From positions 1-33,635 of the forward strand of contig MGSS01000006.1 in assembly GCA_001798595.1 (NCBI GenBank): 33,635 nt of DNA, given 5' to 3'. Origin of the DNA: Deltaproteobacteria bacterium RIFCSPLOWO2_12_FULL_60_19 (GTDB lineage Bacteria > Desulfobacterota > Binatia > UBA9968). Numbering within the stretch: the stretch's first letter is position 1; each line of letters opens with the position of its first letter. Both the position numbers and the translations under genes were made by a program. Below, one piece after another: positions 1-33,635 of the stretch. A model generated the notes under the pieces. That model ran no database searches, was not told where the DNA came from, and saw only the letters and a list, made by a program, of their open reading frames with translations.

Positions 1-629
1 ACGCGCTGATCCCCGTCGCGCGAGAGCAGCCGGAGATCAACGAGCGCCTCCACGGCTTGCTCGATGAAACTCCGGCGGAGCGGCGCTGGCCGATCGCCTA
101 CGTGCTGGCGCACACCTCCCCTCTTAGCCCCGCCTGCGTCGCGGCGCTCAAAGAGATGCTGGGAACCGCCGACCCGGATCTTCGCTGGGCGGCCGTGGTG
201 CTGCTCGCGCGGCTGGCCAGGGAGGGCAACCATAGTCTGGTCGCCGAGCTTACCGGCCTGCTTCGCTCAGGCTCGCCGACGCAGCGGAGAATGGCGGTCT
301 ACTGCCTGCGCGATATCGACGTTCAGGATACCGGCATAAGCCGGGCGTTGATCGGCGCGCTTGGTGACAGCGACGCGCTGGTCCGCGTGGCGGTCATTAC
401 GAGTCTTAAGGTCATGCCCATAATCGGCAACGAGGCGTTGGACCTCCTGTTGCGCATGTTCGCTGAGGATGCGGACATGAAAGTGCGCGCGAGCGCCGCG
501 CTCGCGCTCGCGCGCCTCGGAGCCGGCAGAAGCGACGTCCGAGCGGCCTTGGACGATGCCGGCCAGAGCAGCGACCCAATACTCAGCAAAGCCGCCCGCG
601 CCGCTTTGGATATCCTCGGAAAGAAATAG
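1..629 (+). CDS. HEAT-repeat protein, 5' end outside the window
   Basis: The frame is open from base 3 to the TAG at 627-629 with no stop, so this is the C-terminal part of a longer protein and the TTG at 57 need not be a start. The visible product is built of roughly 30-residue helical pairs with the HEAT/PBS-lyase pattern. Examples are the units around PDLRWAAVVLLARL, SPTQRRMAVYCLRDI, DALVRVAVITSLKV and DMKVRASAALALARLG. Such solenoids are protein-binding scaffolds. No catalytic domain is visible in this part, so the function is unknown. The gene ends in a short T-rich stretch followed at once by dispersed repeats, and the next plus-strand gene is about 2 kb away. Confidence 0.8.
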   Translation, partial: ALIPVAREQPEINERLHGLLDETPAERRWPIAYVLAHTSPLSPACVAALKEMLGTADPDLRWAAVVLLARLAREGNHSLVAELTGLLRSGSPTQRRMAVYCLRDIDVQDTGISRALIGALGDSDALVRVAVITSLKVMPIIGNEALDLLLRMFAEDADMKVRASAALALARLGAGRSDVRAALDDAGQSSDPILSKAARAALDILGKK

Positions 630-640
630 ATTTTTTTCTT

Positions 641-666
641 CCTTGGCGTCCTTTGCGCCTTTGCGG
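641..666. repeat. Dispersed repeat A, copy 1 (ggcgtccttt / gcgcctttgcg)
   Basis: The segment reads ccttggcgtcctttgcgcct followed by ttgcgg. It matches 1086-1113 almost base for base and, in reverse orientation, 1041-1070 and the two halves at 735-745 and 770-787. Four related copies lie within 480 bases, only in non-coding DNA. Confidence 0.75.
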
Positions 667-721
667 TAGGGGCAGGCCCCCTGTGCCTGCCCAGGAGGGC
701 AACCACGGAGGGTTGCCCCTA
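667..721. repeat. Compound palindromic repeat B, two adjacent hairpins
   Basis: Hairpin one pairs GGGCAGGC (670-677) with GCCTGCCC (685-692). Hairpin two pairs GGGCAACC (697-704) with GGTTGCCC (711-718). The outer edges (taggggca and tgccccta) are also complementary. It looks like a REP-type intergenic element inserted next to repeat A. No coding content is visible. Confidence 0.7.
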
Positions 722-734
722 CAATCTATGTTTC

Positions 735-787
735 ATCGCGCCAAGCCTGTCCTGAGCAAAGCCGAAGGGACGCTAAGAGCGCAAAGG
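735..787. repeat. Repeat A, copy 2 (inverted), split by a 24-bp insertion
   Basis: Bases 735-745 (atcgcgccaag) and 770-787 (acgctaagagcgcaaagg) together match the intact copy starting at 1041 (atcgcgccaag then acgccaagctcgcaaag). The 24 bases between them (746-769) are absent from the intact copy, so they are a clean insertion. The same 24 bases recur inside smc. Confidence 0.75.
746..769. repeat. 24-bp inserted repeat D (cctgtcctgagcaa...cgaaggg)
   Basis: The boundaries are fixed by the interrupted repeat A around it. A second copy with two base differences lies at 29958-29981 inside smc. The core words are cctgtcctgagcaa and cgaaggg. It appears to be a very small dispersed element. Confidence 0.75.
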
Positions 788-804
788 CCGCCCTTCGGCG
801 GCCG

Positions 805-845
805 AAAAAAAGGGCCCGCGCCATCCAGGTAGACAGCGCGGGCCC
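805..845 (-). terminator. Intrinsic terminator of the small transcript
   Basis: On the minus strand a perfect 10-bp GC stem (gggcccgcgc at 812-821 and gcgcgggccc at 836-845) is followed directly by seven T residues (811-805). This is a textbook Rho-independent terminator, and its orientation fixes the strand of the transcript. Confidence 0.85.
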
Positions 846-908
846 CGGTGACTGAGGGGAATTCAAGGCCCTAAGCCTGAACCCCCGTCAAACGAGTAGG
901 CTCAGACC

Positions 909-953
909 CTAAGTCTCAGCCACCTCACAGTCCGTACATTTGTCATTTATCAC
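909..953 (-). CDS. Possible 14-residue peptide with a CxxC pair
   Basis: A GTG at 953 begins MINDKCTDCEVAET and stops at TAG (911-909). The Shine-Dalgarno sequence AAAGGAGGT (968-960) leaves seven bases between GGAGG and the GTG, an ideal distance, and is among the strongest in the window. The peptide is acidic and carries C-T-D-C, a possible metal or thiol site. The stop codon falls exactly in the UUAGG loop of hairpin 1. A second in-register start, the ATG at 946, would give a different 14-residue peptide (MTNVRTVRWLRLRV), but its RBS spacing is worse. Whether either is made cannot be told from one sequence. Confidence 0.4.
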   Translation of the reverse strand: MINDKCTDCEVAET

Positions 954-982
954 TGGACCACCTCCTTTCCCTGCTGGCCCCC

Positions 983-1011
983 AGTTTACGGAAGCAGCCC
1001 GCCTCTGTCAA
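983..1011 (-). promoter_or_regulatory. Sigma-70 promoter of the small transcript
   Basis: On the minus strand a consensus TTGACA (1011-1006) is followed by 17 bases and then TAAACT (988-983). This predicts transcription starting near 976, just ahead of the strong RBS. It is among the best sigma-70 matches seen in the window. Confidence 0.75.
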
Positions 1012-1040
1012 TAAAAAACTCGCACCTCGTCGGATAGTTT

Positions 1041-1115
1041 ATCGCGCCAAGACGCCAAGCTCGCAAAGAGAGATATTTTTCTCCGAACTTGGCGTCCTTT
1101 GCGTCTTTGCGCGAG
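1041..1115. repeat. Repeat A, two copies facing each other (large imperfect hairpin)
   Basis: Bases 1041-1070 (cgcgccaagacgccaag...cgcaaag) and 1086-1113 (cttggcgtcctttgcgtctttgcg) are inverted copies of repeat A separated by about 15 AT-rich bases. The pair lies immediately downstream of the fumC stop, so its transcript would form a large hairpin at the fumC 3' end. Confidence 0.7.
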
Positions 1116-1145
1116 TTATCTAAAATCCAATCTTTTCTGCCTTCT

Positions 1146-2555
1146 TCACTCCTTCTCCGGAATCCCCGGCTCGGTCATGCGCCACGGATCGAGAATCTTG
1201 TCGAGCTTGTCGTCGGGCAGAACTTTGTGCGCCCGCGCGACCTCTCGCACCGTCTTGCCCGTGGTGAACGACTCCTTGGCGATCTTGGCGGCGGCGTCGT
1301 AGCCGATCACCGGCGCGAGCGCAGTCACCATCGCGAGGCTCTTCTCGATCATCTCCTCGCAGTGCTGTTGGTTCGCTTCGATCCCCACCACGCACTTCTC
1401 CGTGAAGGCCTTGGCCACGCTGGCGCTGAAGGTGATCGCTTCGAGCAATCTGAGCGTCATGATCGGCATCATCACGTTCAGCTCGAAATTCCCCGCCTGG
1501 CCGCAGATCGTGATCGTGGCGTCGCAGCCGATCACGTGGGCCGCGACCTGCAGCACCGACTCGCACATGACCGGATTTACTTTTCCCGGCATGATCGACG
1601 AGCCGGGCTGGGTGTCGGGCAGGCCGATCTCGCCGATGCCGCAGCGCGGGCCGGAGCTGAGCCAGCGGAGATCGTTGGCGATCTTGGTGAAGCTCACGGC
1701 GAGAGTCTTCAACGCGCCGCTCACCTGCACCACCGCGTCCTTCGCCGCCTGCGCCTCGAAGTGGTTGGCCGCCTCGCGGAAGTTGAGGCCGGTCATCGCG
1801 GAGATTTTCTTGATCGTCTGCGGCGGAAATTTCGGATGGACGTTGATGCCGGTGCCGACGGCGGTGCCGCCCAGGGCGAGTTCTTCCAACCCGCGCGCCG
1901 CCTCCTGGACGCGCTCCAGACTCAGCTCAATCTGCCGCGCGTAGCCGCTGAACTGCTGGCCCAATCGGATCGGCGTCGCGTCCGCCAGGTGGGTGCGGCC
2001 GATCTTGACGATCTTGTCGAACTCCTTCGCCTTGTCCTGAAGCGCTTTGTGGAGTTGCTTGAGCGCGGGCAGAAGCTCTTTGTGAACGGCTTCCAGCGCC
2101 GAGACGTGGATCGCCGTCGGGATCGCGTCGTTGCTCGACTGTCCCATGTTGACGTGATCGTTGGGATGGACGCCTTTGCTGCCTCTCTCCTTGCCGAGCA
2201 GCTCAAGCGCGCGGTTGGCGATCACCTCGTTGACGTTCATGTTGGTCGAAGTGCCCGAGCCGGTCTGGAAGATATCGACGACGAACTCTTTGTCCAGCTT
2301 CCCGTCGATCACCTCCTGAGCCGCGCGGCGGATCACGTCGGCGATGCTGCCGTCCAGCAGCCCCAGCTCCTGGTTGGCCGTCGCCGCCGCGTGCTTGACG
2401 ATCGCCAGCGCGCGGATAAATCGCGGCGGAAAAGTGATCCCGCTCACGGGAAAATTCTCCACCGCCCGCTGCGTCTGAGCGCCGTAGTAGGCGCTCTTCG
2501 GCACCTTCACCTCGCCCATCGAGTCTCTTTCGATCCGAAATTCCTGGCTCGACAT
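1146..2555 (-). CDS. fumC: Class II fumarate hydratase
   Basis: The enzyme interconverts fumarate and L-malate in the TCA cycle and belongs to the iron-independent aspartase/fumarase superfamily. The product is 469 residues, normal for FumC. The family signature GSSIMPGKVNP is at residues 318-328 and supplies the mobile-loop catalytic serine. The N-terminal half has TGSGTSTNMNVNEVIANRA and VHPNDHVNMGQSSNDAIP, the substrate-binding segments. The ATG at 2555 is preceded by a purine-rich GGGGAGGGAAG, a good RBS, and the N-terminal FRIERDSMGEVKVP is typical of the family. Aspartase is the main alternative; the overall match favours fumarase. The gene stands alone, diverges from the VWA lipoprotein gene, and ends at an inverted pair of repeat A. 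A long open frame on the opposite strand here is only a GC-rich shadow. Confidence 0.95.
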   Translation of the reverse strand: MSSQEFRIERDSMGEVKVPKSAYYGAQTQRAVENFPVSGITFPPRFIRALAIVKHAAATANQELGLLDGSIADVIRRAAQEVIDGKLDKEFVVDIFQTGSGTSTNMNVNEVIANRALELLGKERGSKGVHPNDHVNMGQSSNDAIPTAIHVSALEAVHKELLPALKQLHKALQDKAKEFDKIVKIGRTHLADATPIRLGQQFSGYARQIELSLERVQEAARGLEELALGGTAVGTGINVHPKFPPQTIKKISAMTGLNFREAANHFEAQAAKDAVVQVSGALKTLAVSFTKIANDLRWLSSGPRCGIGEIGLPDTQPGSSIMPGKVNPVMCESVLQVAAHVIGCDATITICGQAGNFELNVMMPIMTLRLLEAITFSASVAKAFTEKCVVGIEANQQHCEEMIEKSLAMVTALAPVIGYDAAAKIAKESFTTGKTVREVARAHKVLPDDKLDKILDPWRMTEPGIPEKE

Positions 2556-2648
2556 GATTCTTCCCTCCCCGTTTCGACTATTAACGATTTTGCGCGCGCA
2601 AGTCTAGGGCGGGAATCGAGCTGTTAACAGGTATGGATGTGGGCTTCG

Positions 2649-2677
2649 GGAACCAAACGGAGGCGCGGTTGTCTAAT
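2649..2677 (+). promoter_or_regulatory. ECF sigma-type promoter for the VWA lipoprotein gene
   Basis: GGAACC (2649-2654), a 17-base spacer and TCTAAT (2672-2677) match the general ECF-sigma pattern of GGAAC at -35 and TCTAA or TCTGA at -10. It lies about 65 bases upstream of the likely ATG at 2744, so it also argues against the upstream in-frame ATG at 2633. Confidence 0.6.
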
Positions 2678-2743
2678 GGTGTCAGAGGCGGGTCGATACC
2701 GACCGGCGCTCGCCCATCGAAGCTGATTACGGAGGAAACAGTC

Positions 2744-4531
2744 ATGCAACAGACCTGCGATATCCCAGGCCGTCGCCTGCCAGGCGCGCTCTTGGCGGCG
2801 CTGCTCTTTCTCGCCGCCTGCGCCCAAACCACCGAGCCGACCGCGCCCGCCTCGAAGTCCACGCCGTCCGCGCCGCCGCCGCAAGCAAGCCGGCCGCAAG
2901 CGGAATTGGCGGAACGCAAGCTACAGCGCGGAGAAGCGCCGCTGGCAATGGAGGCGCCGTCGCCCCGCGCAAGCATGGATGCGGCGATGTCACTGGAACG
3001 CAGCCCGCAGACCGGAGCGGCGGCGCTACACTACTATCATCCCTATCCACCGCCGCCCTATTACCCGCGGCCGCCGGTCATTCCGCCCGGCAACGACCGA
3101 TTCCCGGATAAAGAGCCGACCGGCGTGCTGAGTGTCGCCGAGCATCCCGTTTCCACCTTCAGCGTCGACGTGGACACCGCATCCTATGCCTTCGTCCGCC
3201 GCGCCCTGACCGGCGGGCGCTTGCCGCCGCGCGAGGCGGTGCGTGTCGAAGAGTTGGTGAACTATTTTCCCTACGCCTATCCGGCGCCCCAGGACCGCGC
3301 GCAGCCGTTCCGCGTCACCACGACGGCGATGCCGACTCCCTGGAGCGCGGACAGCCGACTGCTCCACATCGCAATTCGCGGCTACGACATCGCGCGCGCC
3401 GAGCGGCCGCGCGCCAACGTCGTCCTGTTGATCGACACGTCGGGCTCGATGCAGCCGAACGATCGGCTGCCTTTGCTGCAACAGGGCTTTCGTTTGTTCG
3501 CGCAGCAATTGCGCGACGACGACCGCGTGGCGATCGTGACTTACGCGGGCCAGGCTCAGACCGCGCTCGAGCCGACGGCCGGGCGTGACCGGCACAAGAT
3601 CGTCGAAACGATCGACAATCTTCGGGCGGGCGGCTCGACCGCCGGAGGCGAAGGGTTGCAGCGCGCCTATGCGCTGGCCGAGCGCCATTTCGACAAGCAG
3701 GCGGTAAACCGCGTGATCCTCGCCACCGACGGCGACTTCAACGTCGGCATCGTCGATCCGAAAGAGCTCGAACGCTTCATCGTCGCCAAGCGCAAGAGCG
3801 GCATCTATCTCTCGATCTTCGGCGTGGGCGTCGGCAATCTGAACGACGCGCTGATGCAGCGGCTGGCGCAGGCCGGCAACGGCAACGCCGCCTACATCGA
3901 CTCGCTCCTCGAAGCGCGCAAGGCGATGAGCCAGGAGCTGGCTTCGACGCTGTTTCCGATCGCCGACGACGTGAAGGTCCAGGTCGAATTCAACCCGGCA
4001 GCCGTCGCCGAATACCGGCTGATCGGCTACGAGACGCGGATGCTCAGCCGCGAGGATTTCAAAGACGATAAAGTCGACGCCGGCGACATCGGCGCCGGCC
4101 ATACGGTGACGGCGCTCTACGAGATCACGCCAACGGGGGCGAAGCAGCGTCGAATTGACCCACTGCGCTATCAGTCTGAACGCGAGCCGGTTGCACCACC
4201 GCCGCCGACCAGTCGCACGGATGAGCTTGCCTTCGTGAGGCTACGCTACAAGCTGCCCGGCGAAGCGGCGAGCCGGTTGATCGAACAGCCGGTGCGCGCC
4301 GCCGACGTGCTCGCCAGGCTCGACGCTGTTCCCGTAGAACAGCGCTTCGCCGCCGCCGCCGTCGCCTTCGCTCAGCGCCTGCGCGGTGAAAGCGCCCTCG
4401 ACGGCTTCAGCTACGCCGCCATCGCCGACCTCGCCAACGCCGCGCGCGGCGCCGACCCCGAAGGCTACCGCGCCGAATTCGTCCGCCTCGTCTGCATGGC
4501 CGAAACGCTCGGCGCCGTGGCGCAGAGGTGA
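2744..4531 (+). CDS. VWA-domain lipoprotein of the YfbK type
   Basis: The product is 595 residues. A lipoprotein signal peptide ends in the lipobox LAAC with the acylated cysteine at residue 26. A low-complexity Pro/Ala-rich linker follows. A conserved N-terminal region (EPTGVLSVAEHPVSTFSVD through VEELVNYFPY) leads into the VWA domain, whose MIDAS motif DTSGSM starts at residue 231. A C-terminal region resembling DUF3520 (LVYEITPTG-like and LAFVRLRYK) closes the protein. This domain order is that of E. coli YfbK homologues, which are often encoded near ECF sigma factors. The exact role is unknown; a divalent-metal-dependent protein-binding role in the envelope is inferred. The ATG at 2744 is chosen because GGAGG (2731-2735) is eight bases upstream and because it alone yields a clean signal peptide. 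Confidence 0.88.
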   Translation: MQQTCDIPGRRLPGALLAALLFLAACAQTTEPTAPASKSTPSAPPPQASRPQAELAERKLQRGEAPLAMEAPSPRASMDAAMSLERSPQTGAAALHYYHPYPPPPYYPRPPVIPPGNDRFPDKEPTGVLSVAEHPVSTFSVDVDTASYAFVRRALTGGRLPPREAVRVEELVNYFPYAYPAPQDRAQPFRVTTTAMPTPWSADSRLLHIAIRGYDIARAERPRANVVLLIDTSGSMQPNDRLPLLQQGFRLFAQQLRDDDRVAIVTYAGQAQTALEPTAGRDRHKIVETIDNLRAGGSTAGGEGLQRAYALAERHFDKQAVNRVILATDGDFNVGIVDPKELERFIVAKRKSGIYLSIFGVGVGNLNDALMQRLAQAGNGNAAYIDSLLEARKAMSQELASTLFPIADDVKVQVEFNPAAVAEYRLIGYETRMLSREDFKDDKVDAGDIGAGHTVTALYEITPTGAKQRRIDPLRYQSEREPVAPPPPTSRTDELAFVRLRYKLPGEAASRLIEQPVRAADVLARLDAVPVEQRFAAAAVAFAQRLRGESALDGFSYAAIADLANAARGADPEGYRAEFVRLVCMAETLGAVAQR

Positions 4532-4592
4532 GGATGATTGCGCGCGACGGTTCACTAATGCTACTCAGTGGTGGAGGTGCGGAGCGCATAGG

Positions 4593-5474
4593 ATGATGGG
4601 TACAAAGCCGCCAATGGCTGCCGTCATTGTCGTGTTCGCCGTCGTGGTGGCAGTCACATACAGCCAAGCGGCTGTCGTAGCTCCTTACACCCCGGTCTTT
4701 TATCCAAGCGGGGACTTGCAGATCCAGGCCTATCTCTACAAGCCTTCCGGCGACGGCCCTTTTCCGGTCGTCATCTACAACCACGGCGCGCGCCACGGAC
4801 GCGAGCGCAACCTGGTGCCGCAGCAGCATATCGGCTGGCTGCTCACCCGAGCCGGCTATGCGGTGCTGGTCTCGGAGCGCCGGGGCTACGGCCGCTCCGA
4901 CGGCGCGACGTGGGCCGAGGAAGTCGGCGGCAGGAAGGCGCGGGTCGTCCCACGGCTACAAGAAGAGACCGGCGACGTGCTCGCGGCGCTCGACTATCTG
5001 CGCACGCTGCCGTTTGTCGATATGAAACGCGTCGGCATCATGGGCTGGTCCTTCGGCGGTATCGTCACCCTGTTCAGCATAAGCCGAAGCAGCGCATTCT
5101 CTGTCGCCATACCTCAGGCCGGCGGCGCGTTGACCTGGGACGGAAATCCGGACGTGCGCAGCGCGCTCATCGCGGCGGCCGAAAAAGCGACGACGCCGAC
5201 GCTGTTGATGATCGCGCAAAACGACCGCACGACCGCTCCAGTCACCGCCCTCGCCGAAATTTTCAAGAGACGCGGCGTGCCGCATCGGGCCGTAATCTAC
5301 CCGCCGTTTGCACCGCGACGGAGCGATCCGGACACGCCGCCCGGACACAGAATATTTTCCGAGGAAGGAATGAACATCTGGCAAAACGACGCCCTTGAGT
5401 TTTTGGGCCGTTATCTCGGCGCCGCGTCGCCGGGAACGTCCGCCGGCCCCGAACCGGTCAAGCCGCAGCAATAA
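4593..5474 (+). CDS. Exported alpha/beta hydrolase (dienelactone hydrolase-like)
   Basis: The product is about 293 residues. A hydrophobic N-terminus (MAAVIVVFAVVVAVTY then SQA) acts as signal peptide or anchor. The mature part has the alpha/beta-hydrolase landmarks: FPVVIYNHGARHGRERN for the oxyanion region, the nucleophile elbow GWSFGG, the acid region AQNDRTTAPV, and a GHRIF segment that can supply the histidine. It resembles prolyl oligopeptidase or dienelactone hydrolase relatives, and the substrate cannot be predicted. Two adjacent ATGs (4593 and 4596) follow GGAG at 4581-4584; either can be used. The open frame continues upstream into the VWA gene, but that stretch is only a shadow. 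The gene follows the VWA gene by about 60 bases and may be co-transcribed. Confidence 0.85.
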   Translation: MMGTKPPMAAVIVVFAVVVAVTYSQAAVVAPYTPVFYPSGDLQIQAYLYKPSGDGPFPVVIYNHGARHGRERNLVPQQHIGWLLTRAGYAVLVSERRGYGRSDGATWAEEVGGRKARVVPRLQEETGDVLAALDYLRTLPFVDMKRVGIMGWSFGGIVTLFSISRSSAFSVAIPQAGGALTWDGNPDVRSALIAAAEKATTPTLLMIAQNDRTTAPVTALAEIFKRRGVPHRAVIYPPFAPRRSDPDTPPGHRIFSEEGMNIWQNDALEFLGRYLGAASPGTSAGPEPVKPQQ

Positions 5475-5550
5475 CTGTCGTCCCCTCCCGCTCGCCTCCG
5501 AAGCGTTAGACTTCATTGCACCTGGGCGTTAGACTGACTCCCCAAAAGTC

Positions 5551-6825
5551 ATGCTCAACTTTACGGTCATAACGCTTTTTCCCCCCATGTTCGCCTCGCC
5601 GTTGGGCCACAGCATCTTGAAGAAGGCGCAGGAGAAGGGATTGATCGCCGTTCGCCTGGTCGATCCTAGAGACTACACGACGGACAAGCATCGAACGGTC
5701 GACGACGCCCCCTACGGCGGCGGCCAGGGAATGGTGATGAAGCCGGAGCCGTTGGCGGCGGCGATCGAGGATGTGAAGAGCAAATCGGCGAGCCCGCGCG
5801 TGATTCTGCTCAGTCCTCAGGGCAAGTCCTTCGATCAGGCGGAGGCTCAGCGGCTCTCGCAGGAAACAGAGCTGGTTTTGGTCTGTGGCCGTTACGAAGG
5901 CGTGGACGAGCGGGTGAAGGCGTTTGTTGACGAGGAGCTTTCCGTCGGCGACTACACTCTCAGCGGCGGCGAGTTGCCGGCGATGGTGGTGATCGACGCG
6001 GTGGCGCGTTTGATCCCCGGCGTCCTCGGAAATCTCGATTCACCGAAGGAAGAATCGTTCACCGAGGGCCTGCTCGAATACCCGCAGTACACCCGCCCGG
6101 AAGAGTTCAGGGGGATGAAGGTGCCGGAGGTGCTGCTGTCGGGAGATCATGAAAAAGTTAACGAATGGCGGAGCGCGATGAGCCTCCGACTCACGCGCGA
6201 GCGGCGGCCGGATCTCCTGGCGAAAGCGCGACCGCCTGCGGCGGAACAAAAGGCAACCGCCACCGGCCGGCGTCTTTATATCGCCCTCCTCCATCACCCC
6301 GTCTATGACAAGAACGGCGAGATCGTCACCACCGCGGTGACCAACATGGACATTCACGACATCGCCCGCGCCGGCAAGACTTACGGCCTGCGGGGATTTT
6401 ACGTGGTGACGCCGGTAAAGGCGCTCCAGCGGCTGGCGCTCAAAATCATCGCGCACTGGGAAGAGGGTTACGGCAGCCGATACAACGAAACCCGCAAAGA
6501 GGCCCTCGCGCTGGCGCGCGTGAAGGACACGCTGGACGACGCGATTATCGACGTCGAGCGGGAATGCGGCGCGAAGCCGCAGATCGTCGCCAGCTCGGCC
6601 CGGCCCGGCGGCAACCGCGCCTCTTTCGCTCACCTGCGGAAAATGCTAAGAGAAGAGTCTGCGCCTTTTTTGCTCCTCCTGGGCACGGGATGGGGTTTGA
6701 CCGACGCAGTCCTGGCACAATCCGATTATATCCTGGAGCCGATCGAGGGGGGAACCGCCTACAACCATCTCTCTGTCCGCTCGGCGGCGGCGATTATGCT
6801 GGACCGCCTGTTGGGAAGAGATTGA
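5551..6825 (+). CDS. trmD: tRNA (guanine-37-N1)-methyltransferase TrmD fused to a second RNA methyltransferase domain
   Basis: Residues 1 to about 225 are TrmD, which makes m1G37 in tRNA and prevents frameshifting. Landmarks are [27 protein letters not shown] and the knot segment [21 protein letters not shown] Pro/Ala-rich linker (about 226-240) joins a second domain (about 241-424). That domain starts [20 protein letters not shown] and includes [20 protein letters not shown] and [11 protein letters not shown]. It resembles the SPOUT-like RNA methyltransferase family PF09936, encoded as a separate gene beside trmD in Thermotoga. Normal TrmD is about 240-250 residues, so the fusion nearly doubles it. 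The substrate of the second domain is unknown. No strong RBS precedes the ATG. rplS follows 17 bases downstream, but rpsP and rimM, usually upstream, are missing. Confidence 0.92.
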
Positions 6826-6842
6826 TTCAAGGAGCGAGACTT

Positions 6843-7187
6843 ATGAATACGCTGGAACAAGTCGAAGCCGGACAGAGTACCAAAGAAACGGCGGAGCTGC
6901 GCCCCGGACAGACCGTGCGGGTCCACGTGAAAGTGGTCGAGGGCGAAAAAGAGCGGACGCAGGCCTTCGAGGGCATAGTGATCCGTATCTCCGGCAAGGG
7001 CCATCGAACGAACTTTACGGTGCGCAAGATCTCTTACGGCGTCGGCGTCGAGCGCATCTTTCCGCTCCACTCGCCGCGCATCGACAAGGTCGAAGTCGTC
7101 TCGCGCGGCAAGGTGCGCCGCGCCAAGCTCTATTATCTGAGAGAGAGAGTGGGCAAGAGCGCGAGGCTTCACGAAGAGGAGGGCTGA
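6843..7187 (+). CDS. rplS: 50S ribosomal protein L19
   Basis: The product is 114 residues, the usual L19 length. The family core is clear: [55 protein letters not shown] and [22 protein letters not shown]19 sits at the 30S-50S interface. The ATG at 6843 follows GGAG at 6831-6834 with eight bases of spacing. Genes for TrmD and L19 are commonly paired, and here they are 17 bases apart, so they form one operon. The last 19 bases overlap the 3' end of the convergent bactofilin gene. Confidence 0.97.
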
Positions 7188-7540
7188 GCGCAGCTGACGT
7201 AGCCCTGCCCTTCGAAAACCCCGCCGGAGTGGATTTTGAGCTTTCCGGCTTCGATCTTTCCCTGAAACCGGCCTCCGGGCAGAATCTCGATCCAACCCTC
7301 CACGCGAACGTTGCCAACGAGGTTCCCCTCGATGCGCAGCTCCCCGGCTGAAATTTTGGCGTGAACCTGCCCGTTCGGGCCGATCACCAGCAGCCCATTC
7401 GCTTTGACCTCGCCTTTGAAGCGGCTGTCGATCTTGACCGGCACGTCGAAGCTGAGCTTGCCGGCCACCACCGCCCCTTCGGGGAGAATCGTGCGCGGGG
7501 CGGTCTCGAAGAAAGAAGGATTGTCTTGGCGCTGTTTCAT
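7169..7540 (-). CDS. Bactofilin family polymer-forming protein
   Basis: The product is 123 residues. After a short polar N-terminus it consists of the bactofilin right-handed beta-helix repeats: [56 protein letters not shown] and [20 protein letters not shown]. Bactofilins self-assemble without nucleotide into filaments that position envelope or cell-shape enzymes. There is no transmembrane segment. The gene is convergent with rplS, overlapping it by 19 bases, and divergent from rarA across about 95 bases. The RBS is weak (GGTGG) and its partner is unknown. Confidence 0.9.
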
Positions 7541-7636
7541 TGCGAATCCACCCGTGACGTTAGGTACCTATACCACTAACTCAGTACACATACAAAAAAA
7601 TAATCTCCTACGCCTCCGAGGAAAAACTGTGCTAGC

Positions 7637-8980
7637 ATGGCGGCGATGGAGCTGTTCGACTCCCCTCCCTCCAAGGCTCGAAGCGGCCCCGCCCCGCTGG
7701 CGGAGCGGATGCGTCCCGTGACGCTCGACGAATTCATCGGGCAACAGCACCTGCTCGGCCCGGGAAAGCTACTGCGGGAAGCGGCGCATGCGGGCAATTT
7801 ACGGTCGCTCATTCTCTGGGGGCCGCCGGGGAGCGGCAAGACGACGCTGGCGCAAATCCTCGCGCGATCCGGCGGCGCCGAGTGCGTCCCCTTTTCCGCG
7901 GTCTCCTCCGGCGTCAAGGAACTCAAGAAAATCATCGAGGAGGCCGAGCATCTCCATCGTCTGGGAAAACCCACCGTCCTGTTCGTCGACGAGATTCACC
8001 ATTTTAATAAGGCGCAGCAGGACACTTTTCTTCCGCACGTGGAGCGCGGTGTCATCGTTTTGATCGGCGCGACCACGGAGAATCCTTCCTTCGAAGTCAT
8101 CGCGCCGCTGCTGTCGCGCTGCCAGGTGCTGGTCCTAAATCCGCTCTCGCCGGAGGAGATCGGCGCGATCGTCGACCGGGCGCTCACGGACGCGAAGCGC
8201 GGCATGGGAGATTTGGGCCTCCGCCTGACGGCGGATGCAAAAGAGTTTCTCGTTGAGCAGAGCCAGGGCGACGCCCGCGTCGCGCTGAACGCGATTGAAA
8301 CCGCGACGGCGCTCGTGCGCCGGGACAAAAACAAAAAAAATGAGATTGATCTCGCGCCCGTTCAGGAAGCGCTCCAGAAAAAAGCTCTGCTCTACGACAA
8401 GGCCGGGGACGAGCATTACAACGTCATCTCGGCCTTTATCAAAAGCATGAGAGGCAGCGACCCGGACGCCGCTCTTTACTGGCTCATGAGGATGATCGAA
8501 GCCGGCGAAGACCCTCTGTTTATCGCGCGGCGGATGATTATCTTCGCGGCGGAAGATATCGGCAACGCCGATCCGCAGGCGCTCCAGGTGGCGGTAGCGG
8601 CCAAAGACGCCGTGCATTTCGTCGGCCTGCCGGAAGGCAGGATCCCGCTCGCCCAGGCGACGACCTATCTCGCCACCGCGCCCAAGTCCAACGCGTCGTA
8701 CAAGGCGATGCTCGCGGCCGACAAAGATGTCCAGGAAAGAGGGGCGCTGCCGGTTCCGCTCCACCTGCGCAACGCGCCGACGGAGCTGATGGAAAAACTG
8801 GGCTACGGCAAGGGTTACCGCTACGCGCACAATTTTCCCGGCCACATCGTCGAGCAGGAGCATCTCCCCGACGCCCTCAAGGGACGGCGCTACTACTCCC
8901 CTTCCGACTCCGGCCACGAGAAAGCGATCAAAGAGCGGATGAAAGATTGGGAGGAGAAAGGGAGCGGAAAGAAGAGTTAG
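7637..8980 (+). CDS. rarA: Replication-associated recombination protein A (AAA+ ATPase)
   Basis: RarA/MgsA is a clamp-loader-like AAA+ ATPase that acts at stalled replication forks with single-strand DNA-binding protein. The product is 447 residues, as expected. Visible features are MRPVTLDEFIGQQHLLG near the N-terminus, Walker A GPPGSGKT at residues 62-69, Walker B VLFVDEIHHFNKAQQD around 114-129, and sensor 1 GATTENPSF. The C-terminal half has SAFIKSMRGSDPDAALYWL, AAEDIGNADPQAL and the tetramer-domain tail VPLHLRNAPT with GYGKGYRYAHNFPG. Two starts are possible, the ATG at 7637 and the ATG at 7646; a GAGG lies at 7618-7621. It is transcribed divergently from the bactofilin gene. Confidence 0.95.
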   Translation: MAAMELFDSPPSKARSGPAPLAERMRPVTLDEFIGQQHLLGPGKLLREAAHAGNLRSLILWGPPGSGKTTLAQILARSGGAECVPFSAVSSGVKELKKIIEEAEHLHRLGKPTVLFVDEIHHFNKAQQDTFLPHVERGVIVLIGATTENPSFEVIAPLLSRCQVLVLNPLSPEEIGAIVDRALTDAKRGMGDLGLRLTADAKEFLVEQSQGDARVALNAIETATALVRRDKNKKNEIDLAPVQEALQKKALLYDKAGDEHYNVISAFIKSMRGSDPDAALYWLMRMIEAGEDPLFIARRMIIFAAEDIGNADPQALQVAVAAKDAVHFVGLPEGRIPLAQATTYLATAPKSNASYKAMLAADKDVQERGALPVPLHLRNAPTELMEKLGYGKGYRYAHNFPGHIVEQEHLPDALKGRRYYSPSDSGHEKAIKERMKDWEEKGSGKKS

Positions 8981-8987
8981 GCGTAGC

Positions 8988-9017
8988 TTGCCAACGTCCG
9001 CCCGCTCTCGGTATATT
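8988..9017 (+). promoter_or_regulatory. Putative sigma-70 promoter for the PhnD-like gene
   Basis: TTGCCA (8988-8993), an 18-base spacer and TATATT (9012-9017) each match the consensus hexamers at five of six positions. They lie 42 bases upstream of the ATG at 9060, immediately after the rarA stop. Confidence 0.5.
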
Positions 9018-9059
9018 GTTTCCTACAGTCGAAAAAAAATAGACCTATACGGAGTTGGA

Positions 9060-9983
9060 ATGAAAATACGTAACAACGCCCTTTTGTTCATCTTTGGGTT
9101 CGTCTTCCCGCTGGTTGCCGCAACTCAGGCGAGCGCCGGCGAAGCGCAAGAGAAGCTGAGAATCAAAACCATTTCGCTAGGCATCGTCACCCGGCGCTCC
9201 CATGCCGAGATCGAGCCGCTGCTGCGGGATTTTATCGGCTACGTCGCGCGCAAGCTCTCTCCCGGCGAGGACATCAAAGGAAGAGTGGTCGTCGCGCCTT
9301 CCGTGTGGCAGCTCGTCAAGCAGCTCGAACAAAAACAGGTCGATTTCTACATGGACAGCCCGTATCCGACCTATCTCATCAATCACCAGAACGCCTCCGT
9401 GCTGCTGCTCCGGCGCTGGAAAGGCGGCAGCGGCGACTACCGCAGCGTGCTGTTCGGGAAGAAAGGCGACGGCGTCTCGCGGCTGGAGGATCTGCCGGGC
9501 AAGATGGTCGCTTTTGAAGATCCGGGATCGACCTCGGGCTATTTCCTGCCCAAGCTTTTCCTCTTAAGGAACGGGCTCAAGCTTGTCGAGAAGACCTCGC
9601 CCGAGGCCGCCGTTCCCGCCGGCCAAGTGGGTTTTTTCTTCGCCCGCTCCAGCAACAAAATCGTCGATCTGGTTCTCGCCAAGACGGTCGCGGCCGGCGC
9701 CTTCAGCAACGACGACTACGAGCGGCTGCCGGAGAAGCGAAAGGAGTCGATCGCAATCCTGGGAGAGACGGACTACTTCCCGCGCAACTTTCTCTCGGTT
9801 AGAAAAGATTTGGATCCGGCGGCGATCGGCCGGCTCGAAGACGTTCTGCTCGCCATGCATCAGGACGAGGAGGGGCGCAAAGTCCTGCAAAAGACCGAGG
9901 GCACGACGAAGTTCGATGTCCTGCCCGGCGGCGAAACCGTCGTCCGCCAAAAACTCGCCGAGCTGTTCGGCTCCCTGAGGTAA
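9060..9983 (+). CDS. PhnD/phosphonate-type periplasmic binding protein
   Basis: The product is 307 residues with a signal peptide (NNALLFIFGFVFPLVAATQA, cleavage near ASAGEA). The mature part fits the phosphate/phosphonate-binding family PF12974: SLGIVTRRSHAEIEPLLRDF, a VVVAPSVWQLVKQLEQKQVD segment, DSPYPTYLINHQ, and the ligand-side loop AFEDPGSTSGYFLPK. These proteins pass oxyanions or related ligands to an ABC importer, or act as sensory domains. No permease or ATPase gene is adjacent, so the transport partner is unknown and the ligand is not predictable. The ATG at 9060 follows GGAG (9051-9054); an earlier in-frame codon has no signal peptide. The next gene is another binding protein 80 bases on. 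Confidence 0.85.
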   Translation: MKIRNNALLFIFGFVFPLVAATQASAGEAQEKLRIKTISLGIVTRRSHAEIEPLLRDFIGYVARKLSPGEDIKGRVVVAPSVWQLVKQLEQKQVDFYMDSPYPTYLINHQNASVLLLRRWKGGSGDYRSVLFGKKGDGVSRLEDLPGKMVAFEDPGSTSGYFLPKLFLLRNGLKLVEKTSPEAAVPAGQVGFFFARSSNKIVDLVLAKTVAAGAFSNDDYERLPEKRKESIAILGETDYFPRNFLSVRKDLDPAAIGRLEDVLLAMHQDEEGRKVLQKTEGTTKFDVLPGGETVVRQKLAELFGSLR

Positions 9984-10063
9984 ACACTTATTCCCGATCT
10001 TCGAGCAGTACCGGCTTAAACAACCGGCATGTTAATAGACTCCGAAGCCATGCGGAGGGCTCT

Positions 10064-11050
10064 ATGAAATACACTTGCCTCTTCGTCTTTCTTCTGCTTG
10101 CAGCCACGTCGTTGGGAGTGCCGCAGCCGCTTCGAGCGCAAACGGAAAAAGAGAAAGTGACTCTGGGCACGATCACTCTTTCGCTAAATAACCTGCCCAT
10201 CTACGTCGCGCAGGAAAAAGGCTATTTCACGGAAGAAAACCTTTTCGTCGAGGCGGTCGTCCTGAACGCGAGCACCCGCGCCATCCCCGCGCTGGTCGGC
10301 CAGTCGATTCACATATCCGCGTCGTCGGCGATGACGACCATCAGAGCCATCGAGAAAGGCGCCGCATTGAAGATCGTCGGCGGCCTGGTCAATGGTCCCA
10401 CATACGACCTCATGGCCCTGCCGAAGTACAAATCCATGAAGGAACTCAAGGGGGCGACGATCGGCGTTACCGGCCTGCTCACCAGCGACACCATCGCCAT
10501 GAAAGAGATGCTCAAGGCCAACGGCCTCGAGTACCCTAGGGACTACGCGATGCTCCAGATGGGCGGCGGGGCGGATCGATGGATCGCGCTCCAGACCGGC
10601 AACATCGCCGCTACGATCCTCAATCCCCCTTACACCTTTGCCGCCGAAGAGGCCCGTTTTAACAACCTCGGCTCGACGGTAAAGTATCTTCCCGACTTCA
10701 CTCAAACCGTGGTCAACGTGCGCGCGGCCTGGGCCAACGAGAAAAGGCCCGTGCTCGTGCGCTTCATGCGGGCGCTGGTCAAGGCCGAGCGCTGGATCTA
10801 CAGCCAGAAGGAAGATACCGCGCGAATCATCGCCAAGAAGCTTAAATTCACCGACAGGCATTCCGAGGAGAGTTGGCGCTACTTCACAGAGAACAGCATC
10901 GTGCCGAGGGACGGAGGGGTGAATCTCAAGGGCATGGACAAGGTCATGCAGCTCCTGGTCGAAGACGGCACGCTGAAACCGCCTTTGCCCCGGCATGACA
11001 AGTACATCGACAATAGTTACCTGGAAGAAGCGCGGCGCGCTGTTCGGTAG
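10064..11050 (+). CDS. NMT1/SsuA-type ABC substrate-binding protein, orphan
   Basis: The product is 328 residues with a signal peptide (CLFVFLLLAATSLGVPQPLR, cleavage near LRAQ). The mature protein starts with the family signature VTLGTITLSLNNLPIYVAQE followed by KGYFTEENLFVEAVVL. It continues through the periplasmic-binding fold (SASSAMTTIRAIEKGAALKI, KELKGATIGVTGLLTSDTIA). Relatives bind sulfonates, nitrate, taurine or pyrimidine precursors; specificity here is unknown. Purine-rich GGAGG lies just before the ATG. No permease or ATPase gene follows, so it may use the importer at 15095-17564 or one outside the window. Confidence 0.87.
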   Translation: MKYTCLFVFLLLAATSLGVPQPLRAQTEKEKVTLGTITLSLNNLPIYVAQEKGYFTEENLFVEAVVLNASTRAIPALVGQSIHISASSAMTTIRAIEKGAALKIVGGLVNGPTYDLMALPKYKSMKELKGATIGVTGLLTSDTIAMKEMLKANGLEYPRDYAMLQMGGGADRWIALQTGNIAATILNPPYTFAAEEARFNNLGSTVKYLPDFTQTVVNVRAAWANEKRPVLVRFMRALVKAERWIYSQKEDTARIIAKKLKFTDRHSEESWRYFTENSIVPRDGGVNLKGMDKVMQLLVEDGTLKPPLPRHDKYIDNSYLEEARRAVR

Positions 11051-11119
11051 TCGCGCGGCTTCAGCATGGTGGAATGAACGTCGCGTTCCGTGCTATGTTG
11101 CACAAATTAAGGACCGCTT

Positions 11120-11662
11120 ATGCTTAAAGCCCGTTTTCGAAGATGGATCACCGACGGCGAGCAGTTGCGGCGGCTCAAGCTGCTCGGCGCGGTGCCTTTG
11201 TTCGCCGGCCTCACCCGGCGGCAGCTTGGCAAGCTAAACGTCAAGCTCTTCGAGAAACACTACGGGGCGGGCGAGGCAATCTTTCGCGAAGGCGATCCGG
11301 GCAATGCCCTGTTCATCGTCCTCGAAGGCAAGGTCGCGATTACGCATGGCGTCGACGGAGTCGAAAAGCCGCTGGCGACTCTATCGCCCGGCGCCTACTT
11401 CGGCGAGCTGGCGTTGATCGACGACCAGCCCCGTTTCGCGACCGCCCGCGCCGACGAAGACTCCGTGCTGCTGATTCTATACAAGAGCCATTTCGACCAG
11501 CTGAGCGAAGGCAATAAATCGCTCGCCATCCACGTGATGGGGAACCTGCTCAAAGCCCTCGCGGGTTACCTGAGAGTGGTCCAGGCTCGCGGCGCTATCC
11601 GTCCCGCCTCTTCCAGGCCGGCCGAGCAAAGCGCGATGCCGGCGGAGCGCGGTCGACGCTGA
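11120..11662 (+). CDS. Stand-alone cyclic-nucleotide-binding domain protein
   Basis: The product is 180 residues with one CNB fold (about 15-140): LGAVPLFAGLTRRQLGKLN, GAGEAIFREGDPGNALFIVL, EGKVAITH and GAYFGELALIDDQPRFATAR. The phosphate-binding cassette has the conserved Gly-Glu and Arg, but Phe replaces the usual Ser/Thr after the Arg, so affinity or ligand may be altered. Unlike CRP, no helix-turn-helix follows; the tail is polar and low-complexity. It is therefore more likely a signalling partner than a DNA-binding regulator. AAGGA precedes the ATG. The AI-2E permease gene starts 14 bases after the stop and the cyclase follows, so all three are probably one operon. Confidence 0.88.
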   Translation: MLKARFRRWITDGEQLRRLKLLGAVPLFAGLTRRQLGKLNVKLFEKHYGAGEAIFREGDPGNALFIVLEGKVAITHGVDGVEKPLATLSPGAYFGELALIDDQPRFATARADEDSVLLILYKSHFDQLSEGNKSLAIHVMGNLLKALAGYLRVVQARGAIRPASSRPAEQSAMPAERGRR

Positions 11663-11676
11663 CGTAAGGACGGCGC

Positions 11677-12792
11677 ATGCAGACTCATCCAGACACGCGC
11701 GAGTCAAGCCGCTGGCTTCCGCCTCCCTCTATCCTCTGGGGGTTGGGCATCGCCGCCTTTGCCGTCCTGCTCTATATTTCCCGCGAATTCGTCGTCATCC
11801 TGTTGCTTTCAGCCGGCCTGGCCTATGTGCTGAACCCGCTCGTCAAAATCGCCGAGGGGCTCGCGATCAAGCGCGATTTGGCGGTGGCCGCGATCTATCT
11901 CGGGCTGGCCGTCCTCCTGGTGGCGGCATGGATCTTCCTCTCTCCCCATTTAACCGCCGAGGTGAACGAGCTGGCGTCCGGCTCCCCTTCCAACACGGAA
12001 CGGATCGATCAGGCGATTAACGCCCTCCAACAGGAAATCATCGCAAAATACCCGGCCGCCCGGCGCTGGGTCGGCAGTCCCGAGACGCGCAACGAGCGCC
12101 TGAGCGCCTTTCTCGAACAGCAGACCGCCTATCTCCCCAACCTGCTGACGCACATGGTATCGATCGTCCTGGCGATCGTGTTGGTGCCGGCGTTTTCCTA
12201 TTTTCTGTTGCGCGACGGCGCCAAGATCGGCCAACTCCTCATCAACTCCCTCCCGCCGGCGCACATCGAGACCTCGGTCGCCGTCTGGTGTGAGATCGAG
12301 CGGGTCCTCGGCCGCTATTTGCGCGGCCTGGCGATCAACAGCGCGATCACCGGCGCGATCACCGCTCTCGGGCTCTGGGCGCTGGGAGTGGACTATCCGC
12401 TGCTGCTGGGCGCGTTTTGTGGCCTGGCCGGCGCCGTGCCGTACGTGGGCCCGGTGCTGAGCGGCGGCGCGGTCGCCGTGGTCGCCATGATCCAATTCGC
12501 CAGCCTGGCTCCGCTCGCCAAGGTCCTGACGCTCTTTCTGTCGATCAGGCTCGTCGACATGGTGTTGATCCACCCGACCACCATCGGCAAGAGCGTGCGC
12601 CTTCATCCCGCGTTGCTGATGGGCTCGGTCATCGTCGGCGGCAACGTCTTCGGATTGATCGGCCTGATCGTGGCCGTCCCGGTGGTCACGTCGATCCAGG
12701 AGATTGCCAGGCTGTTGCTGGAACGGCGTCGCTACCGGCTGGGCGCGCGCGCCCGGCGCGACGAAGCTCCCGCGCAACCGTACGTGTGCTGA
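11677..12792 (+). CDS. AI-2E/PerM family membrane transporter
   Basis: The product is 371 residues with the AI-2E transporter family pattern. A first helix pair (SILWGLGIAAFAVLLYISRE, FVVILLLSAGLAYVLNPLV) is followed by a third helix ending in LSPHL, an amphipathic extra-membrane region (about 90-150), then the second membrane half. Key family words are VLVPAFSYFLLRDG, GAVPYVGPVLSGG, HPTTIGKSVRLHPALLMGSV and GLIGLIVAVPV. Members include AI-2 exporters and Na+/H+ antiporter-like proteins; the substrate here is unknown. AAGGA lies nine bases before the ATG. The stop is separated from the cyclase ATG by a single base, indicating translational coupling. Confidence 0.9.
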   Translation: MQTHPDTRESSRWLPPPSILWGLGIAAFAVLLYISREFVVILLLSAGLAYVLNPLVKIAEGLAIKRDLAVAAIYLGLAVLLVAAWIFLSPHLTAEVNELASGSPSNTERIDQAINALQQEIIAKYPAARRWVGSPETRNERLSAFLEQQTAYLPNLLTHMVSIVLAIVLVPAFSYFLLRDGAKIGQLLINSLPPAHIETSVAVWCEIERVLGRYLRGLAINSAITGAITALGLWALGVDYPLLLGAFCGLAGAVPYVGPVLSGGAVAVVAMIQFASLAPLAKVLTLFLSIRLVDMVLIHPTTIGKSVRLHPALLMGSVIVGGNVFGLIGLIVAVPVVTSIQEIARLLLERRRYRLGARARRDEAPAQPYVC

Positions 12793-12793
12793 C

Positions 12794-13915
12794 ATGAGCG
12801 CAGCGCAAAGCAAACTTAGTCTTTCTCCTCAATGCGGCATCTGCGGGACGGTGCTCGCCGGACCGTTGCGCCACCTGTTTCACCTGGTAGGCATCAAGCG
12901 CAGCCCGCGCAACCCCAACATCTGCAACCGCTGCGGCGCGCACGTGCAGGAAGGGCGGCTCGTCGAGGTGACGGTCCTCTTCGCCGATCTGTCGTCGTTC
13001 ACCGAACTGACGCAGGAGCTGGGCGCCGAGCGGACGCACGAGATCGTCGACGCCTTTTTGCGCGCCGCCAGCGCGGCGATCGCAAAATTCGGCGGCTTCA
13101 TCGACAAATACATCGGGGACGCGGCGATGGCGCTGTTCAACGTGCCGGTCAAACTGGAAGACCACCCCCGCCGGGCGGTCGCCGCCGCGCTTGAGCTGCA
13201 AAGCGACATGACGGCGCTGCGCGAGCGCTTCCAGATGGACTTGAAAACCGCCGCCGGCATCGCCTCCGGCTGGGCCCGGGTCGGGCGGGTCGGCTCAAGC
13301 GACAGCAAGGACTTCACCGCGATCGGCGACGTGGTCAATCTTGCGGCCCGCCTCGAAGCAAAAACCAATCCCGGAGAAATTCTCGTCAGCCGGGAGACCT
13401 ACGACAAGATCGCGGCGGAGTTCCCCGACGTCGCCCCGGAGCGGCTCGCGCTCAAGGGTTTCAAGGAGGCGGTTCCCGCCTATCGCCTGCACGGCGGCGC
13501 CCGCGCGCCGCGCATCGAGGCGGCGGAGAAAGAATCAAAGAAGCGCGGCATCAGCTGGGGCGCGGTCATCTTCGGCCTCCTGGGAGCGCCCTGCGCGGTG
13601 ACGACCTTGATCAGCCCGCTCGCCGTCATTCTCGGCGTGGGAACACTCTTCGGCCTCTCCGGCGCGCTCGCCTTTCTCGATCAGGGGCCGATACGGATTC
13701 CCGTGCTGATTTTCGCCGCGCTTGCGGCGCTCGCCAATCTCTACACTCTGTGGCACGCGCGACAGCTGCGGGCGCAGGCCGCGGAGCATCTGGCCGGGAT
13801 GACCCGTCTGGAAAAACGAAGCGCGGCCATCATTCTGGTTTCGGCCACCGCTTCTCTGCTGATGGTCCTGTTTGAGATCATCGCGCACGCCCTCTACCAC
13901 GGCAGCCCCCTGTGA
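12794..13915 (+). CDS. Class III adenylate/guanylate cyclase, membrane-anchored, with zinc ribbon
   Basis: The product is 373 residues in three parts. First, a small zinc ribbon with CxxC at 14/17 and 44/47. Second, a class III cyclase domain (about 55-250). Third, three or four hydrophobic helices (about 265-370). The catalytic set looks complete: metal-binding aspartates D65 (LFADLSSFT) and D109 (KYIGDA), base-recognising K105 and T175 (FTAIGD), and the transition-state residues N182 and R186 (NLAARLEA). The Lys/Thr pair suggests ATP, so cAMP is the likely product. The start is the ATG one base after the upstream stop; longer versions overlap the permease gene. Together with the CNB protein two genes upstream it makes a local cyclic-nucleotide module. 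Confidence 0.9.
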   Translation: MSAAQSKLSLSPQCGICGTVLAGPLRHLFHLVGIKRSPRNPNICNRCGAHVQEGRLVEVTVLFADLSSFTELTQELGAERTHEIVDAFLRAASAAIAKFGGFIDKYIGDAAMALFNVPVKLEDHPRRAVAAALELQSDMTALRERFQMDLKTAAGIASGWARVGRVGSSDSKDFTAIGDVVNLAARLEAKTNPGEILVSRETYDKIAAEFPDVAPERLALKGFKEAVPAYRLHGGARAPRIEAAEKESKKRGISWGAVIFGLLGAPCAVTTLISPLAVILGVGTLFGLSGALAFLDQGPIRIPVLIFAALAALANLYTLWHARQLRAQAAEHLAGMTRLEKRSAAIILVSATASLLMVLFEIIAHALYHGSPL

Positions 13916-13918
13916 TGC

Positions 13919-13947
13919 TTGACACCGAGTTGCCCCTGCCATAGTAT
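13919..13947 (+). promoter_or_regulatory. Sigma-70 promoter of the SsuABC-like operon
   Basis: A consensus TTGACA (13919-13924), exactly 17 bases, and TAGTAT (13942-13947) lie just after the cyclase stop and about 70 bases ahead of the ATG at 14017. This marks the start of the importer operon. Confidence 0.7.
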
Positions 13948-14016
13948 CCGCTCAGCATTACGGAACGCCTTCAGCATGCTCACGTTAAAGTCCATCTCTG
14001 CTAGAGGAGGAACGCT

Positions 14017-15018
14017 ATGAAGAACCGCAAGAGAATTAACGCCCTGGCCGTTTTGTTCCTTTCCGTCCTGGTTTCGATCGCCGCAGCCGGCCGGGCCGAG
14101 GCCCAAAAGATCAAATTGGGCTCGTCCCTGAGCCCGCCGTCGCTCGACTCGATCTCGCCCTATGTGGCCATCGAGAAAGGCTTTTTCAAGAAGTACGGGC
14201 TTGATGTCGAAGTGACGGAGTTCCGCGGCGACGCCGTGCACGTCAAGGCGCTGCTCTCCGGCGACATAAATCTCTCGATCAACATGGGCGCTACCGAAGG
14301 GATCGTCAGCGCCTCGAAAAAGGCGCCGATCCGGCTCTGGGTGGTCGCCAATCCGATCACGCCGTATCACTTCGTCGCGCGCAAAGAGGCCGGCACGACG
14401 CTCCAGGCGCTAGTCGGAAAGAACATTGCGGTCTCCGGCATCGGCGCGATCTCGTATCACATTCCGCGCATGGTGCTGGAGCGAAGCGGCATTGATCCGG
14501 AAAAAATGAAATACGTCGCCGTCGGCTCTCCGGCGGACCGCTTCAAAGCGCTGGTGGCGGGAAAAGTCGATGCGACCGTCGTCACCAACTCGGAGGCAGC
14601 CAAGCTCGTGAAATATCCGGAAATCATAGCTCTGGTCAATGTGCCCAAGCTCATCCCGGAGATTCCCTACGAGTTCGGCATGGCGAGAGAAGACTACCTC
14701 CAGAAGAACGCCGACACGGTCCAGAAACTCACCAAGGCCATCATGGAAGCCAACCGTTGGATCGCCGCCAACAAGGCCGGCACGGTCGAGGTGGCCAAAA
14801 AAATTCTGCCGGAGGAAAGCGCGGACGTGCTGGGCAAGGCTTACGACCTGGCGGACCCGCGCATCTGGGGCGTCAACGGCGACATCTCGGAGGCGTCGTA
14901 CAACTTCACCGCGGAATTTCTCAAGAAGGTCGGCTACCTGGAAACGCCGGTCCCGTTCAATCGGTTTTTCGACCGGCGCTTCGTCGATCAGGCGCTGAAA
15001 GAATTAGGCCGGAAGTAA
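14017..15018 (+). CDS. NMT1/SsuA-type ABC substrate-binding protein
   Basis: The product is 333 residues with a signal peptide (NALAVLFLSVLVSIAAAGRA, cleavage near AEAQ). The mature part has the binding-protein signature SPYVAIEKGFFKKYGLDVEV, then GDINLSINMGATEGIVSASK and FVARKEAGTTLQALVGKNIA. A strong RBS (AGAGGAGGAA) precedes the ATG, and its own promoter is at 13919. It is followed by the ATPase and two permeases of the same importer class, so it is the likely cognate receptor. Ligands of this class include sulfonates, nitrate and organic N or S compounds; which one applies cannot be read from the sequence. Confidence 0.88.
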   Translation: MKNRKRINALAVLFLSVLVSIAAAGRAEAQKIKLGSSLSPPSLDSISPYVAIEKGFFKKYGLDVEVTEFRGDAVHVKALLSGDINLSINMGATEGIVSASKKAPIRLWVVANPITPYHFVARKEAGTTLQALVGKNIAVSGIGAISYHIPRMVLERSGIDPEKMKYVAVGSPADRFKALVAGKVDATVVTNSEAAKLVKYPEIIALVNVPKLIPEIPYEFGMAREDYLQKNADTVQKLTKAIMEANRWIAANKAGTVEVAKKILPEESADVLGKAYDLADPRIWGVNGDISEASYNFTAEFLKKVGYLETPVPFNRFFDRRFVDQALKELGRK

Positions 15019-15021
15019 TGA

Positions 15022-15093
15022 CCACGTGTTCGTGATCGTGTTCATGTTCGTCGCGAGCGCGAGCACGAGCAACGAGCACGAGTCACGATAACG
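15022..15093. repeat. Repeat C (cgtgttcgtgatcgtg family) inside the importer operon
   Basis: The whole gap between the binding-protein and ATPase genes consists of alternating cgtgttcgtg / atcgtg words and their complements (gagcacgag, cacgat), able to fold back on itself. Related copies lie at 17573-17660 and 18904-18952. The element runs up to the ATPase start and leaves it with no visible Shine-Dalgarno sequence. Confidence 0.7.
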
Positions 15094-15094
15094 T

Positions 15095-15856
15095 ATGCTT
15101 GAGGTTCGGCAGCTCAGTAAAGTTTTTTTCGAGCAGAACGATCCGAGCAAGCCCGGCCTCGTTGCCCTCTACGACGTCTCCTTCTCCGTTCGCAAGAACG
15201 AATTCGTCTGCTTGCTCGGCCCGAGCGGCTGCGGCAAGACCACGCTGATCCGCGTCATCGCCGGGCTGATTCAGGCCGATCGAGGCGAGATACGCGTCGA
15301 CGGTAAGCCGGTGACGGCGCCGGGGCGCGACCGCTGCATGGTCTTCCAACAGTTCGGTCTGCTCCCCTGGCGCACCGTGCTCGGCAACGTCGAGTTCGGC
15401 CTGGAGATCGACGGCATCCCGCGCGAACAACGTCGCGAGATTTCCCGCCGGTATCTTGAGCTGGTGGGGCTTCACGGCTTCGAAAACTACTACCCACACC
15501 AGATATCCGGCGGGATGCAGCAGCGCGTGGGCATCGCGCGCGCCCTCTCCAAGGAGCCCGACATCCTGCTTATGGACGAGCCTTTCGGCGCCGTGGACGC
15601 GCAGACCCGCGAGCAGTTGCAAGAGGAGCTGCTCAAGATCTGGTCCAAGACCGATACGACCGTCATCTTCGTCACGCACAGCATCGACGAGTCGGTTTAC
15701 TTGTCGGATCGCGTGATCGTGATGCAGTCGCGCCCCGGCCGCATCAAGGAAGAGGTGCGCGTGGAGCTGCCGCGCCCGCGGTGGGAAGGCGACGTCAAAG
15801 CCGACCCGCGCTTCGCCGAGCTGCGCGCGCGCATCCGGGAATCGCTCAGAGGTTGA
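15095..15856 (+). CDS. ABC importer ATPase, SsuB/NrtD/TauB type
   Basis: The product is 253 residues. All nucleotide-binding motifs are present in order: Walker [19 protein letters not shown]-loop [17 protein letters not shown] signature [15 protein letters not shown], Walker [13 protein letters not shown], and the switch histidine in VTHSIDESV. The sequence resembles the sulfonate/nitrate/taurine group. The ATG at 15095 lies directly behind repeat C with no RBS. The stop is five bases ahead of the next gene, so the ATPase and first permease are translated as a pair. Confidence 0.92.
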
Positions 15857-15861
15857 ATCCC

Positions 15862-16689
15862 ATGGCGACCCCCACGGATGAGCAGATCATCGACGAGCTC
15901 GGCCTGCGGCGCGAACGCGCCCGGTCGATTTACGATCACCCGAATCTGATCCGCGCCGCCTCCGTGCTCTGCTTCCTCGCGCTGTGGGAGGTTTACGGCC
16001 GGCGGAGCGACCCTCTCCTGCTGACTTATCCGACGGCCGTTTTCTGGGCGGCGATCCAGCTGATCCGCACCGGAGAACTGCTCCGCCAGGCGGCCGTGAG
16101 CCTGGCCACGCTGGGAGTGGGCTTCGGCGTCTCCATCGCGCTGGGCGTCGGCCTGGGCCTTCTGACGGGGCGCTCGCGCGTCGCCGAGGCGGTTCTGGAC
16201 CCTCACTTGAACGCCCTTTACGCGACGCCTCAAGTCGCGCTCACGCCGCTGTTGATGATGTGGCTCGGCCTCGGCTTCGCGGTAAAAGTGGTCATTATTT
16301 TCCTGTTCGCTTTCTTCCCGATCCTCATCAACACCACGAGCGGCGTGAAGAACGTCAGCGCGTCGCTGGTGGAAGTCGGGCACGCCTACCTTGCGTCGGA
16401 ACGGCAAATTCTTTTTAAAGTCGTCTTTCCCGCGGCCCTCCCCTTCATCATGGCCGGAATCCGGTTGGCGGTGGGGCGCGCGCTGGTGGGAATGGTCGTT
16501 GCGGAGCTGTTCACCGCCATCACCGGTCTCGGCGCCATGCTCACGCTTTACGGCAACCTTTTCGAGACCGCCAAGATGTTCGTCGTCATCGTTGTGTTCG
16601 GACTGCTCGGCGTCGGGCTCATCCGCGCCACGCAGGCGCTCGAAACACGGATGGCCCGCTGGAAGGAGACCGAGCGCGCGAACCGGTGA
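15862..16689 (+). CDS. ABC importer permease 1, SsuC type
   Basis: The product is 275 residues with about six membrane helices of the BPD inner-membrane family. It carries the EAA coupling loop that contacts the ATPase (SLVEVGHAYLASERQILFKV, FPAALPFIMAGIRLAVGRAL) and the helix-end motif ITGLGAML. The chosen ATG at 15862 follows the ATPase stop closely; the upstream in-frame extension overlaps that gene. It ends in RWKETERANR. A 47-base AT-rich spacer with repeated ttgaat words (16690-16736) separates it from a second, related permease gene. Confidence 0.9.
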   Translation: MATPTDEQIIDELGLRRERARSIYDHPNLIRAASVLCFLALWEVYGRRSDPLLLTYPTAVFWAAIQLIRTGELLRQAAVSLATLGVGFGVSIALGVGLGLLTGRSRVAEAVLDPHLNALYATPQVALTPLLMMWLGLGFAVKVVIIFLFAFFPILINTTSGVKNVSASLVEVGHAYLASERQILFKVVFPAALPFIMAGIRLAVGRALVGMVVAELFTAITGLGAMLTLYGNLFETAKMFVVIVVFGLLGVGLIRATQALETRMARWKETERANR

Positions 16690-16736
16690 AATAATTTTTA
16701 ATTGTGAATTTTGAATCTTGAATTGGAAAAAAGTCG

Positions 16737-17564
16737 ATGGCGTTGAACGCTCTTGAGCAGCAGGCCCTAACCGATCTCGATCTCTCCCGCGCCCGGCCCT
16801 TTCGATTGGCCGATCGTCTCGGCGCGGTCCGCGTCCTCTCGGTCGGCCTGCTCATTCTTGCGTGGGAAATCTTCGGACGCGACGTCAACCCGCTCTTTCT
16901 TTCCTATCCGAGCGCGATCGCGCGCGCGACGATGCAGCTGCTCACGGCGGGCGAGTTCCAGCGCCAGGCGCTGGGGAGCTTGCAGGTCTATGCGATCGGC
17001 CTTTCAGCCGCGCTGCTTCTCGGCATCGCCCTTGGCCTTCTCATGGGACGCTACCGCCTGGCGGAGTATATTTTGGACCCCTACGTTTACGCTCTGGACG
17101 CCACGCCGCGCGTCGCGCTGATTCCGTTGCTGCTGCTCTGGTTCGGCCTGGGGCCGATGTCGAAAATTGCCATCGTCTTTTTGAGCGGCCTCTTTCCGGT
17201 GCTGATGAATACTTTCAGCGGCGTGAGGACCGTGAGCGCTTCGCTCGTCGAAGTCGGACGGGCCTACGGCGCCGGAGAGAGAAACATTTTCGCCAAGATC
17301 ATCCTCCCCGCCTCCCTCCCCTTCATCATGGCCGGCATCCGCCTCGCCGTCGGCCGGGCGCTCATCGGCATCATCACCGCCGAGATGTTCGCCGCCGTGA
17401 CGGGCCTGGGCGCGCTGCTCATCCGCTACTCCAGCGCGCTGGCGACGGACAAGTTCTTCGTGCCGGTGATCTTCCTCGCCGTTTTAGGGGTCATCCTGAG
17501 CCATGCCGTGGAGCTTTGGGAAAAGCGGCTGGCGCCATGGAAGGAAACAGAACGCGCGCTTTAG
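16737..17564 (+). CDS. ABC importer permease 2, SsuC type
   Basis: The product is 275 residues and is clearly paralogous to permease 1 over the full length. It has the same helix layout, EAA loop (SASLVEVGRAYGAGERNIFA, LPASLPFIMAGIRLAVGRAL) and C-terminal WKETERA, with substitutions throughout. Importers of this class are normally homodimeric in the permease, so two divergent copies in one operon suggest a heterodimer or two alternative importers sharing one ATPase. The RBS is weak (GGAA in an AT-rich spacer). It is the last gene of the operon and is followed by repeat C. Confidence 0.9.
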   Translation: MALNALEQQALTDLDLSRARPFRLADRLGAVRVLSVGLLILAWEIFGRDVNPLFLSYPSAIARATMQLLTAGEFQRQALGSLQVYAIGLSAALLLGIALGLLMGRYRLAEYILDPYVYALDATPRVALIPLLLLWFGLGPMSKIAIVFLSGLFPVLMNTFSGVRTVSASLVEVGRAYGAGERNIFAKIILPASLPFIMAGIRLAVGRALIGIITAEMFAAVTGLGALLIRYSSALATDKFFVPVIFLAVLGVILSHAVELWEKRLAPWKETERAL

Positions 17565-17572
17565 AAAACATC

Positions 17573-17660
17573 GTGTTCGTGTCACTTCGAGGCCGGCCTC
17601 CGAAGTGTCGGGCTCGTGTTCGTATTTCTCTACCGAACACGAACCACGATCACGAGCACG
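17573..17660. repeat. Repeat C, second copy, split by a 25-bp palindrome
   Basis: The left arm (atcgtgttcgtg) and right arm (cgaacacgaaccacgatcac, then gagcacg) are complementary. Between them sits a different near-perfect palindrome at 17583-17607, CACTTCG, AGGCCGGCCT, CCGAAGTG, which looks like an insertion. The element separates the convergent permease 2 and channel genes and may act as a shared 3' end. Confidence 0.65.
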
Positions 17661-17665
17661 CCCCC

Positions 17666-18841
17666 TTAGCGCTTGGCCGCTTGTCCATCCACCTGCGCTC
17701 CCGACATTCTTCGCTCGGCGACTTCCATGACCGCCGCTTTAAGATCGGGATGCGCTTCGAGCAGGCGGCGGAAGTCCGCCACTTCAAGCGCGAGCAGTTG
17801 GCACTCGCTCACGGAGGTCACGGTCGCCGTGCGCACCGTGTCGCGCAACAACGCAATCTCGCCGAAGTACTGGCCGCGCCCGAGACGGACCGGGTGGGGC
17901 TGAACATCCACTTCGACTTCGCCGGACATGATGAAAAACATCGCGTCCGCCGGCTCGCCGCGCCGCACCACGACGTAGTGGGCGGGAACGATCTCGCGCT
18001 TGAGCAGTCCGGCGATCTCGGCGATGCGGCTGGCGTCCAGGCCGGCGAAGAGCGGCACTTTGGCGACGCTCTGCCAGGTAACGACGAAATCGCGCTTGCG
18101 GATCTCGTTGGCAAAACCCGTGGCGAGGATGCCCGCGGGGATCGCGAACATTGCGATGCCGAGGATCATCAGCATGCCGCCGAACATTTTGCCCAACGGC
18201 GTGATCGGCACAATGTCTCCATAACCGACCGAGGCCATAGTGACAATCGCCCACCACATGGTGTGCGGGATGCTGCTAAAGAGTTCCGGCTGAGCTTCGC
18301 GCTCGAGCATGAACATGATGCCCGACTCCACGACCAATAACACCACCATGACGAGCAGGGCCGCGAGCAAGGGCCGGCTTTCAGTGCGGATCACCGCCAC
18401 AAAGAGCGGCAGCCCCGAGGCGTAGCGCGCGACTTTGAGGAGACGGAGCAGTTGCAGAACACGGAGCCAGTCGGCGTGGATCGGCGCGAAAAGATTCAGA
18501 TAGAATGGCGCGACGGCGAGCAGATCGATCAGTCCGTAGGCCGACACGGCATAACAAAAACGCGCACGCCACGGCGCGCGGGCGCCCTGCGGATCGTCCT
18601 CCGGCGCCACCCACCAGCGGAGTAAATATTCGACCGTCAGCACGCCGACGGCGATGACTTCAGCGGCGGTGAACAGGGAAGCATACTCGGAAGCGAGCGA
18701 TCGGACCGTTGCCAACGCCGCGGCGGCCACGCTGGCGACGATTACCACGAGCAGGGAACACTCAACCAGGCCCCTCAGCCAAGAACCTGCCTCGCTCTCT
18801 TCGAGCGCTCCGCCGACCCGCGATCTCCAACTCGGTGTCAT
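17666..18841 (-). CDS. Cyclic-nucleotide-gated potassium channel (MloK1-like)
   Basis: The product is 391 residues. The N-terminal two thirds hold six membrane helices, including an S4-like helix (LRVLQLLRLLKVARYASG) and a pore loop with the selectivity filter SVGYGD at residues 204-209. The cytoplasmic C-terminus is a CNB domain (about 265-375): KVPLFAGLDASRIAEIAGLL, RRGEPADAMFFIMSGEVEVD and FGEIALLRDTVRTATV. The phosphate-binding cassette is canonical (Gly-Glu and Arg-Thr-Ala), so it should bind cAMP or cGMP. The order matches bacterial CNG channels such as MloK1. Its cyclase partner could be the gene at 12794. It is convergent with the importer operon and ends just after repeat C. Confidence 0.92.
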   Translation of the reverse strand: MTPSWRSRVGGALEESEAGSWLRGLVECSLLVVIVASVAAAALATVRSLASEYASLFTAAEVIAVGVLTVEYLLRWWVAPEDDPQGARAPWRARFCYAVSAYGLIDLLAVAPFYLNLFAPIHADWLRVLQLLRLLKVARYASGLPLFVAVIRTESRPLLAALLVMVVLLVVESGIMFMLEREAQPELFSSIPHTMWWAIVTMASVGYGDIVPITPLGKMFGGMLMILGIAMFAIPAGILATGFANEIRKRDFVVTWQSVAKVPLFAGLDASRIAEIAGLLKREIVPAHYVVVRRGEPADAMFFIMSGEVEVDVQPHPVRLGRGQYFGEIALLRDTVRTATVTSVSECQLLALEVADFRRLLEAHPDLKAAVMEVAERRMSGAQVDGQAAKR

Positions 18842-18903
18842 GCCTACGATCCCCGCCCCTGATTATCGCAGGGCCGGGCAAATGTCCAACCGACGGACGG
18901 CTT

Positions 18904-18952
18904 CGTGGCTCGTGATCGTGTCTCGTGCTCGACCCCTCCCCACGAGCACGAC
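18904..18952. repeat. Repeat C, third copy, hairpin
   Basis: After cgtggctcgtgatcgtg the arms TCGTGCTCG and CGAGCACGA pair around accccccctcccca-like loop bases. It belongs to the same word family as 15022-15093. The rest of 18842-19070 shows no gene or clear promoter. Confidence 0.6.
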
Positions 18953-19070
18953 CTGCTGTATTGAGGCCGGTCAGAACGGTCCCAGCTACAAGGCGCGCGA
19001 AGGTCCGCGAGCGGAGGCGTACTTTTCCAGTACGTTGACGCGAAGCGGGCCGAGCGCACCTATCACTACC

Positions 19071-19206
19071 GCCCGCCTGGGGGTCTCTCGAAGGGCCTAC
19101 GCGTGGGACGAGAAGGATCAAGCGTACCTCACACATGCTCTCAGCTCTTCGGAGCAGCGTGACACCGACGTATCGCGTAGGCCCGGAGAGAGATTCCCAG
19201 GCGGGC
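19071..19206 (+). ncRNA. Long-hairpin structured RNA, copy 1
   Basis: A helix of about 30 bp closes a 70-nt core. The outer part, GCCCGCCTGGG (19071-19081), pairs fully with CCCAGGCGGGC (19196-19206). The middle part, GGTCTCTC, pairs with GAGAGATT including two G-U pairs. Next come a symmetric GAA/GGA internal loop and the inner helix GGGCCTACGCG (19093-19103) with CGCGTAGGCCC (19174-19184). The core is 19104-19173. A second copy on the minus strand at 26003-26152 aligns without gaps over the core (53 of 70 identical by hand). Its inner helix has a C-G to T-A pair change and its outer helix is rewritten but still paired. The shared G-U pairs fix the strand. The overall shape recalls 6S RNA, but I cannot assign it. 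No convincing promoter or terminator is visible. Confidence 0.65.
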
Positions 19207-19234
19207 TGACGGTAGATGGGCCGTTATGGCCGGC

Positions 19235-22200
19235 CTACGAGCGGGAGGGATCGTAGCCGAGGACGGGCGAGAGCCAGCGCTCCACTTCCGCGACCGTCAT
19301 CCCCTTGCGCCTGGCGTAGGATTCGACTTGATCGCGGCCGACGGCGCTCACGGCGAAGTAGCGCGATTCCCGATGGGAAAAATAGAGGCCGGAGACCGAC
19401 GCCGCGGGAAGCATGGCGAAGTTCTCCGTGAGAGAAATGCCGGTCGTCTTTTCGACTTCCAGCAAATTGAACAGAGTCCGCTTCTCCGTGTGGTCCGGAC
19501 AGGCGGGATAGCCGGGCGCCGGGCGGATGCCCTGATATCTCTCTCCGATCAGCTCTTCATGCGTCAAGTTTTCGTTCCTGCCGTAGCTCCACTCGCGCCG
19601 TACCCGCTGGTGAAGATATTCGGCGAACGCCTCGGCGAGGCGGTCCGCTAGAGCTTTCGCCATGATCGCATTGTACTGGTCGTTGTCCTTCTCGAAGCGC
19701 TCGGCCAGTTCCTGCGTTCCGTGGCCCGTGGTGACGGCGAACGCTCCGAGGTAATCTCCCACGCCGCTCTCCCGCGGCGCGACAAAATCGCTCAGCGCCA
19801 GCTGCGGCTTGGCGGCCTGGCTCTCTTTCTGCTGGCGGAGCGTGTGAAATCGCGCCAGCTCCTTGCTCCGCGATTTGTCCGTGTACAGAATAATATCGTC
19901 TCCCTCGCTGTTGGCCGGGTAAAAGCCGTAGACCGCGTGGCCGGCCAGAAGTTTTTTCTCGACGATATTTTTCAACAGCTCTTTGGCGTTGGCGAAAAGC
20001 TCTCGCGCGGCGGGGCCCCGCGCCGGATCGTTGAGCAGGTCGGGGTAGCGGCCCCGGATCTCCCAGGTGTGGAAGAAAGGCGACCAGTCGATATAGGGAA
20101 CCAGCTCGGACAACGGAAATTCTCGCAAGACCTTCGCGCCGGTGAAGTCGGGCGCGTAGACATGGGATTCTTCCCAGTCGATGTGGAGCTTTTTTCGCCC
20201 CGCCTCCTCGTAGGTCAGCAATTGAACGGCCGTTTTGGCCTCGTACTGCCGGCGCAGCTCTTCCTGCTCGGCGCGGTTCTTCGCCGCCAATTCCTTTCGG
20301 CTGCGGGAGTTGGTCAGAGCGCCGACGACCGGCACGGCGCGCGACGCGTCGATCACATGAACGGTCTCATGCTCATACGCAGGCGCGATCTTGACCGCCG
20401 TGTGCCTCTTGCTCGTCGTCGCGCCGCCGATCAGCAGCGGCAGCTTGAGGCCGCACCGCTCCATCTCCTTGGCGACGTGGACCATCTCGTCGAGAGACGG
20501 CGTGATCAGTCCGCTCAGGCCGATCATATCCGCCTTCTCTTTGACGGCGGTTTCGATGATCCGATCCGCCGGGACCATGACGCCCAGATCGATGACCTCG
20601 TAATTATTGCAGCCGAGCACCACGCCGACGATGTTCTTCCCGATGTCGTGGACATCGCCTTTCACGGTCGCGAAGATAAGCTTCGCGCGGGCCCTGCCCT
20701 GATCGGCGGCCTTTTTCTCCGCCTCCATGAGAGGCGTGAGCTGGGCGACGGCCTTTTTCATCACGCGCGCGCTCTTCACCACCTGGGGAAGAAACATCTT
20801 CCCCTCGCCGAACAGATCGCCGACCACGTTCATGCCGTCCATCAGCGGCCCTTCGATGATCTCGAGCGGGCGCTGGTATTTCTTAAGCGCCTCTCCGAGA
20901 TCCTGCTCGATGTAATCGAGGATTCCTCTGATGACCGCCTCGGAGAGGCGGTGCTCCACGCTGCCTTCGCGCCAGGCCGCCTCCGCGGCGGCGCTCTTCG
21001 CGCTCCCTTTGTAGCGCTCGGCAAGCTCCAGCAGCCGCTCCGTGGCGTCGGGCCGACGATTGAACAGCACCTCTTCGACGCGCTCGAGCAATTCCCGGGG
21101 AATCTGCTCGTAAACCGCGAGCTGGCCGGCGTTGACGATCCCCATGTCCATGCCCGCCTGGATCGCGTGGTAGAGAAACGCCGCGTGCATCGCCTCGCGC
21201 ATCGCGTCGTTGCCGCGAAATGAGAACGAGATGTTGCTCACGCCCCCGGAGATGTGGCAGCGCGGGTAGAGCTGCTTCAGTTGCCGGGCCGCGTCGATGA
21301 AGTTGATCGCGTAGTCGTTGTGCTCCTCCATGCCCGTGGCGACGACCAGGATGTTGGTGTCGAAGATAATGTCGCTCTCGTCGAAGCCGATTTCCTGCGT
21401 CAGTATTTCGCGCGCGCGCGCGCAGATCCGGAGCCGGTGTTCGACGGTCGTAGCCTGGCCCTGCTCGTCGAAGGCCATGACGACCACCGCCGCGCCGTAA
21501 CGGCGGACGAGCCGCGCCCTGCGTTTGAACTCCTCTTCGCCCTCCTTGAGCGACAGAGAGTTGACCACGGACTTGCCCTGGACGCACTTGAGCCCCGCTT
21601 CGATCACGTCGAAGTTCGAGCTGTCGATCATGATCGGAATCCGGCTGATCTCCGGATTGGCCGCGATGTGGTGCAGGAAGGTGGCCATCGCCTTGACGGA
21701 ATCGAGCATCCCCTCGTCCATATTGACGTCGAGGATGTTGGCCCCGCCTTCCACCTGCTCGCGCGCGACGGTCAGGGCCTCCTCGTACTTCTCTTCCCGG
21801 ATGAGCCGGGCGAATTTGCGCGAGCCGGCGACGTTGGTCCGCTCCCCGATCATGATGAAGTTGGAGTCGGGGCGAATCGTCAGCTGCTCCAGACCGCTCA
21901 GGTGAGTAAAGCTGTCGCGCTCGACGGGGACCCGCGGATGTACGCCGCGCACGGCCTCAGCGACGGCGGCGATATGTTCCGGCGTCGTGCCGCAGCAGCC
22001 GCCGACCAGATTGAGCCATTTTTCTCGGGCCCAGTCACCCAAAAATTTGGCGAACTCCGCCGGACCCATGTCGTAGCCGCCGAACTCATTCGGCAGGCCG
22101 GCGTTGGGATAGGCGAAGATCGGGAGAGGCGAGAGGCGCGAAAGCTCCTCGATGAACGGAACCATCTGCGCTGGGCCGAGAGCGCAATTGATGCCGACGG

Positions 22201-22924
22201 CGGTGAGTTCCGCATGGGAAATTGAAGTTAAAAACGCTTCAAGCGTCTGCCCGGAAAGAGTCCGACCGCTCCGGTCCGTGATCGTCACCGAAGCGAGAAC
22301 CGGCAGGCGGGCGCCCCGGTCGTCAAAAAACTTGCCGATGGAAAAAAGGCAGGCCTTGAGGTTCAACGTGTCGAAGGTCGTTTCGGGCAAGAGTAGATCC
22401 ACTCCGCCGTCCACCAGACCGCGCACCTGCTCGTAGTAGGCCTCGACGAGCTGGTCGAACGTCACTCCACGAAAAGCGGGGTTGTTGACGTCCGGCGAAA
22501 GCGACGCCGTCCGGTTCGTCGGACCGATCGAGCCCGCTACAAAGCGCGGCTTGTCCGGCGTCTTTTTACTCGCGGCGTCCGCCGCACTGCGGGCGATTTT
22601 CGCCGCGGCCAGGTTGATCGCATAGACCTCACTCACAAGAGCGTAGTCCGCCATAGAGATGGCGTTGGCGTTGAAGCTGTTGGTCTCGATGATGTCGGCG
22701 CCGGCATCGAGAAAACTCCGGTGAATTTTTTCGATCGCCTCGGGCTGAGTCACCGAAAGCAGATCGTTGCAGCCCTTGAGCGGCCGGGAATGATGCGCAA
22801 AGCGCCGCCCGCGGAACGCCTCTTCGTCGAGCTTGAGCGCCTGGATCATAGTCCCCATCGCCCCGTCGATGACGAGGATCCTCTCACCGAGGAGCTGCGT
22901 TAATTTTTCTTCGACTTTTACCAT
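19235..22924 (-). CDS. metH: Cobalamin-dependent methionine synthase
   Basis: MetH transfers a methyl group from 5-methyltetrahydrofolate through cobalamin to homocysteine. The product is 1229 residues, full length, with all modules in order. The homocysteine-binding domain has zinc cysteines in INCALGP and [11 protein letters not shown]. The pterin domain has [25 protein letters not shown] and PIMIDSSNF. The B12 cap and Rossmann domain carries the DxHxxG motif in [19 protein letters not shown]. The SAM-binding reactivation domain has [15 protein letters not shown] and [16 protein letters not shown]. The ATG at 22924 is preferred over a TTG 14 codons upstream because [20 protein letters not shown] is the usual N-terminus. 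No B12 or SAM riboswitch fits in the 91 bases shared with the divergent nitroreductase gene. Confidence 0.97.
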
Positions 22925-23015
22925 GTCTGCTTTACAGAACCTTGCGTTATCATAGTAGAATAGCAAGCGGCTGGCTGGCTCGCAAACTTACTACCGCGAT
23001 GCTATAGGGGTTCGG

Positions 23016-23663
23016 ATGAACAGCAAAGAGTTGTTGGATGTCGTCCGCTCAAGACGCAGCGTCCGCGTCTACCGCACGGGCAAGGTCACAGACAAGCAGT
23101 TGGAGATGATTCTGGAAGCCGCGCGCTGGGCGCCGTCGGGCGCGAACACCCAGCCATGGGAGTTCGTCGTGACGCGCGACCGCGCGAAGATGAAGCGCGT
23201 GCGGCAGATATACGATCAGGAGTGGAAGCAGCGCAAGCTCGAGGATCCTGTCAATTATAAAGGGTTAAAAAAAGATTACGTCGGCGACGTGAGCGTCCTC
23301 GTGCTCGTTTGCGCCGACCCGCGCACCATGCGCGTCTATCTAACGACGCGCCAGCCCGGCGATCGGGAGAAACTCTTTCAGGCGAGCGTTGCGAATGCCG
23401 TGGAACATATGATGCTGATGGCTGCGAGCATGGGACTGGGAACGGTGTGGGTTTCCGTGCGCGAGGAAGTCGAAGCTGAATTGCGAGAGCTGTTTAAAGT
23501 CCCTCAGCCCTTGCGCCTGCTCTGGATCATGCCGATCGGCCACGCCAAAGCCTGGCCCAAGGCCAAACCCCGGAGAAAAATCTCGGACTTCACCCACCGG
23601 GAAGTCTACGACTCGAAGAAACTTCGCGAGGATTCCGACATCCGCGCCTGGCCGAAAGAATAG
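23016..23663 (+). CDS. Nitroreductase family FMN oxidoreductase
   Basis: The product is 215 residues. Family motifs are RRSVRVYRTGKVTDKQLEMI near the N-terminus, where Arg and Ser contact FMN phosphate, ARWAPSGANTQPWEFVV, and the second FMN segment HMMLMAASMGLGTVWVSV. The C-terminus LLWIMPIGHAK-type is usual. Members reduce nitro compounds, quinones or flavins using NAD(P)H; the substrate is unknown. An AGGGG precedes the ATG. The gene is divergent from metH. Its TAG stop forms the first bases of a palindromic repeat shared with the next gene. Confidence 0.9.
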   Translation: MNSKELLDVVRSRRSVRVYRTGKVTDKQLEMILEAARWAPSGANTQPWEFVVTRDRAKMKRVRQIYDQEWKQRKLEDPVNYKGLKKDYVGDVSVLVLVCADPRTMRVYLTTRQPGDREKLFQASVANAVEHMMLMAASMGLGTVWVSVREEVEAELRELFKVPQPLRLLWIMPIGHAKAWPKAKPRRKISDFTHREVYDSKKLREDSDIRAWPKE

Positions 23664-23690
23664 GACGCATAAGACAGATAGGACCGATAA
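23661..23690. repeat. Repeat E (taggacgcataagacagata...), left copy
   Basis: Words of the type taggac, ataag and atagga fill the gap after the nitroreductase stop. The first three bases are the stop codon itself. Related copies occur inside (24091-24120) and after (24292-24323) the next gene. Confidence 0.6.
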
Positions 23691-23714
23691 TAAAGAATCG
23701 CAGGAGGTAACGAG

Positions 23715-24296
23715 ATGGCGGACGGACAGGACAAGCCACGCCCGGGTTTGATTCCGGCGCACGGCGGATACCAAGAGCTGAAGTCGTATCAGAACTCGGA
23801 GATCGTCTATGACGCCACGGTCAGGTTCTGCGACCGGTTCGTGGACCGGCGTTCGCGCACGCACGACCAGATGGTGCAGGCGGCGCGCAGCGGCAAGCAG
23901 AACATCGCCGAGGGGAGCATGGCCTCAGCCACCTCCAAGAAAACCGAACTCAAGCTGGTAAACGTGGCGCGGGCGAGCCTCGAAGAGCTGCTGCTCGACT
24001 TCGAGGATTTTTTGCGCCAACGCGGCCTGACGGTTTGGGGAAAAGATCACGCGACAGCGCAGGCGGTGAGAAAGCTCGCTTACGCGCAGAATAGGTCATA
24101 TACGACCTATAAGCCCTATGTTGAAGACTCCCCACCTGAGGTCGCCGCAAACACTCTCATCTGTCTGATCAACCAAACTAACTACCTTCTCGACCAGCAA
24201 CTGCGCCAGCTTGAGCGGCAGTTTCTGGAAGAAGGTGGGTTCACAGAGAAACTCTACCGGGTACGAAGTGAGGCGAGGAAGAGAGGCCGAACATAG
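23715..24296 (+). CDS. Four-helix-bundle protein, 23S rRNA IVP-related
   Basis: The product is 193 residues. The core is a four-helix bundle of the type encoded in 23S rRNA intervening sequences: EIVYDATVRFCDRFVD, HDQMVQAARSGKQNIAEGS, TSKKTELKLVNVARASLEEL and TLICLINQTNYLLDQQLRQL. The Lys-Gln-Asn-Ile-Ala-Glu-Gly stretch is the family hallmark. It most resembles the variant called four helix bundle suffix protein. The biochemical function is unknown. The RBS is strong (AGGAGGTAACGAG). Residues 126-135 (RSYTTYKPY region) are encoded by a palindromic repeat copy, and the stop codon opens the next repeat copy. No 23S rRNA gene is in the window. Confidence 0.82.
   Translation: MADGQDKPRPGLIPAHGGYQELKSYQNSEIVYDATVRFCDRFVDRRSRTHDQMVQAARSGKQNIAEGSMASATSKKTELKLVNVARASLEELLLDFEDFLRQRGLTVWGKDHATAQAVRKLAYAQNRSYTTYKPYVEDSPPEVAANTLICLINQTNYLLDQQLRQLERQFLEEGGFTEKLYRVRSEARKRGRT
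24091..24120. repeat. Repeat E copy inside the four-helix-bundle gene
   Basis: ATAGGTC (24091-24097) and GACCTAT (24104-24110) form a perfect inverted repeat around atatac, followed by aagccctatg. The 30 bases keep the reading frame and encode the Tyr/Thr-rich SYTTYKPY stretch. Confidence 0.65.
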
Positions 24297-24346
24297 GTCC
24301 TATAGGACTTATGGGGCCTATACTCCAAGCACCACGCCCCTATACC
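24292..24346. repeat. Repeat E, right copy, between convergent genes
   Basis: The segment begins cataggtcctataggac, where TCCTATAGGA is a perfect palindrome. It continues atggggcctatactcc, with a further arm gcccctata at 24338-24346 that reaches into the RNase G stop region. The four-helix stop TAG is within its first bases. It may serve as a two-way 3' hairpin, though no T-run is visible. Confidence 0.55.
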
Positions 24347-25854
24347 GCCGAGATCTCGTACTGGTCGTGGCGCAGGTTCTCGGCGGCCTTCAGGATGATT
24401 TTGTGGTTGATCTCGCGCTCGAGAAAATCGAGGCTGTGGCTCTCTTCGTCGTAGAGAAAGTTGGCGATGTCGGGATGGAGCCGGACGACGATCCTCTTCC
24501 CGTCCGCCAGCTGGGTCTTTTCCTTCTTGATCGCCCGTAAAATCTCGTAGGCGACCGTCACGTTGGACTTGATCCGCCCGCGCCCTTCGCAGTGCGGGCA
24601 GAGGCTGAGCAGCGTGTTTTCCAGGCTCTCGCGCGTGCGCTGGCGTGTCATCTCCACCAGCCCCAGCTCGGAGATCTTGAGGATATTGGTGCGGGCCTTG
24701 TCTCCCTTGATCGCCTCTCTGAGCGCCTCGTAGATCCTCTTCCGATTGCCCTCTTTCTCCATGTCGATGAAGTCGAGGATGATGATCCCGCCGATGTTTC
24801 TGAGGCGCAGCTGGCGGACGATCTCCTGCACCGCTTCCGTGTTGGTCCTGAGGATCGTCTCTTCCTGGCTCCGCTTGCCGACGAAGCGCCCGGTGTTGAC
24901 GTCGATCGCGGTCAGCGCCTCGGTCCGCTCGATAATCAAGTAGCCGCCGGAGCGGAGCCACACTTTGCGTTCGAGCGCCTTGGTGATCTTCGCCTCTACG
25001 CCGTAGCGGTCCATGATCGGCTCGGTCTCGGTGTAGAGCGTGATCTTCGACTTGAGCCGCGGCATGAACTGGCCGACGAACTCCAGAATCCGGCGATACT
25101 CCTTCACCTGATCGACGACCACCGAGTGGGTCTCCGTGGTAAAGAAATCGCGGATCGTCCGGGAAATGAGATCCAAGTCTTGATGGATCAGCGACGGCGA
25201 CGGCGCGGACTCGGCCTTCTGGAGGCATTTGCGCCAGAGCTTGTGGAGAAAGGCTAAGTCCCGCTGAAGCTCCCTTTTACTCCGCCCCTCCGAGGCGGTC
25301 CTCAGAATAAAGCCGCCTTCGCTTTTCGACAGCGACACCGCGATCTCTTTGAGCCGTTTCCTCTCCTTGTCGTCTTCGATCCGCCGCGAGATGCCGACGT
25401 GATTCACCGTCGGCATGTAGACCATATAGCGGCCCGGCAGCGAGATATGAGAAGTGATCCGCGCCCCTTTGGTGCCGAGCGGGTCCTTGGCGACCTGGAC
25501 TAGAATCTCCTGGCCGTGGGAGAGCTGTTTTTCGATCGGCAGACGGCGGTGGTGGGAGACCGGCTTGGGGGTCTCGACCACAATCTCATTGTCGGTGCCG
25601 GCAAGCAGGGCGGAGCCGCTGTCCTCCACGGGAAAGAAGTCCGAGACGTGGAGAAAGCCCGCCTTTTCCATGCCGATCTCGACAAAGGCGGCCTGCATTC
25701 CGGGCAGCACGCGGCCGACCTTGCCCTTGTAGATATTGCCGACGATGCCCCGTTCCTGCCGGCGCTCGATGAGCAAGTCGGTCAACTCGCCGTCTTCCAT
25801 CAGGGCGATGCGGCTCTCCTGGGGCGTGGAATTAATGTAAATGTCCTGTTTCAT
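24340..25854 (-). CDS. rng: Ribonuclease E/G family endoribonuclease
   Basis: The enzyme matures rRNA and degrades mRNA, cutting single-stranded RNA. The product is 504 residues, the length of RNase G, without the long C-terminal scaffold of RNase E. Features are an N-terminal S1 domain (GNIYKGKVGRVLPGMQAAFV, EIGMEKAGFLHVSDF) and the catalytic magnesium aspartates D318 (ALTAIDVNTG) and D361 (ILDFIDM), whose 43-residue spacing matches RNase E. A zinc-link CPHCEGRG follows, then the small domain. The start MKQDIYINSTPQESRIAL is typical. The RBS is weak (GAGAG), and a long leader region (25855-26150) holding structured RNA copy 2 lies upstream on the same strand. Confidence 0.95.
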   Translation of the reverse strand: MKQDIYINSTPQESRIALMEDGELTDLLIERRQERGIVGNIYKGKVGRVLPGMQAAFVEIGMEKAGFLHVSDFFPVEDSGSALLAGTDNEIVVETPKPVSHHRRLPIEKQLSHGQEILVQVAKDPLGTKGARITSHISLPGRYMVYMPTVNHVGISRRIEDDKERKRLKEIAVSLSKSEGGFILRTASEGRSKRELQRDLAFLHKLWRKCLQKAESAPSPSLIHQDLDLISRTIRDFFTTETHSVVVDQVKEYRRILEFVGQFMPRLKSKITLYTETEPIMDRYGVEAKITKALERKVWLRSGGYLIIERTEALTAIDVNTGRFVGKRSQEETILRTNTEAVQEIVRQLRLRNIGGIIILDFIDMEKEGNRKRIYEALREAIKGDKARTNILKISELGLVEMTRQRTRESLENTLLSLCPHCEGRGRIKSNVTVAYEILRAIKKEKTQLADGKRIVVRLHPDIANFLYDEESHSLDFLEREINHKIILKAAENLRHDQYEISAV

Positions 25855-26002
25855 GCACTCTCATTTCGTTGGGAAGCGATCTGCAAGGAGGGAAGATAAA
25901 TGGGAGGAGCACTCCTCACCACTCGGGGATCCATCGATGTGCGCTCAATTAAGCTTATTTATAGTCCAAAGCGGGCCGAAGTTCAACAGACGATCGGGAT
26001 GA

Positions 26003-26152
26003 CTGCCGCCGGCGGCCGCCAATCTCTCTCCGGGCCTATGCGATACGTCGATGTTACGCTGCTCCCAGGAACTTCGGGTATCTGTGAGCCACGCTTGAGT
26101 CTCTTCGTCGCACGCATAGGCCCTCCGAGAGACCGCCGGCCGCCGGCGACGG
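26003..26152 (-). ncRNA. Long-hairpin structured RNA, copy 2
   Basis: Read on the minus strand it has the same plan as copy 1. A GC-rich outer helix of about 20 bp (26152-26133 with 26022-26003) has a few mismatches. It is followed by TCTCTC/GAGAGA, a GGA/GGA internal loop, the inner helix GGGCCTATGCG (26123-26113) with CGCATAGGCCC (26042-26032), and a 70-nt core (26112-26043). Core blocks shared with copy 1 include CAAGCGT, CTCACA, GGAGCAGCGT and CGACGTATCGC. It lies 150 bases upstream of rng in the same orientation and about 110 bases from the divergent HNH gene. It could be an independent RNA or part of the rng leader. The rest of 25855-26263 holds only the HNH promoter. Confidence 0.65.
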
Positions 26153-26176
26153 CGGCGGGGACCCCCCTCCCGTTGG

Positions 26177-26205
26177 TTGACTTTGGCCTCCTGCGCCGAT
26201 ATTTT
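26177..26205 (+). promoter_or_regulatory. Sigma-70 promoter of the HNH endonuclease gene
   Basis: TTGACT (26177-26182), a 17-base spacer and TATTTT (26200-26205) lie about 60 bases upstream of the ATG at 26264. AAGGAG at 26231-26236 in between is too far from the ATG to be its RBS. Confidence 0.6.
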
Positions 26206-26263
26206 AGTAGGGCTACCTCAAGCGTGTGCGTAAGGAGATATTTACTGCTCAGGTGGTTTTGTC

Positions 26264-26896
26264 ATGGATCACGTTGCGACCATCCCAACCTATTCGATCC
26301 TCCACACGAAGGTTCTGATCCTCAACCGTTCGTATCTGCCGATCCACGTCACCTCGGTCAAGCGGGCCTTCTCCCTCGTCTATCAGGACATCGCCAGGGT
26401 GGTAAACGAACAGTACCAGACCTTCGATTTCGAGAGCTGGAGTCATCTGTCGGTTTCGGTGCGCGAGGAATCCGTGGGATTGGTCAACCGGCTGATTCGG
26501 GTGCCGCGAGTGATCCTGCTCGTCGGCTACGACCGCGTGCCCAAGCGTCAGGTGCGCTTCAGCCGCTACAACATCTACGCCAGGGACAACTGCACCTGCC
26601 AGTATTGCGGCGATCGGCTGCCCCGCCAGGAGCTGAATCTCGACCACGTCATCCCCCGCTCCCGCGGCGGGAGCTCCACCTGGGAAAACGTGGTCTGCTC
26701 GTGCCTGGACTGCAACCGGCGCAAAGGGGGCCGCACTCCCCACGAGGCCGGGATGGCGCTGGCGCGCAAGCCACTCCGGCCGAAGTGGACCCCCTTTATG
26801 CAGGAGACTTTCAGCCTGTCCAGCTACCGGGAATGGCTCCCGTTCCTGAATATGGCCGACGTCTCCTACTGGAATACCGAGCTGCTGGAGAGGTAG
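26264..26896 (+). CDS. HNH endonuclease family protein
   Basis: The product is 210 residues. The N-terminal half begins ILNRSYLPIHVTSVKRAFSL, with VYQDIARVVNEQYQTFDF after it, a common lead-in of chromosomal HNH proteins. The HNH domain is complete: zinc cysteines C112 and C115 (CQYCG), catalytic D127-H128 in LDHVIPRSRGG, N142 in TWENVV, and CLDCN at 147-151 followed by RRKGG. The fold cuts DNA with a metal ion. The protein is too small for IscB or Cas9 and has no RuvC part. No intron, intein or phage genes are nearby, so it may be a housekeeping nuclease of unknown target. It has its own promoter. Confidence 0.88.
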   Translation: MDHVATIPTYSILHTKVLILNRSYLPIHVTSVKRAFSLVYQDIARVVNEQYQTFDFESWSHLSVSVREESVGLVNRLIRVPRVILLVGYDRVPKRQVRFSRYNIYARDNCTCQYCGDRLPRQELNLDHVIPRSRGGSSTWENVVCSCLDCNRRKGGRTPHEAGMALARKPLRPKWTPFMQETFSLSSYREWLPFLNMADVSYWNTELLER

Positions 26897-26998
26897 TTTC
26901 GCCCTATTGGGGCTGTTTTTAGGCTCCGCAAGGATTGGCTTTTTACGCAATATCTTGTGGTCTCCCCGCCTTTTTGCCCTGTATCTTGTAATCCCGTC

Positions 26999-27027
26999 TT
27001 GACACACTTTTTCGCTTGTGAAATAGT
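26999..27027 (+). promoter_or_regulatory. Sigma-70 promoter of smc
   Basis: A consensus TTGACA (26999-27004), a 17-base spacer and AATAGT (27022-27027) lie 46 bases before the smc ATG. The rest of the 177-base HNH-smc gap is T-rich with no gene visible. Confidence 0.6.
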
Positions 27028-27073
27028 CATCTCAAGCGGTTTTCAGCACGAGCTGAGACGCAAGCTTTAACTT

Positions 27074-30000
27074 ATGCGCCTTAAGAGTCTCGAAGCAGTC
27101 GGTTTCAAATCTTTCGTCCAAAAAACCGTCATCCAGTTCCCGGCCGGGATCACCGGAGTCGTGGGGCCGAACGGCTGCGGCAAATCGAATATCGTCGATG
27201 CGCTGCGCTGGGTGATGGGCGAGCAGAGCGCCCGCCACCTGCGCGGCCACATGATGGAAGACGTGATCTTCAATGGCAGCGAGAGCCTGGCGCCGACCAA
27301 CATGGCGGAAGTCTCGCTGATCCTCGACAACGAAGACGGCCGCGGGCCGGCCGAGTACAGCGGCTTTACCGAGATCATGATCACGCGGCGGCTTTTCCGC
27401 TCGGGCGAGTCGGAGTACGAGCTCAACAAAGTTCCCTGCCGCCTGAAAGACATCATCGAGTTTTTCCTCGGCACCGGCGTCGGCAACAAGGCCTACTCGA
27501 TCGTCGAGCAGGGACGCGTCGACGAACTGGTCAACGCCAAGCCCGAGGAGCGCCGCTTGATCATCGAGGAGGCCGCCGGCACGAGCAAGTACAAAGGGCG
27601 CAAGCTAATCGCCGAGCGCAAGCTCGAACGGACGCAGCAGAATCTCTTGCGCGTGAGCGACATCGTGCGCGAGATCGAGCGGCAGATCCGCAGCATGGAG
27701 CTGCAGGCCAAGAAGGCGGAGCGCTTTAAGGCCTTGCGCCAGGAGTTGAAAGAGAAAGATCTTGCCTGGGCCGCCCGGCAAAAAAGCCGGCTCGCACGGG
27801 AGATCGCGCGCGAGGAGTCGCGCTTAAAGAGCGTCGAAGACCGCTTCGCCGGGATCTCCGCGTCCCTCCACGCCAAAGAGTCGGAGGGAGAAGCCGTTCG
27901 CCTTTCGCTCATGGAAGCGGACCGGTCGATCTCGGCCAAGCAGGAGACCGTTTATCAGCACAAGGTGCGCATTCAGGGCGACGATCAGAGAATCGAATTT
28001 TTGACGCGCGACCGGACCGCCGCCGAAGAAGCGGAGAAGAGAGCGGCGGCGCAGCTTCAAGAGCTGCGGGGCAAGGTCCACGGCCTCACCCGCGAGATCG
28101 AGGAGTTGGAAAAGGCCCAGAATCACTTCGTCCAGCTCTCGCTGTTCGAGGAATCCTACCTGCGCGACAAAGAAACCGAGTTGGAGAAGCTCAGGCTCGA
28201 CATCCGCACTCTCCAGATGGAGCTGGAGCAGGAAAAATCTTCGCTGATCGAGCTGGCCAATCGCGCGGCCCACGCGCGAAACGACCTGGCGGCCAAGGAG
28301 AAAGAGCGCCGCGAGGTTGAAAATGACCTGGCGCGAAACCGCTCGGAAGACGCGGCGGCGGCGGTCGCGTTGGAATCGCAATCGATGACGCGGCGCGAAA
28401 GACACGAAGCCCTGGAAAAGACTCTGACGCGGGCGGAGGAGATCGCGCGGCGGATCGGCGACACCGAAAGCGCGATTGAGCGTTGGACCGCGGCCAGGGA
28501 AGAGCAGGAACAGAAGATCGACGCGCTCAGAGCGCAGCTCCACGAGACCCGCTCCCAGCTTGTCTCGCTCGAAGCGCTGCAAAAAAACTACGAAGGCTAC
28601 CAGCAAGGGGTGCGCAGCATCATGGTCAAACGGCAGAGCGAGGCGGCCTTCGAGGGGGTCTACGGGCTGGTGGCGGAGGTGATCGAAGCGCCGCAAACCT
28701 ATGAGAAGGCGCTCACGGCCGTGCTGGGAGACCGCCTGCAATATATCATCGTCCGCAGCCACGACGCGGGGCTTGAGGCCATCGACTATCTCAAACGCGA
28801 GTCCTCCGGCCGAGGCAGCTTCATCCCGCGCGAGCTTTCCCGGCGCGAGTTTAAAGCGCTTCCGCTGTCCGAGCCTGAGGTGCTCGCGCCGATGCTCAAT
28901 CTCGTCTCGGTGAAAGACGGCTTCAAGGAGATTGCTGAATATCTGCTGGCCAACGTCGTCATGGTGCGCGACATTAAATCCGGGCTCAGCTTGTGGAATC
29001 GCAACGGCTTCAGCTGCACCGTTGTCACGCCCGAGGGCGACGTCATCGACCCGATGGGCGTGGTGACCGGCGGTAGTCTCGACGGCCTGGAAGGCAACCT
29101 GCTCTCGCAGCGCCGCCGCATGCGGGAGATGGAGGAGCTGCTGTCGGAGCTTCAGGTAAAGCTGCAAGCCGAGGAACAGGCGCTCGGCCGTCTCAAGGCC
29201 GATCTGGCCAAAGCCGAAGAGAGCCGGGCCGATTTCGTCGCGGAAAACCACCGGCTCGATCTGGCGCACGTCGGGTTCGAGCGCGACGTGGCGGACGCTG
29301 AACACGAGGTCAAGCGGCTGGAGCAGACGCGGCAGGCGCTCGCCGAGGAGCAGGGTCATTTGGCCGGCGTCTTGCGCTCGCTTGAGGAAGCGATCGAAAA
29401 ATGTCGCGTTGAGATTGACCTCTGCGCCGGCGGCAAAATGCTGGCGGAGAAATCGCTGGAAGAGCGGCAGGAGATTCTCCCGCGGCTCGAGAATGCGCTC
29501 AAGCAGCTCGAAGGAGAGGCGACCCAGTCGAGAATTCGCGGCGCGACGCTGAGCGAAAAGAAAGAGCACGCCAACCTAGACCTGGAGAACCGCCGCGGCC
29601 TGCACGAGGATCTCTCGCGCCGGATCGAGGCTGCGGAGAGCGACTCGATCGAAGCGCAGCGCAGGAAAGCTCAACTGGGCGGCGAGATCGCCGCGGCCGA
29701 GATCGCCGTTGCTGAAGCAAAAGTCGCGTTGGCGGAGTTGGAGGCGGCGCTGGAGAGCGAGCGTCAGAGCTACCGTGAGATCTCGCGGGCTCTCGCGGAG
29801 CTCGACGAAGCCGTCAAAGAGCTGCGCCCCGTGGGACAGGCCTGCCAGGAAGAGAAGAATCAAATTCAGATCGCTCTCTCGGAGCAGAGACTTAATTTGC
29901 AGCATCTCCTGGACAGCATACGGGAAAAATACGACATCAACCTGAGCGAGCTGCCGGCCTGTCCTGAGCAACGTCGAAGGGCTGAACCCGCGCCCGCGGA

Positions 30001-30652
30001 AATCTCCGCAGAGGATCTCCACCTGGAGATAGAAGAGCTGCGCGGGCGGCTGGAGCGCATGGGAGAGGTGAACCTGGCCGCCATCGGCGAGTTCGAGGAG
30101 CTCAACGGCCGCTACCAGTTTCTCAGCAAGCAGAAGCAGGATCTCGAAGCGTCGATCGCCGATCTCCAGCAAACCATCGCCAAATTGAATCGGGTCTGCC
30201 GGCTGCGCTTCAAAGAAAGCTTCGACGAGATCAGCCAAAAGTTCGAAGAGGTTTTCCCCCGCCTCTTCCGCGGCGGCAAGGCGCGCCTGGTGTTGACCGA
30301 CGAGAACGATGTCCTAGAAACCGGGGTCGAGATCGTCGCCCAGCCGCCCGGCAAGAAGCTCCAGTCGATCACGCTGCTCTCAGGCGGCGAGAAGGCGCTG
30401 ACGGCCGTGAGCCTGCTCTTCGCGATCTTTCTCACCAAGCCCAGCCCTTTCTGCTTCCTCGACGAGGTGGACGCGCCGCTCGACGACGCCAATCTGGACC
30501 GTTTCAACGAGATGATTCACGAGATGAGCAGCTTCTCGCAATTCATCCTCATCACGCACAACAAGCGAACCATGCAGGCCGCCGAGGTGCTCTACGGCAT
30601 CACCATGCAGGAGCCGGGAGTATCGAAAGTTGTGTCAGTGAGGATGAGCTGA
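27074..30652 (+). CDS. smc: Chromosome segregation protein SMC
   Basis: SMC is the ATPase of bacterial condensin (with ScpA and ScpB), which compacts and separates chromosomes. The product is 1192 residues, the normal length. The N-terminal head has Walker A GPNGCGKS at 31-38. A coiled coil follows, then the hinge (about 525-670; FEGVYGLVAEVIEAPQTYEK, DPMGVVTGGSLDGLEGN). The returning coil leads to the C-terminal head with signature LLSGGEKAL near 1102 and Walker B FCFLDEVDAPLDDAN near 1126. Residues 963-969 (CPEQRRR) come from a 24-bp dispersed repeat inserted in frame in the linker just before the C-terminal head. The ATG lacks a strong RBS. The gene has its own promoter and is convergent with the FecR gene, 25 bases away. 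Confidence 0.97.
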   Translation: MRLKSLEAVGFKSFVQKTVIQFPAGITGVVGPNGCGKSNIVDALRWVMGEQSARHLRGHMMEDVIFNGSESLAPTNMAEVSLILDNEDGRGPAEYSGFTEIMITRRLFRSGESEYELNKVPCRLKDIIEFFLGTGVGNKAYSIVEQGRVDELVNAKPEERRLIIEEAAGTSKYKGRKLIAERKLERTQQNLLRVSDIVREIERQIRSMELQAKKAERFKALRQELKEKDLAWAARQKSRLAREIAREESRLKSVEDRFAGISASLHAKESEGEAVRLSLMEADRSISAKQETVYQHKVRIQGDDQRIEFLTRDRTAAEEAEKRAAAQLQELRGKVHGLTREIEELEKAQNHFVQLSLFEESYLRDKETELEKLRLDIRTLQMELEQEKSSLIELANRAAHARNDLAAKEKERREVENDLARNRSEDAAAAVALESQSMTRRERHEALEKTLTRAEEIARRIGDTESAIERWTAAREEQEQKIDALRAQLHETRSQLVSLEALQKNYEGYQQGVRSIMVKRQSEAAFEGVYGLVAEVIEAPQTYEKALTAVLGDRLQYIIVRSHDAGLEAIDYLKRESSGRGSFIPRELSRREFKALPLSEPEVLAPMLNLVSVKDGFKEIAEYLLANVVMVRDIKSGLSLWNRNGFSCTVVTPEGDVIDPMGVVTGGSLDGLEGNLLSQRRRMREMEELLSELQVKLQAEEQALGRLKADLAKAEESRADFVAENHRLDLAHVGFERDVADAEHEVKRLEQTRQALAEEQGHLAGVLRSLEEAIEKCRVEIDLCAGGKMLAEKSLEERQEILPRLENALKQLEGEATQSRIRGATLSEKKEHANLDLENRRGLHEDLSRRIEAAESDSIEAQRRKAQLGGEIAAAEIAVAEAKVALAELEAALESERQSYREISRALAELDEAVKELRPVGQACQEEKNQIQIALSEQRLNLQHLLDSIREKYDINLSELPACPEQRRRAEPAPAEISAEDLHLEIEELRGRLERMGEVNLAAIGEFEELNGRYQFLSKQKQDLEASIADLQQTIAKLNRVCRLRFKESFDEISQKFEEVFPRLFRGGKARLVLTDENDVLETGVEIVAQPPGKKLQSITLLSGGEKALTAVSLLFAIFLTKPSPFCFLDEVDAPLDDANLDRFNEMIHEMSSFSQFILITHNKRTMQAAEVLYGITMQEPGVSKVVSVRMS
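29958..29981 (+). repeat. Repeat D inserted in frame in smc
   Basis: These 24 bases match 746-769 with two differences (cctgtcctgagcaa, then cgtcgaaggg against agccgaaggg). Because 24 is divisible by three, the frame is preserved, and the insertion encodes Cys-Pro-Glu-Gln-Arg-Arg-Arg. Confidence 0.75.
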
Positions 30653-30677
30653 TCGGTTTCCGGCCCAGCTTTGAGAA

Positions 30678-33506
30678 TTACGGGGCGAGGATGTTGACCA
30701 CGCCGCCGTTGGTGGTTCGAATGACTGCGGTGTTGGTCCCTGATACGGAGATACTCCCGAGGCCTGGATTTTTTATTGGATTCGGGCCGATAGCAATGTT
30801 CGAACCGCTCACCTGAATTCCGCTCGTCACTGCACAGGCACCCCCGCAGATGCTGTTATTCACGATAATCTGACTCCCGCCGCTCCCGTTGAAGTTCACC
30901 AGCGCGCCACTGGCAGTCAGGGTGCTTCCAACTCCGTCGACGAGTACGAGCGGACCATTGACCACGTTAATCTTGCTGGCAGTAGAAAGTCTAAAGAGGT
31001 CCACTACGTTGATCTGGCTACCATTCGAGAGGCGAATCATGGCCAAACCGTTGGCATCCACCAACATCTTGCTTCCGACGAGGTTAATAAGGGGTCCATT
31101 GTTCACAGTTATCAGGCCCTTATCTAGTGCGATAACCGGCCCTTTCGACATTACGTTAGCACTATTCAGGTCTAAGGCACGGTTGGCGTCAGCAGGATCC
31201 GCAGCCGCGCCGATCATTAGCTGGGTTTGGCCAGTGAGCGACCCGACTAAATTAATGATCGGCGCGGATGCTTCGAAAAGAGCCGTATCAATGCGCACTG
31301 CGGCGCTTGACGCATCTGCGGCTCCTTTCTGAACCTGGATATTCGCTCCACCCGTAGCTTCTAACAAAGACCCGATTGGGTTCGTTGCCGTTGCTGTGCC
31401 TGGATTAAAAGGATCGGCGACAGTGAATTGGGCACCATTGCCTTTGATGGGCTGGTCCGTGCCCAGGCCGGCGGCATCCGTGTTGATCCCTTGGAGATAA
31501 AAGAGACTGTTAGGAGAATTGATGCCGCTGCTATCGGCGCCGAAGGTGTAAGATCCGCCGTTAAACACAGCCACAGGGTTGGGCGAGTTAGGGTTGGCGG
31601 AGTTCATGACGAGTTGTGCGCCGCCGCCGCCCTGAATCTCCAGCAAATTTGAGTCTGAATTGATGATGCTGTTGGTGGCCGCGATTAACGACCCGCCGAT
31701 CGTAGCCAGGCCATGCACCCTGATAAGGCCGTCCGAACCCGTCTGAGTAATTGTCGAGTCGGTGAGCTGAATCTGGGGGATGGTGTCGATAAGGTTGACG
31801 TCGCCAAACCCAAAGAGTGGTCCGGCAACGACTATAGTGCTAGTGCTGCCCGTTGCACTCAACAGCACGCCGTGTTGCCCAGGGAATGGTGGCGGAACGG
31901 GGCTGCTCGTTGGGCCGATATCATTACCCGCCATGTCGGTCAGCGTCAGCGTGCTATTGTTTAGTTTAAGTAAAGGCTCATTGGCGGCGAGCTTAAACTG
32001 CGCGTCGTTTCCGCAACCCTCACCAATGCAATCATCCTTCCCGAATGTCCTGAGCGTTACGTCAGCGTTGGTGAGGTCCAGCAGTGACCCGGTAAAATTC
32101 CATGTTTGTGTGCCGTCGCCGAGCCCCAGCACATCAGCCGTCAGCGAGCCGCCGGTGATTTTAATCACCGGCCCGGCGGTGTTGGCAAGTGTGCTCCCTC
32201 CTGTATTCCTGACCACCGGGTCAAGGCCGAGAATGAGATCGCCGAGAGTGAGATCGAGGTTGGTTAGATCCAATATGGAGCCGCCTATTGAGACGTTCGC
32301 CCCGCCGCTCAAGTTCAGCAAGGAAGTCGCCCCTAACGTCAGGCTGCCGCTCGAGACGTTGGTGTTGGAAAACCTGAGGAGAGGTCCGGCGGATCTGCTC
32401 GTAAAGTTCCCTGGATTGTCGAAGCCGTTACCTCCAACAGTTATGTCGGCGCTTGTCGCTATGAGAAGCGGCTGGCTTTGCACTACGGTCTGGCCGGAGG
32501 GCAAATTAAACAGGCTGAAACCGGCGCCGGTGTTAAGTGAATCATTCGCGACTACAACGGTGGCAGGCGGGGTAAGAGGGAAGGGCGGCGGCGGCGGCGG
32601 TGTAGATGAAGTTAGTGGTGCACAGGTACTACCGCCGGCACATGTGGTGAGGGAGCCTCCGTTCATCTTCACCAGGTCTGTCCCTATGAAGACCGTGCTA
32701 TCGGTGAATTGAAAGAGTGCGGGGGGTGAGGAGCTAGTTTCGGGCACTGTAGTAGGAGGAGGCGGTGGAGGAGGCGACGACGGCGGAGGAGGTGTCGGCC
32801 CTCCCCCTCCTGTAAGCGTTACCAAAACATCCGCGACTCCGGCCGCCGTAGCGGTCTGGATCTGGCTATTCTCGGAACTGGGCTTCCCTCCTATTTGCGA
32901 TTGGTTCAAAATCTGGTTGGCCTGCTGTTGGCTGATAGTAGAAATTTTTATATCCGTGCCGGTCAGAATAGCTTGAGTGTTCGCGCCGATATCCTTACCG
33001 AACGCATTGACAAGGCCGGAAAGGACGGTCATGACGGTCTGGCCGAGCGCCTGGAAATATTGGAAAAATACCACGGTGCCGCGCACGGCGGCCACCGCGT
33101 TCGGCGTGCGGATGACGACCTCGTCGCCGGGGCGCATCAGCTGCTTTGCGACATTGACCAACATGGCCCCTGAGGACAACTCCATGGTGGACCGGGTAGC
33201 GCCGGTGGGAAGCAGCTCTTCGCGCACTTCGAGGCGCGACAGCTCGCGCAGCGTGACAGTGCTCTTGCCGCCGAACAGGACGCGGACCAGGGATTTCTCC
33301 TGGGTGTCGATGGTGTCGCGGATAAGAACCCCGTCTTTAAAGCGTAGGGCGACGGGGCCGGGCGCGGCGGGTCGGCTCAACTGCGCCTTGCCCTGAAGAG
33401 CGGTCACCACTCCCGCCGGCTGCTGCTGGGCGTAAACGTGCGCGGATGCAACTAGAGACAGTGCGCTTTGGAGGGCAACGACCCGAAGCCGACGGATATT
33501 TTTCAC
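30678..33506 (-). CDS. Exported FecR-domain protein with a long beta-repeat tail
   Basis: The product is about 942 residues. The signal peptide is VVALQSALSLVASAHVYA. A FecR domain follows (about 35-150: VVTALQGKAQLSRP, DTQEKSLVRVLFGGKSTVTL, TPNAVAAVRGTVV). A Gln/Asn-rich stretch leads to two proline runs, then about 650 residues of irregular short repeats of the form GPLLxLxxSxLT (for example GPLLRFSNTNVS, GPVIKITGGSLT, EPLLKLNNSTLT). These look like a secreted beta-helix. No autotransporter barrel or anchor ends it, so surface release or binding is unproven. The GTG at 33506 is chosen over an ATG at 33608 because AAAGGCGG sits just upstream, the signal peptide begins there, and a promoter lies between the two. 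The gene is visibly less GC-rich than its neighbours. Confidence 0.8.
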   Translation of the reverse strand: MKNIRRLRVVALQSALSLVASAHVYAQQQPAGVVTALQGKAQLSRPAAPGPVALRFKDGVLIRDTIDTQEKSLVRVLFGGKSTVTLRELSRLEVREELLPTGATRSTMELSSGAMLVNVAKQLMRPGDEVVIRTPNAVAAVRGTVVFFQYFQALGQTVMTVLSGLVNAFGKDIGANTQAILTGTDIKISTISQQQANQILNQSQIGGKPSSENSQIQTATAAGVADVLVTLTGGGGPTPPPPSSPPPPPPPTTVPETSSSPPALFQFTDSTVFIGTDLVKMNGGSLTTCAGGSTCAPLTSSTPPPPPPFPLTPPATVVVANDSLNTGAGFSLFNLPSGQTVVQSQPLLIATSADITVGGNGFDNPGNFTSRSAGPLLRFSNTNVSSGSLTLGATSLLNLSGGANVSIGGSILDLTNLDLTLGDLILGLDPVVRNTGGSTLANTAGPVIKITGGSLTADVLGLGDGTQTWNFTGSLLDLTNADVTLRTFGKDDCIGEGCGNDAQFKLAANEPLLKLNNSTLTLTDMAGNDIGPTSSPVPPPFPGQHGVLLSATGSTSTIVVAGPLFGFGDVNLIDTIPQIQLTDSTITQTGSDGLIRVHGLATIGGSLIAATNSIINSDSNLLEIQGGGGAQLVMNSANPNSPNPVAVFNGGSYTFGADSSGINSPNSLFYLQGINTDAAGLGTDQPIKGNGAQFTVADPFNPGTATATNPIGSLLEATGGANIQVQKGAADASSAAVRIDTALFEASAPIINLVGSLTGQTQLMIGAAADPADANRALDLNSANVMSKGPVIALDKGLITVNNGPLINLVGSKMLVDANGLAMIRLSNGSQINVVDLFRLSTASKINVVNGPLVLVDGVGSTLTASGALVNFNGSGGSQIIVNNSICGGACAVTSGIQVSGSNIAIGPNPIKNPGLGSISVSGTNTAVIRTTNGGVVNILAP

Positions 33507-33554
33507 GGACCCGCCTTTAAGCCAAGACAATGATTGCAAAGTGTCACTGTTGTT

Positions 33555-33578
33555 ATTATAGTCACTCCGCTTTGTCAA
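33555..33578 (-). promoter_or_regulatory. Promoter-like hexamers for the FecR-domain gene
   Basis: On the minus strand a perfect TTGACA (33578-33573) and a perfect TATAAT (33560-33555) are only 12 bases apart, too close for normal sigma-70 use. A weaker TAACAA would sit at 17 bases from the TTGACA. Either way transcription would start inside the longer open frame and support the GTG start at 33506. Nothing can be assigned in 33579-33635. Confidence 0.45.
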
Positions 33579-33635
33579 CAATAACGTTGCACGGAGAGGC
33601 TGGGACATGAGCAGAGCGTTTGTCTGGTGTTTGAC

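What the first reader, a model, noticed from the sequence alone, without database searches (positions are those of the whole stretch)
19071..19206. Two copies of a long-hairpin RNA show compensatory base changes
Copy 1 (19071-19206, plus) and copy 2 (26003-26152, minus) have the same architecture. The outer helix is GC-rich, then comes TCTCTC/GAGAGA with G-U pairs next to it, a 3x3 GRA/GGA internal loop, an 11-bp inner helix, and a core of exactly 70 nt. The inner helix changes C-G in copy 1 to T-A in copy 2, and the outer helix has quite different sequence in each copy yet stays paired. Paired changes of this kind are the usual sign of selection on RNA structure rather than a copied DNA repeat. 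The length and rod shape recall 6S RNA, but the core is not one I recognise, and two copies in 33 kb is unusual. It may be an undescribed RNA family.
Basis: partly seen in the sequence, partly recalled or inferred. Interest (0 to 1): 0.85.

Follow-up and report, generated by a model that had tools for sequence, protein, structure and literature searches.

The report
Mobile hairpin repeat with RNA-like fold
The two hairpins belong to an undescribed family of small mobile DNA repeats, at least 57 copies in this one bacterial genome, in which one strand has been kept folding into the same elaborate, probably RNA, shape even where its stem sequence has changed completely; what the shape does is not yet known.

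Summary
The two hairpins belong to a dispersed family: at least 57 intergenic copies in this 4.2-Mb MAG, plus copies in nine other genomes of the same family and one of a sister family, and almost nowhere else. No Rfam family matches. Over 77 aligned copies, 22 of 34 base pairs change on both sides and stay paired (covariation score 0.319, against 0.147 shuffled and at most 0.086 slid). Mismatches on the + strand are G·T, not A·C (47:7 here, 92:5 in relatives), and the + strand folds better in 109 of 112 copies. So one specific strand is selected to fold, most likely as RNA. The element is also mobile: copy 1 rides inside a miniature inverted-repeat element (18963-19236). Copy 2 is a bare insertion of about 155 nt, absent from 22 relatives that share the flanking gene. 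The cap is conserved and the ends are replaceable, the reverse of REPINs and MITEs. Best reading: a non-autonomous mobile hairpin whose folded + strand, probably RNA, presents a conserved cap to an unknown partner. Transcription, partner and transposition mechanism are untested.

The parts
19071..19206 (+). Hairpin copy 1, whole structured element
   Evidence: fold z = -7.5; CM R1 157.1 bits; 57 copies in the genome
19071..19089 (+). Outer helix, 5' arm (pairs with 19188-19206); includes two conserved G-U pairs
19188..19206 (+). Outer helix, 3' arm
19090..19092 (+). 3x3 purine internal loop, 5' side (GAA; opposite GGA at 19185-19187)
   Evidence: conserved
19093..19103 (+). Inner 11-bp helix, 5' arm (pairs with 19174-19184)
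19104..19173 (+). 70-nt conserved cap: P2 (19108-19110/19123-19125), lone pair 19151-19155 around a 3-nt loop, conserved unpaired CAAGCGUA and AGCGUA; shortened to about 50 nt in relatives
18963..19236 (.). Larger inverted-repeat element (MITE-like) that carries copy 1; left terminal repeat 18963-18981, right 19218-19236, overlapping the metH stop codon
   Evidence: empty 126-128-bp versions elsewhere in the genome
26003..26152 (-). Hairpin copy 2, bare insertion without the MITE, with a replaced but paired GC-rich outer stem
   Evidence: fold z = -8.9; CM R1 131.7 bits; absent from 22 relatives; spacing 206 nt against 46-51 nt in five of them
26177..26205 (+). Conserved sigma70-type promoter of the HNH gene (TTGACT-17-TATTTT), about 25 nt beyond copy 2; context, not part of the element
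   Evidence: conserved position in relatives; read from the sequence

Best explanation
An undescribed family of small, non-autonomous mobile hairpins of uncultured bacteria deposited as 'Deltaproteobacteria bacterium'. SHOWN: it is dispersed between genes; it is inserted at sites where relatives have none; the + strand as written is selected to fold into a two-part rod (outer helix, 3x3 purine loop, inner helix) that ends in a conserved cap with a short P2 stem and a lone pair closing a 3-nt loop; stem sequences are free as long as they pair, the cap is not. INFERRED: the functional molecule is the + strand as RNA, made by read-through because no promoter of its own was found; the rod is a handle and the cap binds a protein (or a ligand, or is catalytic), and this is what lets copies spread and persist. 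In this genome the hairpin mostly travels inside a 127-bp MITE, but it can also move alone. The trans-acting partner is unknown.
For: 57 copies, all intergenic apart from one weak overlapping prediction. 22 of 34 pairs with two-sided changes, 94% of cells paired, covariation 0.319 against 0.147 shuffled and at most 0.086 slid. G-T to A-C 47:7 in this genome and 92:5 in relatives, + strand more stable in 109 of 112: strand-specific selection. Position 4:133 uses all four Watson-Crick pairs, 33:104 switches G-C to A-U in whole lineages, and 81:85 is G-C 49, C-G 13, U-G 3 around a 3-nt loop, typical of folded RNA. All 16 invariant columns of 77 sequences lie at positions 18-120, none in the outer 16 at either end: the cap, not the ends, is recognised. 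Constrained sites stay about 98% conserved even where the surrounding MITE has decayed to random similarity (Spearman -0.07). Mobility: copy 2 is absent from 22 relatives and only one shared site was seen between genomes.
Against: No transcript data exist here, and no promoter-like signal precedes the hairpin beyond controls. In about half of the copies the nearest upstream gene points the other way, so read-through of the + strand is not obvious. G-T pairs and tandem G-A pairs also form in single-stranded DNA, and the + strand also folds better with DNA parameters (107 of 112). No partner protein was found.
Confidence: 0.55

Rival explanations
1. Single-stranded DNA hairpin mobilised by a HUH (Y1) transposase or similar enzyme, as proposed for REPINs; the fold is needed in ssDNA during replication, and there is no functional RNA.
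For: Mobile, dispersed and strand-specific. REPINs show compensatory stem changes (PMC3116915). Y1_Tnp genes occur in all 25 genomes of the family.
Against: Y1 copy number does not follow hairpin number (19 Y1 and no hairpin in G013; 1 Y1 and many hairpins in G018 and G022). None of the three Y1 loci of this genome carries the hairpin. No GTAG foot. Conservation is reversed: ends variable, centre conserved. The + strand tends to lie on the G-poor strand, not the G-rich one expected for a lagging-strand template (weak, confounded by gene direction).
Confidence: 0.25
2. Cis-acting mRNA element (3' UTR stabiliser or attenuator, as reported for BIMEs or Yersinia ERIC) kept by the host at each locus.
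For: Intergenic; in this genome 39 of 56 right-hand neighbours end near the hairpin, often exactly one MITE arm (31 nt) away. Constraint persists after the MITE decays.
Against: In those cases the gene's sense strand is the less stable strand with A-C mismatches. The location differs in other lineages, where several copies lie upstream of genes. Almost no sites are shared between species.
Confidence: 0.12
3. Plain MITE: terminal inverted repeats of a DNA transposon, pairing only because TIRs are inverted copies.
For: A true MITE with terminal repeats surrounds copy 1 and many others.
Against: The hairpin itself has no conserved end sequence, no target duplication beyond control, and a strand-asymmetric G-T excess that a double-stranded palindrome cannot give. 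Copy 2 and the variants in relatives lack the MITE.
Confidence: 0.05
4. RNA copied back into DNA by a reverse transcriptase acting in trans (SINE-like).
For: RNA-like fold; this genome holds reverse transcriptases and a group II intron.
Against: No RVT_1 match in 7 of 10 carrier genomes, including the 98% complete G016 (several others are incomplete).
Confidence: 0.03

Closest known systems
REPINs / REP sequences with RAYT transposases (PMC3116915, PMC3733652)
   Same: Short dispersed intergenic hairpins, non-autonomous and mobile, with compensatory and G-T stem changes
   Different: REPs have 5-13-bp stems, a GTAG or CGTC tag and conserved ends with a variable middle; here the stem is a 19+11-bp rod, ends are variable, the cap is conserved and no tag or transposase link was found
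ERIC / IRU repeats (127 bp) of enterobacteria (PMC2267715)
   Same: Intergenic imperfect palindrome of similar length, single long stem-loop, dispersed; Yersinia ERICs act through RNA hairpins
   Different: No sequence relation is known; the conserved 70-nt cap and cap-level covariation shown here are not part of what I found described for ERIC
bcr1-bcr18 repeats of the Bacillus cereus group (PMC3446304)
   Same: Dispersed MITE-like repeats with conserved RNA secondary structure, limited to one clade; about half are transcribed there
   Different: Unrelated sequence and clade; transcription is unknown here
HEARO / IscB omega RNA
   Same: Structured RNA carried by mobile elements in many copies (own knowledge)
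   Different: No Rfam match even at E <= 10, and no associated nuclease gene found
6S RNA
   Same: Rod shape and approximate length only
   Different: No Rfam match; copy number about 60 instead of one or a few

Membership tests
REP / REPIN | GTAG (or CGTC) tag at the foot of the stem | tested here: not met
   GTAG at 3 of 112 feet, control 4; CGTC at 52 of 112 but it belongs to the MITE flank, 3 of 22 in copies without it
REP / REPIN | Conserved terminal sequences, variable spacer | tested here: not met
   Invariant columns only at positions 18-120 of 136
REP / REPIN | RAYT gene flanked by the repeat | tested here: not met
   Three Y1_Tnp loci of this genome show no hairpin; no correlation over 25 genomes
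MITE | Terminal inverted repeats | tested here: met
   Met for the 127-bp carrier of copy 1 and of many others; the hairpin itself has paired but not conserved ends
MITE | Target-site duplication | tested here: not met
   For the hairpin: mean repeat length 1.37 against 1.52 in control; not measured for the carrier
MITE | Matching autonomous transposon | tested here: inconclusive
   The terminal-repeat search gave pairs compatible with short elements; no transposon identified, not every pair inspected
6S RNA | Match to the Rfam 6S model | tested here: not met
HEARO / omega RNA | Match to the Rfam HEARO model | tested here: not met
HEARO / omega RNA | Adjacent IscB or TnpB gene | not tested
   no dedicated search of all copies; the HNH gene beside copy 2 is a 210-aa protein conserved in 23 of 25 genomes without the hairpin
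attC (integron) | RYYYAAC / GTTRRRY boxes at both feet | tested here: not met
   0 of 112
Structured RNA family | Covariation above controls and strand asymmetry | tested here: met
Structured RNA family | Transcription | not testable with these tools
   no RNA-seq on hand

The most novel reading that the evidence does not exclude
A new class of mobile RNA elements built from a common handle (long, sequence-free stem plus a GRA/GGA 3x3 purine loop) and exchangeable caps. The evidence does not exclude it: family A (this finding), family-A stems with a different A+T-rich cap (one at the same genomic site where another species has the normal cap), and a second hairpin family B with the same GGA/GGA loop and another conserved cap. 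The caps would be RNA domains, possibly catalytic or ligand-binding, recognised by a common unknown protein.
Probability: 0.2. Interest if true: 0.85.

Novelty: new variant of a known kind. Interest (0 to 1): 0.6.

Why it matters
Bacterial intergenic repeats are usually explained as end-recognised DNA (MITE, REPIN). Here the ends are free and a central cap is fixed, with covariation that is strong, strand-specific and reaches into the cap. If RNA, it is a new structured RNA family with about 60 natural variants per genome, and it would show that a bacterial repeat can be propagated or kept by RNA shape. It also shows that compensatory changes between two copies do not separate 'RNA' from 'mobile repeat'.

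Tried and rejected
6S, SRP and any other Rfam family: no match. Plasmid or viral origin: none found. RAYT/REP membership, attC and reverse-transcriptase partner: not supported. Own promoter upstream of the hairpin: nothing beyond controls. Orthologous retention of copies as proof of host function: only one shared site, and there the two species carry different caps. Spread over the phylum: 2 of 395 genomes, both from the home family. Pairing inside the cap beyond P2 and the lone pair (for example GCGU/ACGU, predicted) is not kept in the relatives and is not claimed. Copies found by pattern are biased towards conservation of the 29-nt block searched; conservation was therefore measured outside it, and a sensitive CM search found few decayed copies.

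Full report
WHAT IS THERE. Both hairpins are exactly as described. Searching the genome of the window (G000, 4.19 Mb in 162 contigs, 97% complete) with copy 1 gave 40 full-length matches, the cap of that output; with copy 2, further ones; a 29-nt pattern from the 3' half gave 57 sites, 38 of them perfect, against 0 for the reversed control pattern. All 57 were extracted: ungapped 136-nt alignment, mean pairwise identity 81%, with 88 positions at least 90% conserved and 14 below 60%. A more sensitive covariance-model search adds a few diverged ones.

DISTRIBUTION. Of 25 genomes of the same family, 10 carry it, with many copies in four genomes of one genus (G004, G012, G018, G022), several in G002 and one or two in others. 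One further genome of the same order has a copy. A scan of 395 genomes across the phylum found only G000 and G004. Named relatives are uncultured 'Deltaproteobacteria bacterium' groundwater and sediment MAGs. None in viral contigs or plasmids.

STRUCTURE. RNAalifold on 43 copies gave ten pairs with changes on both sides. On 77 copies from ten genomes, with the structure stated in advance (outer 19 pairs, inner 11, P2 3, lone pair 1), 94.0% of cells pair (shuffled 84.4), 22 pairs have two-sided changes (13.8), 214 cells (47), covariation 0.319 (0.147); none of 500 shuffles reaches any value; sliding the partner by 1-3 columns drops the score to 0.086 or less. Relatedness inflates the shuffle comparison, but the slide control keeps it. 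Position 4:133 occurs as C-G, G-C, A-U and U-A; 33:104 is G-C or A-U by lineage; 81:85, a lone pair around three nucleotides, is G-C 49, C-G 13, U-G 3.

WHICH STRAND. A palindrome in double-stranded DNA has no preferred strand: a G-T mismatch on one strand is A-C on the other. Orientation is defined by the cap. Excluding two positions where G-U is the rule (39 and 48 of 51 copies), mismatches in G000 are 47 G-T against 7 A-C (by site type 15 to 6, p = 0.08; the cell count is not independent). In relatives the count is 92 to 5, and the + strand is more stable in 55 of 55 there, 109 of 112 overall. This is strand-specific selection on a single strand. RNA is the likelier carrier, but ssDNA also tolerates G-T; DNA parameters favour the same strand (107 of 112).

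MOBILITY. Most G000 copies lie inside a 127-bp inverted-repeat element with ends CAGGCCGGTCAAAAAGGTC...GGCCTTTTTCAGCGGCCTG; empty versions exist, in which the hairpin site reads CAACGCAGTAGATGG. Copy 1 is such a case: left arm 18963-18981, right arm to 19236, abutting the metH stop codon. Copy 2 is not: between the RNase G and HNH genes 22 relatives have no hairpin, and the interval between two conserved boxes is 206 nt here and 46-51 nt in five relatives, so about 155 nt, the hairpin alone, was inserted, some 25 nt upstream of the HNH promoter. Neighbouring genes show almost no shared insertion sites between genomes; the one shared site (G012 L139, G022 L023) has different caps in the two species.

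WHAT IS CONSERVED. Outer stems differ completely between lineages yet pair; all 16 invariant columns are at positions 18-120. Copies whose MITE flank is no better than random keep the constrained sites at about 98% (Spearman -0.07, p = 0.63). So what is recognised is the cap on a rod, not terminal sequences. That is opposite to REPINs, in which the ends are invariant and the spacer varies (PMC3116915).

RELATED HAIRPINS. Some copies keep the family-A stem and 3x3 loop but hold a different A+T-rich cap (L136, L139, L142, L195-L198). A second family B (L035, L049, L053, L132, L134) has a GGA/GGA loop at the same place, a paired variable stem and another conserved cap. This suggests, but does not prove, a shared handle with exchangeable caps.

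PARTNER. Y1_Tnp is present in all 25 genomes, without relation to hairpin number; RVT_1 is missing in 7 of 10 carriers; no promoter upstream; no target duplication. The partner is unknown.

GENE CONTEXT. Gene calls are from my own codon-usage scoring, not from a gene finder. In G000 the hairpin's right side faces the 3' end of a gene in 39 of 56 cases, usually with the MITE arm touching the stop codon. The + strand lies on the G-poor strand in 45 of 57; part of this is gene direction, but 15 of 18 symmetric contexts agree.

VERDICT. Confirmed observation; partly supported interpretation; an undescribed family of mobile hairpin repeats with RNA-type constraint. Shown: family, covariation, strand preference, insertion of copy 2. 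Inferred: RNA as the active form, cap-binding partner, role in spread.

Noticed in passing
L053:1174-1273, L132:356-456, L049, L035, L134: Second hairpin family (B) with the same architecture and GGA/GGA 3x3 loop but another conserved cap, AUCCGAUACUGCCGGUGGGAAUAAGCAGCUACCCAUU; five copies in the stretches held; no Rfam match in the four loci searched.
   Followed up: partly
L139, L142, L136, L195-L198: Family-A stems with a replaced A+T-rich cap; at one orthologous site two species have different caps.
   Followed up: partly
L068-L087; window 18963-19236: A 127-bp MITE in dozens of copies, one end often directly abutting a stop codon; its terminal bases also co-vary between the two ends.
   Followed up: partly
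L122:1700-2450 (G000 contig C64): Group II intron (RF02003) starting beside a MITE terminal repeat and a damaged hairpin copy.
   Followed up: no
window 805-975, strand -: Rfam match to Ms_IGR-5 (RF02471, 47.5 bits, cutoff 45), described as an actinobacterial sRNA, in a genome of another phylum.
   Followed up: no
L066 (G000 contig C144): RAYT-like Y1 transposase gene flanked by inverted ATTAAATGTCTGACCCC ends, resembling the 'TIRYT' arrangement of PMC3733652.
   Followed up: no
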